The notes under the pieces are model-generated. The model was not told the DNA's origin and did no database searches. It worked only from the letters and a program-made list of their open reading frames with translations. From Pseudomonas sp. FP2309 (GTDB taxonomy: Bacteria; Pseudomonadota; Gammaproteobacteria; Pseudomonadales; Pseudomonadaceae), in NCBI RefSeq assembly GCF_030687575.1, contig NZ_CP117439.1:3091501-3155500 (forward strand): a stretch of DNA of 64,000 nucleotides, read 5' to 3'. Position numbers and translations under genes: made by a program. The stretch's first letter is position 1. The number at the start of each line of letters is the position of its first letter. This document shows positions 1 to 64,000 of the stretch, one piece after another.

Positions 1-2085
1 TTGAGCGAAGCGAACCTTGAACTGCTCGCCAGCCGCGCGGGCCTGGCCGTCGATTGGATCGATGCCAACGGCCGTCCGCAACGCGTAACACCGGACGCTC
101 TGCGCGCCGTCCTCAAAGGCCTGGGCCACCCGGCCGACATCGATGCCGAGATCGACGCCAGCCTGCTGGAACTGGAGCAGGCACAACACGACAAACACCT
201 GCCTCCGTTGCTGACGATCGACAGCGGCGAGGGCCTGGATCTGGCCCACTATTTCGAACCCGATACCCTGTGCCGGGTCAGCCTGGAAGACGGCGAGACT
301 CTGGAGCTGCGACTGGACGGCAACGCCGTGCTGCCCGGTGTGATCGCCCTGGGTTACCACCAAGTGCACATCAACGACCAGACTTTCACCCTGGCCGTCG
401 CCCCCACCCACTGCTACAGCGTCGCCGAAGCGGTCGACAGCCGGCCGGCCCGCGCCTGGGGGCTGAGTGCGCAATTGTATTCCCTGCGCCGCCTGGGCGA
501 CGGAGGCTTTGGCGATACCCTGGCCCTGGAACACCTGGCGCGCGCGGCCGCCGAGCGCGGGGCCGATGCCCTGGCGATCAGCCCGATGCATGCGATGTTC
601 AGCGCCGACACCGGCCGCTACAGCCCCTATTCGCCGTCCAGTCGTTTGTTCCTTAACAGCCTGTATGCCTCGCCCGGCTGCATCCTCGGCGAGCGTGAAG
701 TGCGCAACGCCATTGAAGCCCTCGGCCTGGAAGACGAGCTGCATGCCCTGGAACAGCTCGAGCTGATCGACTGGCCGGCCGCCGCCAAGGCCAAGCAGCG
801 GGTGTTCCGTGCGTTGTATGAAGACTTCCGCCATGGCCAGAACCCGCAACACGCCGACTTCCTGAGTTTCCGCCAGGCCGGCGGTGAAGCGCTGGAGAAC
901 CACTGCCGCTTCGAAGCCGTGCAAGCGGCGCGCGCCGCTGCCGGTGAAGCGCTCGACTGGCGCCACTGGCCCGAGGACTGGCGCACGCCGCAGAGCCCGG
1001 CATTGGCAAGATTCGCCGAGGACAACCGCGACGAAATTGGTTATTTCGCCTTTACCCAATGGCTGATCGCACGTTGCCTGGCACGCGCCCAGCAAGCCGC
1101 CAAAGGCAGCGGCATGGGCGTCGGCTTGATCGCCGACCTCGCGGTAGGCGCCGATGGCGGTGGCAGCCAGGCATGGAGCCGCCAGGATGAGCTGCTGTCA
1201 GGCCTGACCGTGGGCGCGCCGCCGGATATTCTCAACCGCGCCGGCCAAGGCTGGGGCATTTCCGCGTTCTCGCCGGAAGGCCTCAAGCGCAACGGCTTTC
1301 GCGCGTTCATCGAGATGCTGCGGGCCAACTTCGCCCATGCCGGCGGCCTGCGCATTGACCATGTCATGGGCCTGCAACGCCTGTGGGTGATGCCCATGGA
1401 CGCCTCGCCCCGCGACGGCGCGTACCTGTATTACCCGGTGGATGACCTGCTGCGCCTGCTCGCACTGGAGTCCCATCGTCACCAGGCCATCGTGCTCGGT
1501 GAAGACTTGGGCACGGTGCCCGATGGCCTGCGCGAAAAACTCATCGGCCGTTCGATTCTGGGCATGCGCGTGCTGCTGTTCGAGCAAGGCCACGACGGCC
1601 AGTTCAACCCGATCCTCGACTGGCCGGACAACGCCCTGGCCACCACCAGCACTCACGACTTGCCCACGCTCAACGGCTGGTGGCACAGCCGCGATATCGA
1701 CTGGAACGTCCAGTTGGGCCTGATCGATGCGCCCACCGTGGAGCAATGGAGCGAACATCGCCTGCGTGAACGCCAGGCGCTGCGCCAGGCACTGAGTCAG
1801 GACCCGCAGAATTTCGTCGATGAGATCCGCAACGAAACCGACCACATGATCGACGCCAGCGTGCGCTACCTCGGCCACACCCGCGCGCCCCTGGTGCTGT
1901 TGCCCCTGGAAGATGCGCTGGGCGTCGAGGAGCAGGCCAACCTGCCCGGCACCACCGACACTCACCCTAACTGGCGCCGACGCCTGACGGGAGAAGCCTC
2001 CAGTCTGCTCGACAACGCCGGCGCGGCGCGGCGGCTCGAACTGTTGGCCGTCGCGCGCAACCAAGCCTATGAGCGTGACCGATGA
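1..2085 (+). CDS. malQ: 4-alpha-glucanotransferase (amylomaltase)
   Basis: Cytoplasmic GH77 enzyme that transfers 4-alpha-glucan segments between maltodextrins. The 694 residues are near the family's usual length. The three catalytic carboxylates are visible: Asp in GLRIDHVMGL (about residue 452), Glu in VLGEDLGTVP (about 501) and Asp in STHDLPTL (about 552). The stop overlaps the treY start by 4 bp (ATGA), so the two are translationally coupled. In related pseudomonads treZ and glgA lie just upstream, outside this window. The TTG start is base 1 of the window, so an upstream start cannot be excluded, although MSEANLELLASRAGLAVDW fits a normal N-terminus. Confidence 0.93.
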   Translation: MSEANLELLASRAGLAVDWIDANGRPQRVTPDALRAVLKGLGHPADIDAEIDASLLELEQAQHDKHLPPLLTIDSGEGLDLAHYFEPDTLCRVSLEDGETLELRLDGNAVLPGVIALGYHQVHINDQTFTLAVAPTHCYSVAEAVDSRPARAWGLSAQLYSLRRLGDGGFGDTLALEHLARAAAERGADALAISPMHAMFSADTGRYSPYSPSSRLFLNSLYASPGCILGEREVRNAIEALGLEDELHALEQLELIDWPAAAKAKQRVFRALYEDFRHGQNPQHADFLSFRQAGGEALENHCRFEAVQAARAAAGEALDWRHWPEDWRTPQSPALARFAEDNRDEIGYFAFTQWLIARCLARAQQAAKGSGMGVGLIADLAVGADGGGSQAWSRQDELLSGLTVGAPPDILNRAGQGWGISAFSPEGLKRNGFRAFIEMLRANFAHAGGLRIDHVMGLQRLWVMPMDASPRDGAYLYYPVDDLLRLLALESHRHQAIVLGEDLGTVPDGLREKLIGRSILGMRVLLFEQGHDGQFNPILDWPDNALATTSTHDLPTLNGWWHSRDIDWNVQLGLIDAPTVEQWSEHRLRERQALRQALSQDPQNFVDEIRNETDHMIDASVRYLGHTRAPLVLLPLEDALGVEEQANLPGTTDTHPNWRRRLTGEASSLLDNAGAARRLELLAVARNQAYERDR

Positions 2086-4826
2086 ACGCACTGCCCCTGC
2101 GCGCCACTCAGCGCCTGCAATTCCACAAAGGTTTTACCCTGGACGACGCGGTGCCGCTGGTGCCGTATTTCGCCCGATTAGGCATCAGCCACCTGTACGC
2201 CTCGCCACTGCTCAGTGCGCGCGCTGGCTCCATGCACGGCTACGATGTGGTCGACCCGACCCGCGTCAACCCCGAACTGGGCGGTGAAGCGGCCTTGCGC
2301 CGTCTGGTTGCCGCGCTGCGCGAACATGACATGGGGCTGATCCTCGATATCGTCTCCAACCATATGGCCGTGGGCGGAGCTGATAACCCCTGGTGGCTGG
2401 ACTTACTGGAATGGGGCCGCCTGAGCCCCTACAGCGAATTTTTCGATATCCAGTGGCACTCCCCCGACCCGTTGCTCAAGGGCCAATTGTTGATGCCGTT
2501 TCTGGGCAGCGATTACGGCGATGCCTTGCAAGCTGGCACCCTGACCCTGCAGTTTGATGCCGAACACGGCGCGTTCTACGTTGAACACTACGAGCACCGC
2601 TTCCCGATCTGCCCACGGGATTACGCGCTGATCCTGGGCCGCGATGAACCGCTCAAGCCGCTGGCTGAAGGCTTCGCCGCGCTCACCTACCAGCACGACG
2701 CTTATGCCGAAGCCGCCTGGCTCAAACAGGCTTTGGCCGAGCGCGCCAGCGACGTGCTGCCAGCGATTGAACAGCGCCTGGCGCAGTTCGACGGACGCCA
2801 ACCCGAAGGTTTCGCTCGCCTGCACCAGTTGCTGGAACAACAAAGCTACCGCCTGGCCAGCTGGCGCACCGCGGCAGACGACATCAACTGGCGGCGCTTC
2901 TTCGACGTCAACGAACTGGGCGGCCTGCGCGTGGAGCGCAGCGCGGTGTTCGAGGCCACCCACGGCAAGATCTTCGAATTGATCGGCGAGGGCCTGGTGG
3001 ATGGCCTGCGCATCGACCACATCGACGGCCTGGCCGACCCGCGCGGGTACTGCCGCAAGTTGCGTCGCCGCGTGGATGCATTGGCGCCGGGGCGGCACCT
3101 GCCGATCTTCGTCGAGAAGATCCTTGGCGAAGGCGAAACCCTGCGCGAAGACTGGCAAGTGGACGGCACCACCGGCTACGAATTCATGGATCAACTGTCA
3201 CTGCTGCAACACCACCCTGACGGGTTCGCGCCTTTGGCCGAGCTGTGGACACGCCACAGCGAACGCCCCTCGGCGTTTATCGAGGAAGCCCGGCTGGCGC
3301 GCCAGCAAATCCTCAACGGCTCGCTGGGCGGCGACTTCGAGAGCGTGGCCCAGGCCCTGCTGCAAGTGGCCCGCGACGATGTGATGACCCGCGACCTGAC
3401 CCTTGGCGCGATTCGTCGCGCACTGCAGGAACTGATCGTGCACTTTCCGGTGTACCGCACCTACATCAGCGCCCGTGGCCGTAGCGCGGCCGACGACAAG
3501 GTGTTCCAGCAGGCCCTGGAGGGCGCACGCACCACCCTGAGCGAAGGCGATTGGCCGGTGCTCGATCACCTGGAAAAATGGCTCGGCGGCCAACCCTGGC
3601 GCAATCGCCCGGTGGGCCGCGAGCGCAAGATCCTCAAGCATGCCTGTGTACGCTTCCAGCAACTGACCTCGCCGGCCGCGGCCAAGGCCGTGGAAGACAC
3701 CGCGTTCTATCGCTCGGCCGTGTTGCTGTCGCGTAACGACGTGGGCTTCAGCACCGAACAGTTCAGTGCGCCCCTGGCCCAGTTCCATGCCGTCAACGCG
3801 CAACGCTTGCGGGCCTTCCCCGACAACCTGCTGGCCACGGCCACGCACGACCACAAGCGTGGCGAAGACACCCGCGCGCGCCTGGCGGTATTGAGCGAAT
3901 GTGCGTCGTGGTATGCCGAGCAAGTGGAGCACTGGCGAACCCTGGCAGCGCCGTTGCGCACCGACGCGACGGCACCCTCGGCGGGTGATGAGCTGATCCT
4001 GTATCAAGTGTTGCTGGGCAGTTGGCCGTTGGACGCGCACGCGGATGTCGAGGGGTATCAGCAGCGCCTGTGGCAATGGCAGCAAAAGGCCCTGCGTGAA
4101 GCCAAGTTGCACAGCAGTTGGAGCGCGCCTAACGAGGCCTACGAGAAAGGCGTCGAACGTTTCCTCTCAAGCCTGTTGCTCAGCGATGCCGGCCGTCCCT
4201 TGCGCACGGCGATCGCGGCGGCGGCCCAGGCCATTGCGCCGGCCGGCGCGCTCAATGGGCTGGCGCAATCCTTGCTTCGACTCACCGTACCGGGCGTACC
4301 GGACGTGTACCAGGGCGCCGAGTTCTGGGACTTCAGCCTGGTGGACCCGGACAACCGTCGGCCAGTGGATTTCGATGCGCGGCAACAGGCGCTCAACGCC
4401 CCACCGGACAGTGGCGAACTGTTGTTCAACTGGCGCGACGGGCGTATCAAACAAGCGGTGATTGCCCAGGTGCTGGCCTTGCGCAAGGCCCATCCTGAGC
4501 TGTTTCACAACGCCAGCTACACACCGCTGGAGGTGGTGGGTCAGCACGCCGAACGAGTGGTCGCCTTCAGCCGCGAGCACGCGGGTACACGGCTGTTGGT
4601 AGTGGTGCCGCGCTGGCCTCATGCGCTGCTGGAAGCAGGCGTGCATCCCCATATCAATGCGCGGGTTTGGGGCAATACCCGGGTGAAATTACCGTTCGCC
4701 GCACCAACTCAAAACTGGAAGGGACTTTTTCAAACGGGCGCAGTCACACCAGACAAGGAGCTGTTGATCAACACTGCCCTGGGGGATTTCCCGGTCAATG
4801 TCTTTATCAATATTGATGATCAATAA
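2082..4826 (+). CDS. treY: Malto-oligosyltrehalose synthase
   Basis: GH13 enzyme that isomerises the reducing-end alpha-1,4 bond of maltodextrins to the alpha,alpha-1,1 bond of trehalose. TreZ then releases trehalose. It has 914 residues. The N-terminus (QFHKGFTLDDAVPLVPYFARLG) and SPLLSARAGSMHGYDVVDP are typical TreY. The nucleophile Asp lies in LRIDHIDGLADP (about residue 313) and the acid/base Glu in IFVEKILGEGE (about 348). The ATG lies inside the malQ stop (ATGA). With malQ and glgX it makes a glycogen-to-trehalose route, commonly tied to osmotic and desiccation tolerance in Pseudomonas. Confidence 0.95.
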   Translation: MNALPLRATQRLQFHKGFTLDDAVPLVPYFARLGISHLYASPLLSARAGSMHGYDVVDPTRVNPELGGEAALRRLVAALREHDMGLILDIVSNHMAVGGADNPWWLDLLEWGRLSPYSEFFDIQWHSPDPLLKGQLLMPFLGSDYGDALQAGTLTLQFDAEHGAFYVEHYEHRFPICPRDYALILGRDEPLKPLAEGFAALTYQHDAYAEAAWLKQALAERASDVLPAIEQRLAQFDGRQPEGFARLHQLLEQQSYRLASWRTAADDINWRRFFDVNELGGLRVERSAVFEATHGKIFELIGEGLVDGLRIDHIDGLADPRGYCRKLRRRVDALAPGRHLPIFVEKILGEGETLREDWQVDGTTGYEFMDQLSLLQHHPDGFAPLAELWTRHSERPSAFIEEARLARQQILNGSLGGDFESVAQALLQVARDDVMTRDLTLGAIRRALQELIVHFPVYRTYISARGRSAADDKVFQQALEGARTTLSEGDWPVLDHLEKWLGGQPWRNRPVGRERKILKHACVRFQQLTSPAAAKAVEDTAFYRSAVLLSRNDVGFSTEQFSAPLAQFHAVNAQRLRAFPDNLLATATHDHKRGEDTRARLAVLSECASWYAEQVEHWRTLAAPLRTDATAPSAGDELILYQVLLGSWPLDAHADVEGYQQRLWQWQQKALREAKLHSSWSAPNEAYEKGVERFLSSLLLSDAGRPLRTAIAAAAQAIAPAGALNGLAQSLLRLTVPGVPDVYQGAEFWDFSLVDPDNRRPVDFDARQQALNAPPDSGELLFNWRDGRIKQAVIAQVLALRKAHPELFHNASYTPLEVVGQHAERVVAFSREHAGTRLLVVVPRWPHALLEAGVHPHINARVWGNTRVKLPFAAPTQNWKGLFQTGAVTPDKELLINTALGDFPVNVFINIDDQ

Positions 4827-4856
4827 AGCTGAACATTTTCTGTGAGGAGCATTGCG

Positions 4857-5123
4857 ATGAGTACTGAAGACAAACGCATACGCGAATTGGCGCACCAGAT
4901 CTGGGAATCCGAGGGTAAGCCTCACGGCGAGGACGCGCGGCACTGGGAGATGGCGCGCAAGCTGGCTGAAGCGGAAGCGCTCACGCCAAGCAAGCCAAAA
5001 CCGGCCGCCAAGCCCAAGACGGCGCCCAAACCTTCTGCGGCGAAAGCCAAGCCTGCGGCGGTGAGCAAACCTGCCGCTCCAGCGGCGAAAAAACCGCCGG
5101 CACCGAAAAAGCCCAAACCCTAA
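4857..5123 (+). CDS. Small DUF2934 protein with Lys/Pro/Ala-rich tail
   Basis: 88 residues. The first 40 or so (DKRIRELAHQIWESEGKPHG, then HWEMARKLAEAEAL) form the DUF2934 fold of unknown function. The rest is a low-complexity tail of repeated AKPK, KPAA and APKKP units, resembling histone H1-like or AlgP-like tails. The ATG at 4857 is preceded by GAGGAG at a good distance; the in-frame GTG at 4842 falls within that same region and is less likely. It sits 30 bp after treY and 133 bp before glgX, a position conserved in Pseudomonas glycogen/trehalose clusters. Binding of glycogen, nucleic acid or the pathway enzymes is possible, but nothing in the sequence proves it. Confidence 0.85.
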   Translation: MSTEDKRIRELAHQIWESEGKPHGEDARHWEMARKLAEAEALTPSKPKPAAKPKTAPKPSAAKAKPAAVSKPAAPAAKKPPAPKKPKP

Positions 5124-5256
5124 ACCCCGTGACGCCATGAACCTCCTCCCGACAACGTCGGCAGGAGGTGACCTTACTTTTCAGACTTCTCAGCTGACCC
5201 ACCGTCGGCACGGCCGCGTTCGGCCCGGAAAAAGACCCTTGCAGGAGCAACACTTA

Positions 5257-7416
<2,160 letters not shown>

Positions 7417-7417
7417 G

Positions 7418-8416
7418 ATGGCGTTGCATGGATGCCTTCAGGGCTTTCGGGGCTATGCGGACACGCAGGCCCTGGGCCAGGCCCTGAAGGCGCTTCAGGA
7501 AGAAGGCCTCGACCAGCTGCCGCTTCCGGGCAGCGGTGAGACATTGGCGCGTTTCAGTCGCCTGGCCGAGGTGGCCGGGCACGACTTGCGCCTGTGCAAA
7601 CTGTTCGAAGGCCACACCGACGCCCTGGCGATTTTTGCCGAGCTGCGCAGCCCTTTGCCGCCCTCGGGCAGCATCTGGGGCATGTGGGCGGCCGAACCGC
7701 CGACTGCCAAGGTGCGCGTGCGCCGTGAGGGTCAGCGCCTGCGCTTGGAGGGGCGCAAGGCCTGGTGTTCCGGAGCGACGGTGGTCAGCCACGGGCTGCT
7801 GACCGCCTGGGATGAACAAGACCGTCAGCAGTTGGTGGCGGTGCCGATGCAACACGCGGGCGTGACGGTCACGGATGAAGGCTGGAACGCCGTGGGCATG
7901 GCCGCCAGCGGCAGTGTCGACGTTATCTTCGATGGCGCCTGGGGGCTTGCCGTCGGCGCCCCTGGCGACTACCTCGCCCGGCCTGGTTTCTGGCAAGGCG
8001 GGGTCGGCATCGCCGCGTGCTGGTATGGCGCGGCGCAACGGCTGGCAGAGGCTCTGCGCGAGCAGTGCAGCAGCCGTAAGGAGCCCCATGCCCTGGCCCA
8101 TTTGGGTGCCGTCGACAGCGCCCTGCACAGTGCCGCCTGCGTCTTACGCGCCGCCGCCGAGCAGATCGATCGCGCCCCCACCGCCAACGCGCAGCAATTG
8201 GCTCAGCAGACCCGCGCCTGTATCGAAGCGACCGTGGAACAGGTGATACGCCATGTCGGCCGCGCCGTCGGCGCCGGGCCTTATTGCAAGGACCCACACT
8301 TTGCGCAGTTGATGGCAGACCTGCCGGTGTACCTGCGCCAAAGCCATGCCGAACGCGACCTGGCCGCCCTCGGCGAACAGGTGGCCGGCGAACCCACAGG
8401 GAGGTGGCAGTTATGA
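7418..8416 (+). CDS. Acyl-CoA dehydrogenase-like flavoprotein
   Basis: 332 residues, shorter than the usual 380 or so. The middle section (SIWGMWAAEPPTAKVRV, then LEGRKAWCSGATVVSHGL) matches the beta-domain of acyl-CoA dehydrogenases. The helical C-terminus ends YLRQSHAERDLAALGEQV, which resembles flavin hydroxylase and dehydrogenase-like members, and I do not see a clear catalytic base Glu. It may be a flavin-dependent oxidase or hydroxylase rather than a beta-oxidation enzyme. ATG 7418 is one base after the glgX stop, and its own stop overlaps the next ATG by 4 bp. Context (deacetylase, methyltransferase, glycosyltransferase) suggests modification of a glycan or glycolipid. Confidence 0.75.
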   Translation: MALHGCLQGFRGYADTQALGQALKALQEEGLDQLPLPGSGETLARFSRLAEVAGHDLRLCKLFEGHTDALAIFAELRSPLPPSGSIWGMWAAEPPTAKVRVRREGQRLRLEGRKAWCSGATVVSHGLLTAWDEQDRQQLVAVPMQHAGVTVTDEGWNAVGMAASGSVDVIFDGAWGLAVGAPGDYLARPGFWQGGVGIAACWYGAAQRLAEALREQCSSRKEPHALAHLGAVDSALHSAACVLRAAAEQIDRAPTANAQQLAQQTRACIEATVEQVIRHVGRAVGAGPYCKDPHFAQLMADLPVYLRQSHAERDLAALGEQVAGEPTGRWQL

Positions 8417-9171
8417 AACCCAACCCTATCGTCGGCCAGGGTACGCCGCTGCAGCATTGGCAAACGTCACCGCGCATGGCCGAGTTGCCGCTGATCAGTG
8501 TCCAGGAGTTGGTGCCCGAAGGTCACCGCGCGGTGATCATCGCCCCCCACCCGGACGATGAAGTGCTCGGCTGCGGCGGCCTGTTGCAAGGGTTGGCAGC
8601 GTTGGGACGGCCCATGCAGTTGATCTCGGTAACCGACGGCAGCGCCAGTCACCCAGGTTCGCGGCGCTGGCCGGTGGAGCGCCTGAGCGTGGTGCGTCCG
8701 CAGGAATCGGCGCAGGCCCTGCATCGCCTGGGGGTGCCGCTGCACAGCCTCAAATGGCTGCGCGCCGGTTTCGCCGACAGTAACGTCGCCGCGCGCGAGG
8801 AACAGTTGGTTGAGTTTATCCAGCGCTACCTCAAACCCACGGACGTGCTGTTCACCACGTGGCGCGAGGACGGGCATTGCGACCACGAAGCCGTCGGCCG
8901 CGCCAGTGCCAAGGCGGTGCAGGCGGTGGGCGCCACGCTATACGAACTGCCGGTGTGGACCTGGCATTGGGCAACCGCCGAGGACAGCCTGGTGCCCTGG
9001 CACCGCGCGCGCAAAATCCCCCTCACCTGCGCAGCGGTGGCCCGCAAGCGTCACGCCATCCACGCCTTTGCCAGCCAGCTTGAAGGCGACCCGCAGATCG
9101 GCCTCGCGCCAGTGCTGGCGCCCTATGTGGTGGAGCGTTTGCTGCAACCTTTTGAAGTGGTGTTCATATGA
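8413..9171 (+). CDS. PIG-L/LmbE family zinc deacetylase (intact active site)
   Basis: 252 residues. It carries the family signature VIIAPHPDDEVLGCGG: His and the second Asp bind zinc, and the first Asp is the general base in characterised members such as MshB and BcZBP. The third ligand is the His of DGHCDHEAVGRA. The family removes N-acyl groups from GlcNAc-type sugars. The gene is linked by 4-bp ATGA overlaps to the flavoprotein before it and the methyltransferase after it. A close paralogue lies at 10601. The substrate is unknown; a hexosamine-containing glycan or glycolipid made by the adjacent glycosyltransferase is a reasonable inference. Confidence 0.88.
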   Translation: MKPNPIVGQGTPLQHWQTSPRMAELPLISVQELVPEGHRAVIIAPHPDDEVLGCGGLLQGLAALGRPMQLISVTDGSASHPGSRRWPVERLSVVRPQESAQALHRLGVPLHSLKWLRAGFADSNVAAREEQLVEFIQRYLKPTDVLFTTWREDGHCDHEAVGRASAKAVQAVGATLYELPVWTWHWATAEDSLVPWHRARKIPLTCAAVARKRHAIHAFASQLEGDPQIGLAPVLAPYVVERLLQPFEVVFI

Positions 9172-9767
9172 GTGTGGCCACGCCGTATTTTGATCAACTG
9201 TTCGCCGAAAACGACGACCCGTGGGCGTTTCGCCAACGCTGGTATGAGCGCCGCAAGCGCGCCATGACCCTGGCGATGCTGACACGGCCGCGCTATGCAT
9301 CGATCTTCGAACCGGGCTGCGCCAACGGCGAGTTGAGCTTTGAACTGGCACCACGGTGTGATCGCCTGCTGTGCTGCGACACCGCCTCGGCCGCCGTCAG
9401 CCTGGCGCGCAGCCGCCTGCTGGGTTTCCCCCATGCGCAGGTGCAGCAGAATCGCCTGCCCGAACAGTGGCCGCAGGGGCAGTTCGATTTGATCGTCCTC
9501 AGTGAGCTGGGGTACTACCTGGACGCCGACGACCTGCGCGTTTTGATCGAACGCGCCCTGGCCGGCTTGACCGCCGACGGCCAATTGCTCGCCTGCCACT
9601 GGCGTTCGCCTATCGAAGGCTGCCCGCAGACGGCCGAGCAGGTGCACGCCCGGCTTGAGCAGCAACTGGGCATGACCCGAGTCGCCAGCCTCGACGACCC
9701 CGACTTTCTTCTCGACCTGTGGAGCCGCGATGGCACCTCGGTCGCCCGCCATGAGGGCCTGCGATGA
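9168..9767 (+). CDS. SAM-dependent methyltransferase, NodS-like
   Basis: 199 residues, class I Rossmann methyltransferase. Motif I is IFEPGCANGELSFELA and the acidic end of strand 2 is LLCCDTASAAV. The opening PYFDQLFAENDDPWAFRQRW followed by YERRKR is typical of NodS-type N-methyltransferases, which act on the amino group exposed when a chitooligosaccharide is deacetylated. The neighbouring PIG-L deacetylase makes an analogous order of reactions plausible here: deacetylate, then N-methylate. That is inference from family and context. It overlaps both neighbours by 4 bp. Confidence 0.82.
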   Translation: MSVATPYFDQLFAENDDPWAFRQRWYERRKRAMTLAMLTRPRYASIFEPGCANGELSFELAPRCDRLLCCDTASAAVSLARSRLLGFPHAQVQQNRLPEQWPQGQFDLIVLSELGYYLDADDLRVLIERALAGLTADGQLLACHWRSPIEGCPQTAEQVHARLEQQLGMTRVASLDDPDFLLDLWSRDGTSVARHEGLR

Positions 9768-10423
9768 TCGGTATTCTGATCCCGGTACATAACGAAGAAA
9801 CGTTGTTGGCCGACTGCCTGGACGCCGCGCTGATCGCCGCGCGCCACCCCGGCCTGCTGGGCGAACCGGTACAGATCCTGGTGGTACTCGACAGTTGCAG
9901 CGATGGCAGTGCCGCCATCGCCCAGGCGTACCCGGTGCAACGTCTGGAACTGCAAGCGCGCAATGTCGGCCAGGTACGTGGCGCCGGCGCGCGGCACCTG
10001 CTTAACCAAGGGGCGCGCTGGATTGCCTGCACCGACGCCGACAGCCGCGTCGCCCCAGACTGGCTGGTAGCGCAACTGGCGCTGGGTTCCGATGCCGTGT
10101 GCGGCACTGTGACGGTGGACGCCTGGAGTGAAGGCTTCGACCCGGCAGCGCAGATCCGTTATCACCAGGGCTACGAGGCGCGGGACGGACATCGGCATAT
10201 CCACGGCGCCAATCTGGGGGTGAGCGCAGGGGCGTATATCCGCGCGGGCGGCTTCGAACCGCTGGCGTGCCATGAAGATGTGCAACTGGTGCGCAACCTC
10301 GAACGGTGTGGCGCGTCCATCGCCTGGAGCCACGGCCCTCAAGTAGTCACCAGCGCGCGCCTGGAAGCGCGAGCCGAAGGCGGATTCGGCGATTATTTGA
10401 AGAGCCTGTTGCAGGCGTCCTGA
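9764..10423 (+). CDS. Family 2 glycosyltransferase
   Basis: 219 residues, GT-A fold. It opens with MIGILIPVHNEETLLADCL. The nucleotide-binding aspartate is in VVLDSCSDGS and the DxD-type metal motif is in CTDADSRVAPDWL. The probable acceptor/base region is HGANLGVSAGAYIRAGGF with CHEDVQL. There are no membrane segments, so it is a cytosolic or peripheral enzyme. It is the last gene of the ATGA-linked chain that starts at 7418. After its stop come 177 bp before the PIG-L paralogue. Sugar donor and acceptor cannot be told from sequence. Confidence 0.85.
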   Translation: MIGILIPVHNEETLLADCLDAALIAARHPGLLGEPVQILVVLDSCSDGSAAIAQAYPVQRLELQARNVGQVRGAGARHLLNQGARWIACTDADSRVAPDWLVAQLALGSDAVCGTVTVDAWSEGFDPAAQIRYHQGYEARDGHRHIHGANLGVSAGAYIRAGGFEPLACHEDVQLVRNLERCGASIAWSHGPQVVTSARLEARAEGGFGDYLKSLLQAS

Positions 10424-10600
10424 AAAAACGCGATTGCAAAATGTAAAAACCGCCGATCCTTGTCTATGCTCATGACGCCTTGCCAGTCATTCACGATCGA
10501 ATGGCCCTGCGAACACCACAGCGGAGTCTGTGGTCAATAAGCGCGGGACGGCCCCTCAACGGGGCACGACCCGGCACCCTTGAACAAGGATGTGACACCC

Positions 10601-11362
10601 ATGAAATCTGCCTCATTAAGCGAAGGCCGTCGCGGCCCTGCACAAATCTGGAACAGCGCGCCTCAACTGGCGCAAATCCCGCCAATATCAGCCGACTCAT
10701 TGGTGCCCGGCAAAGCCCGCGTGGTGATCATCGCGCCGCACCCCGGCGACGAAGTGCTGGCGTGCGGCGGTATCCTGCAATTGCTCAGTACGCTGGAGCA
10801 TCCCCTGCAACTGATCTCCATCACCGACGGCAGCGCCAGCCACCCCGGCTCCCATGTATGGCCGGCGAGCCGCTTGAGCGTGGTGCGTCCGCAGGAAAGT
10901 GCCGAGGCTTTGCGCCGCCTGGGCATGCCCCTGCACAGTTTGAAGTGGATCCGTGGCGGGTTTTGCGATAACGCCCTGGCCGCCCGCGAACCCCAATTAA
11001 GCCAGTTCATTGCGCGCTACCTGCAACCCGGCGACATGGTGTTCACCACCTGGCGCAACGACGGTAACCACGACCACGACGCCGTTGGCCGCGCGGCCGC
11101 CAACGCCTGCAGTGTGGCAGGCGCGCACCTGTATGAACTGCCGATCCGTGCCTGGCACTGGCCGCTGCGCGAGAGTGCCGTCATCCCCTGGCATCGGGCG
11201 CGCAAGGTGCGCCTGGACACCTGGAGCGTGGCGCGCAAACTCCACGCCACCCATGCGTTTGCCAGCCAATTGAGCGGCGACCCCCAGATCGGCTTGGCGC
11301 CGATGCTGGCCCAGGAGTTGCTGGAGAGGATTCGCGAGCCTTACGAGATCGTGTTTGTGTAG
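10601..11362 (+). CDS. PIG-L family paralogue lacking the catalytic Asp (HPGDE)
   Basis: 253 residues and clearly a duplicate of the deacetylase at 8413. Both share QLISxTDGSASHPGS, RLSVVRPQESA, FTTWRxDG and WHRARK at matching places. The signature reads IAPHPGDEVLACGG: the codon for the first Asp of HPDDE is GGC (Gly). In characterised PIG-L enzymes that Asp is the general base, while the His and second Asp bind zinc; both are kept here, as is the distal His in NHDHDAVGRA. It may be a zinc-binding non-catalytic protein or use another base. ATG 10601 has AAGGA at 10586-10590; a TTG at 10580 is an alternative. Confidence 0.87.
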   Translation: MKSASLSEGRRGPAQIWNSAPQLAQIPPISADSLVPGKARVVIIAPHPGDEVLACGGILQLLSTLEHPLQLISITDGSASHPGSHVWPASRLSVVRPQESAEALRRLGMPLHSLKWIRGGFCDNALAAREPQLSQFIARYLQPGDMVFTTWRNDGNHDHDAVGRAAANACSVAGAHLYELPIRAWHWPLRESAVIPWHRARKVRLDTWSVARKLHATHAFASQLSGDPQIGLAPMLAQELLERIREPYEIVFV

Positions 11363-11363
11363 C

Positions 11364-12767
11364 TCAATGGCCGCCGAGGGACGTTCGGCCTGAGAATGGC
11401 ATTCTGATCTGATAGGCAATCGCCAGCCAAATAAACCAGGCCGGCATCACGCACAGCGCCAGGCGTGTGTCCGGCCGCAACGCCAGCAGGCCCAGCACAA
11501 ACACCAGGAACGCCAGCGAGAACCAGGCCATCGGCACACCGCCGGGCATTTTGTAGAGGGACTTGGCGTGCAGGTCCGGGCGCTTTTTACGGTAGGCGAT
11601 GTAGGACGCGAGAATGGTCGACCAGGTGAAAATCACCAGAATCGCCGAGACCGTCGACACAATGGTGAACGCCGTCATCACCTCGGGCACCACGAACAGC
11701 AGCACCAGGCCGATCAGCATCAGCAATGTGGTGAACGCGAGACTGATAAACGGCACGCTGCTGTTCGACAGGCGCCCGAAGATGCCCGGTGCATCGCCCA
11801 GATCGGCGAGCCCGAACAACATGCGGCTGGCGGAAAACACCCCGCTGTTGGCCGAGGACGCCGCCGAGGTCAGCACCACGAAATTGACCAGCCCCGCGGC
11901 AGCCGGAAAGCCCGCCACCAGGAACAGCTCCACGAACGGGCTCTTGGTCGGCGACACCTGTTGCCACGAGGTCACGGCGATGATGCACGCCAGGGCCAGC
12001 ACGTAGAACAGAATGATGCGCAGCGGAATCGAGTTGATCGCCTTGGGTAAGGTCTTCTCCGGCGCACGGGTTTCGGCGGCGGCGGTGCCGATCAGCTCGG
12101 TGCCGGCGAATGAAAAGATCGCCATCTGGAAGCCGGCAAAAAAGCCGAACAGGCCATTGGGGAACGCCGCCTGAGCATCCAACAGGTGGCCCAGGGACGC
12201 GGTCACGCCGGTGGGCGAAACGAACGAGGTGGCGATCAGCACTCCGCTGACGCCAATCAGCGTCACCACGGCGATGATCTTGATGATCGCGAACCAGAAC
12301 TCCACTTCACCGAACAGTTTGACCGTCAGCACATTCAACGCGAACAGCGTCATCAGCATGCCCACGGCCGGTACCCAGGCGGGGACGTCGGGGAACCAGT
12401 ACTGGAAGAATCCTCCGACCACCACCGCATCCCCCACCACCGCCACGCTCCAGCTCAGCCAGTACGACCAGCCGAGAAAGAACGCCGCGCGCGGCCCCAG
12501 GTAAGCACCGGCAAAATCGGCAAAGCTTTTGAAGTTGAGGTTGGACAGCAGCAGCTCGCCCATGGCGCGCATCACGAAATACACGAATAGCCCAATGATC
12601 ATGTAGATAAGGATGATCGATGTGCCGGACAGCGCAATGATCTTGCCGGAGCCCATGAACAGGCCGGTGCCGATCGCACCGCCCATGGCCATCAGTTGGA
12701 TGTGACGGTTGCTCAGGGTGCGTTGCAACGCAGGCTTTTCGCAAAGCCCGGACGTGGTTGTTTTCAT
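11364..12767 (-). CDS. Amino acid permease, CycA-like (APC superfamily)
   Basis: 467 residues with about 12 hydrophobic helices. The family signature QLMAMGGAIGTGLFMGSG is near the N-terminus, and FSFAGTELIGTAAAET is the typical APC helix 6 region. Sequence character is closest to the D-serine/D-alanine/glycine transporter CycA, but the substrate is not proven. The ATG at 12767 has AGAGG seven bases upstream; a GTG three bases earlier is too close to that site. It lies 67 bp downstream of the acetylpolyamine-amidohydrolase-like gene, so they are likely cotranscribed. In that setting an amine or amino acid connected with polyamine turnover is also a candidate substrate. Confidence 0.85.
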   Translation of the reverse strand: MKTTTSGLCEKPALQRTLSNRHIQLMAMGGAIGTGLFMGSGKIIALSGTSIILIYMIIGLFVYFVMRAMGELLLSNLNFKSFADFAGAYLGPRAAFFLGWSYWLSWSVAVVGDAVVVGGFFQYWFPDVPAWVPAVGMLMTLFALNVLTVKLFGEVEFWFAIIKIIAVVTLIGVSGVLIATSFVSPTGVTASLGHLLDAQAAFPNGLFGFFAGFQMAIFSFAGTELIGTAAAETRAPEKTLPKAINSIPLRIILFYVLALACIIAVTSWQQVSPTKSPFVELFLVAGFPAAAGLVNFVVLTSAASSANSGVFSASRMLFGLADLGDAPGIFGRLSNSSVPFISLAFTTLLMLIGLVLLFVVPEVMTAFTIVSTVSAILVIFTWSTILASYIAYRKKRPDLHAKSLYKMPGGVPMAWFSLAFLVFVLGLLALRPDTRLALCVMPAWFIWLAIAYQIRMPFSGRTSLGGH

Positions 12768-12834
12768 CACAAAACCTCTTGTTATGTTTTTGAGTTTTGG
12801 CAGAAAAAAGTGTGGCGTTTAGTTGTTATTGGGA

Positions 12835-13869
12835 TCAGGCGGTGTGGCGTTCGAAACCGTGCAGCACGTTGACGGCATTGATGCCGATCTCATCGACCAT
12901 GTAGCCGCCTTCCATTACGAACAACGTCGGCACACCAACACCGGCAATGAGCTGGCCCATGCTGAGGAAGTCGTCGCTGTCGAGCAGGAAGTGGCTGATG
13001 GGGTCGTCCTTGAAGGTGTCCACGCCGAGGGAAATCACCAGCACCTCAGGGGCGAACTGGCGTAATTGCCGGCAGGCGTCGGCCAGGGCGGTTTTGTAGT
13101 GGTCCCAGGTGGTGTTTTTGGGCAGCGGGTAATTGAGGTTGAAGCCCTCCCCCGCGCCGACGCCACGCTCACTGGCGGCGCCGGAAAAATACGGGTAGGA
13201 GACCGCCGGGTCGCCGTGCAAGGAGATGAACAGCACGTCGGCACGGTCGTAGAAAATATTTTGCGTGCCGTTGCCGTGGTGGAAATCCACATCCAGCACC
13301 GCGACGCGCTTGGCGCCTTGGGTAATGGCCTGTTGCGCGGCAATCGCGGCGTTGTTGAGGTAGCAATAACCGCCCATGTATTCGCGGGCGGCATGGTGAC
13401 CCGGTGGCCGGCACAGCGCGAACGCACTGTTGTGGCCTTCGTCGATCAGTGCCAGGCCGGTGAGCGCGATATCGGCGCTGGTCTTGACCGCGTTCCAGGT
13501 GGTGGCGGTGATCGGCGAGCCGGCGTCCATGGCAAAGAAGCCCAGCTTGCCGTCGATGAAGTCCGGTACTTGTTGGTTGGCCAAATCGCGTACCGGCCAT
13601 ACCAGCGGCAATGCGTCGTGGTTGCGGCCGATGGCGGTCCACTCGGCCCACGCCGTTTCGAGGAAGGCCACGTAGCGCTCGCTGTGGGCGTTGACGTAAC
13701 AGGCGCGGTCGAAGGTGCGCGGCACGATGATGTCACCGAGCCCCACATGCTTTACGCGGTCACGCACGGTGTCGGCGCGGCTGGGTTGTTCGAAGGAGGG
13801 TTTGAGCACGCCATCTTTCAACTCGGTGCCGTGGTGCAAACGGTGGTCATCACTAAAAACAGTCAGCAT
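12835..13869 (-). CDS. Histone deacetylase-like acetylpolyamine amidohydrolase
   Basis: 344 residues, arginase/HDAC fold. The catalytic His pair is in CRPPGHHAAREYMGGYCYLNN. Zinc ligands are in DVDFHHGNGTQ and SLGVDTFKDDP, and the transition-state Tyr is in MEGGYMVDEIG. The DTFKDDPIS form and the length match bacterial acetylpolyamine amidohydrolases, which hydrolyse N-acetylputrescine or N-acetylcadaverine, better than protein deacetylases. It is transcribed with the downstream permease and divergently from the Lrp/AsnC regulator at 13991. The pair may import and deacetylate small amines (inference). Confidence 0.85.
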   Translation of the reverse strand: MLTVFSDDHRLHHGTELKDGVLKPSFEQPSRADTVRDRVKHVGLGDIIVPRTFDRACYVNAHSERYVAFLETAWAEWTAIGRNHDALPLVWPVRDLANQQVPDFIDGKLGFFAMDAGSPITATTWNAVKTSADIALTGLALIDEGHNSAFALCRPPGHHAAREYMGGYCYLNNAAIAAQQAITQGAKRVAVLDVDFHHGNGTQNIFYDRADVLFISLHGDPAVSYPYFSGAASERGVGAGEGFNLNYPLPKNTTWDHYKTALADACRQLRQFAPEVLVISLGVDTFKDDPISHFLLDSDDFLSMGQLIAGVGVPTLFVMEGGYMVDEIGINAVNVLHGFERHTA

Positions 13870-13990
13870 TGGTATACATCCGCCAGTAAAAGACAGGGCC
13901 TATTTTGTTCTGGCTTGACCGGGCTTTCTTTGCTTTTACTTCTGACGCTGTTAGCTTTATCGGGTGTTTTTACCTCTAACAAAGACAAAT

Positions 13991-14482
13991 ATGAAAAATA
14001 AAACCAAGCAGGTCGCTCTTGACGACACCGATCTCGCCATCCTTGCGTTGTTGCAAGAAGACGCGAGTATTTCCAACGCCCAGCTGAGCGAGCGCCTGGC
14101 ATTGAGCCTTACGCCCTGCTGGCGTCGGCGCAAACGTCTGGAAGAGGAAGGCGTGATCAAGGACTACCAGGCCAATCTGGACCGCAAGATGCTCGGCCTG
14201 GACATCATGGCGTTTGTGCATGTGCGCTTTGCCATCCACACCGACCATGCGCCGGACGCGTTTGAAGCGGTGGTCAAAGAGCTGCCTCAGGTGCTGTCCT
14301 GTCACAAAATCACCGGCGATGCGGACTACCTGTTGCAGGTGCTGGCAGAAGATTTGGACAGCTACAGCGAGTTTGTCGAGAGCGTGCTGAGGCGCCAGTT
14401 GGGGATTGCGTCGATCCAGTCGAGCCTGGCGCTGCGGGAGGTGAAAGCGACGAGTCGGGTGGCGATACCGAAGCGCGATTGA
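13991..14482 (+). CDS. Lrp/AsnC family transcriptional regulator
   Basis: 163 residues. An N-terminal winged helix (DDTDLAILALLQEDASISNA, then SLTPCWRRRKRLEEEG) is followed by the RAM ligand-binding domain (HKITGDADYLLQVLAEDLDS). ATG 13991 begins MKNKTKQVALDDTD, the normal N-terminus for this family. The gene faces away from the amidohydrolase-permease pair across about 120 bp, the usual arrangement for local control, so it probably regulates that pair in response to an amino acid or amine (inference). Confidence 0.9.
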   Translation: MKNKTKQVALDDTDLAILALLQEDASISNAQLSERLALSLTPCWRRRKRLEEEGVIKDYQANLDRKMLGLDIMAFVHVRFAIHTDHAPDAFEAVVKELPQVLSCHKITGDADYLLQVLAEDLDSYSEFVESVLRRQLGIASIQSSLALREVKATSRVAIPKRD

Positions 14483-14606
14483 ACGCGCCCATATCCGGAA
14501 AAGTCGTGGCAGGTGATGGCGAATCGCCTGCCCATTCGATGTGAAAAATTCGTTAACCAATTCTCGCCAAAGGCTTTTTCCCACAGGCTCAATCTGCCAG
14601 ACTGAT

Positions 14607-14637
14607 GCGAATAATTATCAACCGTTTTATTATTCGC
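14607..14637. promoter_or_regulatory. Perfect 9-bp inverted repeat, Fur-like, before the siderophore receptor
   Basis: GCGAATAAT at 14607-14615 and its exact reverse complement ATTATTCGC at 14629-14637 are separated by 13 bp. The left arm runs into TATCA, giving AATAATTATCA, which resembles half of a Fur box. It lies 32 bp before the ATG of the TonB-dependent siderophore receptor. Iron/Fur control is expected for such a gene; whether Fur or another regulator reads this exact repeat is unknown. Confidence 0.55.
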
Positions 14638-14668
14638 CACGGACGGCGCGTCGGGGAGAGTCAGTTCC

Positions 14669-16834
14669 ATGTCTGTGCAACAACCTGCAGGTAAAGGTTT
14701 TTCACCGAGTCTGATCGCGTTCGCGGTGTGTCTTGCCACCTCACAAACGGCCTTCGCCGCCGAGCCAGAAGCGCCGGCCACCACGTTGGAACTGGGCGCC
14801 ACCCAAGTCTCCGGCGAGCAGCAATTAAGCGAAATTACCGAGGGCACGCAGTCCTACACCACGGGCGCGATGAAGACGGCGACCAAACTGCCCCTGACCC
14901 TGCGTGAAACCCCACAGGCCGTTACCGTCATCACCCGCCAGCGCATGGACGACCAGGCGATGACCAGCATCAACGATGTGGTCAACGCCACGCCCGGGCT
15001 GTTCCTGAATTTCTCCAGCGGCCCTGGGCGGCAGTCCTACACCTCGCGTGGCTTTGACATCGACAACCTGATGTATGACGGCATCCCGAGCGGCTATAAC
15101 GGGGTAACGGTCGGGGCCCAACCCAACCTGGCGATGTTCGACCGCGTCGAAGTGGTGCGCGGCGCCACCGGCCTGGTCACCGGCGCGGGCAACCCGTCGG
15201 CCGCCATCAACCTGATCCGCAAACGCCCACTGGACGAGCAGAAGGTCACCCTGACCGGCGCCGCCGGCAGTTGGGACGACTACCGTGGCGAGCTGGACGC
15301 TTCCAGCCCGCTTAACGACAGCGGCACCTGGCGCGGTCGCGTGGTCACCTCTTACCGCGACGCCAACAGCTTCATCGACAACGCCGAGGAGTATCACGGC
15401 CTGTTCTACGCCGTCACCGAAGCCGACCTGAGCGAAGACACCCGCCTGACCCTGGGTTACTCCAACCAAAAGGACAAGACCAACTACTTCTGGGGCTCCT
15501 CGATGGTCGGCCTGGACGGTCACCACCTGGACCTGCCGCGTTCCTACAACCCAGGCACCGACTGGGAGAACAAGGACCAGGAAATCAATACGGTGTTCGC
15601 CGAACTGCGCCAGCAACTGGCCAACGACTGGGCGCTGCAGGTCAACGCCAACTACGCCGAGCAGAAAGCCTTGTTCTCGGGCTCCTACCAATCGCGCTGG
15701 GCCGCCGACAAGTCCCTGGCGCGTACGGTGTACCAGGCCGCCTACGATGAAAACCAGGCCGGCGTCGACGCCTTTGCCAGCGGCCCGTTCCAGGCGTTCG
15801 GGCGCAGCCATGAACTGGTGGTGGGCGCCAGCCGACGCATCTACGACATGACCAGCCACGACTACAGCCCCTATAACACCAACTGGCCGCTCAGCGCGGG
15901 CAAGCCGGACTTCGTCCACACCTCGGACACCCGTGAAATCACCACCCAGGACGGCCTTTACCTCACCACGCGCCTGAGCCTGGCCGACCCGCTCAAGCTG
16001 ATCCTCGGCGGCCGCCTGGACTGGTACGACTATGACGCCCATGGCAGTAACACCGGCGACTACAAGGTCACCCGCAACCTCACCCGCTACGCCGGCCTGA
16101 TCTACGAGCTGGACGACCATCACTCGGTCTACGTCAGCTACAGCGATATCTTCACGCCGCAGAGCTCCAAGGACATCTCGGGCACACCGGTCAAACCGAT
16201 TGAGGGCAAAAACTACGAGGTCGGTATCAAAGGCGAATACCTGGGAGGTGCGCTCAATGCCAGCGTGGCGCTGTTCCGTGTCGACCAGGAGAACCGCGCC
16301 ACAAAAGTCACGGTGCAGAACTGCCCGCAGACCGAGTGCTACGACGCCTCCGGCGAGATTCGCAGCCAGGGTATCGACTTCGAACTGCAAGGTGCATTGA
16401 CCGAAAACTGGCAGGTCGGCGGTGGCTACACCTACGCGCGCACCCATACCATCAAGGACACAGCCAACCCGCAGAAGGTCAACAAACAGTACGACACCGA
16501 CACGCCTGAGCACCTGTTCAAACTGACCACCCGCTACAACCTCCAGGGCCCGCTGGAGAAATTCCGCGTGGGCGGCAACATCTCCTGGCAAAGCCGTATG
16601 TACAACGACATCGCCCTGGCCGATGGCAGCAGCTACCGCCTGCAACAAGGCGCGTACGCCGTCACCGATCTGATGGCCGGCTACCGGGTCAACCAACACC
16701 TCGACCTGCAGCTCAACGCGAACAACATCTTTGACCGCAGCTATTACTCGTCCATCTCCAACTCGGTGGACTACGGTGGCGACAGCTACGGCAACCCCCG
16801 AAACATGATGTTGACGGCCAAGTACAGCTTCTGA
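14669..16834 (+). CDS. TonB-dependent siderophore receptor (FhuE/FpvA type)
   Basis: 721-residue outer-membrane receptor for a ferric siderophore. A signal peptide ends near TAFA/AEPEAP. The plug domain contains LPLTLRETPQAVTVITRQRM, SRGFDIDNLMYDGIPSGYNG and FDRVEVVRGATGLVTGAGNP, a pattern shared with FhuE-like receptors. The barrel ends in AKYSF with the C-terminal Phe needed for outer-membrane assembly. There is no N-terminal signalling (STN) domain and no adjacent sigma/anti-sigma pair, so transport without surface signalling is expected. A single-gene unit with a Fur-like repeat upstream and a hairpin after the stop. Confidence 0.93.
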   Translation: MSVQQPAGKGFSPSLIAFAVCLATSQTAFAAEPEAPATTLELGATQVSGEQQLSEITEGTQSYTTGAMKTATKLPLTLRETPQAVTVITRQRMDDQAMTSINDVVNATPGLFLNFSSGPGRQSYTSRGFDIDNLMYDGIPSGYNGVTVGAQPNLAMFDRVEVVRGATGLVTGAGNPSAAINLIRKRPLDEQKVTLTGAAGSWDDYRGELDASSPLNDSGTWRGRVVTSYRDANSFIDNAEEYHGLFYAVTEADLSEDTRLTLGYSNQKDKTNYFWGSSMVGLDGHHLDLPRSYNPGTDWENKDQEINTVFAELRQQLANDWALQVNANYAEQKALFSGSYQSRWAADKSLARTVYQAAYDENQAGVDAFASGPFQAFGRSHELVVGASRRIYDMTSHDYSPYNTNWPLSAGKPDFVHTSDTREITTQDGLYLTTRLSLADPLKLILGGRLDWYDYDAHGSNTGDYKVTRNLTRYAGLIYELDDHHSVYVSYSDIFTPQSSKDISGTPVKPIEGKNYEVGIKGEYLGGALNASVALFRVDQENRATKVTVQNCPQTECYDASGEIRSQGIDFELQGALTENWQVGGGYTYARTHTIKDTANPQKVNKQYDTDTPEHLFKLTTRYNLQGPLEKFRVGGNISWQSRMYNDIALADGSSYRLQQGAYAVTDLMAGYRVNQHLDLQLNANNIFDRSYYSSISNSVDYGGDSYGNPRNMMLTAKYSF

Positions 16835-16844
16835 TCGTTCTCGC

Positions 16845-16864
16845 GGCAGCCCACTCGGGCTGCC
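16845..16864 (+). terminator. Hairpin after the siderophore receptor gene
   Basis: GGCAGCCC-actc-GGGCTGCC, a perfect 8-bp stem with a 4-base loop, 10 bp after the receptor stop. There is no strong T-run, so termination is probable rather than certain. Confidence 0.5.
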
Positions 16865-16963
16865 CTGCTTAAAGTCTGCTCTCGAAATGCCGATAGGCCT
16901 TTTGGCTCGCCTGCATCTGCAAACATCCTGATACCTGTTCGACTTAACATCAGAGTGCCATCA

Positions 16964-16979
16964 TGGCACGCAGCATGCT
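16964..16979 (+). promoter_or_regulatory. Sigma-54-like promoter upstream of a chemoreceptor gene
   Basis: TGGCACGCAGCATGCT matches the -24/-12 consensus TGGCACG-N4-TTGCW at all but one conserved base, with the required GG-N10-GC spacing. It ends 34 bp before the chemoreceptor ATG, leaving room for a short 5' leader. Motility and chemotaxis genes are often RpoN-dependent in Pseudomonas. Confidence 0.55.
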
Positions 16980-17013
16980 TTGTTCCAGGCCAGCCCACAT
17001 GGAGTAAGAGTGC

Positions 17014-18507
17014 ATGCCTCACCGCCCGCGTTTCATAGAGCATTACCGCAAGGCCGACCGCATTATGCTGGCGTTGATCTGGCTGATGTTCCTGTTCTCT
17101 CTGGGCTTGGCGTTCTGGCACGACACCCTGATCCAGGCGGTCGTCATCGGCGGCGGCACCAGCTTGGTGCTCACCCTGTTGTATCGGGCCATCGGCGGCA
17201 CCCGCATGATGCGTTGTGCATTGGGTGCAGGCCTGATGGTCATGGCGGCGCTGCATATCAACCAGGCGCAGGGCGTGATCGAATCGCACTTTGGCATCTT
17301 TGCGTTGCTGGCGGTGCTGACGTTCTATCGGGACTGGCTACCGATTTTGGTCGCGGCGCTCACCATCGCCGTGCACCACGTGGTCTTCCACGCCTTGCAA
17401 CACCAAGGTTTCCCGGTGTTTGTGATGCAACACCACGGCGGCTGGACCATGGTATTCGTGCATGCTTTCTACGTGCTGATGGAAACTGTCGCCTTGCTCT
17501 ACCTCGCCGTGCACAGCCAGGCCGAAGCGGTGGAAAGCCAGGACATGCTCGAGAAGATGCTCGCCGTGACCTCCCGGTTCTCCGAGGCAAGCGCCGAGGG
17601 CGACGGCAAGGTCCGCGTCTCCCTGGCCAAGCGCTTCGACCATTTCCTGCAACAACTCACCCACCTGATCGACGGCGTGGCCCGTGACTCCCACGGCCTG
17701 GGCCAACTCGGCCAGGAACTGGCCCACGCCAGCGGCACCCTGGAAAAAGGCGCACGCCACCAGTTGGCCGAAATCAGCGAAATGACCGGCTCAATGCAAC
17801 GCATGGAGCACGCCATGGGCCACATCGCCGTGCACGTTGAACACGCCGTTGAGCATGCCGGTGTCGCCAGCAAACAAATCCTGCGCGGCCAGGAAAGCGT
17901 CGGCCGCGCGCAACATGAAATCACCCAACTGGCCACCCGCCTGGAAGGCACCAACCAGACCGTCCAGGGTCTGGCCGTGCAAGCCGAACAGATCGGCTCG
18001 GTGCTGGAAGTCATCAGCAGCATCGCCAACCAGACCAACCTGCTCGCCCTCAACGCCGCCATCGAAGCCGCCCGCGCGGGCGAACAAGGTCGTGGCTTCG
18101 CAGTGGTTGCCGACGAAGTGCGCAGCCTGGCCCAGCGCACGGCGGTGTCCACCCAGGAAATCAAAACCATCATCGAAGGCTTGCAGCACGGCAGTCGTCA
18201 GGCCGTAGAGGCGATGCACGACAGCCGCCAAGGTGTGGAACGCTGCGTGGAAGACAGCCAGGTGGCCGTCCAGATGCTGCAAGCGGTGGGCAATGACATT
18301 GCGCGGATTGATGCGCTCAACGGGCAGATTGTCACCACCACGCGCGAGCAGACCGAAGCGAACCTGGAGATTGTCGGGCGCTTGCAGTCGGTGCAAAACA
18401 TCGCACAGAGCACGGCCGATGATGTGGAGCTGTTGGCCAGGAGCAGCGAACAATTGCCACCGATTGCGGTCAGGCTCGATGCCCTGGGCAGGCGCTTTCA
18501 TCCATGA
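17014..18507 (+). CDS. Methyl-accepting chemotaxis protein with multi-helix membrane sensor
   Basis: 497 residues. Residues 1-165 or so hold five or six hydrophobic helices with no periplasmic domain, so the input is sensed in or at the membrane. The stretch VHHVVFHALQHQ followed by VMQHHGG is unusually His-rich and could bind a metal or cofactor (inference). The C-terminal half is a standard signalling domain with the hairpin tip [20 protein letters not shown] and VVADEVRSLAQRT. No HAMP or PAS domain is evident. ATG 17014 has GGAG about 10 bases upstream. The ligand is unknown. Confidence 0.88.
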   Translation: MPHRPRFIEHYRKADRIMLALIWLMFLFSLGLAFWHDTLIQAVVIGGGTSLVLTLLYRAIGGTRMMRCALGAGLMVMAALHINQAQGVIESHFGIFALLAVLTFYRDWLPILVAALTIAVHHVVFHALQHQGFPVFVMQHHGGWTMVFVHAFYVLMETVALLYLAVHSQAEAVESQDMLEKMLAVTSRFSEASAEGDGKVRVSLAKRFDHFLQQLTHLIDGVARDSHGLGQLGQELAHASGTLEKGARHQLAEISEMTGSMQRMEHAMGHIAVHVEHAVEHAGVASKQILRGQESVGRAQHEITQLATRLEGTNQTVQGLAVQAEQIGSVLEVISSIANQTNLLALNAAIEAARAGEQGRGFAVVADEVRSLAQRTAVSTQEIKTIIEGLQHGSRQAVEAMHDSRQGVERCVEDSQVAVQMLQAVGNDIARIDALNGQIVTTTREQTEANLEIVGRLQSVQNIAQSTADDVELLARSSEQLPPIAVRLDALGRRFHP

Positions 18508-18614
18508 CGGGCCGGACCTGAGGGAGCGTTCAAGGCTCAGGTCGATATATCAGCCCCTGCTGCGCGCGTTGGTTAATATAGGCGGCCAACCAATCGCATA
18601 AAAGGACGTATGGG

Positions 18615-19307
18615 GTGAAGGACACAGCGTTATCAGGGCTCTCCACGGCTGACATGGACACCTATTCCTGGCGGCGTCGCCTCTTGATGGCTTGCCTGGC
18701 GATCCTGTTGTATTTTGCGGTTCAACTGGTGCTCATATTCGCGGTTGGCAAAGCCTCGACGCTGTGGATGAGCATCAGTGCTTCATTGGTGGTGCTGCTG
18801 ATATTCGCGTGGGTCGAGCGCAGGCACTCAGGCGGGGTGCGTGCCCTGGTGGGGCACGACCTGGGCAACACGCTCAAGCAGTGTGCGCCATGGGTGCTGG
18901 GGGCTTACCTGGTCAGTACCGGTCTGGACGTCGGGTTCGGATATTGGCAGGAGCCCACGCCGCTGGCGGGCACCCAATCCATGACGAAAAAGCTGCTGCT
19001 CTTCGCCATGACGTTGGTGATTATTTCAACGCTCGAAGAGCTCCTGTACCGTCACTTCCTGATTCGCCTGTTCCCCCTGGGTCACCGTCGTTGGCGGTAC
19101 GTGGCAATCCTGTTCACGACTGCGCTGTATATGCTCATGCATATGCCCTACGCCCATTGGACAAACTTCCTGCTGGTCGGCACGCTGTCAATCATCCTGG
19201 GCTATGCGCGGGTGCGCAGCGCTGGCCTATTGGTGCCCGTGCTGCTGCACATCTTTGCGGGAGTGCTTTCGCTCCTGAGGTACTTCATGGCCACTCTTTG
19301 GTTTTAG
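18615..19307 (+). CDS. CPBP family intramembrane metalloprotease
   Basis: 230 residues, mostly hydrophobic, with six to eight helices. The three CPBP (Abi) motifs are present: the Glu pair and Arg in STLEELLYRHFLIRLF, a His in LMHMPYAHW, and the final HIFAGVLS. The family includes CaaX-type endoproteases and bacterial self-immunity proteins. The GTG start at 18615 has AAAGGA eight bases upstream; ATG at 18654 is an alternative. It stands alone, with no bacteriocin or prenylated-protein gene nearby, so its substrate is unknown. Confidence 0.8.
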   Translation: MKDTALSGLSTADMDTYSWRRRLLMACLAILLYFAVQLVLIFAVGKASTLWMSISASLVVLLIFAWVERRHSGGVRALVGHDLGNTLKQCAPWVLGAYLVSTGLDVGFGYWQEPTPLAGTQSMTKKLLLFAMTLVIISTLEELLYRHFLIRLFPLGHRRWRYVAILFTTALYMLMHMPYAHWTNFLLVGTLSIILGYARVRSAGLLVPVLLHIFAGVLSLLRYFMATLWF

Positions 19308-19552
19308 GCCTTGCGCGCAGATGCCAGGTAAGACCATGCGGCTTTCGACTCTTTGCCTCCTGGATGCCCTGCCGGTGCTTTTCGCGTCACCGGGTGCCCG
19401 CCCCCTCAATACCTCCCGCCGCATCTGGCCCAGTTCCTGCACCCGCCCCTCCAGTCGCTGCTGACTACGCGGACGACTCTTTTGAACCCCGGCGCCCGCG
19501 CCCCACCTCCGATAATCAAGCATCTCCCCTACCCCTTTCGAGGCCTTCACCC

Positions 19553-20890
19553 ATGACGAGTGCTTCCACCGAACAGGTCAGCCCCAAAACCCTGCGCAAG
19601 GTCATCATCGCCGCCGGCATCGGTAACTTCGTCGAATGGTTTGACTTTGCCGTCTACGGGTTTCTTGCCACCACCATTGCCCAGCAGTTCTTCCCCAGCG
19701 GCGACGCCAGCGTGGCACTGCTCAAGACCTTTGCGGTATTTGCCGTGGCGTTTGCCTTCCGGCCGCTGGGCGGGATTTTCTTCGGCATGCTTGGCGACCG
19801 CATCGGCCGTAAACGCACCCTGGCCATGACGATTCTGCTGATGGCCGGTGCCACCACCCTGATCGGCCTGCTGCCCACCTACGCCGCGATCGGCGTCACC
19901 GCGCCGATCCTGTTGTCGCTGATTCGCTGCGCCCAAGGCTTCTCCGCCGGGGGCGAATACGCCGGCGCCTGTGCTTACCTGATGGAACATGCGCCCAGTG
20001 ACAAACGCGCCTGGTACGGCAGCTTCGTGCCGGTGTCCACGTTCTCCGCGTTCGCCGCTGCTGCCGTGGTGGCGTATGCGCTTGAGGCGTCGTTGTCCGC
20101 CGAGGCGATGGGCAGCTGGGGCTGGCGCTTGCCGTTCCTGATCGCCGCGCCACTGGGGCTGGTGGGGCTGTACCTGCGCTGGAAGCTGGATGAAACGCCG
20201 GCGTTCCAGGCCGTGAAGCAGGAGCACGCAGTGGCCCACTCACCGCTCAAGGAGACCTTGCGCCACCATGGTGCCGCGATCTGCTGCCTGGGCGCTTTTG
20301 TGTCGCTGACCGCGCTGTCGTTTTATATGTTCACCACCTACTTCGCGACCTACCTGCAAGTGGCCGGTGGGCTGAGTCGGGCAGGCGCGTTGCTGGTGTC
20401 GCTGATTGCGCTGATTTTCGCCGCGGCAATTTGCCCTCTCGCGGGGCTGTATTCAGACCGGGTGGGGCGTCGCGTCACGGTGATGACGGCCTGTGTGCTG
20501 TTGATGCTGGTGGTCTACCCATCGTTCCTGATGGCCAGTTCCGGGTCGTTCGCAGCGTCTGTTATCGGGGTAATGTTGCTGGCAGTGGGTGCCGTGTTGT
20601 GTGGGGTGGTCACAGCGGCGCTGCTGTCAGAGACATTCCCGACGCGCACGCGATATACCGCTTCGGCAATCACGTACAACATGGCTTACACGATCTTCGG
20701 CGGTACCGCGCCACTGATGGCGACGTGGCTGATCAGCACCACCGGCAGCAACCTGTCACCGGCGTTTTACCTGATCGCCGTGGCATTACTGGCGCTGGCC
20801 GGCGGCTTGGCATTGCCGGAAACGTCGAGAATTTCCCTGCATGACGTGGGCACCGAGGAACAAGAAGCAGCGTCGGTGTTTTCGCGTTAA
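19553..20890 (+). CDS. MFS transporter, metabolite:H+ symporter type
   Basis: 445 residues with 12 helices. The opening AAGIGNFVEWFDFAVYGFLA, the loop GMLGDRIGRKRTL and RCAQGFSAGGEYAGA are hallmarks of the MHS group (shikimate, alpha-ketoglutarate, proline and citrate symporters). The ATG at 19553 has CGAGG about nine bases upstream; the longer in-frame extension into the preceding gene lacks coding character. A 245-bp gap precedes it in which I see no gene. The substrate is undetermined, most likely a carboxylate. Confidence 0.88.
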   Translation: MTSASTEQVSPKTLRKVIIAAGIGNFVEWFDFAVYGFLATTIAQQFFPSGDASVALLKTFAVFAVAFAFRPLGGIFFGMLGDRIGRKRTLAMTILLMAGATTLIGLLPTYAAIGVTAPILLSLIRCAQGFSAGGEYAGACAYLMEHAPSDKRAWYGSFVPVSTFSAFAAAAVVAYALEASLSAEAMGSWGWRLPFLIAAPLGLVGLYLRWKLDETPAFQAVKQEHAVAHSPLKETLRHHGAAICCLGAFVSLTALSFYMFTTYFATYLQVAGGLSRAGALLVSLIALIFAAAICPLAGLYSDRVGRRVTVMTACVLLMLVVYPSFLMASSGSFAASVIGVMLLAVGAVLCGVVTAALLSETFPTRTRYTASAITYNMAYTIFGGTAPLMATWLISTTGSNLSPAFYLIAVALLALAGGLALPETSRISLHDVGTEEQEAASVFSR

Positions 20891-20924
20891 ACCCTCGAGG
20901 CTGAACCGTCGAGGGTTCAGCCTC
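20890..20924. terminator. Overlapping hairpins between convergent genes
   Basis: Two mutually exclusive stems share this segment: AACCCTCGA (20890-20898) with TCGAGGGTT (20909-20917), and the longer GAGGCTGAACC (20897-20907) with GGTTCAGCCTC (20914-20924), 11 perfect pairs and a 6-base loop. It lies between the stops of two convergent genes and probably ends transcription from one or both sides. Confidence 0.5.
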
Positions 20925-20932
20925 CCAGAGAC

Positions 20933-21676
20933 TCAGCGCTTCACACACACAAACAACGCATTGCCCGTCACCCCCTCCCAAGGCGTGATCCGCTCGTAGT
21001 CATGCTCAAACACCTGCACGTCGAAGTGTGGCTGCAACAACTGCTCAAGCTCGACAAAACTCAGCGCAACCATGGCGTGCTCATCCTGCCAGGCCTCGGT
21101 CACCCCCGCAGTGGTCTTTTCAATACTCAAGCGCAGCGCCTGCTGCTCGCCCTCCCCGCTGTAATGCCAGCCGGAGCCGAAGGAAAATAGGCTGTCTTCA
21201 AACGTCACGCTATGGCGTACCAGCAAACGGTTGTCGATGTGACGCTTGTCCACCGCGTTGAAGCAGAACACGCCGTTGTCGGCGAGCGCGCGGTGTACGC
21301 TGGCCAGGCACGCGCTCAGTTGCGTCAGCCCGGCGTTGTAGTGGGTGGAGTAGAGAAAGCAGGTGATCAGGTCCTGTGGCTCGTCGACCTGGAAACTCGC
21401 CATGTCCTGGCAACTGAACTGCGCTTGCGGGCAGCGCAGTCGGGCGAGGTCAAGCATGGGCTGGCTGATGTCCAGCCCGGTACTGCGAAAGCCGGCGTCG
21501 AGGAAATAACGCACGTGCGGCCCGGTGCCGCAGGCCAGGTCCAGGTGCCGGCGCCCGCCATTGCCGAACAGTTGATGCAGGCGCTGCACGCTGTGGCTCT
21601 GTGCCCGGTAGTCGATGTCGGCGCACATCAGGTCGTAGTAAATAGACAGGTCGGTATACAGCGCGTTGGAGGACAT
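20933..21676 (-). CDS. SAM-dependent methyltransferase
   Basis: 247 residues, class I Rossmann fold. Motif I is HLDLACGTGPHVRYFLDAGF, then GLDISQPMLDLARLRCPQAQ, and post-I DLITCFLYSTHYN. The N-terminus (YTDLSIYYDLMCADIDYRAQ) resembles small-molecule methyltransferases of the Methyltransf_25 type. No operon partner; it converges on the MFS gene. The substrate is unknown. Confidence 0.85.
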   Translation of the reverse strand: MSSNALYTDLSIYYDLMCADIDYRAQSHSVQRLHQLFGNGGRRHLDLACGTGPHVRYFLDAGFRSTGLDISQPMLDLARLRCPQAQFSCQDMASFQVDEPQDLITCFLYSTHYNAGLTQLSACLASVHRALADNGVFCFNAVDKRHIDNRLLVRHSVTFEDSLFSFGSGWHYSGEGEQQALRLSIEKTTAGVTEAWQDEHAMVALSFVELEQLLQPHFDVQVFEHDYERITPWEGVTGNALFVCVKR

Positions 21677-21780
21677 AGGGGGCCAGGGCAGGACGGCGGG
21701 AATTTCGCGGCGGCATGGTAACCCAGTCAGAGGCGCAAGCCGCTACACTCGCCTCTCAAACGTCAGCCAAGGAGGCCACC

Positions 21781-22137
21781 ATGAGTGTTCGCGGAAAAAA
21801 CCGCCAGATCGACAATATCGAATTCAACGTGGGTGACATCGCCCGCAGCAAAGCCTTTTACGGCAGCGTGTTTGGCTGGACGTTCGTTGACTACGGCCCC
21901 ACCTATAGCGAATTCAGCGATGGCCGACTGACCGGCGGGTTCACCACCGGGGAGCCCGTAAGGCCCGGCGGCCCTTTAGTTATTGTGTATTCGGATGACC
22001 TTGAAGGGGCGCAACAGCGACTTAAAGCGCTTGGCGCGGTAATCAGCCGCGAGACCTTCGCGTTCCCTGGTGGGCGCAGGTTTCACTTCCTTGATCCGGA
22101 TGGATATGAGCTCGCCGTCTGGACAGATCGCCCGTAG
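21781..22137 (+). CDS. VOC (glyoxalase/bleomycin-resistance fold) protein
   Basis: 118 residues. One VOC module: NIEFNVGDIARSKAFYGSVF, FGWTFVDYGPTYSEF and FHFLDPDGYELAVWTDRP. The final Glu and the N-terminal region supply the usual metal-binding positions of the fold. ATG 21781 has the strong site AAGGAGG upstream, which rules out the longer reading from 21715. Members range from glyoxalases to antibiotic-binding proteins and the function here is open. Confidence 0.86.
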   Translation: MSVRGKNRQIDNIEFNVGDIARSKAFYGSVFGWTFVDYGPTYSEFSDGRLTGGFTTGEPVRPGGPLVIVYSDDLEGAQQRLKALGAVISRETFAFPGGRRFHFLDPDGYELAVWTDRP

Positions 22138-22266
22138 GCATCACCCACGTCAGGCTCCCTGGCTTGTCCGCTCACTGGAAACTGCGGCGGGCAGGCGTGG
22201 CGACGGACAGCCTCCGGACGAGCCTCATTTCCCACGTCATGTGCGTGACTGACCTGCCCGGATTGG

Positions 22267-22893
22267 CTAGCTCAAATCATGCAGGTCTCGCCCAAGCGGC
22301 GCGCTCAAAGACCATTCAGAAAACCTCACCCTCAACCCTTGCCGCTGCGGTGTGCAGCACATAGGGCCAACCCTGTAGCGCTCGGCGTGTGGAAATGCCG
22401 CAAGCCTGAGCAATGGCCACGTCACGCCGTCGGTGGAGTATTGCAAGCGCAACACGCCCTCGGAAACGGTCAAACGCAGCCAAAAATCGCTCGGGTCGCC
22501 AGAAAAACAGCTGGGCGCCCAGTCAGACGAGCCGTGTGTGAGCACGCTGCTGATCATTGGCATTCCATCGTTATATTCAATGCCTGCCTTGAGCCAGGTC
22601 TGCTCATTGAGCCTGACCATAATGCCCGCCTGGTCATAGAGTTCGCGAAAATCGGCGTTAACTCTGACTTGAGCGGTAAAGCCCCCCGTGGTCTCAAACC
22701 CCAGGAAATGTCCGCTGTCTCGAATGAACCCATAATGAGTTTCACGCCAGAAATCGGTTTGGAAGTCCGTAAAAACCTCTAAAGAGTGGTCAGCAAAGCT
22801 TTGGTAAAGGCTCGGTTTATTCAGCCATTGAGCCGATTGCCAAATTGACACTTCAAGGTTTTGACTGACGACTTCAATCTGTTTTTTAGCCAT
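22267..22893 (-). CDS. DUF1349 concanavalin-like protein
   Basis: 208 residues. GFIRDSGHFLGFETTGGFTA, YDQAGIMVRLNEQTWLKAGIE and GPMCCTPQRQGLRVRFSEWS are typical of DUF1349, a beta-sandwich related to concanavalin A-like lectins and glucanases. No signal peptide is present. The ATG at 22893 is preceded by GGAGGGGG; a further in-frame Met 42 bp upstream lacks a site. Base composition is visibly more AT-rich than its neighbours, hinting at later acquisition. Function unknown; carbohydrate binding is possible. Confidence 0.8.
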   Translation of the reverse strand: MAKKQIEVVSQNLEVSIWQSAQWLNKPSLYQSFADHSLEVFTDFQTDFWRETHYGFIRDSGHFLGFETTGGFTAQVRVNADFRELYDQAGIMVRLNEQTWLKAGIEYNDGMPMISSVLTHGSSDWAPSCFSGDPSDFWLRLTVSEGVLRLQYSTDGVTWPLLRLAAFPHAERYRVGPMCCTPQRQGLRVRFSEWSLSAPLGRDLHDLS

Positions 22894-23125
22894 CAGGCTA
22901 CCCCCTCCATTGATTTGCAGAATCCAGCGTTGCACACCCGTTTTCTCTCATGACCCGCTGGCCGTGGAGACTGTATCAAACTCATGGTCGCCGCCGATCG
23001 TTTGTCCGCGCGATGGCTGACAGGACGTGGCCGACTCGGGTGCGCAGCCTTGAAACCTAACGCGCAGCGCATCTGAACAAAGCGACGTATTGACCGTCGA
23101 ATTCACCGTGCTGCACGCACTTGAC

Positions 23126-23182
23126 ACATTTGCTGACATCCCCTGATGATGGACCCCTTACTCAGGGTGTGTCAGCAAATGT
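23126..23182. repeat. Long inverted repeat / hairpin of unknown type
   Basis: ACATTTGCTGACA (23126-23138) is exactly repeated in inverse at 23170-23182. After a 2-bp mismatch the stem continues with CCCTGA (23141-23146) and TCAGGG (23162-23167), leaving a 15-base loop. It does not look like the GTGGGAGC or GGCGAGCGGG REP families of this genus and has no T-run. It could be a MITE-like remnant, abutting transposon ends, or an operator. Confidence 0.6.
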
Positions 23183-23285
23183 CCGCAACCACGTTCGTTA
23201 ACCTTTCCGTCATTGGCTTGATTGCCAAGGCGCAAGGTTGCGTTGCGCACGCCCTCAAATCGAAGAAACAGTCGCTCATGTGACC

Positions 23286-23336
23286 GGGGCGCGCTGTCCC
23301 GTCAGATGAGCTGACAGGACATTGAGCGCGGATCCC
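23286..23336. repeat. Imperfect palindrome upstream of the DapA-like gene
   Basis: GGGG-CGCGC-TGTCC-c-GTCAG pairs with CTGAC-a-GGACA-ttga-GCGCG-gat-CCCC around a 5-base loop. It ends 70 bp before the ATG at 23407, so it could be a leader hairpin of that gene or a DNA site. Confidence 0.4.
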
Positions 23337-23406
23337 CTCCTCCCTTGCACAATAGCCCCTGCCCTTCTGACGGTGACTTTACCGGTCCACCTTCAGGAGA
23401 AAGTGC

Positions 23407-24330
23407 ATGTCATCGTTTCAAGGTATCTGGGTTCCCGTGGTCACCCCGTTTCAGGACGGCGCCATCGATTTCATCAGCCTGCGGCGGCTGGTCGGCCATC
23501 TGCTGGACAAACACGTGGCCGGGATCATGGTGTGCACCACCACCGGTGAAGCCGCTGCGCTGAGCCGAGATGAACAACTGGCGGTGCTCGATGCCGTGTT
23601 GCAACAAGTACCCGCCGGTCGTGTGGTGATAGGCCTGTCGGGCAATAACCAGCGTGAGCTGCTGCAGTTTCAGCAGCACATCCTCGAGCGCCCGATAGCC
23701 GGGTTGCTGGTGCCGGCGCCGAGTTATATTCGCCCGTCCCAGGCCGGTCTCGCGGCGTTCTTTCGCACCGTGGCCGATGCATCCCGCGTGCCGGTCATTC
23801 TCTACGACATTCCCTATCGGACCGGCGCGACCTTTGAGCAGGCCACCTTGCTGAGCATCGTGGCCCACGAGCGTATCGTGGCGATCAAGGACTGTGGCGG
23901 CAACCTGGCAAATACCCTGGCGCTGCTGGCCAGTGGCGAGGTGGATGTGCTGTGCGGCGAGGATATTCAGCTTTTCAACGCGCTGTGCCTGGGCGCCACG
24001 GGAGCGATTGCGGCATCGGCCCATGTACACACCGAGCAGTTCGTAGCGCTATACCAGCAAGTGCGGGATAACAGGCTGGCCGAGGCGCGGGCCACCTTCT
24101 TTGCCTTGCTGCCGTTGATCAACACAATGTTCATGGAGCCCAACCCCGCGCCAGTTAAGGCTGCGCTGGCGTTGCAGGGGCTGATCGGCAGTGAGTTGCG
24201 GGCACCGATGCAGGCGGCCAGCGAGGCCTGTGTGGCTCGCTTGCAAACACTGTTGAAGAATGCCCGCCAGGCTTGTGGCGAGCGGGCTTTCCCGCTCGCC
24301 AAAATGCCCGCTCCAGAAAGGTTCAGGTGA
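23407..24330 (+). CDS. Dihydrodipicolinate synthase family lyase/aldolase
   Basis: 307 residues, TIM barrel of the DapA/N-acetylneuraminate lyase family. The Schiff-base Lys is in ERIVAIKDCGGNL, the Tyr in VILYDIPYRTG and the Thr pair in VCTTTGEAAAL. It is outside any lysine-synthesis context and may be a paralogue acting on another 2-oxo acid. ATG 23407 follows AGGAG. The last dozen or so codons (CGERAFPLAKMPAPERFR) are formed by a REP-like palindrome (24277-24300), so the C-terminus is longer than the barrel needs. Confidence 0.85.
   Translation: MSSFQGIWVPVVTPFQDGAIDFISLRRLVGHLLDKHVAGIMVCTTTGEAAALSRDEQLAVLDAVLQQVPAGRVVIGLSGNNQRELLQFQQHILERPIAGLLVPAPSYIRPSQAGLAAFFRTVADASRVPVILYDIPYRTGATFEQATLLSIVAHERIVAIKDCGGNLANTLALLASGEVDVLCGEDIQLFNALCLGATGAIAASAHVHTEQFVALYQQVRDNRLAEARATFFALLPLINTMFMEPNPAPVKAALALQGLIGSELRAPMQAASEACVARLQTLLKNARQACGERAFPLAKMPAPERFR
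24277..24300. repeat. REP-like palindrome inside the 3' end of a gene
   Basis: GGCGAGCGGG-cttt-CCCGCTCGCC, a perfect 10-bp stem preceded by CTTGT, matches the general form of Pseudomonas fluorescens REP sequences (GTGGCGAGCGGGCTT...). It lies within the last codons of the DapA-like gene and may also stop transcription before the convergent ycaO-type gene. Confidence 0.65.
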
Positions 24331-24343
24331 GCCCACGGCGCGG

Positions 24344-26542
24344 TTACCGGCTGGAGAGTGCCGCTCGCGCGCTGTGCAGTTTCTTGTAGCTTTCAATCAA
24401 ACGCTGGTGGCGGTCCAGGCCTTCAAGTTGCATGCTGGTCGGGGTCAACCCGTAGAACCGCACGCTGCCCTCAACCGAGCCGATCACCGCGTCCATCCGT
24501 TCATCACCAAACATGCGCCGGAAGTTGGTTTCGTAATCGGCCAGCTCCAGGTCGTCGTCCAGTTCCATCTCCAGCACCGCGTTCAACGCCTGGTAAAACA
24601 GGCCGCGATCAGCGGTGTTGTCGTTGTACTGCAAGAACATCTCCACGCACTCTTTGGCCTCTTCGTATTGCTTCAAGGCCAGGAAGATCAGCAGCTTCAA
24701 CTCCAGGATGGTCAACTGACCCCACGCGGTGTTGTCGTCGAACTCGATGCCGATCAGGGTGGCGATATCTGTGTAGTCGTCCAGCTCGCTCTCGATCAGG
24801 CGTTCAACCAGCGCCTGCAACTGCTCTTCGTCAAGGCTGTGCAGGTTGAGGATGTCGGCGCGGAAAAACAGCGCCTTGTTGGTGTTGTCCCAGATCAGGT
24901 CATCCATCGGGTAGATTTCCGAATAATCCGGCACCAGGATGCGGCACGCCGTGGCGCCAAGGTGTTCGTACACCGCCATATACGACTCTTTACCCATGCC
25001 TTCGAGAATGCCGAACAAGGTCGCGGCCTCCTGGGCGTTGGAGTCTTCGCCTTCGCCGGAGAAGTCCCACTCGACGAACTCATACTCCGACTGCGCGCTG
25101 AAGAAGCGCCACGACACCACGCCGCTGGAGTCGATGAAGTGCTCGACGAAGTTGTTCGGTTCGGTCACCGCCTGGGCTTCGAAGGTCGGCTGCGGCAAAT
25201 CGTTCAAGCCTTCGAAGCTGCGGCCTTGCAACAGTTCGGTCAGGCTGCGTTCCAGCGCCACTTCCAGGCTTGGGTGGGCGCCGAACGAGGCGAATACCCC
25301 GCCGGTGCGCGGGTTCATCAGGGTCACGCACATCACCGGGAACTCACCGCCCAGGGACGCATCCTTGACCAGTACCGGGAAGCCCTGGGCTTGCAGGCCT
25401 TCAATGCCGGCCGCAATGCCGGGGTACTTGGCCAGCACCTGCGCCGGTACGTCCGGCAAGGCAAATTCGCCTTCGATGATCTCGCGCTTCACCGCCCGCT
25501 CGAAAATCTCCGACAGGCACTGCACCTGAGCTTCGGCCAGGGTGTTGCCGGCGCTCATGCCATTGCTGAGGTAGAGGTTTTCGATCAGGTTGGAGGGGAA
25601 ATACACCACCTCGCCATCCGACTGGCGCACGAACGGCAGCGAAACAATGCCGCGCGCTTCATTGCCGGAGTTGGTGTCGTACAGGTGCGAACCGCGCAGC
25701 TCACCCTCACGGTCGTAGATTTTGCGGCAGTAGGCATCGAGAATTTCAGCCGGCAGTTCGTCGTTGGGGCCCGGCTGGAACCAGCGCTCATCCGGGTAAT
25801 GCACGAACGGCGCATTGGCCAGCTCCTCGCCCCAGAACTGGTCGTTGTAGAAAAAATTGCAGTTGAGCCGCTCGATGAACTCGCCCAGCGCCGAGGCCAG
25901 GGCCCCCTCTTTGGTTGCGCCTTTACCGTTGGTGAAACACATCGGCGAATGGGCATCGCGGATATGCAGCGACCACACGTTAGGCACGATATTGCGCCAC
26001 GACGCGATTTCGATCTTCATGCCCAGCCCGGCGAGAATCCCGGACATATTGGCGATGGTCTGCTCCAGCGGCAGGTCCTTGCCCGCGATAAAGGTGCCGC
26101 CTTCGGATGTGCTGCCCGGCATCAACAAGGCCTGCGCATCGGCATCGAGGTTGTCCACTTCTTCGATCACAAACTCGGGCCCGGCCTGCACCACCTTTTT
26201 CACAGTGCAGCGGTCGATGGAGCGCAGGATGCCCTGGCGGTCCTTCTCGGAGATATCCGCCGGCAACTCCACCTGGATTTTGAAGATCTGGTTATAGCGG
26301 TTTTCCGGGTCGACGATGTTGTTCTGCGACAGCCGAATATTGTCGGTGGGGATGTTGCGCGTCTGGCAGTACAACTTCACAAAGTACGCCGCACACAGCG
26401 CGGACGACGCCAGGAAATAGTCGAACGGCCCCGGTGCCGAACCATCGCCTTTATAGCGAATGGGTTGGTCGGCAATCACCGTAAAGTCATCGAACTTGGC
26501 TTCAAGTCGGAGGTTGTCGAGAAAGTTGACCTTGATTTCCAT
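24344..26542 (-). CDS. OsmC-YcaO fusion protein
   Basis: 732 residues. Residues 1-135 or so are an OsmC-like domain (GDGSAPGPFDYFLASSALCA with the family Cys). Residues 180-590 or so are a YcaO domain (NGKGATKEGALASALGEFIE, NGMSAGNTLAEAQVQCLSEI), followed by a TPR-like acidic tail. YcaO proteins use ATP to activate peptide backbone amides; E. coli YcaO is linked to RimO-dependent methylthiolation of ribosomal protein S12. No precursor peptide, cyclodehydratase partner or peptidase lies nearby, so a thiazole/oxazole peptide role is unlikely here. Start ATG at 26542; transcribed divergently from the Aer gene. Confidence 0.85.
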   Translation of the reverse strand: MEIKVNFLDNLRLEAKFDDFTVIADQPIRYKGDGSAPGPFDYFLASSALCAAYFVKLYCQTRNIPTDNIRLSQNNIVDPENRYNQIFKIQVELPADISEKDRQGILRSIDRCTVKKVVQAGPEFVIEEVDNLDADAQALLMPGSTSEGGTFIAGKDLPLEQTIANMSGILAGLGMKIEIASWRNIVPNVWSLHIRDAHSPMCFTNGKGATKEGALASALGEFIERLNCNFFYNDQFWGEELANAPFVHYPDERWFQPGPNDELPAEILDAYCRKIYDREGELRGSHLYDTNSGNEARGIVSLPFVRQSDGEVVYFPSNLIENLYLSNGMSAGNTLAEAQVQCLSEIFERAVKREIIEGEFALPDVPAQVLAKYPGIAAGIEGLQAQGFPVLVKDASLGGEFPVMCVTLMNPRTGGVFASFGAHPSLEVALERSLTELLQGRSFEGLNDLPQPTFEAQAVTEPNNFVEHFIDSSGVVSWRFFSAQSEYEFVEWDFSGEGEDSNAQEAATLFGILEGMGKESYMAVYEHLGATACRILVPDYSEIYPMDDLIWDNTNKALFFRADILNLHSLDEEQLQALVERLIESELDDYTDIATLIGIEFDDNTAWGQLTILELKLLIFLALKQYEEAKECVEMFLQYNDNTADRGLFYQALNAVLEMELDDDLELADYETNFRRMFGDERMDAVIGSVEGSVRFYGLTPTSMQLEGLDRHQRLIESYKKLHSARAALSSR

Positions 26543-26704
26543 GGGGGTACACCAGAATACGGGCTAAACAAAAATGGCCGCCATTATGGGGTTTTTCGTC
26601 GATTTATTTCAGGCTTTTGACCGACGGCTGGCGAAATGGCCAATGTGCATTAATCTTCTGCCAGTTGGCGCCGATGGACTGTGAGGAATCAGGGAGTAGT
26701 CGGA

Positions 26705-28270
26705 ATGCGTAATAACCAGCCCGTAACACAACGTGAGATCTCACTCGCGCCGCAACAAAAACTCATTTCCGCCACCGATACCCAGGGTGGCATCACTTAT
26801 TGTAACGACGATTTTGTCGAAATCAGTGGGTTTGAACGGGCCGACCTGATCGGCGCGCCGCAAAATATCGTGCGCCACCCGGACGTGCCCCCTGCCGTCT
26901 TTGCGCACATGTGGAGCGCGCTCAAGCAAGGCCTGCCGTGGATGGGCATCGTCAAGAACCGTTCGAAAAACGGCGACCACTATTGGGTCAACGCCTACGT
27001 CACGCCGATCTTCGAGGGCAGCCGGGTGGTGGGTTTCGAATCGGTGCGGGTCAAGCCCACCGCCGATCAAATCCGCCGCGCCGAGGCCCTGTATCTGCGC
27101 CTGCGCCAGGGCAAGTCCGGCGTGTCGCCCATGGATGCGTGGCTGCCGGCGCTGGCAAGTTGCGTTCCCTACGCAGCCACGGGTGTGGTCGGCAGTGTGG
27201 CCGGCCTGTTTCTCAGCGCGCCGGTTGCTGTCGCGCTGGCCGTGGCGGTCGCCGTGCCGGTGGGCCTGCTCTGTTCACGCTGGCGCCAGGGCAGCACCTT
27301 GCGCCTGTTGGCGGGGGTCGAGCCTTCCACTTCGGATGCCCTGATCGCCCAGATGTACAGCGACGCGCGCGGGCCCCAGGGACGCCTGGAAACCGCGTTC
27401 CTCAGCCAGAACGCACGCTTGAAGACCTGCCTGACCCGTCTGCAGGACAGCGCCGAACAACTCAGCGCCCTGGCCGGGCAGTCCGATCAACTGGCCACTG
27501 CCAGCTCCAAAGGCCTGGACCGCCAGCGCCACGAAACAGAACAGGTCTCGGCTGCGGTCAACCAAATGGCCGCCACCACCCAGGAAGTCGCCAGCCATGT
27601 GCAGCGCACCGCCGACGCCACCCAGCAAGCCAACGTGCTGACCGGACGCGGCCGCGAAGTCGCGCGCGACACCCGCCAGGCCATCGAGCGCCTGTCTGCG
27701 GTGGTCGGCGAGACTGGCACTACCGTGGCGCAATTGGCCAAGGACAGCGACGAAATCGGCAGCGTGGTGGACGTGATCAAAGGCATCGCCGATCAGACCA
27801 ACCTGCTGGCGCTCAACGCCGCAATTGAAGCCGCCCGTGCCGGCGAACAAGGCCGTGGTTTTGCGGTGGTGGCTGATGAAGTGCGCCAACTGGCCCAACG
27901 CACCTCGCAGTCCACCACCCAGATCCACGCCCTGATCACCCAATTGCAGACATCCTCCAACAATGCCGTGCAGAGCATGGAAAACGGCCACCGTCAGGCC
28001 CAGGAAGGCGTGGCCTGGGTGCTCGAAGCGGATCAGGCGCTGGTGGGGATCAGCGAAGCGGTGTCCCATATCACCGAGATGACCACCCAGATCGCCGCAG
28101 CCACCGAAGAGCAAAGCGCGGTGGCCGAAGAGATCAGCCGCAACATCACCACCATCGCCGAACTGGCCGACCAGACGTCGCTACAAGCCCATCAATCCAC
28201 CGACCTGAGCAAAGAACTGACCAACACTGCGGCCACGCAGTATGCGTTGGTTGAGCGTTTCAATCGCTAA
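26705..28270 (+). CDS. aer: Aerotaxis receptor Aer (PAS-MCP)
   Basis: 521 residues, the usual length of Pseudomonas Aer. The N-terminal PAS domain ([54 protein letters not shown]) binds FAD in E. coli Aer and reads cellular redox state. A hydrophobic pair around residues 150-200 anchors the protein without a periplasmic domain. The signalling domain has [20 protein letters not shown] and [16 protein letters not shown] 26705 has GGGAG eight bases upstream. Confidence 0.92.
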
Positions 28271-28405
28271 GTCAAGCTCAGCGGCGAGGGGGCACATACA
28301 GCGCCTATTGGACGCAGAACCCTGCCGCCCTCGCCGTCGTTACAGTGCTCGCCGTTGACTGCTGGGCATCAGGGCGTGCCCCCCCCACCTGAAGACCGTA
28401 GTGCA

Positions 28406-28768
28406 TCAGCTCACAGCCAACTCCACCACCCCGCCGTTCAACCGTACCGGCCACACGCGCAAGCGCTGGTGTGGTGCCTCCAGGCACTGCCCATCGTGCA
28501 AGCGGTAATGCTGCTTATAGATCGGCGCAGCCACCACCAGATCCCCCTTGATACAACCCACCAAACCACGCCCGATCACATTCGCCCCGGACTCCGGGTC
28601 GTGGTTGTCGATGGCGAATAACGTCTGCTCCTGCGCGCCGGGCAGGTAGAACAGTGCCACCTGGGCGCCGTCGAGCCACACCACCACGCCGGAATCGCGC
28701 ACCAGGTCGGTCTCGTTGCACACGCTTTTCCAGGTAGCCAGGTTGCGCTGCGTATTGGAGTGGCTCAT
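28406..28768 (-). CDS. nirD: Assimilatory nitrite reductase (NADH) small subunit
   Basis: 120 residues. Rieske-like fold (GLVGCIKGDLVVAAPIYKQH, then DGQCLEAP) but without the Cys-His cluster ligands, as in E. coli NirD, which is an accessory subunit of NirB. Its ATG overlaps the nirB stop (TGATG), so translation is coupled. It is the last gene of the nirBD unit and converges on aer. Confidence 0.93.
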   Translation of the reverse strand: MSHSNTQRNLATWKSVCNETDLVRDSGVVVWLDGAQVALFYLPGAQEQTLFAIDNHDPESGANVIGRGLVGCIKGDLVVAAPIYKQHYRLHDGQCLEAPHQRLRVWPVRLNGGVVELAVS

Positions 28769-31323
28769 CAGGCAATCTCCTCGATGACGGGAATCAGGTT
28801 GAGTTCGGCGGCCATGATCGGCCGACGCTGGCCGCGCTCCTGGACAAAGTGGATGTCCGGGTCGGGGCGTTTGTCGTTGACGAAGGTGCGGAAGCGCTTG
28901 AGTTTTTCCGGGTCTTTGAGGGCGTTGGCCCATTCGCATTCGTAGCGGTCGACCACCAATTGCATCTGCGCTTCGAGCTCGGCGCCCAGGCCCAGGCTGT
29001 CGTGCAGGATCACGTCTTTGAGGAAGTCCAGGCCGCCTTCCAGGCTTTCGCGCCACACCGAGGTGCGTTGCAGCTTGTCGGCGGTGCGGATGTAAAACAT
29101 CAAAAAGCGATCGATGTACTTGATCAACGTGGCGTCGTCGAGGTCGGTGGCGAACAGTTCGGCATGGCGCGGGCGCATGCCGCCGTTGCCGGCGATGTAA
29201 AGGTTCCAGCCCTTCTCGGTGGCGATCACCCCCACGTCTTTGCTCTGGGCCTCGGCGCATTCACGGGTGCAACCGGACACCGCGAACTTGAGCTTGTGCG
29301 GCGAACGCAGGCCCTTGTAGCGGTCCTCGATCAGCAGCGCCATTTTCACGCTGTCCTGCACGCCATAACGGCACCAAGTGCTGCCCACGCAGGACTTCAC
29401 CGTGCGCGTGGACTTGCCGTAGGCATGCCCGGTTTCGAAACCGGCGGCAATCAGCTCGGCCCAGATATCCGGCAGCTCATGCAGTTGCGCGCCAAACAGG
29501 TCGATGCGCTGGCCGCCGGTGATCTTGGTGTAGAGGTCGTATTTCTTCGCCACTTCGCCGATCACGATCAGCTTGTCGGCGGTGATCTCTCCCCCGGGAA
29601 TACGCGGCACCACCGAGTAGGTGCCGTTCTTTTGCATGTTGGCCATGAACGTGTCGTTGGTGTCCTGCAATGGCACCAGGGAGGCGTCCATGATCGGCTG
29701 GTTCCAGCACGAGGCCAGGATTGAGCCCACCGCCGGTTTGCACACGTCGCAACCGGTATGGCCACGGCCGTGTTTGGCCAGCAGTTCTTCAAAGGTGATC
29801 ACCCCTTCCACGCGCACCAGGGCATACAGTTCCTGGCGGGTGTAGGCAAAGTGTTCGCACAGGCTCTTGTCGACGCTGACGCCTCGGGCGATCAACTCGT
29901 GTTCGAAGACTTGCTTGAGCAGCCCGGCGCAGCCACCGCAACCGGTGCAGGCCTTGGTCTGGGATTTGAGTTCGCCAAGGTCGCTGCACCCGGCGTCAAT
30001 CGCCGAGCAGATCGCGCCTTTGTTGACGTTGTGACACGAGCACACGGTGGCCGATTCCGGCAGCGCGCCAGGGCCCAGGGTTGGCGCGCCGGCCGAGGAC
30101 GGCAGAATCAGGCTGGCCGGTTCGGCCGGCAGCGCAATCGCGTTCTGCATGTATTGCAGCAAGGTGTCGTAATAGCTGTTGTCGCCCACCAGCACAGCGC
30201 CGATCACGTGCTTGCCGCTTGCGTCCACCACCAGGCGGCGGTAGCTGGCGCTGGCCTCGTCGATGAACTGATAGCTGCGCGCGCCGGGTGTGTGCGCATG
30301 GGCGTCGCCGATGGAGCCCACATCCACGCCCAGCAATTTGAGCTTGGTCGACATATCGGCGCCGACAAAGGGTTCGGCGGCCTGCTCGCACAGCAATGCA
30401 GCCACCCCGCGCGCCATCTGGTAGCCCGGCGCGACCAGGCCGAACAGGCTGCCGTTCCACGATGCGCACTCGCCGATCGCATAAATGTGCGGGTCGCAAC
30501 TCAAGCATTCATCGTTAATCACCACGCCACCGCGCGGGCCAATCTCCAGGCCGGCCTGACGCGCCAGGGCGTCCTGGGCACGGATGCCGGCCGAGAACAC
30601 AATCAGGTCGGTTTCGAGGAATTCGTCATTGGCAAAGTTCATGCGGTAGCGGTACTGCTCGCCCGCGCTTATCGACTGGGTGGCGCGGGACAGGTGCACG
30701 CCGACGCCCAGTCGTTCGATCTGGGCCTTGAGCGCCAGGCCACCGAAGTCGTCCAACTGCACCGGCATCAAGCGCGGTGCGAATTCCACCACATGGGCTT
30801 CCAGGCCGAGGCTTTTCAGCGCGTTGGCCGCCTCCAGGCCCAGCAGGCCACCGCCGACCACCACGCCGCGCCGCGCATTGGCCGCCGCAACGCGGATCGC
30901 ATCGAGGTCCTGCAAGGTGCGGTACACCAGGCGTGAATCGCCTTCAGCGCCCTCGATCGGCGGCACGAAGGGGTAAGAGCCGGTGGCCAGTACCAGTTTG
31001 TCGTACGCCACGCAGCCCTGGGCGGTGATCACCTCGCGGCGCTCGCGGTCGATCTCCAGTACCGGCACACCCAAGTGCAGCGTGATGCCCGGCGTCTGGT
31101 ACAACGCCGCTTCGGACAGCGCCAGCGACTCGGCATCGCGACCGGTGAAGTACTCGGACAGGTGCACACGGTCATAGGCGCGCATCGGCTCTTCGCTGAA
31201 CACGTGCAGTTGGTAGCGTTCCAGCGCGCCGCGCTCGATCAGTTGCTCCACACAGTGGTGGCCGACCATGCCATTGCCGACGACGATCAGGGTTTGTTTG
31301 CTACTGGCGATCTTGGAGTTCAT
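28768..31323 (-). CDS. nirB: Assimilatory nitrite reductase (NADH) large subunit
   Basis: 851-residue cytoplasmic enzyme reducing nitrite to ammonium with NADH. In order: FAD/NAD Rossmann domains (LIVVGNGMVGHHCVEQL, VVVGGGLLGLEAANAL), BFD-type [2Fe-2S] domain (VCSCHNVNKGAICSAI, CTGCGGCAG, HTGCDVCKPAVGS), and sirohaem/4Fe-4S reductase domain (SCVGSTWCRYG and SGCTRECAEAQSKDVGV carry the four cluster Cys). The ATG at 31323 (MNSKIASSKQTLIV) fits the family; the site upstream is weak. Transcription starts from a sigma-54-like promoter and runs through a leader terminator. Confidence 0.95.
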   Translation of the reverse strand: MNSKIASSKQTLIVVGNGMVGHHCVEQLIERGALERYQLHVFSEEPMRAYDRVHLSEYFTGRDAESLALSEAALYQTPGITLHLGVPVLEIDRERREVITAQGCVAYDKLVLATGSYPFVPPIEGAEGDSRLVYRTLQDLDAIRVAAANARRGVVVGGGLLGLEAANALKSLGLEAHVVEFAPRLMPVQLDDFGGLALKAQIERLGVGVHLSRATQSISAGEQYRYRMNFANDEFLETDLIVFSAGIRAQDALARQAGLEIGPRGGVVINDECLSCDPHIYAIGECASWNGSLFGLVAPGYQMARGVAALLCEQAAEPFVGADMSTKLKLLGVDVGSIGDAHAHTPGARSYQFIDEASASYRRLVVDASGKHVIGAVLVGDNSYYDTLLQYMQNAIALPAEPASLILPSSAGAPTLGPGALPESATVCSCHNVNKGAICSAIDAGCSDLGELKSQTKACTGCGGCAGLLKQVFEHELIARGVSVDKSLCEHFAYTRQELYALVRVEGVITFEELLAKHGRGHTGCDVCKPAVGSILASCWNQPIMDASLVPLQDTNDTFMANMQKNGTYSVVPRIPGGEITADKLIVIGEVAKKYDLYTKITGGQRIDLFGAQLHELPDIWAELIAAGFETGHAYGKSTRTVKSCVGSTWCRYGVQDSVKMALLIEDRYKGLRSPHKLKFAVSGCTRECAEAQSKDVGVIATEKGWNLYIAGNGGMRPRHAELFATDLDDATLIKYIDRFLMFYIRTADKLQRTSVWRESLEGGLDFLKDVILHDSLGLGAELEAQMQLVVDRYECEWANALKDPEKLKRFRTFVNDKRPDPDIHFVQERGQRRPIMAAELNLIPVIEEIA

Positions 31324-31361
31324 ATCAGCACCCGACAACACTCATCACGGTTAAAAAAAGC

Positions 31362-31397
31362 AAAAAAAAACGCCTGAAACCTTGCGGTTCCAGGCGT
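31362..31397 (-). terminator. Leader attenuator terminator of nirB
   Basis: On the minus strand ACGCCTGGAACC-gcaa-GGTTTCAGGCGT forms a 12-pair stem (one G-U) with a GCAA tetraloop, followed by eight or nine Ts. It lies about 40 bases upstream of the nirB ATG, with no gene before it on that strand, so it is a leader attenuator rather than the end of another transcript. Confidence 0.85.
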
Positions 31398-31406
31398 CTT
31401 TGCCTG
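31391..31406 (-). promoter_or_regulatory. ANTAR-type hairpin in the nirB leader
   Basis: On the minus strand CAGGC-AAAGAC-GCCTG: a 5-bp stem with a hexaloop having A at position 1 and G at position 4, the pattern recognised by ANTAR antiterminators (NasR, NasT, EutV). Its 3' arm is the 5' arm of the terminator, so the two cannot coexist. I could not find a convincing first hairpin beside it. Confidence 0.6.
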
Positions 31407-31514
31407 TTCTTATGCGGGATCGGTTCGGACGACTTCGCCGGATCCATCGCTTTATGCCCATGACCTGTTAGGGCCTGTCGATCGTCGTTGACCGAGTGGG
31501 ATTGCGGGGGAGCT

Positions 31515-31530
31515 TGCAGGGTCTGTGCCA
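31515..31530 (-). promoter_or_regulatory. Sigma-54-like promoter of nirBD
   Basis: On the minus strand TGGCACAGACCCTGCA fits TGGCACG-N4-TTGCW with two differences and exact GG-N10-GC spacing. It would start a leader of about 180 bases containing the terminator. NtrC-dependent sigma-54 control is usual for nitrate assimilation in Pseudomonas. Confidence 0.6.
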
Positions 31531-31648
31531 AACTGGCGAGGCCGCGTGCTCATGGCTGCCGACGCCATTTTAATAGCCCAATCAGCCCGGATTGCGCCTC
31601 CAACTGGTGCGCGCCGCCTCAAAAAAGCGCACCTCTGAGCGTGTTGCA

Positions 31649-31689
31649 GTGAGCGGGCTGGCCTCACTCACCACAGCAAGCCCGCTCAC
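31649..31689. repeat. REP-like inverted repeat upstream of nasA
   Basis: GTGAGCGGGCT (31649-31659) and AGCCCGCTCAC (31679-31689) are perfect 11-bp inverse copies around 19 bp. Read on the minus strand, GTGGTGAGCGGGCTTGCTG is typical of P. fluorescens REP sequences. It lies between the two divergent promoters. Confidence 0.65.
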
Positions 31690-31742
31690 CACACACGTCT
31701 TCTCACACCACAACGCCGCGCATGCCAGTGCTTGGAAAAACC

Positions 31743-31758
31743 TGGCGCGTGACTTGCT
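31743..31758 (+). promoter_or_regulatory. Sigma-54-like promoter of nasA
   Basis: TGGCGCGTGACTTGCT matches TGGCACG-N4-TTGCW at all conserved positions but one, with GG-N10-GC spacing. The start site would be near 31769, just before the first ANTAR-type hairpin at 31774. Confidence 0.7.
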
Positions 31759-31773
31759 AGGAACACCTCAAGA

Positions 31774-31815
31774 GCAGTCAACGCTGATTGCCCCACACAC
31801 GACAAAGGCGCCGTG
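31774..31815 (+). promoter_or_regulatory. ANTAR-type tandem stem-loop in the nasA leader
   Basis: First hairpin: GCAGTC-AACGCT-GATTGC (31774-31791), six pairs including one G-U. Second hairpin: CACGAC-AAAGGC-GCCGTG (31798-31815), five pairs with one A-C mismatch. Both hexaloops have A at 1 and G at 4, and the linker is six bases. The 3' arm of the second hairpin is the 5' arm of the terminator at 31808, so protein binding would free the polymerase to reach nasA. This is the established layout for NasT/NasR-type antitermination; the regulator gene is not in this window. Confidence 0.75.
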
Positions 31816-31856
31816 CAACCCCCGTTTACGAACGGCGGGTTGCAGGGCGCTTTTTT
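31808..31856 (+). terminator. Leader attenuator terminator of nasA
   Basis: GCGCC (31808-31812) pairs with GGCGC (31846-31850), and TGCAACCC (31814-31821) with GGGTTGCA (31837-31844), with a few more inner pairs, followed by TTTTTT. It ends 31 bases before the nasA ATG, with no upstream gene on this strand. Confidence 0.85.
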
Positions 31857-31887
31857 GTTGGCGGGTAAAAAGTTTCGAGGGTTACAG

Positions 31888-34800
31888 ATGGCAAACCAAA
31901 GCGTACGTAGCGTGTGTCCTTATTGTGGCGTGGGCTGCGGCATCGTCATGCAGGTCGAGCAGAATAAAGTGGTCAAGGTGATCGGCGACACGGCCCACCC
32001 CACCAACCTCGGCCGCCTGTGCACCAAGGGCACCACCTGCGGGCAAGCCATCGCCGAGTCCGGACGCATGGAAAATGCCTACTTGCGTGAACACCGCGAG
32101 CACGACCCGGTGCGCATCGCCATGGACAAGGCCATCAGCGAAACCGCTGGCCGCCTGCGGCATATCCTCGACCGCGATGGCCCGGACGCACTGGCCTTCT
32201 ACGTGTCCGGGCAGATGTCGCTGGAAGCCCAGTACCTGATCAACAAGTTAGCCAAGGGCTTTGTCGGCACCCATAACATCGAATCCAACTCGCGCCTGTG
32301 CATGGCCAGCGCGGGCAGCGGCTACAAACTGTCACTGGGTGCGGACGGCCCGCCCGGTTCCTATGAAGACTTCGACCGCGCCGAGCTGTTCTTCGTGATC
32401 GGCGCGAATATGGCCGACTGTCACCCGATCCTGTTCCTGCGCATGATGGACCGGGTCAAAGCCGGGGCAAAACTGATCGTGGTCGACCCTCGGCGCAGCG
32501 CCACGGCGGACAAGGCCGGCCTGTACCTGCCAATCAAACCGGGCACCGACCTCGCGCTGCTCAATGGCCTGCTGCACCTGCTGGTGAAGAACGGCCACAC
32601 CGATCCGGCGTTTATTGAAGCTTTCACCGACGGCTGGGAGGCGATGCCTGGCTTCCTCGAAGACTACCCGCCGCACACCGTGGCCGAGATCACCGGTCTG
32701 GCCGAAGCCGATATCCGCCAAGCCGCCGACTGGATCGGCACAGCCGCCGAGTGGATGAGCTGCTGGACCATGGGCCTCAACCAGAGCACCCACGGCACCT
32801 GGAACACCAACGCCCTGTGCAACCTGCACCTGGCCACCGGCGCGATTTGCCGCCCCGGCAGCGGGCCGTTTTCCCTGACCGGCCAGCCCAATGCCATGGG
32901 CGGACGCGAGATGGGCTATATGGGGCCAGGCCTGCCAGGACAACGCTCAGTGCTGGTGGAAGCCGATCGCCGATTTATCGAAGACCTGTGGCAGATCCCT
33001 CAGAATCGCCTGCCGCGCCAGGCCGGTGGCGGCACCGTGGCGATGTTCGAGCAACTGGCCGCGGGGCAGATCAAAGCCTGCTGGATCATCTGCACCAACC
33101 CGGTGGCCAGCGTGCCGAACCGCCAGACCGTGATCGACGGCCTGCGCGCCGCCGAACTGGTGATCACCCAGGACGCGTTCCTCGACACCGAAACCAACCG
33201 CTACGCCGATATCCTGCTGCCCGGCGCGCTATGGGCCGAGGCTGAAGGGGTGATGATCAACTCAGAACGCAACCTGACCCTGATGCAAAAAGCCGTCGAT
33301 GCGCCCGCCGAAACCCTGCCCGACTGGCAGATCATCGCCAGGGTCGCCTGTGCCATGGGCTTTGCCGAGGCGTTCACCTACACCTGCGCCAGCGAGGTGT
33401 TTGAAGAAATCAAACACGCCTGGAACCCCAAGACCGGCTACGACATGCGCGGCGCCAGCTACGCCCGCCTGCGTGAACAACCGCTGCAATGGCCCTGCGC
33501 ATCCAACGAGGCAGCGCCGCGCAACCCGATCCGCTACGCGCACAACGGCACACTCACCTTCGCCACCGACACCGGCAAAGCCCGGTTCTACCCTCGGCCG
33601 CACATGCCACCGGCGGAACTGCCAAATGACGCTTTCCCCTTCGTGCTCAACACCGGCCGTGTGCAGCACCAGTGGCACACCCTGACCAAGACCGGCAAGG
33701 TCGCCACCCTGAACAAACTCAACCCCGGCCCCTTCGTGGAAATCCACCCCGAGGATGCCGCGCGCCTGGGCATCCGTGCCAAGGACCCGGTGGAAGTGCG
33801 CTCCCTGCGTGGGCGCGCGGTGTTGCCCGCCGTGATCACCGACCGGGTACGCCCCGGCAACTGCTTTGCGCCCTTTCACTGGAACGACGTGTTTGGCGAG
33901 CACTTGGCGATCAATGCCGTGACCCACGACGCCGTCGACCCGATTTCGCTGCAGCCGGAGTTCAAGTGCTGCGCCGTCGCACTGGCCCGTGTCGAACTGA
34001 TCGAGCACCGCTTTCTCGAGCAACCGGCCGCCGCCGCCCATGCCCTTGCAGAGGCCCCCGCCATGTCGCGCTTCGACGCCTTCGCCGAACTCACCGGCAT
34101 CCGCGACCTGCCGGCACCGGCCCTGTGCGACAGCGAACGCACCTACCTCGCTGGTTTCCTCAACGGCCTGCAATCCGGTGCCGCGCGCCAGGCCAAGGGT
34201 GTGCCAGTGATGCCGGCCAGTGCGCCGTTGACCCAGGACGCCCGATTGTGGCTGGACGGTTTGCTCGCGGGCTTGTTCAGCCGCAGCGAAACCGCCCCTG
34301 CGCCCTCCCCCGACGTCACCTTGTTGTGGGCCTCGCAGACCGGCAACGCCCAAGCCCTGGCCGAACGCTGCGCCAGGCGCCTGCGGGAAGCAGGCATCAG
34401 CGTCGAACTGAGCGCGATGGCAGACTTCCCCGCCAGCCGATTGGCCAGCACCCAAACCCTGGCGTTGATCAGCAGCACCTTTGGCGACGGCGATCCACCG
34501 GACAATGGCGAAGCGTTCTGGCACGGCCTCAGCAGCATTGGAACGCGACTGGAGTCCCTGCGCTTTGCCGTGCTGGCCCTGGGCGATCCGAACTATGACC
34601 AGTTCTGCCGGCACGGCAAAAGGCTTGACCAGCGCCTGTTGGAATTGGGCGCCACGCGCCTGCTGGAACGGGTCGACTGCGACACCGACTTCGAAGAACG
34701 CGCCGACGCCTGGCTGACGCGCCTCCAGCATACCCTCAACCCGGCCAAACCCATCACCCAGGCCACCCCCGCCGGCAAAACCAAGCTGCATGGTTCGCGC

Positions 34801-35874
34801 CTGTTGCTCAACCGGCACTTGAACCCCGACAGCCGGCACAAGGAAACCCGCCAGTTCGCCCTCGACCTGGCGGACTCCGGGCTCACCTACGAAGCCGGCG
34901 ACGCCCTGGGCGTGCGCCCGCGCAACTGCCCCGAGCTGGTGAGCGAACTGCTTGACCTGACCCACCTGAGCGCAGGCACGCTGGTGAACATCGACACCTT
35001 CGGGGACGTGCCGCTGCAACAGGCGCTCACCCAACACTTCGAAATCGCCCGGCCCAGCAGCGAGACCCTCGCCTTTATCGCGCAGCGCAGCGCCAACGCG
35101 GGCCTTGAACAGTTGCTGCGCCCCGAGCACAAGGCTGAGCTCAAAGACTGGCTGTGGGGCCGGCAACTGGTGGATGTGCTGCAGCACTACCCCATCGACT
35201 GCACGGCGGACGAACTGCTCGGCACCCTCAAGCGCCTGCAACCGCGCCTGTATTCGATTGCCTCCAGCGCCAAGGCCTACCCGCAGCAAGTGCACCTCAC
35301 CGTGGCCGCCGTGCGCTACGGCAAGCGCAAGGGCGTGTCGTCGACCTTCCTGGCAGACCGCGTTGGTGACGACGAAGTCCCGGTGTTCGTGCAGCCGTCC
35401 AAGCACTTCCGCACGCCAGGCGACGGTGAGGTGCCGATGATCATGATCGGGCCCGGCACAGGCGTGGCGCCGTTTCGCGCGTTCTTGCAGGAACGCCGGG
35501 CAATGGGGCATCAGGGCCGCAACTGGCTGTTTTTTGGGGAGCAGCACGCCGCCAGCGACTTCTATTACAAGGACGAGCTGCAAGGCCTGCAGCACGACGG
35601 TCTGCTCACCCACTTGAGCCTGGCGTTTTCCCGCGACCAGGCCCAGAAGATCTACGTGCAGGACCGCATCCGTGAGCACGGCGCCGAGCTGTGGCGCTGG
35701 CTGCAGGACGGCGCCAGGCTGTACGTCTGCGGCGACGCGAGCCATATGGCCAAGGACGTCGACCAGGCACTGCGCCAAGTGGCGCAAACCCACGGCGGGC
35801 TTGGCGCAGAAGACGCGGTGGACTACTGGCGGCAATTAAGTGAGCAGAAACGTTATCTGCGTGATGTGTACTGA
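31888..35874 (+). CDS. nasA: Assimilatory nitrate reductase fused to a sulfite-reductase-type flavoprotein
   Basis: 1328 residues. Residues 1-700 or so are the molybdopterin nitrate reductase, with the N-terminal [4Fe-4S] motif VCPYCGVGCGIVMQ (Cys 10, 13, 17, fourth in RLCTKGTTCG) and RLCMASAGSGYK. From about 810 a flavodoxin domain (TLLWASQTGNAQALAERCAR) is followed by a CysJ-like FAD domain and an NAD(P)H domain (MIGPGTGVAPFRAFLQERRA, about 1185), ending KRYLRDVY. The fused flavoprotein presumably passes NAD(P)H electrons to the molybdenum centre, replacing a separate electron-transfer subunit. ATG 31888 starts MANQSVRSVCPYCG, the expected N-terminus. Divergent from nirBD. Confidence 0.94.
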   Translation: MANQSVRSVCPYCGVGCGIVMQVEQNKVVKVIGDTAHPTNLGRLCTKGTTCGQAIAESGRMENAYLREHREHDPVRIAMDKAISETAGRLRHILDRDGPDALAFYVSGQMSLEAQYLINKLAKGFVGTHNIESNSRLCMASAGSGYKLSLGADGPPGSYEDFDRAELFFVIGANMADCHPILFLRMMDRVKAGAKLIVVDPRRSATADKAGLYLPIKPGTDLALLNGLLHLLVKNGHTDPAFIEAFTDGWEAMPGFLEDYPPHTVAEITGLAEADIRQAADWIGTAAEWMSCWTMGLNQSTHGTWNTNALCNLHLATGAICRPGSGPFSLTGQPNAMGGREMGYMGPGLPGQRSVLVEADRRFIEDLWQIPQNRLPRQAGGGTVAMFEQLAAGQIKACWIICTNPVASVPNRQTVIDGLRAAELVITQDAFLDTETNRYADILLPGALWAEAEGVMINSERNLTLMQKAVDAPAETLPDWQIIARVACAMGFAEAFTYTCASEVFEEIKHAWNPKTGYDMRGASYARLREQPLQWPCASNEAAPRNPIRYAHNGTLTFATDTGKARFYPRPHMPPAELPNDAFPFVLNTGRVQHQWHTLTKTGKVATLNKLNPGPFVEIHPEDAARLGIRAKDPVEVRSLRGRAVLPAVITDRVRPGNCFAPFHWNDVFGEHLAINAVTHDAVDPISLQPEFKCCAVALARVELIEHRFLEQPAAAAHALAEAPAMSRFDAFAELTGIRDLPAPALCDSERTYLAGFLNGLQSGAARQAKGVPVMPASAPLTQDARLWLDGLLAGLFSRSETAPAPSPDVTLLWASQTGNAQALAERCARRLREAGISVELSAMADFPASRLASTQTLALISSTFGDGDPPDNGEAFWHGLSSIGTRLESLRFAVLALGDPNYDQFCRHGKRLDQRLLELGATRLLERVDCDTDFEERADAWLTRLQHTLNPAKPITQATPAGKTKLHGSRLLLNRHLNPDSRHKETRQFALDLADSGLTYEAGDALGVRPRNCPELVSELLDLTHLSAGTLVNIDTFGDVPLQQALTQHFEIARPSSETLAFIAQRSANAGLEQLLRPEHKAELKDWLWGRQLVDVLQHYPIDCTADELLGTLKRLQPRLYSIASSAKAYPQQVHLTVAAVRYGKRKGVSSTFLADRVGDDEVPVFVQPSKHFRTPGDGEVPMIMIGPGTGVAPFRAFLQERRAMGHQGRNWLFFGEQHAASDFYYKDELQGLQHDGLLTHLSLAFSRDQAQKIYVQDRIREHGAELWRWLQDGARLYVCGDASHMAKDVDQALRQVAQTHGGLGAEDAVDYWRQLSEQKRYLRDVY

Positions 35875-36023
35875 TTGGATACAGAACAATCGGGTTTTGT
35901 ATTGTGTACAAAAAACCCTAAAGGTTTAGCCGGTACGCGCCGAAACATCAGTCATAGCAAATCGCCGCGCTTGGCTTGCGCAAGACGACGGTTTGGCCGC
36001 CCTCCACGTTGATGGTCGTTTCG

Positions 36024-37964
36024 ATGAAAATAAAAAATAAGCTAGTGCTGGCTTTTGTCTCTGTCGCGTTCATCCCGGTAAGCCTGGTGGCGGTGATTTC
36101 TGTCATGAACACACGGACCCAGGCGGTCGACCAGTTTATCGACGGCAGCACCCGGGAAATCCGCCAGATCGACGGCAATATCCGCCAGTTCTTCGACGGC
36201 ACACTGCAGAACGTCGATCAAATGGCGACCGATCCTGTGTACACCTCCATCAACACCTTAAAGAACTACCAACCCGCCGACGCGGCCAGCCTGCCCATGC
36301 CTGCCCAAGCGCAAAGCGTGATCGACCGCTTCGCACGCTACGGCGCGACCCACCCGGCAGCCGCCATCCTGTCCATCGGCCTGGAGGACGGCACCTACGT
36401 CAAATGGCCGGATGACCCGCAACTGGCCAAGTACGACCCACGCGCGCGCCCCTGGTACAAAGCGGCGATGGCCAGCCCCGGCAAAACCGTGCGCACCCCG
36501 GCGTACTACTACGACAAAGACGACGTGGCCCTGGTGGGCACCGCACGCGCATTGCTGGATAACGCCGGCAAAGCCAAGGGCGTGTTCGTGGTCAGCGTGT
36601 CGCTGAAAAACCTCACCGAGTTGGTCAAGAGCATCAAGCTTGGCGAAAGCGGCTACGTGATGCTGATCGAAGACGGTGTGGTGTTGGTGGACCCACGGGA
36701 CGCCGCCCACAGCTTCAAGCCGCTCAAAGACCTGGGCGCGCCCTATGCGCACCTGGCGGATACGCCTCAGGGTTCCACCGACGTGGAGATCGACGGCGTG
36801 CGCTACATGGCCAACGTGTGGACCTCGCCCGGCCTGGGCTGGCGCTACATCGGCCTGATCGAACACAACGAAGTGATGGCCGAAGCCACGCGCATGACCT
36901 ACGTCACGGCGGTCATCGTTGGTGTGCTGGTACTGGTCTTCGGCTTGCTCGCGGCGGCGTTTTCCAAAGTGATCGTCAAGCCAATCGGTCAGGTCAGCAG
37001 CGGTTTGCAGTCCATCGCCGAGGGCGAAGGCGACCTGCGCCACGCGTTGCAGGTGCAAGGCAAAGACGAAACCGCCGAACTGGCGGGCTGGTTCAACAAG
37101 TTTCTTGCCGCGATTCGCCAGTTGATCCAGCACATTGGCGCGGCCTCGGCCAATTTGCAGAACGCCTCGAAGGTCAACAGCGAGGTCGCGCACAACATGA
37201 ACGAAGCCGCCGGGCGCCAGCGTGAGGCAGTGGAACTGGTCTCGACGGCGTTCAACGAGATGGTCGCCACGGCCAACGAGGTTGCGCGCTCGTGCAGCGG
37301 CGCGGCGGAGTCTGCCGAGAACGGCCATCGCCGCGTGGCCGAAGGCAAACAGCAGATCGAACAGACCACCGATAACGTCAACCGCCTGGGACGTCGCCTG
37401 ACCGAATCGTCCGAGGCGATGGTCGAGCTGGAAGCCGGCAGCCGCAGTATCAACCAGATCATCGGCACCATCCGCGCGATTGCCGAACAGACCAACCTGC
37501 TGGCGCTCAACGCCGCCATCGAAGCGGCCCGCGCGGGTGACCAGGGTCGAGGTTTCGCCGTGGTGGCTGACGAGGTCCGCGCGCTGGCCAAACGTACGTC
37601 CGACTCCACCGGCGAGATCGAGCAACTGCTCGGCACCCTGGGCAGCAAGACCGAAGAAGTCACGCAAAAAATGGGCAGTTGCCTGGACCTGTCACGGGCC
37701 AGCGTGTCGTCCATCGAAAGCGCGCGGGACAGCTTTGAAGGCATCCAGTTGTCGGTAAATGAAATCCGCGACCAGAACCTGCAAATTTCCGCCGCCGCCG
37801 AGGAACAACACAGCGTGGCCGAAGAGATCAACCGGCATATCCAGCAGATCTACGACGAAGCGCGCCTGGTGGAAAGCCTGGCCAACTCGGCGCAGGACGA
37901 CTCGGGACGCTTATCCGATCTGTCGGATGAGCTCAATGGCTTGGTAGGCCGCTTCAAGTCCTGA
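36024..37964 (+). CDS. Methyl-accepting chemotaxis protein, dCache sensor
   Basis: 646 residues. TM1 ([20 protein letters not shown]) is followed by a periplasmic double-Cache domain of about 240 residues ([40 protein letters not shown]), TM2 near 300, HAMP ([20 protein letters not shown]) and the signalling domain ([20 protein letters not shown]). dCache receptors in Pseudomonas often bind amino acids or other small organics; the ligand cannot be read here. The ATG at 36024 gives a clean N-terminal anchor; ATG 36012 is an alternative and neither has a strong ribosome site. Confidence 0.9.
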
Positions 37965-37991
37965 TAAGCGCGGCAACCTGACGCCCTTCGC

Positions 37992-38020
37992 AGCCCTCAC
38001 AGGTATCCCCTGTGGGGGCT
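37992..38020. terminator. Hairpin between convergent chemoreceptor and uvsE
   Basis: AGCCCTCACAGG-tatcc-CCTGTGGGGGCT: 12 positions paired except one T-G, between two convergent stops. It can serve either strand; no strong T-run. Confidence 0.5.
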
Positions 38021-38050
38021 CAGGAGTTCCAGCGAGGCATCGACGACTTT

Positions 38051-39079
38051 CTAGCCCGAGTGACGCTTGAAATGCTCGTAGAACGCCAACGCTGCCACGT
38101 TCTTGTCCTTGGCTTCGAGCATGATGTCGAAGCGGTCGAAAAACTGCAGTGCGTAGTCGTTGGTCCAGCGATTCCACATCTGCGCGCTGTGGCCGTACAG
38201 ATCGCGCTTGGCGACTACCTGCAACAGCGGCTCCATTTCCAGTTTGTGTTCGGCGTCAAAACCCAGTTCCTGCAAGCTTTCCTGGGGTTGGGAGTAGTGC
38301 ATTGTCGGGCGCACACCGCGCCAGCTGTCGATCACCCGCGCCACACGCGGCGAGTCGGGGTCAATGTAGTGGTTTTCGTTGATCCAGCAGTGGTGGATGT
38401 CCAGCACCACCGGTGCCAGGTCGGCCACTTGCAGGCAGTGATCAAGGCCGTAGGTCTTTTCATCGTTCTCGAAGGTGATGCAATTGCGCGCCGCCTCTGA
38501 CAGGCGCGACCAGACTGCGCGGGTGCCTTCCACCCCAAGACGGCCGGCGATGTGCACGTTGCACTTGAGGTCCTGGAAGCGCCGGCCATAGCCCATCATG
38601 CGGATCATGTCGGCGTGGTATTCGAACTCGGCGAGGCTGTTTTCCACCACGCCGGGGTTTTCCGAACCGAGCACGCAGTACTGGCCGGGATGGAACGACA
38701 GGCGAATATCCGCAGCACGCGCCAGTTCGCCGATGGCAGCGAAGCCGTCGATCAATTGGCGTTCGATGGCGGGGTCTTTGTACACCGCGGCCACTTTCGG
38801 GTGGCTGTAGAACGGCAGCAAATCACTGCTCAGGCGCAGCATGTGCAAGGTCGGTGGCAGTTCAGCCACATAGGCCAGCAAGCGCAATTGCGCGGCCAGG
38901 TTATGGGTGACCACTTCGACCAGTTTGTCGCGGGCGACACGGGCGTCGACGCTGTCCATCCAGCGCAGTGTGGTGGTGCGCGGATTGAAGGGCCCCTCGA
39001 TCAATTTCAAGGCACTGGCGGACAACAGGCGTTCGGGGTGCTTGTACTGGCAGGGGAAGCCGATGCGAGGATGAGTCAT
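38051..39079 (-). CDS. uvsE: UV damage endonuclease UvsE/UVDE
   Basis: 342 residues, TIM-barrel metal-dependent enzyme that nicks DNA 5' to UV photoproducts and other distortions, giving a repair route independent of UvrABC. Family features: IGFPCQYKHPERLLSASALK, LRLSSDLLPFYSHP, RLSFHPGQYCVLGSENPGVV, VLDIHHCWINEN and GVRPTMHYSQP, which carry the His, Glu and Asp metal ligands. Start at ATG 39079 (MTHPRIGFPC); a longer in-frame reading adds 19 residues with no homology. UvsE is patchily distributed among Pseudomonas. Confidence 0.9.
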   Translation of the reverse strand: MTHPRIGFPCQYKHPERLLSASALKLIEGPFNPRTTTLRWMDSVDARVARDKLVEVVTHNLAAQLRLLAYVAELPPTLHMLRLSSDLLPFYSHPKVAAVYKDPAIERQLIDGFAAIGELARAADIRLSFHPGQYCVLGSENPGVVENSLAEFEYHADMIRMMGYGRRFQDLKCNVHIAGRLGVEGTRAVWSRLSEAARNCITFENDEKTYGLDHCLQVADLAPVVLDIHHCWINENHYIDPDSPRVARVIDSWRGVRPTMHYSQPQESLQELGFDAEHKLEMEPLLQVVAKRDLYGHSAQMWNRWTNDYALQFFDRFDIMLEAKDKNVAALAFYEHFKRHSG

Positions 39080-39265
39080 GAAAGCGCCTGCACTCGAGGA
39101 AAGGAACGAATGATACGGCCTTAGGCCCAGGCTCAATCAAGCGGGTTCATAATATTTAGACATCAATCACGCTGAACTTTCCTACTTGCGGCGTGCTCAT
39201 TTCCTATGTGCTGCCCCACCCAGGGGTGTTGGATAACACGTTGGAAAACAAGGAGCCGCCCCACC

Positions 39266-39679
39266 ATGACTACCCTCTCCACTTACCGGCCCATGCCAGG
39301 TCCACTGCACGCGACCTTGCTCGCCGGCACCGTGCCGTTGTTTCTCGGGGCCTTGCTCAGTGATATTGCCTACGGCCAGACCTACCAGATTCAATGGGCC
39401 AACTTCGCCGCCTGGCTGATTGCCGGCGCGCTGGTCTTTGCTGGGTTTGCGTTGTTGTTCGCGCTCGTCAACCTGTTGCGCGCCGAACACAAGACCGGGC
39501 AACCGCTCGCCTACTTCCTGCTCTTGTTGGCGGCCTGGGTGCTGGGGCTCGTCAATGCCTTCCAGCATGCCAAGGACGCCTACGCCATGATGCCCGCCGG
39601 CCTGGTGCTGTCGGTGATCGTCACCGTGCTGACCCTCGCGGCGACCTTTACCGGCCTGCGTTGCGGAGGTGCCAAATGA
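39266..39679 (+). CDS. DUF2231 four-helix membrane protein
   Basis: 137 residues with four hydrophobic helices. MPGPLHATLLAGTVPLFLGALLSD begins with the His-containing segment typical of DUF2231. AAGGAG lies just before ATG 39266. Its stop overlaps the start of the PQQ-dependent sugar dehydrogenase gene by 4 bp, so the two are coupled; the membrane protein may be the electron acceptor or anchor for that dehydrogenase (inference). Confidence 0.82.
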   Translation: MTTLSTYRPMPGPLHATLLAGTVPLFLGALLSDIAYGQTYQIQWANFAAWLIAGALVFAGFALLFALVNLLRAEHKTGQPLAYFLLLLAAWVLGLVNAFQHAKDAYAMMPAGLVLSVIVTVLTLAATFTGLRCGGAK

Positions 39680-40968
39680 ACCCATCCAGCACATTGACCC
39701 TGCTGAGTGCCGCCCTGCTGCTCAGCGCCTGTGGCGGTGACGGTGATCCAACCCAGGCCCGTGGCCCGGACCCAAAACTGCCGGAGCAGCAAAGCAGCCT
39801 GGTACCGAGCATGAAGATCGCCGAACCCAGCCCCTGGGGCGAGCAAAAGCCCAAGGTGCCCGAAGGCTACAGCGTCACCGCCATCGCCACTGACCTGGCG
39901 ATCCCGCGCCAGACCTTGGTGCTGCCCAACGGTGACATCCTGGTCGCCGAAGGCCGGGGCGGCAGCGCAGCCAAGCTCAAGCCCAAGGATGTGATCGCCA
40001 GCGTGATGAAGGCCCAGGGCAATACCAAGGTCAAAGGCGGCAACCGCCTGACCCTGCTGCGTGATGCCGACGGTGATGGCACCTACGAACTGAAAACCGT
40101 ATTTGCCGAAAACCTCAACGCGCCCTACGGCCTGGCGTTCGCCGACGGCAAACTCTACGTGGCCAACCAGGATGCGCTGGTGCGTTTCGACTACACCGAC
40201 GGCCAGACCAAGGCCAGCGGCGCGCCGACCAAAGTCACCGACCTGCCGGCGCAGATCAACCACCACTGGACCAAATCGCTGGCTATCAGCGCCGACGGGC
40301 GCCAGCTGTACGTGGGCATCGGCTCCAACAGCAACGTCACCGAGCGCGGCATGGAAGTGGAAATCGACCGCGCCATGGTCTGGCAGATCGACGCCGCCAC
40401 CGGCGCCCACAAGCCCTACGCCACCGGTCTGCGCAACCCGACCGCGCTGACCATCCAACCCGACTCCGGGCAACTGTGGACGGTGGTCAACGAACGCGAC
40501 GAACTGGGCCCGGACCTGGTGCCGGACTACCTGACCTCGGTGCGTGAAGGCGCGTTCTATGGCTGGCCTTACAGCTACTGGGGCCAGAACGTCGACCCGC
40601 GCGCGCAACCGCAGAACCCGGCGAAAGTCGCCGCCGCGATCAAACCGGACTACAGCCTCGGTTCACACGTGGCGGCCTTGGGCGTGGACTTCTCCATCCC
40701 GGCCATGGGCGAGAAATTCGCCGACGGCGTATTCGTCGGCGAGCACGGCAGTTGGAACCGTCCGAACCCTGTTGGCTACAAGGTGATCTTCGTGCCGTTC
40801 AGCAATGGCAAGCCTGCGGGCGAGCCGATTGACTTCGCCACCGGCTTTCGCGGTGATGACGGCAAGACCCGTGGCCGCCCGGTGGGCGTGACGGTGGATC
40901 CCAAAGGTGCGCTGATCATTGCCGATGACTTGGCCAATACGGTGTGGCGGGTGACGCGTAAACCCTGA
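39676..40968 (+). CDS. PQQ-dependent sugar dehydrogenase, sorbosone-dehydrogenase-like lipoprotein
   Basis: 430 residues. The lipobox LLLSACGG near residue 16 indicates a lipid-anchored periplasmic protein. The six-bladed propeller of the soluble glucose/sorbosone dehydrogenase family follows (GYSVTAIATDLAIPRQTLVL, HHWTKSLAISADGRQLYVGI, GLRNPTALTIQPDSGQLWTV, GEHGSWNRPNPVGYKV). It oxidises an aldose or related compound with PQQ; the exact substrate is unknown. ATG 39676 overlaps the DUF2231 stop. Confidence 0.87.
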   Translation: MNPSSTLTLLSAALLLSACGGDGDPTQARGPDPKLPEQQSSLVPSMKIAEPSPWGEQKPKVPEGYSVTAIATDLAIPRQTLVLPNGDILVAEGRGGSAAKLKPKDVIASVMKAQGNTKVKGGNRLTLLRDADGDGTYELKTVFAENLNAPYGLAFADGKLYVANQDALVRFDYTDGQTKASGAPTKVTDLPAQINHHWTKSLAISADGRQLYVGIGSNSNVTERGMEVEIDRAMVWQIDAATGAHKPYATGLRNPTALTIQPDSGQLWTVVNERDELGPDLVPDYLTSVREGAFYGWPYSYWGQNVDPRAQPQNPAKVAAAIKPDYSLGSHVAALGVDFSIPAMGEKFADGVFVGEHGSWNRPNPVGYKVIFVPFSNGKPAGEPIDFATGFRGDDGKTRGRPVGVTVDPKGALIIADDLANTVWRVTRKP

Positions 40969-40982
40969 CTCAACGAGCAGAC

Positions 40983-41022
40983 CGTGGCGCAGGCTGGCCG
41001 AAAACGGCCGACCTGCGCCACG
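40983..41022. terminator. Strong bidirectional hairpin
   Basis: CGTGGCGCAGG-ct-GGCCG-aaaa-CGGCC-ga-CCTGCGCCACG: 16 pairs apart from a two-base internal mismatch, between convergent stops at 40968 and 41043. Confidence 0.6.
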
Positions 41023-41042
41023 GGGTCTCGCTGAACAGCGCA

Positions 41043-42446
41043 TTACAAGTCCGTGATTTCCTTGTGGCGCGGCACCAACACCTTCATCACGCTCCAGGCC
41101 ACCAGGTAGGCCAGCGCACAGATGGCGAACATGATCATGTAGCCGGTATGGATGTCGTTGATCGATTTGTAATAGTCGAACACCCAACCGCCGATCTTGG
41201 TCATCACCACACCGCCCAGGCCACCGGCCATGCCGCCAATACCGACCACCGATGCCACGGTTTTCTGCGGGAACATGTCAGACACGGTGGTGAAGATGTT
41301 GCACGACCAGGCCTGATGCGCAGACGCACCCACGCCGATCAGCAACACCGGCACCCAGAAACTGATGTAACCCAGCGGTTGCGCCAGCAACACCACCAGC
41401 GGGAACAGCGCGATCACCAACATGGCTTTCATACGGCCGTCGTACGGCGCATCGCCGCGCGCCATGAAGTAGCTGGGGAACCAGCCGCCGCCGATGCTGC
41501 CAACCATGGTCATGCTGTACAACACGGCCAGGGGCACGACGATATCCGCGCCTTTCATTGCGTACTGCGCCGACAGGTAAGTGGGCAGCCAGAACAGGAA
41601 GAACCACCACACGCCATCGGTCATGAACTTGCCGAAGGCAAAGGCCCAGGTCTGGCGGTAAGTCAGCAGTTTGAACCACGAGACTTTCTTCGCGACGGTA
41701 CCGGCAGATGCCTCGGTGAACGGCTGCACGGCCTGGTCGCTGCGGATATAGGCCAGTTCCTCGGCCGACAGGCGTTTTTGCTGCTCGGGCTTTTCATACA
41801 CGGCGGCCCACACGGCCACCCACAGAAAGCCGAGCATGCCGATCACCATAAAGGCGGCTTCCCAGCCCCACATACCCGCGATCAAAGGCACGCAGATCGG
41901 CGCCAGAATCGCGCCGACGTTGGCGCCGGAGTTGAAAATACCGGTGGCAAACGAGCGTTCTTTCTTCGGGAAGTACTCGGCCGTGGCTTTAATGGCGATG
42001 GGAAAGTTGCCCGCCTCGCCAATCGCCAGCACCGCGCGCGACAGCATGAAACCGGCAATCGACACCGGGATCACCGCCAGGCCGATCGCACCGCTGATGG
42101 CGGCAATGCCCTCGCCCATCGGCACGGAGAACGCGTGCATGATCGCGCCGGTGGACCAGATCGCAATCGCGACCACGTAGGCCGCCTTGGTGCCGATTTT
42201 GTCGACGAAGCGCCCAGCGAACAGCATGGAGATCGCATAGACAAACTGAAACACCGCCGCGATGTTGGCGTAGTCGGTGTTGCTCCAGCCAAATTGCGTC
42301 GACAACTGCGGTGCCAGCAGGCTAAGCACCTGCCGGTCGAGGTAATTGACGGTGGTGGCGAAAAACAGCATCGCGCAGATGGTCCAGCGATAGTTGCCGA
42401 CCGCCTGGCCAACACGATGGGCACTGATGGGCTCGTTCAGATTCAT
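41043..42446 (-). CDS. MFS transporter, hexuronate/ACS family
   Basis: 467 residues with 12 helices. WTICAMLFFATTVNYLDRQV, FQFVYAISMLFAGRFVDKIG, LAIGEAGNFPIAIKATAEYF and FNSGANVGAILAPICVPLIA are the signatures of the anion:cation symporter group, which includes ExuT (hexuronates) and GudP (glucarate). Sequence is closest in feel to ExuT-type carriers. The ATG at 42446 (MNLNEPISAHRVG) is preferred; a 32-residue in-frame extension runs through operator-like repeats. No catabolic genes adjoin it here. Confidence 0.87.
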   Translation of the reverse strand: MNLNEPISAHRVGQAVGNYRWTICAMLFFATTVNYLDRQVLSLLAPQLSTQFGWSNTDYANIAAVFQFVYAISMLFAGRFVDKIGTKAAYVVAIAIWSTGAIMHAFSVPMGEGIAAISGAIGLAVIPVSIAGFMLSRAVLAIGEAGNFPIAIKATAEYFPKKERSFATGIFNSGANVGAILAPICVPLIAGMWGWEAAFMVIGMLGFLWVAVWAAVYEKPEQQKRLSAEELAYIRSDQAVQPFTEASAGTVAKKVSWFKLLTYRQTWAFAFGKFMTDGVWWFFLFWLPTYLSAQYAMKGADIVVPLAVLYSMTMVGSIGGGWFPSYFMARGDAPYDGRMKAMLVIALFPLVVLLAQPLGYISFWVPVLLIGVGASAHQAWSCNIFTTVSDMFPQKTVASVVGIGGMAGGLGGVVMTKIGGWVFDYYKSINDIHTGYMIMFAICALAYLVAWSVMKVLVPRHKEITDL

Positions 42447-42475
42447 GGCATCACTTTTTATTTTTGTTAGGTAGG

Positions 42476-42495
42476 ACATATGTAACGTCATATGT
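42476..42495. promoter_or_regulatory. Operator-like palindrome before the hexuronate-type carrier
   Basis: ACATATG-taacgt-CATATGT, perfect 7-bp arms, 30 bp upstream of the carrier's ATG on the minus strand. Position near the promoter suggests a repressor site. Confidence 0.5.
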
Positions 42496-42616
42496 CGTCG
42501 TACAACTGCCGCTTTTATATCGAGCCTCCTACCCTGTGTCAATCGGAAAGATTGCGCTATACCCCGCTATCGCTTGGGTATCAAATGTGTCGGATTTGAT
42601 CAGTTGTAGGATGACA
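42493..42616. promoter_or_regulatory. Inverted pair of TTGTASGAYGACA sites
   Basis: TGTCGTCGTACAA (42493-42505) is the inverse of TTGTACGACGACA, and TTGTAGGATGACA occurs at 42604-42616. The two copies differ at two positions and face each other about 100 bp apart. The TTGTA half resembles GntR/FadR-family operators used for sugar-acid genes. Confidence 0.5.
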
Positions 42617-42808
42617 TCTGCATAACACCCGACTTGGCGGCTGACCGGGCCCATCGTTCAGCGCGCCGATGCACGGCATACCGACCTTTTCCAGCACACG
42701 GATAGACACGGCGTGGTCAGGCCGCGCCCGCCCGAATACCTCGCTGTGCAAAAAAATAGCCGAAGCGGTGAATTTTTTCGTGTCCGCTTGTATCTGAACT
42801 GACAGAGC

Positions 42809-42831
42809 GGTGCTATCGCTGTGATAGCACC
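42809..42831. promoter_or_regulatory. Perfect hairpin just upstream of proP
   Basis: GGTGCTATC-gctgt-GATAGCACC, a 9-bp stem with a 5-base loop, ending 28 bp before the ATG at 42860. It could be an operator or an RNA element in the leader; there is no T-run. Confidence 0.5.
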
Positions 42832-42859
42832 ACCCCAGTTCAGTTTTAGAGTGGTTCGC

Positions 42860-44362
42860 ATGAAATTACGTAAGAAAAGCGTCAAACCCATCGGGTTGAA
42901 CGACATCACCATCGTTGACGACACCAAAGTGCGCAAGGCCATCACCGCCGCCGCACTGGGTAACGCCATGGAATGGTTCGACTTTGGCGTCTACGGGTTC
43001 GTCGCCTACGTGTTGGGCAAGGTGTTCTTTCCCGATGCCTCCCCCAGCGTCCAAATGATCGCGGCACTGGGTACGTTCTCCGTGCCCTTCCTGATTCGCC
43101 CCCTCGGCGGCCTGTTTTTCGGTGCGCTGGGCGATAAATACGGGCGACAGAAAGTCCTCGCGGCGACCATTGTGATCATGTCGCTAAGCACCTTCGCCAT
43201 CGGCCTGATCCCCGGGTACGCCTCCATCGGCATCTGGGCGCCGATCCTGCTGTTGCTGTGCAAGATGGCCCAAGGCTTCTCGGTGGGCGGTGAATACACC
43301 GGCGCATCGATCTTCGTCGCCGAATACGCGCCGGACCGCAAGCGCGGGTTCCTCGGCAGTTGGCTGGACTTCGGCTCGATTGCCGGCTTCGTGCTGGGTG
43401 CGGGCGTGGTGGTGCTGATCTCCAGCGTGCTGGGTGAGGCTGAATTTGAAGCCTGGGGCTGGCGCCTGCCGTTCTTCCTGGCGCTGCCCCTGGGCATCAT
43501 CGGCCTGTACCTGCGCCATGCGCTGGAGGAAACCCCGGCCTTCCAACAGCACATGGACAAGCTTGAACAAGGCGACCGCGAAGGCCTGAGCCACGGTCCC
43601 AAAGTGTCCTTCAAGGAAGTTGCGACCCAGCACTGGCGCAGCCTGTTGACCTGTATCGGCATCGTCGCGGCCACCAACGTGACGTACTACATGCTGCTCA
43701 CCTACATGCCGAGCTACCTGTCCCATAACCTGCACTACAAAGAAAACAGCGGCGTACTGATCATCATCGCGATCATGGTCGGCATGCTGTTCGTGCAGCC
43801 GTTCATTGGGTTTATCAGCGACAAGATCGGGCGCAAGCCGTTCATCATCGCCGGCAGCGTAGGTTTGCTGTTTCTGTCGATCCCGGCGTTCATGCTGATC
43901 ACCAGCGGCAAAATCGGGCTGATTTTTGCCGGCCTGCTGATCCTGGCGGTAATCCTCAACTTCTTTATCGGTGTGATGGCCTCGACCCTGCCGGCGATGT
44001 TCCCTACCCACCTGCGCTACAGCGCACTGGCCAGCGCGTTCAACGTCTCGGTGTTGATTGCCGGCGTTACGCCAACCGCCGTAGCGTGGTTGGTGGAAAG
44101 CACCAACGACCTGTACATGCCGGCTTATTACCTGATGGTGTTCGCCGTGGTCGGCCTGATCACCGGCCTGACCATGAAGGAAACCGCCAACAAACCCCTG
44201 CGCGGTGCGGCCCCGGCCGCGTCGGATATGGAAGAAGCCAAGGAGCTGTTGCAGGAACACCACGACAATATCGAGCAGAAGATCGAAGACATCGACGCCG
44301 AGATTGCCGAGCTTGAAGCCAAACGCAAGACTCTGGTGCAGCAGCACCCGCGTATCAACTAA
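42860..44362 (+). CDS. proP: Osmolyte:H+ symporter ProP (proline/glycine betaine)
   Basis: 500 residues, the same length as E. coli ProP. AALGNAMEWFDFGVYGFVAY, FGALGDKYGRQKV and KMAQGFSVGGEYTGASIFVA mark the MHS group. The cytoplasmic C-terminus forms a charged coiled coil (EEAKELLQEHHDNIEQKIED, then IAELEAKRKTLVQQ), the feature that sets the osmotic activation range of ProP. It imports proline, betaine and ectoine-like osmoprotectants. ATG 42860 is chosen because it begins MKLRKKSVKP; an upstream in-frame start runs through a palindrome. Confidence 0.9.
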   Translation: MKLRKKSVKPIGLNDITIVDDTKVRKAITAAALGNAMEWFDFGVYGFVAYVLGKVFFPDASPSVQMIAALGTFSVPFLIRPLGGLFFGALGDKYGRQKVLAATIVIMSLSTFAIGLIPGYASIGIWAPILLLLCKMAQGFSVGGEYTGASIFVAEYAPDRKRGFLGSWLDFGSIAGFVLGAGVVVLISSVLGEAEFEAWGWRLPFFLALPLGIIGLYLRHALEETPAFQQHMDKLEQGDREGLSHGPKVSFKEVATQHWRSLLTCIGIVAATNVTYYMLLTYMPSYLSHNLHYKENSGVLIIIAIMVGMLFVQPFIGFISDKIGRKPFIIAGSVGLLFLSIPAFMLITSGKIGLIFAGLLILAVILNFFIGVMASTLPAMFPTHLRYSALASAFNVSVLIAGVTPTAVAWLVESTNDLYMPAYYLMVFAVVGLITGLTMKETANKPLRGAAPAASDMEEAKELLQEHHDNIEQKIEDIDAEIAELEAKRKTLVQQHPRIN

Positions 44363-44373
44363 GACCTGACCGC

Positions 44374-44397
44374 GCGTGGTGGCCTGAACCACCACGC
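44374..44397 (+). terminator. Hairpin after proP
   Basis: GCGTGGTGG-cctgaa-CCACCACGC, 9 perfect pairs, starting 11 bp after the proP stop and ending just before the ribosome site of the GAF gene. Confidence 0.55.
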
Positions 44398-44413
44398 CTT
44401 TGGAGTGTTCAGC

Positions 44414-44920
44414 ATGCTTTCCAGCGTCACCGCCCCACAATCGCTGCTCAGCGCAGATGAACGCGCTGCTATCGCCGAAATCGAAGCCACCACCAGCATC
44501 CTGCAATTGGTCACCCGCCTGACGGGCATGCGCTTTGCCGGCATCGCCAAGTTCACCGACCTCGAATGGGTGGTCTGCTCGGCGCATGACACCATGGACA
44601 TGGGGATCCATGTCGACGACGTGCTCGAGCTGGAAACCACCTTGTGCAGCGAGTTCTGCATCAACCCCCAGACCCTGTTCGTCCCCCAAATCAGCGCCAA
44701 CGGCCGCTTTGCGGCGCGCCCGGTGGTCAAGCAATTCGCCATCGAGAGTTACGCCGGCGCGCCGATCTTCCTGCCTGACGGGCGCCTGTTCGGTGCACTG
44801 TGCGCGCTGGACTCCAGAGCGATGCTGTTTGACGACCCCAACCTGCCGGAAACCCTGAGCCTGTTCGCGCGGCTGATTGGTTGCATTTTCTTCGCTAACT
44901 TGACGACGAATGATCGCTGA
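44414..44920 (+). CDS. GAF-domain protein
   Basis: 168 residues forming a single GAF domain (FAGIAKFTDLEWVVCSAHDT, SYAGAPIFLPDGRLFGALCA, LFARLIGCIFF) with no output domain. Stand-alone GAF proteins can bind small molecules or act as partners of kinases. TTGGAG precedes the ATG by nine bases; an in-frame GTG at 44405 is less likely. It lies 51 bp after proP with a hairpin between, so coexpression is uncertain. Confidence 0.82.
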   Translation: MLSSVTAPQSLLSADERAAIAEIEATTSILQLVTRLTGMRFAGIAKFTDLEWVVCSAHDTMDMGIHVDDVLELETTLCSEFCINPQTLFVPQISANGRFAARPVVKQFAIESYAGAPIFLPDGRLFGALCALDSRAMLFDDPNLPETLSLFARLIGCIFFANLTTNDR

Positions 44921-44930
44921 GCGACGCCTT

Positions 44931-44945
44931 GCCGGGCAGCCCGGC
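44931..44945 (+). terminator. Short hairpin after the GAF gene
   Basis: GCCGGGC-a-GCCCGGC, 10 bp past the stop. A compact GC stem without a T-run; weak call. Confidence 0.3.
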
Positions 44946-45062
44946 ATCACGCGTCAGCGACCACGCACAGCGTCTGAGCCGCGCCTGAGGCGCTAAATAT
45001 TTGCCCCGGGCCGCCGATAGCCTTTCATACCCCTGACTGACAGCGTGGCCCTGCGCGAAACA

Positions 45063-47642
45063 ATGCCTAACTCCCTTGCTCCTATCGTTCGTTCGCTGTC
45101 CACGCGCACCAGCCTGTCGCTGACGCGCACGTCACTGTTCAATTTCATGATCCTGCTGGCGGGCGTTTTTGCGGCAGCGGCCTATTCGCTGATTTACCTC
45201 GCCCATGACATGGACCAGTCGGAGCAGGCCGAAAGCGCGTTTCACACCCGCAAAGCCATGCAGTCCATGGAAAAATCCATGCGCCTGACCGTCAAGGACT
45301 ATGCGTTCTGGAGCGATGCCTACAAGCATTTGCACCTCAAGGTGGACAACGAGTGGGCCTATACCCGTGGCAATATCGGCGCCACGCTGTTCCAGGACTT
45401 CGGTTTCCAGGGCCTGTTTGTGGTCGACGACGCCGGGCGCACGGTGTATGCGGTGGTGGACGGCCAACTGCAAACCCTTGACCTCACCGAATGGCTCGAC
45501 CAGCCCATCACCCAACTGCTCGAACAAGCGCGGGCCGGCGTAGAAAGCGAAACACCGATAAGCACCCTGATCAATGTGCGCGGCAGCCCGGCGCTCGTTG
45601 CCGCCGCCGCCATCACCACAGGCACCGATCCGACCGTGGTCGCCGATGACCGAGAGCCGTCGGTGCTGATCTTCGTCGACATCCTCGACAGCGCGAAACT
45701 GGGCGTAATCGGCGATGACTTCGGTGTGGATAAACTGCACATCGCCACGCCGGAAGAAATCGCCAAGGGCACGTTTTTGCCCCTCGGCGACAACGGCAGC
45801 GCCGGCAGTTTGTACTGGCAGCCCGAACAACCCGGCAGGCGTCTGATCGGTGTCGGCCTGCCGCTGCTGGGCCTGGCCGCCCTGCTAGTGTGCCTGATGA
45901 CCTGGGTGATTTTGCGCCGCAGCACGGCCGCCGCCCTTGCCCTTGACGCCAGCCACGCGTCGCTGCAAAACAGCCGGAGCGCCTTGGCCACCAGCGAAGC
46001 GCGCTTTCGCGATGTGGTGGAGGCCAGTTCCGATTGGGTCTGGGAGATCGATACCGAGTTGCGCTTCACCTATTTGTCGGAGCGTTTCGAAAGTGTCACA
46101 GGGCTGGCCCGCGACGTGTGGGTGGGTGCGGCCATGAACGATCTGCTGATCACCGAAGCCGGGCGGTTATCGCAATGGTTTTGCAACCCCCAGCGAAGCC
46201 CGGACCTCAACGTACAGTGCCTTTACCTCGATGCCCAAGGCCAGGAACGCACCACTCGGCTGGCGGCGCGGCAAATGCCGTGTGGGGGGTTTCGTGGCAC
46301 GGCCACCGACGTCACCGAAGAAGTCGAGGCGCGGCGGCGCATCGAGTTTTTGTCCCAGCATGATGCGCTGACCGGCCTGCCCAACCGCACGCGCCTGCAA
46401 GCCTTTCTCGACGGCAAGCTCAAGGCGCTGCCGACTCCGGAGCGCCCTTTGGTCATGCTCAGTCTGGATCTGGACCGCTTCAAACCCGTGAATGATTTGC
46501 TCGGGCATGCCGCCGGCGACCGCGTGCTCAATGAAGTGTCGAGCCGTCTGACCGCTTGCGTGCGCCACGGTGACCTGGTGGCGCGGGTCGGCGGCGATGA
46601 GTTTGTGTTGATCCTCAACGAGGCCGGCACCCAGGATGAAGTCGAGAACCTGTGCGGGCGGCTGATTGCGGCCATCGAACAGGCCATTTGCATTGACGAG
46701 CAGGAAGTCTTTATCAGCGCCAGCATCGGCATTGCGCTGGCACCCAATGACGCCGTTGAAGTCGCTGAGTTGCTGCGCTACGCGGACATTGCGCTCTACG
46801 AAGCCAAGGCCGCCGGGCGCAATACCTGGCGCTTTTATTCGGGTGAAATGAACGCACGGATCATCGAGCGCCGCCGCCTGGAGAGCGACCTGCGGTACGC
46901 GATCAAGCACGGCGAATTGCGCTTGCACTTTCAACCGCGTTATCGCATTGCCGATGGGCAGATGGTCGGCGCCGAAGCGTTGGTGCGCTGGCAGCACCCG
47001 GTACGCGGCCTGATCGCACCGGACACCTTTATTGCGATAGCCGAAGAGTCGGGGTTGATCCTGTCGTTAAGCGATTGGGTGCTGGCCACCGCCTGCGCCT
47101 GTGCCGCCGAATGGCCGGATAACCTGTTTGTGTCGGTGAACCTGTCGCCCATCGAGTTCAAACGCGGTGATCTGGTACAGCGCGTACACCACGCACTGAA
47201 CACCTCGGGCATCGACCCGGCGCGGGTGGAGTTGGAGATCACCGAGAGCGTGATGCTCGAAGACGCGGTGGGCGCGCTGGAGATCATGCACACCCTCAAA
47301 CAGCTGGGCGTGCGCATTGCTATGGATGATTTCGGCACCGGTTATTCATCCCTCAGCTACCTGCGCGCCTTCCCGTTCGACGGCTTGAAGATTGACCGCA
47401 GCTTCCTCACCCGCCTGGAAGACAGCGCAGACGACAAGGCTATCATCCAGGCCATCGTCGGACTGGGTCGTGCCCTGGCGCTGACCGTAACCGCCGAAGG
47501 CATCGAAACCGCCGAACACCTGGCCATGCTCAAGGCGGTGGCCTGTGATGAGGGCCAAGGCTACTTCCTCAGTCGGCCGATGGACGTCACTGCGTTCAAC
47601 GGCCTGCTGGCCGATGATCGCCGGCACACGCAACCTATTTGA
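45063..47642 (+). CDS. CHASE4-PAS-GGDEF-EAL cyclic-di-GMP protein
   Basis: 859 residues. TM1 (LFNFMILLAGVFAAAAYSLI), a periplasmic CHASE4-like domain (VKDYAFWSDAYKHLHL), TM2 near 275, PAS (VVEASSDWVWEIDTELRFTY), GGDEF (VARVGGDEFVLIL) and EAL (VGAEALVRWQHP, DDFGTGYSSLSYLRAFPFDG). The GGDEF half keeps the active motif and an I-site (RHGD five residues before GGDEF). The EAL half keeps the catalytic Glu, so both synthesis and breakdown of c-di-GMP are possible. Start ATG 45063; a GTG at 45045 is in frame. Its stop overlaps the convergent AraC gene by 8 bp. Confidence 0.9.
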   Translation: MPNSLAPIVRSLSTRTSLSLTRTSLFNFMILLAGVFAAAAYSLIYLAHDMDQSEQAESAFHTRKAMQSMEKSMRLTVKDYAFWSDAYKHLHLKVDNEWAYTRGNIGATLFQDFGFQGLFVVDDAGRTVYAVVDGQLQTLDLTEWLDQPITQLLEQARAGVESETPISTLINVRGSPALVAAAAITTGTDPTVVADDREPSVLIFVDILDSAKLGVIGDDFGVDKLHIATPEEIAKGTFLPLGDNGSAGSLYWQPEQPGRRLIGVGLPLLGLAALLVCLMTWVILRRSTAAALALDASHASLQNSRSALATSEARFRDVVEASSDWVWEIDTELRFTYLSERFESVTGLARDVWVGAAMNDLLITEAGRLSQWFCNPQRSPDLNVQCLYLDAQGQERTTRLAARQMPCGGFRGTATDVTEEVEARRRIEFLSQHDALTGLPNRTRLQAFLDGKLKALPTPERPLVMLSLDLDRFKPVNDLLGHAAGDRVLNEVSSRLTACVRHGDLVARVGGDEFVLILNEAGTQDEVENLCGRLIAAIEQAICIDEQEVFISASIGIALAPNDAVEVAELLRYADIALYEAKAAGRNTWRFYSGEMNARIIERRRLESDLRYAIKHGELRLHFQPRYRIADGQMVGAEALVRWQHPVRGLIAPDTFIAIAEESGLILSLSDWVLATACACAAEWPDNLFVSVNLSPIEFKRGDLVQRVHHALNTSGIDPARVELEITESVMLEDAVGALEIMHTLKQLGVRIAMDDFGTGYSSLSYLRAFPFDGLKIDRSFLTRLEDSADDKAIIQAIVGLGRALALTVTAEGIETAEHLAMLKAVACDEGQGYFLSRPMDVTAFNGLLADDRRHTQPI

Positions 47643-48408
47643 GGAACTGACTCGGCGTCTTGCCGAATTGCTTCTTGAACATGCTGGTAAAGGCGCTGGG
47701 GCTTTCATAACCAAGAGCCAGGGCCACATCGATAATCTTCTCTCCCAGCGCCATGCGCTCCAGTGCCAGCAGCAGGCGTGCCTGCTGGCGCCACTGGCCA
47801 AAGGTCATGCCGGTTTCCTTGCGAAACAGGCGCTGAATGGTTTTTTGGTCCAGCTCCAGGCGCTCACTCCAGTGCGCCACGGTGGAGGCATCGCCGGGGT
47901 CCTGTTGCAGGGCCTGGCAAATGCGCTGAATACGCACGTCGCCAGGCTGCGGCAGGGATAACGGCAAGGCCGGCAAGAGGGCCAGTTCGTCGAGGATCAG
48001 GTGCATGATGCGCGCATCCCGCGAGTCCTCGGCATACGGCGGTTTCAAGCTGACCGAGGCTTTGATCAACTCGCTCAGCAGTGGCGAGATGCTCACCACC
48101 TTGGTCTCGGTGGACAAATTGGCGAAGCTGTCGGCGCGCACAAACACGCTGCGCATTTTCAATGCGCCGACGCAGCGCAGAGAATGCACATGCCCGCTGG
48201 GCATCCAAAAACCGCGGTTGGGGGGCACTGTCCATTGGCGCTGCGCCGAGTGCACGACCATGACCCCTTCGGTGGCGTAGAGCAGTTGGTGCTTCTCGTG
48301 GCTATGCTCGGGGATCAGCCAGTTTTGCGGATAATCGGTGGCCGAACTGATCACGGACCACTCGGCCTCGTCGATCTCTTGCAGGAATTTATCCAGGGAT
48401 TTGATCAT
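47635..48408 (-). CDS. AraC family transcriptional regulator
   Basis: 257 residues. An N-terminal cupin (PEHSHEKHQLLYATEGVMVV, PPNRGFWMPSGHVHSLRC) and a C-terminal double helix-turn-helix (GMTFGQWRQQARLLLALERM, VALALGYESPSAFTSMFKKQ). AAGGGCG precedes ATG 48408. It is divergent from the fosmidomycin-resistance-type exporter across 145 bp, so it most likely controls that gene. Confidence 0.88.
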   Translation of the reverse strand: MIKSLDKFLQEIDEAEWSVISSATDYPQNWLIPEHSHEKHQLLYATEGVMVVHSAQRQWTVPPNRGFWMPSGHVHSLRCVGALKMRSVFVRADSFANLSTETKVVSISPLLSELIKASVSLKPPYAEDSRDARIMHLILDELALLPALPLSLPQPGDVRIQRICQALQQDPGDASTVAHWSERLELDQKTIQRLFRKETGMTFGQWRQQARLLLALERMALGEKIIDVALALGYESPSAFTSMFKKQFGKTPSQFLK

Positions 48409-48553
48409 TTCGCCCTTTTTGCGACAGTTGCCGCCCCGATTTCGTGAGACAGGCATTTTTGGCGAATCTAGCATGAATGCCGAAACAATTTGAAATGGGC
48501 AACCGGCACACGTACCGGTTGCGCCTGTTCGCTGCCTTGTATGGAATGCCTGC

Positions 48554-49765
48554 ATGTCGACACTTACCGCGTCACCCGCTGCTGCACCCAGTACGCCCCA
48601 AGTAAGCCCGCTGGTCATGCGCATCCTCGGCGCCTGCGCCCTGGCGCATCTGATCAATGACCTGATCCAGGCGGTGTTGCCGTCGATCTATCCAATGCTC
48701 AAGGCCAACTACGGCCTGACGTTTGCCCAGGTGGGGATGATCACCCTGACCTTTCAACTGACCGCCTCGCTGCTGCAGCCGTGGATCGGCTACCACACCG
48801 ACCGCCATCCCAAGCCCTGGCTGTTGCCGGCCGGCATGGTGTGCACCTTGATCGGTATTTTGCTGCTCGCGTTCGTCGGCAGTTTTCCGCTGATCCTGTT
48901 GGCGGCAGGGCTGGTGGGCGTGGGCTCGTCGACCTTCCACCCGGAAACCTCCCGCGTGGCGCGCCTGGCTTCGGGCGGTCGCTATGGCCTGGCGCAGTCA
49001 ACCTTCCAGGTCGGCGGCAACACCGGCAGCGCGTTTGGCCCCTTGTTGGCGGCGGCGATCATCATCCCCTACGGCCAGGGCAATATCGCCTGGTTCGGCC
49101 TGTTTGCGGTGTTTGCGATCTTCGTGCTCTACGGCCTGAGCCGCTGGTACCGCAATCACCTCAATCTGTTCAAGCTCAAACAAGGCGGCCAGGCCACCCA
49201 CGGCCTGTCCAAAGCCCGCGTGACCTTTGCCCTGGTGGTGTTGGCCGTACTGGTGTTCTCCAAGTACTTCTACATGTCCAGCCTCACCAGCTACTTCACC
49301 TTCTACCTGATTGAAAAGTTCGGCCTGTCGGTGGCCAACTCGCAGCTGTACCTGTTCCTGTTCCTGGGTGCGGTCGCTGCCGGGACGTTCTTCGGCGGCC
49401 CGATCGGCGATCGGATCGGCCGCAAGAAAGTCATCTGGTTTTCTATCCTCGGCGCCGCGCCCTTCACCCTGGCGCTGCCCTACGTCGACCTGTTCTGGAC
49501 CGCCGTGCTCAGCGTGGTGATCGGTTTTATCCTGGCCTCGGCGTTCTCCGCCATCGTGGTGTTTGCCCAGGAACTGGTGCCGGGCAATGTGGGGATGATC
49601 GCCGGTGTGTTCTTCGGTCTGATGTTCGGCTTCAGCGGCATCGGCGCCGCGTTGCTGGGGCTGCTCGCGGATAACCACGGCATCGAGTACGTGTACAAAC
49701 TGTGCTCGTTCCTGCCGCTGGTGGGCATTCTGACGGTCTTGCTGCCGTCGACTAAAGGCGTTTAG
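48554..49765 (+). CDS. MFS exporter, fosmidomycin-resistance (Fsr) type
   Basis: 403 residues with 12 helices. ALAHLINDLIQAVLPSIYPM, the Asp-rich loop GYHTDRHPKPWLLPAG and GVGSSTFHPETSRVARLASG are diagnostic for Fsr-like carriers. E. coli Fsr exports fosmidomycin, but natural substrates of Pseudomonas homologues are not known. Adjacent AraC regulator suggests inducible expression. Confidence 0.88.
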   Translation: MSTLTASPAAAPSTPQVSPLVMRILGACALAHLINDLIQAVLPSIYPMLKANYGLTFAQVGMITLTFQLTASLLQPWIGYHTDRHPKPWLLPAGMVCTLIGILLLAFVGSFPLILLAAGLVGVGSSTFHPETSRVARLASGGRYGLAQSTFQVGGNTGSAFGPLLAAAIIIPYGQGNIAWFGLFAVFAIFVLYGLSRWYRNHLNLFKLKQGGQATHGLSKARVTFALVVLAVLVFSKYFYMSSLTSYFTFYLIEKFGLSVANSQLYLFLFLGAVAAGTFFGGPIGDRIGRKKVIWFSILGAAPFTLALPYVDLFWTAVLSVVIGFILASAFSAIVVFAQELVPGNVGMIAGVFFGLMFGFSGIGAALLGLLADNHGIEYVYKLCSFLPLVGILTVLLPSTKGV

Positions 49766-49883
49766 CCATCTCGCTGCACAGTGTCAACGCACTGCGCAGC
49801 GCTACCGCGGCCGAATCGTGCTTAAATCCCTGTTTGGCAGCTCCGCGCGCGCTCTGCGTATTGCCACTTGCAAGGATCACCGC

Positions 49884-51014
49884 ATGCGCCTGTCGGACTT
49901 TATCCTCAGTAACCTCGAACCGATCCTGCAGGACTGGGAAGACTTCGCCGCTACGATCCAGACACCAGGTATCGCCCTGGACCAGGAGGGTCTTCGCGAT
50001 CACGCCGCGCAAATGCTGCAGGCCATCGTCGACGACCTGCGCACCAAGCAGACGATGCAGGAGCGGCTGGACAAAGCCCAGGGCCTGGCCCCGCAGCAAG
50101 ACACCGAAACCCCTGCCGAAACCCACGCCGTAACACGCTTGATGGCGGGTTTTTCCATCGACCAAATGGTGTCCGAGTACCGCGCGCTGCGCACCAGTGT
50201 GCTGCGCCAGTGGCTCAGGCACATCAAGGGCAACACGGCGCTGGACGTGGAAGACATGAACCGTTTTCACGAAGCGATTGACCAGGCCCTCGCCGAATCC
50301 ATCGCCAGCTATTCGCGCGCGGTGGAAGCCTCGCGCAATGTGTTCCTGGGTATTCTCGGTCATGACTTGCGCACGCCCCTGGGCGCTATTCTGCTGGGCG
50401 CCGACATGCTCAGACGCGCGCCATCGGGCAGCGACCGCGACATCCGCGTCGCCGGGCAAATCTACACCAGCGTTCAGCGCGCCAGCCAAATCGTGGGCGA
50501 CCTCCTCGACCTGACGCGCTGCCAGATGGGCCCGGGCATTCCGGTAAGGCGCGTACAGGTCGACCTCGCGCCGATCTGCGAGCGCATCGTGGCAGAGATC
50601 CAGGCGTTTGATCCGAAGGCAATGCTGCGCTTTGAATCACATACGGCGGCGGTTGGCCTGTTCGACGGCGCGCGAATGGAACAGGTGTTTTCCAACATCA
50701 TCAGCAACGCGGTGCATCACGGTGATCGGCACGCCCCCATCAACGTTGCGCTGACCGTCACGCAAGACAGCTGCGTGTTCAGCGTGCACAACCACGGCAA
50801 CCCGATCCCGAACGACGTGCAGCCCTTCATTTTCAACCCCATGGGACGTTTTTCCCAACGTGCGGTGATTGAGCAAGGCCCTACCGAAGGGCTGGGCCTG
50901 GGCCTGTTTATCGCCTCCGAAATCGTCGCCTCCCACCAGGGGCTGATTGAAGTCGAATCAGACCGCCAAAGCGGCACGCTGTTTCGCGTGACGGTGCCGC
51001 TGAACGGCGCATGA
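49884..51014 (+). CDS. Sensor histidine kinase with RsbRD-like N-terminus
   Basis: 376 residues, cytoplasmic (no TM). Residues 1-150 or so (LSNLEPILQDWEDFAATIQT, MVSEYRALRTSVLRQWL) resemble the RsbRD N-terminal domain. HisKA carries GILGHDLRTPLGAILLGADM with the phospho-acceptor His. HATPase_c shows FSNIISNAVHHG (N box) and GLGLGLFIASEIVASHQG (G box). ATG 49884 has AAGGA seven bases upstream. No response regulator gene is adjacent, so it is an orphan kinase here. Confidence 0.87.
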   Translation: MRLSDFILSNLEPILQDWEDFAATIQTPGIALDQEGLRDHAAQMLQAIVDDLRTKQTMQERLDKAQGLAPQQDTETPAETHAVTRLMAGFSIDQMVSEYRALRTSVLRQWLRHIKGNTALDVEDMNRFHEAIDQALAESIASYSRAVEASRNVFLGILGHDLRTPLGAILLGADMLRRAPSGSDRDIRVAGQIYTSVQRASQIVGDLLDLTRCQMGPGIPVRRVQVDLAPICERIVAEIQAFDPKAMLRFESHTAAVGLFDGARMEQVFSNIISNAVHHGDRHAPINVALTVTQDSCVFSVHNHGNPIPNDVQPFIFNPMGRFSQRAVIEQGPTEGLGLGLFIASEIVASHQGLIEVESDRQSGTLFRVTVPLNGA

Positions 51015-51066
51015 TTGCCGCAGTAGCCGTTCGCCACTTACGCTCCGAAAACGCCTGCACAACGCC

Positions 51067-51072
51067 TATAAT
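51067..51072 (+). promoter_or_regulatory. Consensus -10 box before the diguanylate cyclase gene
   Basis: TATAAT, 39 bp before ATG 51111. The hexamer at a 17-bp spacing (TCCGAA) is a poor -35, so this is a weak promoter call. Confidence 0.3.
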
Positions 51073-51110
51073 CGCGCGTGTCCACGTCCCTCAGGCAGAT
51101 TCGGCAGCAC

Positions 51111-52283
51111 ATGACACTCGACCCACCCACCATTTTGGCGCTCACCGTGGCCCTTGCGGCTGCGGCCGCGCTCTACCTCACCGTTGAATGGCGCAGCGTG
51201 CGTGAACCGTCGCTGCTGCTGTGGAGCGCCGGTTTCGCCACGATCACCGTCGGTTCCACCCTGGCCCTGCTGCGTATCAACGGTTCTCTAGTGATCGGTA
51301 TCTGGTTTGCCAATGGCTTGTTGGTGACCGCGCACTTTCTGTTTTTACTCGGCGTAGCCCGGTTTACCCAAAGCCGCTTGTCGCCGGCATGGTTCCTGAT
51401 GCCCTTGGTCTGGTTCGGCATGCTCGCGCTACCCGCCGACCAGGCATGGTCCAAGGCCATGCTGGCAGTGCAGTCACTGTTGGTCGCCCTGCCCACCCTG
51501 CGCGCCAGTTTCCTGTTGCGGCCCCATGGCCGGTCGTTGAGCGTGGGCGCGGTGCAGCTGCGTTTCGTGCTGCTGATTCATGGGCTTTTTTATCTGGCCA
51601 AGGCGCTGTCGGTGGTGATCCCCGGCACCCTGATCGACTTGGCCGCATTCAAGGGCGAGATCATCCAGGTGTCCCTGGTGGAAGGCGCCATGGCGATCAT
51701 GCTGATTGCGTTGTCCATGACCGGCTCCGAGCGCTACCGCCGTGAACAACAGATCGCGCGCCTGGCCGCCCGCGATCCACTCACCGCCCTGTACAACCGC
51801 CGTGCCCTCGACCTGCGAGCACCGCGCCTGTTGGCCCAGATCACGCCGGCCCAGCCGGGCGCGCTGCTGCTGATCGATATCGACAACTTCAAATCGGTCA
51901 ACGACCTCCATGGCCACACCGCTGGCGACCGCCTGCTGATCGCCCTGAGTGAAATGATCCGTGGCATCGTGCCTCGGGGCGCCGTAGCGGCGCGCTTGGG
52001 TGGGGACGAGTTTGTGATTTTGCTCAACCAGGCCTCTGCCGAGCAGATCGTTGAACTGGGCAGTGCCTTGCGCGAGCAGTTTCAACACTTGGCTGCGCAA
52101 AGCTTCAGCACGCCGCAGCCAGTGACGTTGAGCATAGGCGCGAACCTGTTCGACCAGCCGCCAGCGAGCCTGACAGCGTTGATCGAACAGGGCGATTCGA
52201 CGTTGTATGAATCCAAACGTGCCGGGCGCGACCGTATTCGGTTGGTGGATCGCACGGTGGGCCGCGCTAACGGCGCATCCTGA
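51111..52283 (+). CDS. Membrane diguanylate cyclase
   Basis: 390 residues. Six or seven hydrophobic helices fill the first 190 or so residues, followed by a GGDEF domain (RDPLTALYNRRALDLR, LLIDIDNFKSVNDLHGH, ARLGGDEFVILLN). The active motif is intact, but the residues before it (RGAVAARLGGDEF) lack the RxxD inhibitory site, so product inhibition at the I-site is not expected. ATG 51111 is preferred; a GTG at 51078 is in frame. Confidence 0.86.
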   Translation: MTLDPPTILALTVALAAAAALYLTVEWRSVREPSLLLWSAGFATITVGSTLALLRINGSLVIGIWFANGLLVTAHFLFLLGVARFTQSRLSPAWFLMPLVWFGMLALPADQAWSKAMLAVQSLLVALPTLRASFLLRPHGRSLSVGAVQLRFVLLIHGLFYLAKALSVVIPGTLIDLAAFKGEIIQVSLVEGAMAIMLIALSMTGSERYRREQQIARLAARDPLTALYNRRALDLRAPRLLAQITPAQPGALLLIDIDNFKSVNDLHGHTAGDRLLIALSEMIRGIVPRGAVAARLGGDEFVILLNQASAEQIVELGSALREQFQHLAAQSFSTPQPVTLSIGANLFDQPPASLTALIEQGDSTLYESKRAGRDRIRLVDRTVGRANGAS

Positions 52284-52415
52284 CAACCGCCGCCTGCGGG
52301 GGCGGTGGCCTGCTGCGTGAAGTGGAAGTGGAACTGGATCGTTGATCACACCACAGACTCCAAGCGATTCAACATCAGCCTGGGGCGTGAGCTGCCTTAT
52401 GAAAGAGGACGATCT

Positions 52416-53213
52416 GTGATCAACGGTAATTTTGCAATTAATGGGCACATCGGTCCGCCGCGCCAAGTCCAGCCCCCTACTGAACAACACGACACCACGC
52501 CAGTCTCGCGTGCCAAACGCGGCATCGCCAACACGGGCAAGCTATGGCCGCAAAACAGAGTGGTTACGGTCTCCTTCATGGACGTGCCGTCGCGCGCTCG
52601 ACGCCTTATAAAACAATGCGCCGCCACTTACTCACCGCTGGTCAACATACAATTCAAGTTTGTTAAGGACCCTGACGCTGATATCCGCATATCGACGCAC
52701 GAGGACATACAAGGGAACTGGTCGTGTCTGGGCACAGACGCCTTGAAAGTGCCCAAACACAAACCCACCATGCACTTCGATATCCAACACACGACTGAAA
52801 CGATGTTAGCCATGACCGTACTCCATGAATTCGGGCACGCGCTGGGCCTGGAACACGAGCATCAACATCCGGACAGAACCCTGGATTTCAACACGCCGAA
52901 AACGTACACCATTTACAAAGACAGTACGGGCTTGGACAAAATAAAGATTTACTTGAATGTCCTTAAAAAACTGAACAGGGCCGAACACACATACTCAGCG
53001 TACGACGCCAACTCCATCATGCATTACAACTTCCCCGCCAGCGTGCTCTGGAAGCAAGACGCCACCGGGGATAACTTAGTGCTTTCGGAACAGGACAAAG
53101 CGTTTCTGGCGACCCTCTACCCCCTCGCGCCGCCGCCGTCCGAAGACGTCAACACCCTCAAAGAACTGGTCCGTTTTCTGTCCGGCTTGCTGCTTTCCCC
53201 GCTCTCGGCATGA
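52416..53213 (+). CDS. Astacin-like (M12A) zinc metalloprotease
   Basis: 265 residues. The zinc motif VLHEFGHALGLEHEHQHPDR (HExxHxxGxxH, then the astacin-like HE and DR) and the Met-turn NSIMHYNFP with its Tyr identify a metzincin of the astacin group. The GTG at 52416 has AGAGGA six bases upstream; an in-frame start at 52305 would add 37 residues. There is no signal peptide with the GTG start, unusual for an astacin, so it may be cytosolic or exported without a Sec signal. Base composition is more AT-rich than its neighbours, a sign of transfer. The substrate is unknown. Confidence 0.8.
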   Translation: MINGNFAINGHIGPPRQVQPPTEQHDTTPVSRAKRGIANTGKLWPQNRVVTVSFMDVPSRARRLIKQCAATYSPLVNIQFKFVKDPDADIRISTHEDIQGNWSCLGTDALKVPKHKPTMHFDIQHTTETMLAMTVLHEFGHALGLEHEHQHPDRTLDFNTPKTYTIYKDSTGLDKIKIYLNVLKKLNRAEHTYSAYDANSIMHYNFPASVLWKQDATGDNLVLSEQDKAFLATLYPLAPPPSEDVNTLKELVRFLSGLLLSPLSA

Positions 53214-53264
53214 CGCGGCCAGCCGCACCGGCGTATCTGCAACGCGTTATCGGGCGGGCTCTGT

Positions 53265-53687
53265 TCAGGCCAGCCGGCCAATTGTCAGCGCGCCAAGCGC
53301 GAACAAACACACCACCCCTAGCCCATACGCCAGTGTGCGCCACGGCTGCCAACCGGCCAGGTAAGTCAGCGTGTGCACCAGCCTGGCCAACGTGAAGCCG
53401 CCGAAGCACCAGGCTGTCGCCACCGCGGGTGTCTGCAGCGCGACGCACAGCCCGCCCAGCGCAAAAAACACGGGGATGTTCTCCAAGTCGTTGGCCCACG
53501 CTTTGCTCGCCCGCCCTACCTGCGGAAGCTCGACAGCCCGCACAGCGCGCTTGAGGAATGCCGCATCTTCAGGGTTGGTAAACGCCAGCCGCCGAAGGCG
53601 GAAAAACCCCTGGTAGCAGGAAACCGCGAACATCTTCAGGCACAGCACCAGCACACACAGGGCATACAAACGCAGCAGCTCATTCAT
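53265..53687 (-). CDS. MAPEG family membrane protein
   Basis: 140 residues with four helices. RAVRAVELPQVGRASKAWAN with NDLENIPVFFALGGL is the MAPEG signature (membrane-associated eicosanoid/glutathione metabolism proteins). The bacterial role is unclear. It begins 8 bp inside the end of the upstream DUF2834 gene on the same strand, so the two form a coupled pair. Confidence 0.85.
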   Translation of the reverse strand: MNELLRLYALCVLVLCLKMFAVSCYQGFFRLRRLAFTNPEDAAFLKRAVRAVELPQVGRASKAWANDLENIPVFFALGGLCVALQTPAVATAWCFGGFTLARLVHTLTYLAGWQPWRTLAYGLGVVCLFALGALTIGRLA

Positions 53688-53985
53688 CGCGCACTCCGTT
53701 CACCACGAGGTAGAGCAGCGGCCCCACGGACACGAACACGGCCGTCAGCACCAGGTACGGCAGCACCGAAGCAGCCGAACGCCCACGTCGGCGCGTATCG
53801 CGGTACATCCACACCCCCGCCAGCGCTGCCATCAAATACAGGTCGATCAGCACTTGCGCGGTGTCCGGCCGTGACATCAGTTCCTGCCCAAAGGCCAGCA
53901 GCGATTGCTCGGCCGTCAACATCGTCACCAGGGTGTACAGCGAAAACCCAAGCAGAGCGGCCAGGGCGAGAGAGGATCGTTGCAT
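53680..53985 (-). CDS. DUF2834 small membrane protein
   Basis: 101 residues with three helices: LALAALLGFSLYTLVTMLTA, VLIDLYLMAALAGVWMYRDT and YLVLTAVFVSVGPLLYLVV. The Arg-rich loop RDTRRRGRS between helices 2 and 3 is typical of DUF2834. ATG 53985 (MQRSSLALAA) is preferred over a start 30 bp upstream. Divergent from the MmyB-like regulator. Function unknown. Confidence 0.78.
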   Translation of the reverse strand: MQRSSLALAALLGFSLYTLVTMLTAEQSLLAFGQELMSRPDTAQVLIDLYLMAALAGVWMYRDTRRRGRSAASVLPYLVLTAVFVSVGPLLYLVVNGVRDE

Positions 53986-54068
53986 GGTCTGTTCCTTGAC
54001 GTGATCGAGGCCCACCTTAGTGATAAGGTCTGGCCCCTCGCAATGACCTCGGAGGTCATGAAAACGTC

Positions 54069-54857
54069 ATGGACACGCGTGCCACCGCCGGCGCACAACT
54101 GCGCCAACTGCGCCGACAGGCCAACCTGAGCCAACTCGATCTGGCCTTGCTCACCGGCGTTTCCCAGCGCCACCTCAGTTGCATCGAGACCGGCCGCGCC
54201 AAGGCCGGGCCGGGCACGTTGCACACACTGCTGACGGCACTGGAAGCACCGCTGGATCACGCCAACCGCGTGTTCCTCGCCGCCGGTTACGCACCGCGCT
54301 ACGCCGCCACTGCCCTCGCCTCGCCGGCCATGACCGCGATTCGCGAAGCGCTCAGCCATGTGCTGCACGCCAACAACCCGGCGCCGGCCATTCTGCTGGA
54401 CAGCGAGTGGCGCGTACTGGCGGCTAACGCCAGCACCGGCGTGCTGTTTGAGTTGGTGGGGATCAAGCCGGACGCGGCCGATGGCCTTAATCTGCTGACC
54501 ACGCTGCTGCAGGCGGGAGGCCTGGGCGACCACCTGATCAACGCCGAAGAGATCCGCCGCCTGGCCTGGCAGCGGGCGACACGCGAGGCACTGGGCAATC
54601 CGGCGCTGGCCGCTGTGCTGGCGAATCTGCCGGTGCCGGCCTGCCCCGAATTGCCCAGCGAATTGCCGCCGCTGGTGCTGACGCGCATCCGTTCAAGCCG
54701 GGGCGAGCTGACGTTTCTGTCGACTTTCACCACCTTCGGCATGCCTCAGGACATCACCCTGACCTCGTTGCGTATCGAGCATCTGATTCCCGCTGATGAC
54801 GCGACCTGGCAGGTGATGCGCGCCGCCTGCGCCGATTATTCCGCGCTGGTTTTGTGA
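54069..54857 (+). CDS. XRE-family regulator with MmyB-like ligand-binding domain
   Basis: 262 residues. An N-terminal helix-turn-helix (QLRQLRRQANLSQLDLALLT, GVSQRHLSCIETGRAKAG) is followed by an MmyB-like PAS-type domain (LDSEWRVLAANASTGVLFEL, FLSTFTTFGMPQDITLTSLR), which in related proteins binds a fatty acid. The stop overlaps a GTG of the amidase reading frame (GTGA at 54854), suggesting one transcript and local control of the amidase and/or the divergent DUF2834-MAPEG pair. Confidence 0.87.
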   Translation: MDTRATAGAQLRQLRRQANLSQLDLALLTGVSQRHLSCIETGRAKAGPGTLHTLLTALEAPLDHANRVFLAAGYAPRYAATALASPAMTAIREALSHVLHANNPAPAILLDSEWRVLAANASTGVLFELVGIKPDAADGLNLLTTLLQAGGLGDHLINAEEIRRLAWQRATREALGNPALAAVLANLPVPACPELPSELPPLVLTRIRSSRGELTFLSTFTTFGMPQDITLTSLRIEHLIPADDATWQVMRAACADYSALVL

Positions 54858-54913
54858 AATATCTGTACGTAGACTGCGGCGATACCACAACTGAAGGCGG
54901 CGAAGAAAACGTC

Positions 54914-56626
54914 ATGCAAGTTACCGAAGTCTCCATTGCCCAATTGCGCGCTGCGCTGGAATCCGGCCAGACCACGTCTGTTGAACTGGTCAAGGCTTAC
55001 TTTGCACGGATCGACGCCTACGACGGGCCGCACACCGCCACCGCGCTGAACGCCGTGGTGGTGCGCAACGCCCATGCCCTTGAAGAAGCCCAGGCCAGCG
55101 ATGCGCGCCGTGCCAAGGGCGAAACCCTGGGGCCATTGGACGGCATTCCCTACACCGCCAAAGACAGCTACCTGGTCAAAGGCCTGACCGCAGCGTCGGG
55201 CAGCCCCGCGTTTGCCAAGCTCGTCGCCCAACGCGATGCCTTCACCATCGAGCGCCTGCGCGCCGGCGGCGCCATCTGCCTGGGCAAAACCAATATGCCG
55301 CCGATGGCCAATGGCGGCATGCAGCGCGGTGTGTATGGCCGTGCCGAGAGCCCGTATAACGCGGACTACCTCACCGCGCCGTTTGCCTCCGGTTCGTCCA
55401 ACGGTGCCGGTACCGCCACCGCCGCCAGCTTCGCCGCCTTCGGCCTGGCGGAAGAAACCTGGTCGAGCGGGCGTGGCCCGGCGTCCAATAATGGGCTGTG
55501 CGCTTATACGCCTTCGCGCGGGGTGATTTCGGTGCGCGGCAACTGGCCGCTGACCCCGACCATGGACGTGGTGGTGCCGTTCACGCGCACCATGGCCGAC
55601 CTGCTGGAAGTGCTTGAAGTGGTGGTCGCCGAAGACCCCAACCCCCGTGGCGACCTGTGGCGCCTGCAACCCTGGGTGTCGATCCCCAGCGTCGCGCAGG
55701 TGCGCCCCACCGCTTACGCCGAGTTGGCCGCCGACAGCAGTGCCCTCGCCGGCAAACGTTTTGGCGTCCCGCGCATGTACATCAACGCCGACCCCGCTGC
55801 GGGCACCAGCGAAAAACCCGGTATCGGCGGACCGACCGGGCAAAAGATCAATACCCGCGCCAGCGTGATCGATCTGTGGAACGCCGCCCGCCAGGCGCTG
55901 GAAGCCGCCGGTGCCGAAGTGATCGAGGTGGATTTCCCACTGGTGTCCAATTGCGAAGGCGACCGCCCCGGCGCGCCGACGGTGTTTAACCGTGGCCTGG
56001 TGTCCAAGGCCTTCCTGCACGATGAGTTGTGGATGCTGTCGGCCTGGGCGTTCGACGATTTCCTGCGTGCCAACGATGACCCGACGCTTAATCGCCTGGC
56101 GGACGTGGACGGCCCACAGATCTTCCCCCACGACCCAGGCACCCTGCCCAACCGCGAAGACGACCTTGCCGCCGGCATGGACGAATACGTGCGCATGGCG
56201 CAGCGCGGCATCACCCCGTGGAACGAGATCAGCACCCTGCCCGACGGCCTGCGCGGTCTTGAACAAACCCGGCGCATCGACCTGGAGGACTGGATGGACA
56301 CACTCGGCCTGGACGCCGTGCTGTTCCCCACCGTCGCCGACGTGGGCCCGGCCGATGCCGATGTCAACGAAGCCAGCGCCGACATCGCCTGGAGCAACGG
56401 CATCTGGGTGGCCAACGGCAACCTCGCGATCCGCCACCTGGGCGTGCCCACCGTCACCGTGCCGATGGGCGTGATGGCGGATATCGGCATGCCGGTAGGG
56501 CTGACGTTTGCCGGACGTGCGTATGACGACTCGGCGTTGCTGCGCTTTGCCTCAGCGTATGAGGCAACCGGCAGCAAGCGTCAGGTACCGCCGCGTACGC
56601 CGCCATTGCCTGCCGAGACCCGCTGA
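54914..56626 (+). CDS. Amidase signature family protein
   Basis: 570 residues. The Ser-cisSer-Lys triad of the amidase signature family can be placed: Lys in GIPYTAKDSYLVKG, cis-Ser in FASGSSNGAGTATAA and nucleophile Ser in EETWSSGRGPASNNG. The last replaces the usual GTDTGGSIR, so this is a divergent branch. ATG 54914 (MQVTEVSIAQL) matches the fold's start; an in-frame GTG at 54854 overlaps the upstream stop and would add 20 residues. The amide substrate is unknown. Confidence 0.87.
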   Translation: MQVTEVSIAQLRAALESGQTTSVELVKAYFARIDAYDGPHTATALNAVVVRNAHALEEAQASDARRAKGETLGPLDGIPYTAKDSYLVKGLTAASGSPAFAKLVAQRDAFTIERLRAGGAICLGKTNMPPMANGGMQRGVYGRAESPYNADYLTAPFASGSSNGAGTATAASFAAFGLAEETWSSGRGPASNNGLCAYTPSRGVISVRGNWPLTPTMDVVVPFTRTMADLLEVLEVVVAEDPNPRGDLWRLQPWVSIPSVAQVRPTAYAELAADSSALAGKRFGVPRMYINADPAAGTSEKPGIGGPTGQKINTRASVIDLWNAARQALEAAGAEVIEVDFPLVSNCEGDRPGAPTVFNRGLVSKAFLHDELWMLSAWAFDDFLRANDDPTLNRLADVDGPQIFPHDPGTLPNREDDLAAGMDEYVRMAQRGITPWNEISTLPDGLRGLEQTRRIDLEDWMDTLGLDAVLFPTVADVGPADADVNEASADIAWSNGIWVANGNLAIRHLGVPTVTVPMGVMADIGMPVGLTFAGRAYDDSALLRFASAYEATGSKRQVPPRTPPLPAETR

Positions 56627-56627
56627 G

Positions 56628-56867
56628 TCAACGCACGCCTGCGGTGGGAGCGACGCCGCTCCCACCGTTGCGGCGCAACCACTCATCCACCACATCGCCC
56701 AGGGTCTTGGGCGTTCCGTTGCGAATCCAGGCCATGAACGGCCGGTCGAATTTAAACCTCGGGCCGCAGTGTTCGAGCATGAAACGCCGTACGTTCTGGG
56801 TGTTTTTGTAATGGGGCGTCACGGGGGTGACGCGTGTAAGGGGGTCGCTGTGCCAGTTAAAATCCAT
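56628..56867 (-). CDS. DUF6434-type small protein
   Basis: 79 residues. MDFNWHSDPLTRVTPVTPHY, then FMLEHCGPRFKFDRPFMAWI and TLGDVVDEWLRR, is a compact conserved domain (DUF6434-like) of unknown function that often accompanies SAP-type DNA-binding proteins. ATG 56867 is preferred to an upstream in-frame start. The final residues (NGGSGVAPTAG) are encoded by a perfect REP-like palindrome. Confidence 0.72.
   Translation of the reverse strand: MDFNWHSDPLTRVTPVTPHYKNTQNVRRFMLEHCGPRFKFDRPFMAWIRNGTPKTLGDVVDEWLRRNGGSGVAPTAGVR
56642..56667. repeat. REP-like palindrome at the end of the DUF6434 gene
   Basis: CGGTGGGAGCG-acgc-CGCTCCCACCG, 11 perfect pairs. The GTGGGAGC core is typical of Pseudomonas REP elements. 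It lies between convergent genes, inside the last codons of the minus-strand one. Confidence 0.6.
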
Positions 56868-56969
56868 TTTTTTCTCGGGCAGTGGTTCAGTCGGCAATAG
56901 CATAGCGATGTGCCAGATTGCCAGGAAGCGCCAGGACCAATCGGTTGAAATCAATCTGAGCCACGCGGC

Positions 56970-58310
56970 TCACCACGCCACCACCGCTCGCACCGTCACC
57001 AATGCCTCGCGCAGCGTCGGCAGGTCCACCGAGCCCAGCGCCAGGCGCAGCGCATGGGGGACGTGGGCCGACACCGCAAAGGGCTCGGCGGTGGACACCG
57101 AAACGCCCGCGCGCTGCAAGGTCATCGCCACTTGATCAGCGCGCACTTCCTCCGCCAGGGGTAACCACAAAAAGTACGATGACGGATGGGCGGTGTACGC
57201 CAGGCCCTTCAGTACCTGCGCCGCCAACACCTGGCGCGCCTTGGCGTCCTCGCGTTTTTGCGCTTCCAACCGCGCCACCGTACCGTCTTCGAGCCAGGCC
57301 ACTGCAATGGCACTCATCACGCCGGGCACATTCCAGGTGGTGGCCATGATGCTGCGTTCCAGCGCTTTTACCCAAGCCATCGGCGCCGCGACAAACCCCA
57401 CGCGCAGCCCGGTGGCGACACTCTTGGAAAAGCCACCGACGTACAGGGTGCGCTCCGGCGCCAGGCTCGCCAATGGTGGTGGCGCGTGTTCGGCCAGGAA
57501 CGCGTAAGCCGCGTCCTCGATGATCATCAGGTTGTGCTGTCGGGCGATGGCGACGAGTTGCTCGCGCTGCGCCAAGTCCATCACCCAGCCCAGCGGATTG
57601 TGCAGCGTCGGCATGCTGTACACCGCGCGCACCGGGCGCTTGCGACACAGCGATTGCAGGCAATCCAAATCCGGACCGGTGGCGCTGACCGGGATCGCGA
57701 CGATTTCCAGGTGCAGGGTTTCGGCCAGCACCTTGAACCCGGAGTAGGTCAACGCGTCCACGGCAACCACATCCCCGGGCTTGAGCAAGCTCATCAGCGT
57801 CACCGCCAGGCCGTGCTGGGCGCCGCTGACCATCAGCACCTGCTCGGCGTCCAACGCAACCCCCCGGCTCAGCAGGTGCCGCGCCACCGCCGCGCGTTCA
57901 TGCACGCGGCCGGCATGGGGTTGATAGCGCAGCAGCGCTTCGAGGTCGCCGGACAGCGCCAACTGGCGCAAGGCGCTGCGCAGCAGGTCAGCCTGGCCCG
58001 GCAACGCGGGGTAGTTGAAATTGAGGTCGAGCAGGCCCGCCGCCACCGCCATCTGGCCACCGCCCTGCCCCGGCGGCAGCGAAATCTCGCGAACGAAGGT
58101 GCCGCGCCCGGTTTCACCGCTGACCAGGCCCATGGCTTCAAGCTCGGCGTACACACGGGTGGCAGTGGCCAGGGCCAGGCCGTGGCTGGCCGCCAACTGG
58201 CGGTGGGTAGGCAGGCGCGTGCCGGGGGCCATTTGCCCTGAACGAATGGCTTGGGCAAACGTGTCGACCAGCGACTTATAACGTGCACGGGGCATCGGCG
58301 ATGTATCCAT
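56970..58310 (-). CDS. MocR/GntR-type regulator with aminotransferase domain
   Basis: 446 residues. A GntR winged helix (LVDTFAQAIRSGQMAPGTRL, LALATATRVYAELEAMGLVS) is joined to a fold-type I PLP domain. The PLP Lys lies in YVGGFSKSVATGLRVGFVAA and the Asp in MIIEDAAYAFLAEH. MocR proteins sense PLP or amino compounds and usually control the divergent gene. Here that is the EamA-type transporter starting 75 bp away. ATG 58310 is used; a Met five residues downstream is possible. Confidence 0.9.
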   Translation of the reverse strand: MDTSPMPRARYKSLVDTFAQAIRSGQMAPGTRLPTHRQLAASHGLALATATRVYAELEAMGLVSGETGRGTFVREISLPPGQGGGQMAVAAGLLDLNFNYPALPGQADLLRSALRQLALSGDLEALLRYQPHAGRVHERAAVARHLLSRGVALDAEQVLMVSGAQHGLAVTLMSLLKPGDVVAVDALTYSGFKVLAETLHLEIVAIPVSATGPDLDCLQSLCRKRPVRAVYSMPTLHNPLGWVMDLAQREQLVAIARQHNLMIIEDAAYAFLAEHAPPPLASLAPERTLYVGGFSKSVATGLRVGFVAAPMAWVKALERSIMATTWNVPGVMSAIAVAWLEDGTVARLEAQKREDAKARQVLAAQVLKGLAYTAHPSSYFLWLPLAEEVRADQVAMTLQRAGVSVSTAEPFAVSAHVPHALRLALGSVDLPTLREALVTVRAVVAW

Positions 58311-58384
58311 GACAATTTTTTGATTGTCTTAATCTTCGGTCCTAGGATGGGCGCCACGCAACCGGACTTTGCAGGTCAATTCCC

Positions 58385-59275
58385 ATGGAACGCACATCCC
58401 CCCTCAGCGCCCCGGACAGCAGCACCCGAGGCTGGATCAACGGTTTCATCGGCGTGGTGATTTTCAGCGGCTCATTGCCCGCCACCCGCCTGGCCGTGAT
58501 GGAATTCGACCCGGTGTTCCTCACCATGATCCGCGCCACCCTGGCCGCCGTACTGGGCCTGCTTCTGCTGTGGCTGTTCAAAGAGAAACGTCCTGCGCAC
58601 CGCCAGTGGCTGCCGTTGGTGATTGTGGCCCTGGGCGTGGTGATCGGCTTCCCCCTGCTCACCGCCCTGGCCCTGCAATACGTGACCTCCGCGCACTCCA
58701 TCGTGTTCATCGGCCTGCTTCCTCTGGCCACCGCTGTGTTTGGCGTACTGCGCGGTGGCGAACGCCCGCGCCCGGTGTTCTGGCTGTTTTCGGTCCTGGG
58801 CAGCGGGCTGGTGATGGGGTACGCCGTCGCCCAAGGCCTGAGCGCGGCGCCCGCTGGCGATCTGTTGATGCTGTTGGCGGTGCTGGTGTGCGGCCTGGGG
58901 TATGCCGAAGGCGCCAAACTGTCGCGCAGCCTGGGCGGTTGGCAGGTGATCTGCTGGGCGCTGGTGGTGGCGTTGCCGGTGGTGTTGCCGTTGAGCCTGC
59001 TGCTGGCGCCGTCGAGTGTCAGCGGCATCAGCCTGCCGGCGTGGCTGAGCCTGGGCTATGTCTCGCTGTTCAGCATGTTGATCGGCTTTGTGTTCTGGTA
59101 CCGCGGGCTGGCCCAGGGTGGCATCGCCGCCGTCGGTCAATTGCAATTGCTGCAACCGTTCTTCGGCCTGGCACTGGCGGCCGGCCTGCTGCGTGAACAG
59201 GTGAGCGCAGGCATGGTGCTAGTCACGCTGGCCGTGATCGCCTGTGTGGCTGGGGCGAAGAAATTCGCCCGCTAA
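58385..59275 (+). CDS. EamA/DMT family transporter
   Basis: 296 residues with ten helices in two EamA repeats (WINGFIGVVIFSGSLPATRL to GYAVAQGL, and GDLLMLLAVLVCGLGYAEGA to the end). Such carriers often export amino acids or other metabolites. Divergent from and probably controlled by the MocR-type regulator. Its stop overlaps the convergent yceI gene by 4 bp. Confidence 0.88.
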   Translation: MERTSPLSAPDSSTRGWINGFIGVVIFSGSLPATRLAVMEFDPVFLTMIRATLAAVLGLLLLWLFKEKRPAHRQWLPLVIVALGVVIGFPLLTALALQYVTSAHSIVFIGLLPLATAVFGVLRGGERPRPVFWLFSVLGSGLVMGYAVAQGLSAAPAGDLLMLLAVLVCGLGYAEGAKLSRSLGGWQVICWALVVALPVVLPLSLLLAPSSVSGISLPAWLSLGYVSLFSMLIGFVFWYRGLAQGGIAAVGQLQLLQPFFGLALAAGLLREQVSAGMVLVTLAVIACVAGAKKFAR

Positions 59276-59829
59276 CGCTGCGGCGCGACCATCTTGAATT
59301 TGATGTGGATGTCGTTGGACACCACGCTGTTACCGGCCCACTCCCCCTCGCCGATCTTGAAATCACCGCGATTGAGGTCGAATTCGCCATCAAATATGCC
59401 AATACCGTCCAGTTCCTTGAGCACCACTTGCACCTCAACCGGGCGCGTGGTGCCCTTGATGGTCAGGTTGCCGGCGATCTGGAAACGGTTGTTGCCCAGC
59501 GCCTTGACCGCGGTTGATTCATACATGCCCACCGGATAGGTCGCCGTATCGAACCAGGACGCGCGTTGCAGGGTGTCATTGGCGTCCTCGCTGCCCGCAT
59601 TGATGCTGGCGAGCTGAATCTTGAGCATCGCATGGCCCGCCTCGGGCGACTGGGTATCGAAGCTCAAGGCCCCCTCGAATTCGCCGAACGTGCCATACAT
59701 ACGCTGGCCCAACTGGTCGTAGGTAAAACTGATCTGGCTGGCGGTAGGGTTGACGTCCTTGTACTCCACCGCCTGGGCGCTGGTGATAAGCCCCAGAACA
59801 AGGGCAACCGGCAACAATCGTCGTGTCAT
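59272..59829 (-). CDS. YceI family periplasmic lipid-binding protein
   Basis: 185 residues. A signal peptide (MTRRLLPVALVLGLITSAQA) precedes a lipocalin-like barrel (ISFTYDQLGQRMYGTFGEFE, AMLKIQLASINAGSEDAN, FQIAGNLTIKGTTRPVEVQV). Family members bind isoprenoid or polyprenyl chains in a hydrophobic tunnel. No cytochrome b561 partner is adjacent. Divergent from the dienelactone hydrolase gene. Confidence 0.9.
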   Translation of the reverse strand: MTRRLLPVALVLGLITSAQAVEYKDVNPTASQISFTYDQLGQRMYGTFGEFEGALSFDTQSPEAGHAMLKIQLASINAGSEDANDTLQRASWFDTATYPVGMYESTAVKALGNNRFQIAGNLTIKGTTRPVEVQVVLKELDGIGIFDGEFDLNRGDFKIGEGEWAGNSVVSNDIHIKFKMVAPQR

Positions 59830-60024
59830 GCACCGCTCCGCAAAGGTTGGATATATTCCCATCAGGCGCTCGTCCTGCTAAACAGAGTAGCTGCCCGCGA
59901 CACAACAATAAGAATAAGGACTTTGCATGCACAACGCTTCCCTGCAAGACACCACCGCCGCCCATGGCCGCGAAGACTGATCCTGGTCTACATTGACTGT
60001 CACCGCTACTCGAGGATTGCACCG

Positions 60025-60912
60025 ATGACTCGTCTCACCGCCAAGGACTTCGCCCCCGAACTGCTGGAACTCTACGACGGCTACGCCCATGGCAAGCTCA
60101 ACCGCCGCGAATTTCTCGACCGCGCCGCGCTGTTCACCTTCGGCGGCCTCACCGCCTCGGCGTTGCTCGCAGCGCTGAGCCCCAATTACGCCCTGGCCGA
60201 ACAGGTGAAATTCACCGACCCGGATATCGTCGCTGACTACATCACCTATCCGTCACCCAAGGGCAACGGTAGCGTGCGTGGCTATCTGGTGCGCCCGGCC
60301 AAGGCCACGGGCAAGTTGCCGGCGGTGGTGGTGGTCCACGAAAACCGTGGCCTGAACCCCTATATCGAAGACGTGGCCCGACGACTCGCCAAGGCCGGGT
60401 TCATTGCCCTGGCACCGGACGGCCTGACGTCCGTCGGCGGTTACCCCGGCAATGACGAAAAAGGCGTGGCGCTGCAACAGACCGTCGACCCCACCAAGCT
60501 GATGAACGACTTCTTCGCCGCCATCGAATGGCTGATGCACCACGACAGCAGCAACGGCAAAGTCGGCATCACCGGTTTCTGCTACGGCGGCGGCGTCACC
60601 AACGCAGCGGCGGTGGCCTACCCCGAACTGGGCGCGGCGGTATCGTTCTACGGGCGGCAACCCGAGGCCAAGGACGTGCCGCGTATCAAAGCGCCGATCA
60701 TGCTGCACTTCGGTGAGCTGGACACGCGGATCAACGAGGGTTGGCCAGCTTACGAGCAGGCCTTGAAGGCGGCGGGCACGACCTACGAGGCGTTCATCTA
60801 CAAGGGCGCCAACCACGGCTTTCATAATGATTCGACGCCACGCTATGACGAAGCGGCGGCAAACCTGGCGTGGGAGCGCACACTGGGCTGGTTCCGCAAG
60901 TACCTTGGCTGA
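60025..60912 (+). CDS. Tat-exported dienelactone hydrolase family protein
   Basis: 295 residues. The N-terminal segment LNRREFLDRAALFTFGGLTA and following ALSPNYALA look like a twin-arginine signal, so a periplasmic location is predicted. The alpha/beta-hydrolase has the Cys nucleophile in GITGFCYGGGVTN, the acid in HFGELDTRI and His in GANHGFHND, as in dienelactone hydrolases. An exported Tat-dependent member points to a role other than chlorocatechol breakdown. ATG 60025 follows a weak GAGGA. Confidence 0.88.
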   Translation: MTRLTAKDFAPELLELYDGYAHGKLNRREFLDRAALFTFGGLTASALLAALSPNYALAEQVKFTDPDIVADYITYPSPKGNGSVRGYLVRPAKATGKLPAVVVVHENRGLNPYIEDVARRLAKAGFIALAPDGLTSVGGYPGNDEKGVALQQTVDPTKLMNDFFAAIEWLMHHDSSNGKVGITGFCYGGGVTNAAAVAYPELGAAVSFYGRQPEAKDVPRIKAPIMLHFGELDTRINEGWPAYEQALKAAGTTYEAFIYKGANHGFHNDSTPRYDEAAANLAWERTLGWFRKYLG

Positions 60913-60995
60913 CGACAGCGGTGTGTTTTTCGTAAGATCGACGCTTTCAGAGCCCTACCGCCTAACGAACGAATCACTCGCGAGAAAGCAACAGC

Positions 60996-62150
60996 ATGCC
61001 TGAACACCGTCAATTTGCCCTACGCCCTGTCACCGCTTTGATTGCCCTGCTCGCCACTGGCAGCTGCCTGGCCGCTTCCGACCTGCGGGGGTTGGTGGAT
61101 GCCAGCGTTGAACCCCTGATGCAGCAGCAAGGTATTGCGGGCCTCTCGGTGGCCGTGGTGAACAAAGGCCAGGTGCATTACTTCAACTACGGCGTCGCCG
61201 CCAAAGACACCCGGCAACCCGTCACTCAGGACCCGCTGTTTGAAATCGGCTCACTGAGCAAAACCTTTACCGCGACCCTCGGCGGTTATGCCCAGGCCAC
61301 CGGCGCGCTGACACTCACCGACAAGGCCAGCCAACACCTGTCGGCGCTCAAAGGCAGCGCCTTCGACAACATCAGCCTGCTGCAACTGGCCACCTACACC
61401 CCGGGCGGCTTGCCGCTGCAATTTCCGAACGCGGCCGACAGCCCCGAAACCATGCTGGGCTACTTCCAGCACTGGAAACCCGCCTACGCCCCTGGCGCTC
61501 AACGGCTCTATTCCAACCCGAGCATCGGTCTGTTCGGCTACCTCACCGCGCAAAGCCTGGGCCAGCCGTTCAATGTGGCGATGCAGGACACCTTGCTGCC
61601 CAAGCTGGGCCTGACGAACACCTATGTCCGCGTGCCGGCCGACAAGGCCGCGCTGTATGCCCAAGGCTATGACAAGAATCAACAACCGGTGCACGTCGGC
61701 CCCGGCGCCCTGGACAGCGAAGCCTATGGCATCAAGACCAGCACCCGCGATCTGGCGCACTACGTCATGGTCAACATGCACCCCGGCACCCTGGAAAAGC
61801 CGCTGCAACAAGCCATCGCCACCGCCCACACCGGGTATTACACAGTCAACGGCATGACCCAGGCCCTGGGCTGGGAGTACTACCCCTACCCTATCAGCCG
61901 ACAAGCGTTGATCGATGGCAACTCCACATCGATGGCGATGGAGCCGCACAAGGCTCAGTGGCTGGCCACGCCCCAGGTACAGCCGGCCAATGTGCTGTTC
62001 AACAAAACCGGCTCCACCGGCGGGTTCGGGGCGTACGTGGCGTACGTGCCGAGCAGGGACATCGGCGTGGTGATCCTGGCGAACAGGAACTACCCGAACG
62101 CGGAGCGGGTGAAGGTGGCCCATGTCATCTTGAGCGCGCTGGACCAATAA
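60996..62150 (+). CDS. ampC: Class C beta-lactamase
   Basis: 384 residues. A signal peptide ends near SCLAAS. The serine beta-lactamase motifs are all present: SLSK (FEIGSLSKTFTATLGG), YSN (RLYSNPSIGLFG) and KTG (LFNKTGSTGGFGAYV). EPHKAQWLATPQ is typical of AmpC enzymes, which are chromosomal cephalosporinases in Pseudomonas. No ampR lies next to it in this window, so induction cannot be judged. ATG 60996. Confidence 0.93.
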   Translation: MPEHRQFALRPVTALIALLATGSCLAASDLRGLVDASVEPLMQQQGIAGLSVAVVNKGQVHYFNYGVAAKDTRQPVTQDPLFEIGSLSKTFTATLGGYAQATGALTLTDKASQHLSALKGSAFDNISLLQLATYTPGGLPLQFPNAADSPETMLGYFQHWKPAYAPGAQRLYSNPSIGLFGYLTAQSLGQPFNVAMQDTLLPKLGLTNTYVRVPADKAALYAQGYDKNQQPVHVGPGALDSEAYGIKTSTRDLAHYVMVNMHPGTLEKPLQQAIATAHTGYYTVNGMTQALGWEYYPYPISRQALIDGNSTSMAMEPHKAQWLATPQVQPANVLFNKTGSTGGFGAYVAYVPSRDIGVVILANRNYPNAERVKVAHVILSALDQ

Positions 62151-62154
62151 GCCG

Positions 62155-63015
62155 CTACTTGAGCACGCGCTTGTAGTAGTCGTCATCGGGCCCCGGCTGG
62201 AAGTGAATATCACGAATAAACACTTCCAACCTTTTGAGCCTGGGCTTGGCGCAATGCTGTCCAATGACGAGCAAGTGCTCGATAAGTTGCTTGTACGTCG
62301 CGTCCATCAGGGCGCTTGCGCGATCGAGTACACCCGCGTCGCCAAAGGCTCGGACGATCTCGTTCTTTTGTTCCGAGGAGCGCTTTCCTTTGGCCAGGGG
62401 CTGACCGGCCAGGATCATTAAAAATGACTTTGGCCCACCCTCCAGATCCGTTGCGAATCCTTTTTTTTCGAAGTGCGGAATATGGTTCACATCGCAATAG
62501 TCATTGACGTATCGGTAGTAAACGGCCAACTCATACAACAAGGCTTTCAACGCGAGATAAAGTGCTTCATCCACCGGTTTCAAACACTGGCACGCGTTCA
62601 ATAAAAACACGAAAAAACAGCCCGTATTGGCTTGAGCAATCAGGCGGTATTCCTCCAGCGTCGGCAGCACACTGCCATCACTGACCGACACGTCGAGGTG
62701 TTGCCCGATATGCAAGGCTTCGAGGCTTTCCAGGCCGGCGCTCAGGACATCCACATTGCCCAATTCAGCCAGGCGCTGAAGACCGCCCAGGTAACCGTAC
62801 ATCCCGGAGATAATCGCCACCGTCGAACCATACGCCGCCCAAACCGACGGCTGTCCCCGGCGCAAACCGTCGCCATCGAACACATCGTCATGTATCAATG
62901 AAGCCGTGTTCATCAGCTCAACCGCCTCACACAGCACACGTGCCTGCGCGGCAGACGACATACTCGCCAATGGCTCAGCCGTATGGGACTGGGCAATACC
63001 CCCCACGCGGCGCAT
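62155..63015 (-). CDS. Polyprenyl (isoprenyl diphosphate) synthase, N-terminally short
   Basis: 286 residues, all-alpha isoprenyl diphosphate synthase. The first Asp-rich motif is ASLIHDDVFDGDGLRRGQPS, followed by GQHLDVSVSDG; the second is the degenerate YVNDYCDVNH. Only about 40 residues precede the first Asp motif, whereas family members have 80 or more including the GGKRLRP substrate-binding segment, which is missing. Upstream the frame stays open to 63108 but offers no start other than TTG 63018 or ATG 63015. Base composition is lower in GC than neighbouring genes. Head-to-head with a terpene synthase, so it probably supplied its prenyl diphosphate. Confidence 0.75.
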   Translation of the reverse strand: MRRVGGIAQSHTAEPLASMSSAAQARVLCEAVELMNTASLIHDDVFDGDGLRRGQPSVWAAYGSTVAIISGMYGYLGGLQRLAELGNVDVLSAGLESLEALHIGQHLDVSVSDGSVLPTLEEYRLIAQANTGCFFVFLLNACQCLKPVDEALYLALKALLYELAVYYRYVNDYCDVNHIPHFEKKGFATDLEGGPKSFLMILAGQPLAKGKRSSEQKNEIVRAFGDAGVLDRASALMDATYKQLIEHLLVIGQHCAKPRLKRLEVFIRDIHFQPGPDDDYYKRVLK

Positions 63016-63845
63016 CAATTGGATATCTACGTGCCGGGAACGCCGGTTATATGTGGAGTGATGCGCCGGCGGACATCTTGATGATTCTGTCCGACCTGGT
63101 GGGCTGGTTCAGTTGCCAGGACGACTTCGCCGATGAGGACTGTGACGACCCCGAGGTGCTCGAACGCGTGATTCGTGACGTCCACACCCGTGCGTTCACC
63201 TCAAACAGCGTGAGCCGCGCGCCCCTGGCCTGCGCACTGGCGGACATCGTGCATAGAGCCGCCCGCCTCATGCCGCCGATCTGGAAGCAACGCGTGGCCG
63301 AGCAATATGCAAACTACCTCGCGCCGTGCGCCATCGCACTGATGCATCGGCGGCACCGGACACAGCCAGGTATCGAAGGTTACGAGCACCTTTGGCAAAA
63401 CGCCGGTGGGTTTCAGGTCTGCGTGGAGTTCACGTACCTGGCGCAAAACATCAATTTATCAGCCGAGCTCTACTACAGCCCGCCGTGGCAGGAGCTGCGC
63501 AGCCTGGCGCTGAACGTGTTCAAGGCGGTCAACGATGTGCTGTCGTTTCCAATCATGGAAAACCCCGACGAGGACGTTTTCAACCTGCTGACTCATTTCA
63601 GGCGCACCCACGGCTATAGCGTGGAGCAAGCAACCCGGACGGTGTCCCAACGCATTGAGCAGTGGGCCGAGCGGTTCGCCCTGGCCCAGGCGGCGCTGCC
63701 CGCACGGCTGGCAGCCCTGGGATTTGACGAGCGCAGCCAGGAACAAGCGAGGATCTGCGCCCAGGCCCTGCATAACCAATGGCGCGGCAACATCGCCTGG
63801 CATCTGGCGGTGCCGCGTTATCGAGAGATACGCTTTTCTGGCTGA
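62898..63845 (+). CDS. Class I terpene synthase, start uncertain
   Basis: Up to 315 residues. SDLVGWFSCQDDFADEDCDD carries the DDxxD metal motif. The second metal motif is AVNDVLSFPIMENPDEDVFN, in which Glu falls five residues after Ser instead of four and the usual basic residue is absent. The fold-like sequence begins only near 63020. The codons from 62898 to there overlap, in antisense, the conserved start of the polyprenyl synthase and lack terpene-synthase character. Starts at 62898, 62970 or 63051 are all possible and none has a clear ribosome site. It may be an intact divergent enzyme or a truncated one. Confidence 0.68.
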   Translation: MKPCSSAQPPHTAHVPARQTTYSPMAQPYGTGQYPPRGASIGYLRAGNAGYMWSDAPADILMILSDLVGWFSCQDDFADEDCDDPEVLERVIRDVHTRAFTSNSVSRAPLACALADIVHRAARLMPPIWKQRVAEQYANYLAPCAIALMHRRHRTQPGIEGYEHLWQNAGGFQVCVEFTYLAQNINLSAELYYSPPWQELRSLALNVFKAVNDVLSFPIMENPDEDVFNLLTHFRRTHGYSVEQATRTVSQRIEQWAERFALAQAALPARLAALGFDERSQEQARICAQALHNQWRGNIAWHLAVPRYREIRFSG

Positions 63846-63865
63846 AGCCAAGGTAGCGGTCTTGC

Positions 63866-64000
63866 CTACGCACCTGACGGCGCGCTTGAAGGCGAATCCG
63901 CATACGCCCACGTCATGCGAAACGACGCGCCGCCCCACTCCGAGTCCATCACGCGCACGTGCCCGCCGTGCCACTGCGACACCCGCTGCACCAGTGCCAG
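63866..64000 (-). CDS. Sensor histidine kinase, C-terminal end (partial)
   Basis: The last 44 codons of a minus-strand gene that continues beyond the window. LALVQRVSQWHGGHVRVMDS, then EWGGASFRMTW, is the G2 box and closing strand of a HATPase_c domain. Stop TAG at 63868-63866. It converges on the terpene synthase gene 20 bp away. Confidence 0.75.
   Translation of the reverse strand: MALVQRVSQWHGGHVRVMDSEWGGASFRMTWAYADSPSSAPSGA

Follow-up and report, generated by a model that had tools for sequence, protein, structure and literature searches.

The window analysed here, a stretch of 64,000 nucleotides from the genome of Pseudomonas sp. FP2309 (NZ_CP117439.1, positions 3,091,501 to 3,155,500), carries the genes for a nitrate reductase (nasA) and for the large subunit of nitrite reductase (nirB) in divergent orientation, and raises the question of how transcription into nasA is controlled. 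A preliminary description had read the nasA leader as a sigma-54-like promoter followed by two ANTAR-type hairpins in tandem, the second excluding a terminator, and had proposed antitermination by NasT. Both the tandem hairpins and the NasT reading were upheld by two mutually exclusive folds, by conservation, by covariation of hairpin P1 and of the terminator, and by the presence of a nasST pair at another site of the genome. Based on this evidence, it is very probable that the leader is initiated by sigma-54 and controls nasA by NasT-dependent transcription antitermination; binding by NasT, sensing of nitrate by NasS, and read-through are predicted from homologous systems. The features of the intergenic region are collected in Table 1.

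Table 1. Features identified between and including nasA and nirB, with positions in the window
Feature	Position	Strand	Basis or remark
sigma-54 (-24/-12) promoter of nasA, TGGCGCGTGACTTGCT	31743..31758	+	string search; site present in all 19 nasA leaders
ANTAR hairpin P1, GCAGTC-AACGCT-GATTGC	31774..31791	+	string search, alignment, folding
ANTAR hairpin P2 (antiterminator), CACGAC-AAAGGC-GCCGTG, A x C mismatch	31798..31815	+	string search, alignment, folding
intrinsic terminator, nasA leader	31808..31856	+	stem 31808-31850, six T 31851-31856; string search, folding, covariation
Rfam RF03032 narK RNA match	31744..31814	+	60.4 bits, cut-off 43.2
nasA, molybdopterin nitrate reductase with fused flavodoxin and FAD/NAD domains, 1328 aa	31888..35874	+
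nirB sigma-54 site, TGGCACAGACCCTGCA	31515..31530	-	string search
nirB leader hairpin P1, loop AACGAC	31478..31495	-	alignment, folding, string search
nirB leader middle hairpin M, loop GAAGTC (G1, G4)	31417..31445	-	alignment, folding, string search
nirB leader hairpin P2, loop AAAGAC	31391..31406	-	alignment, folding, string search
nirB leader terminator, nine T, overlaps P2	31362..31398	-	terminator scan, folding, string search
nirB, nitrite reductase large subunit	28768..31341	-	true start may be an ATG a few codons inward

The sigma-54-like character of the nasA promoter was borne out: each of the 19 nasA leaders compared has a GG-N10-GC site where one would be expected. Based on the -12 C at 31757, transcription is predicted to start near 31768-31770, with P1 following about 5 nt later. 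Counted from the -12 C, the first P1 pair lay 14-19 nt away in 17 of the 19 nasA leaders and 23 nt away in the other two; in 28 of 33 narK leaders it lay 15 nt away. As had been claimed, both hairpins of the nasA leader have six-base loops with A at position 1 and G at position 4 (AACGCT in P1, AAAGGC in P2), and the gap of 6 nt between them lies within the range of about 5-12 nt of ANTAR linkers. The P2 stem, however, is weaker than had been described: five of its six pairs are standard, and the pair adjoining the closing C-G is an A x C mismatch, which was kept in all 19 nasA leaders of the alignment. The terminator sharing the 3' arm of P2 and ending in six T was found by string search, and the ATG of nasA at 31888 lies 31 nt past its T run.

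Folding of the nasA leader up to the T run gave P1 plus the terminator (-48.3 kcal/mol, z -7.28, 200 shuffles), and folding of the leader cut at 31817 gave P1 plus P2 (-11.3 kcal/mol, z -0.65, i.e. no stabler than the shuffles). The 3' arm of P2 and the last bases of its loop belong to the terminator as well, so that P2 and the terminator are mutually exclusive. A simple terminator scan listed the nirB terminator and not that of nasA, the latter being missed probably because a mismatch and a bulge interrupt its stem.

A loose scan for tandem hexaloop hairpins, which required a closing C-G, an ANNGNN loop and five or more pairs and allowed one mismatch and a gap of at most 30, returned seven pairs on the two strands of the window; in 60 dinucleotide shuffles the mean was 1.07 and the highest count 4. 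Loose pairs of this kind are not rare in the window, which gives some credit to the view that the arrangement before nasA arose by chance in G+C-rich sequence. The tandem motif alone is weak evidence, and it is the Rfam match and the conservation that, on sequence comparison, raise the nasA leader above chance. Place and sequence are conserved over the 19 nasA leaders, and together with the Rfam score and the covariation this brings the probability of a chance product close to nil; it was rejected on conservation, and the motif count alone would not have sufficed.

An Rfam search of the whole window, one of the checks suggested with the preliminary description, matched the nasA leader to the narK RNA family RF03032 over its gathering score (E 7.6e-9), and this was the sole match in the window above any gathering score. 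The consensus of the family opens with GGCaCAgcucUUGCU; the model marks P1 alone as paired and stops inside P2. The start of the consensus looks like a -24/-12 element, which would place promoter DNA outside the transcript within the model. Besides the score, the nasA leader shares this -24/-12-like start with narK RNA; it differs in that the model is silent on the terminator and that the leader here stands before nasA.

RF03032 was also matched before narK of this genome (76.9 bits) and, below the cut-off, before nasS (L005:1501-1575, 37.5 bits); from the position of the latter match, nasST may control its own leader. None of the weaker matches in this genome (L006-L010, at most 29.6 bits) was convincing by eye, and L006 was not recovered in a repeat search at E <= 0.01. 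Within the genus the family was found in 53 of 59 genomes at E <= 0.001, in 51 of them over the cut-off, and in none of 14 control genomes. Loci were fetched for part of the matches and placed by tblastn with NasA, NirB, NasS, NasT and NarK of this genome; most of those placed precede narK, nasA or nasS. No relative of these five genes was found by tblastn at L075, L006-L010 or L079 (which covers the L006 site), and the sole relative at L061 was a 32% NasS. At class level, RF03032 was present at E <= 0.001 in 13 of 274 genomes, this genome included. The other 12 genomes gave 13 loci, all of which except L148 adjoin relatives of nasS, nasT, narK, nasA or nirB. At least two A1/G4 hairpins were seen on the matched strand in 10 of these 13 class loci (not in L147, L148 and L150), and a TGG-N10-GC site in 7 of those 10 (not in L146, L149 and L151).

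Covariation was examined in an alignment of the 19 nasA leaders (alignment A1), from which RNAalifold, unguided, recovered P1 and the base of the terminator. With P1 and P2 as the named structure, 90.0% of the cells were paired and 10 cells were changed on both sides (shuffle mean 3.7, reached in 0 of 500 shuffles); counted as pairs and not as cells, two were changed on both sides, a number reached in 322 of 500 shuffles. For the terminator, in the upper part of which the alignment is poor, 82.2% of the cells were paired and 15 were changed on both sides (shuffle mean 7.2, reached in 1 of 500), all these shuffle tests ignoring kinship among the leaders. The both-sided change in P1 and P2 falls wholly in P1, so that the lack of stem covariation that would have counted against the preliminary description was not observed for P1 and the terminator, and P2, nearly invariant with its constant A x C, supplies no covariation. 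The P1-P2 gap was 2-27 nt across the nasA leaders, with an overcount in L048 and L049 because their P1 has a mismatch. A1 and G4 were kept in both loops, except for G1 in P1 of L073, the nasA leader of G043, a genome without nasT.

These data bear on the proposal that the hairpins only terminate a short RNA (sRNA) from its own sigma-54 promoter, without antitermination, a proposal favoured by the filing in Rfam of RF00625, a relative of the nasA-leader layout, as an sRNA. Covariation, however, shows that P1 is maintained along with the terminator, and the loops keep A1/G4 save in the case of L073. In addition, nasA lies 31 nt downstream and no other promoter was seen, the promoter scan giving no sigma-70-like site at 31200-32000. 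We consider a free-standing sRNA of this kind highly improbable.

NasT antitermination draws further support from the gene content of the genome. A single ANTAR match was found (C1:4137782-4137931), and this sole ANTAR protein is a receiver-ANTAR NasT, encoded directly after a NasS-like gene and ahead of a gene for a NarK-type transporter (NarK model score 310.0, cut-off 311.7); the nasST pair that the preliminary description had suggested seeking elsewhere in the genome is thus present. Based on its sequence, the NasS-like partner is the putative nitrate binder. The closest solved structure to this NasT is that of EutV (6wsh). In a comparison by eye with nine contact residues of EutV given in PMC8934654, R142, K143, E160, Y164 and M172 were kept, R177 was replaced conservatively by K, and K147, N173 and R175 were changed.

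The nasT gene was present in 53 of the 59 genus genomes. Together with RF03032 it gave 52 genomes with both, five with neither and two discordant (G041 with nasT and no RF03032, G043 with RF03032 and no nasT), for a Fisher p of 7e-6 in which the species are not independent. Three of the six nasT-less genus genomes, G001, G018 and G043 (L165, L166 and L167), each carry a NIT-ANTAR (NasR-type) protein; no ANTAR match was found in the genomes of G003 and G037, and G051 has two ANTAR proteins. RF00625 leaders are retained in G001, where the match lies about 6 kb from the NIT-ANTAR gene, and in G018. Given the presence of NIT-ANTAR in nasT-less genomes that keep leaders, certain lineages may have swapped one regulator for another and retained the leaders. 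Such leaders can probably serve another regulator, which counts in favour of a different ANTAR protein (NasR type), or some other factor, acting on the antiterminator leader of nasA. In the present genome, however, the single ANTAR match is the NasT beside NasS, and action by another such protein or factor is unlikely here.

In the mechanism proposed for NasT, RNA polymerase would start some 5 nt ahead of P1. As long as nitrate and nitrite are absent, NasT would be held by NasS, the 3' side of P2 would be drawn into the terminator, and transcription would end at the run of six T that lies 31 nt upstream of nasA. Once freed, NasT would bind the loops of P1 and P2 and P2 would be held; no terminator would then form and nasA would be transcribed. 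We infer that, with its A x C mismatch, P2 competes less well with the terminator, which would lower NasT-free read-through. NasT probably also acts on the narK, nasST and divergent nirB leaders. According to PMC6759348, narK and bjgb of Bradyrhizobium have predicted NasT hairpins, yet they were up in a nasT mutant, so that NasT hairpins do not always mean activation.

Control of the nasA leader by NtrC, which had been stacked on NasT in the preliminary description, was not supported. In enteric bacteria the NtrC consensus is TGCACY-N5-RGTGCA, and no site within three mismatches of it was found at 31342-31743; the consensus being the enteric one, other sites are possible. Action of NtrC on this leader may be proposed by analogy with published work on a related leader. 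The best NtrC matches of relatives had a mean of 2.9 mismatches upstream of nasA and 3.0 upstream of nirB, against about 4.0 in shuffles, and means of 3.8 before nasS and 4.2 before narK, no better than shuffles. An inverted repeat (31594-31612) was observed between the two divergent sigma-54 sites and is present in several relatives; it was rejected as an NtrC site, its spacing being unlike the enteric consensus.

Among the closest known systems is NalA, the nirBD leader in Pseudomonas, which according to PMC12830290 (citing Nie 2024 and Romeo 2012) depends on sigma-54 and NtrC for initiation and is terminated early when NasT is not bound. It has in common with the nasA leader the sigma-54 start, the leader terminator, NasT antitermination and the nitrate assimilation genes; it precedes nirBD, whereas the leader here precedes nasA, and NtrC is unsupported in the window. 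In Paracoccus denitrificans, NasT is reported to bind the nasA leader RNA in a gel shift (PMC3795266), and mutation of the hairpins is reported to have shown their function (PMC5424462). NasST and leader hairpins before nasA are shared with that system, in which the hairpins are located 137 bp (HI) and 91 bp (HII) upstream of nasA; the comparison made here is one of layout. NasT antitermination of nas and nir leaders is thus already published, and the nasA leader described here adds another case.

A second leader, absent from the preliminary description, was found on the opposite strand before nirB (31362-31530, minus), consisting of a sigma-54 site, ANTAR-type hairpins P1 and P2, a middle hairpin M, and a terminator. 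The nasA/nirB intergenic region would hold, on both sides, a compact two-step control by a sigma-54 promoter and, about 5 nt past the transcription start, an RNA switch read by NasT. The P1-P2 distance of the nirB leader is 71 nt, outside the range of about 5-12 nt of ANTAR linkers. As described in PMC3369931 and PMC8934654, the eut leaders bound by EutV resemble the leaders here in having two A1/G4 hexaloop hairpins, the second exclusive with a terminator, and differ in the signal, ethanolamine, and in their linkers of 5-12 nt against 71 nt in the nirB leader. A drastic loss at 14 nt is reported in PMC3369931, and abolition of EutV antitermination by 20 extra nt in PMC8934654. NirB of this kind occurs in 39 genus genomes, and 30 leaders were fetched. 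All 30 have P2 and 28 have P1, that of L135 being of four pairs; L127 and L128 are without P1, and the P1-P2 distance was 22-72 nt in the 27 nirB leaders measured.

Alignment A2 was made of 19 of the 30 nirB leaders, leaving out L120 as a duplicate and L127, L128, L129 and L133-L139, in which P1 is missing or the linker is short or too different. RNAalifold placed hairpin M, with a six-base loop, between P1 and P2. In this alignment the M loop has G4 in 18 of 19 leaders. At position 1 of the loop, 11 leaders have A and 8, including that of the present genome, have G; A1 and G4 occur together in 10 of 19. Among the 11 distinct M loops, 9 have A1 and 10 have G4. Covariation in A2 is weak: both-sided change was seen in two pairs (a number reached by 31 of 500 shuffles) and in two cells (86 of 500). 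Among the leaders outside A2, the folds gave six-base M loops with A1/G4 in L128, L133 and L138 and with C1/G4 in L134 and L135, a seven-base loop in L136, and none in L127, L129, L137 and L139.

The three-hairpin plan of the nirB leader is followed by the Rfam P11 family, RF00625, which was matched in 43 of the 59 genus genomes, 38 of them scoring over the cut-off, in none of the 14 controls, and, in a genome search, not in the present genome; as a name for the nasA leader it was rejected (17.8 bits, cut-off 70). A NirB-type gene follows in all 30 fetched RF00625 loci (L080-L109), 33-37% identical to the NirB of this genome over the covered part. Of these NirB-type frames, 9 close at 409-479 aa and 21 run to the end of the locus, and in seven named loci checked the product was 816-821 aa in five and 409 and 429 aa in two; because some frames have only 409-479 aa, the gene after P11 is not always a full NirB. 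P11 shares with the nasA leader the sigma-54 site, the AACG-type P1 loop, the AAAGGC P2 loop and the terminator, and differs in preceding a NirB-type gene and in having the middle hairpin.

The M hairpin of P11 reads TCCCG-loop-CGGGA. In the best 80 of more than 590 named P11 loci (L173-L252), P2 was found in 79 and a six-base M loop in 72; A1 and G4 occurred together in 67 of 79, and in 14 of the 19 distinct loops of this set. In 70 of 72 the M stem reads CCCG/CGGG, and it therefore does not covary. With 4-bp arms, the same best 80 loci gave a P1-M gap of 9 nt in 55 of 67 and an M-P2 gap of 4 nt in 59 of 72.

P11 leaders thus described resemble sigma-54 and ANTAR leaders of a NirB-type gene rather than free-standing sRNA genes, and the Rfam narK RNA and the Pseudomonas P11 sRNA are suggested to be one kind of leader, with promoter DNA inside the models. 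In P. aeruginosa PA14, P11 is reported to regulate the nitrogen assimilation operon with NirB (PMC12080996), the identity of this P11 with RF00625 resting on the name, and in PMC13086519 overexpression of P11 is reported to have had no effect on nitrite build-up in Stutzerimonas. A literature search by terms found no paper on the three-hairpin plan or on P11 as NalA, Romeo 2012, Nie 2024, Marogi 2024 and Wang 2012 lying outside its reach.

One tentative explanation of the wide P1-P2 distance is that the nirB and P11 leaders are three-hairpin ANTAR arrays in which NasT would be passed from P1 to M and on to P2. That NasT binds M is itself doubtful: the closing pair of M is G-C in P11, against C-G in P1 and P2, and the M loop in the present genome begins with G. 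If M were merely a spacer hairpin, equally constant gaps would also result. Should the nirB M hairpin be bound, the dual-hairpin rule for ANTAR targets would need widening. In the two nirB leaders in which P1 is missing, L127 (G018) and L128 (G056), an AACG-type loop was observed at the position of M, by eye in the former and in the fold in the latter.
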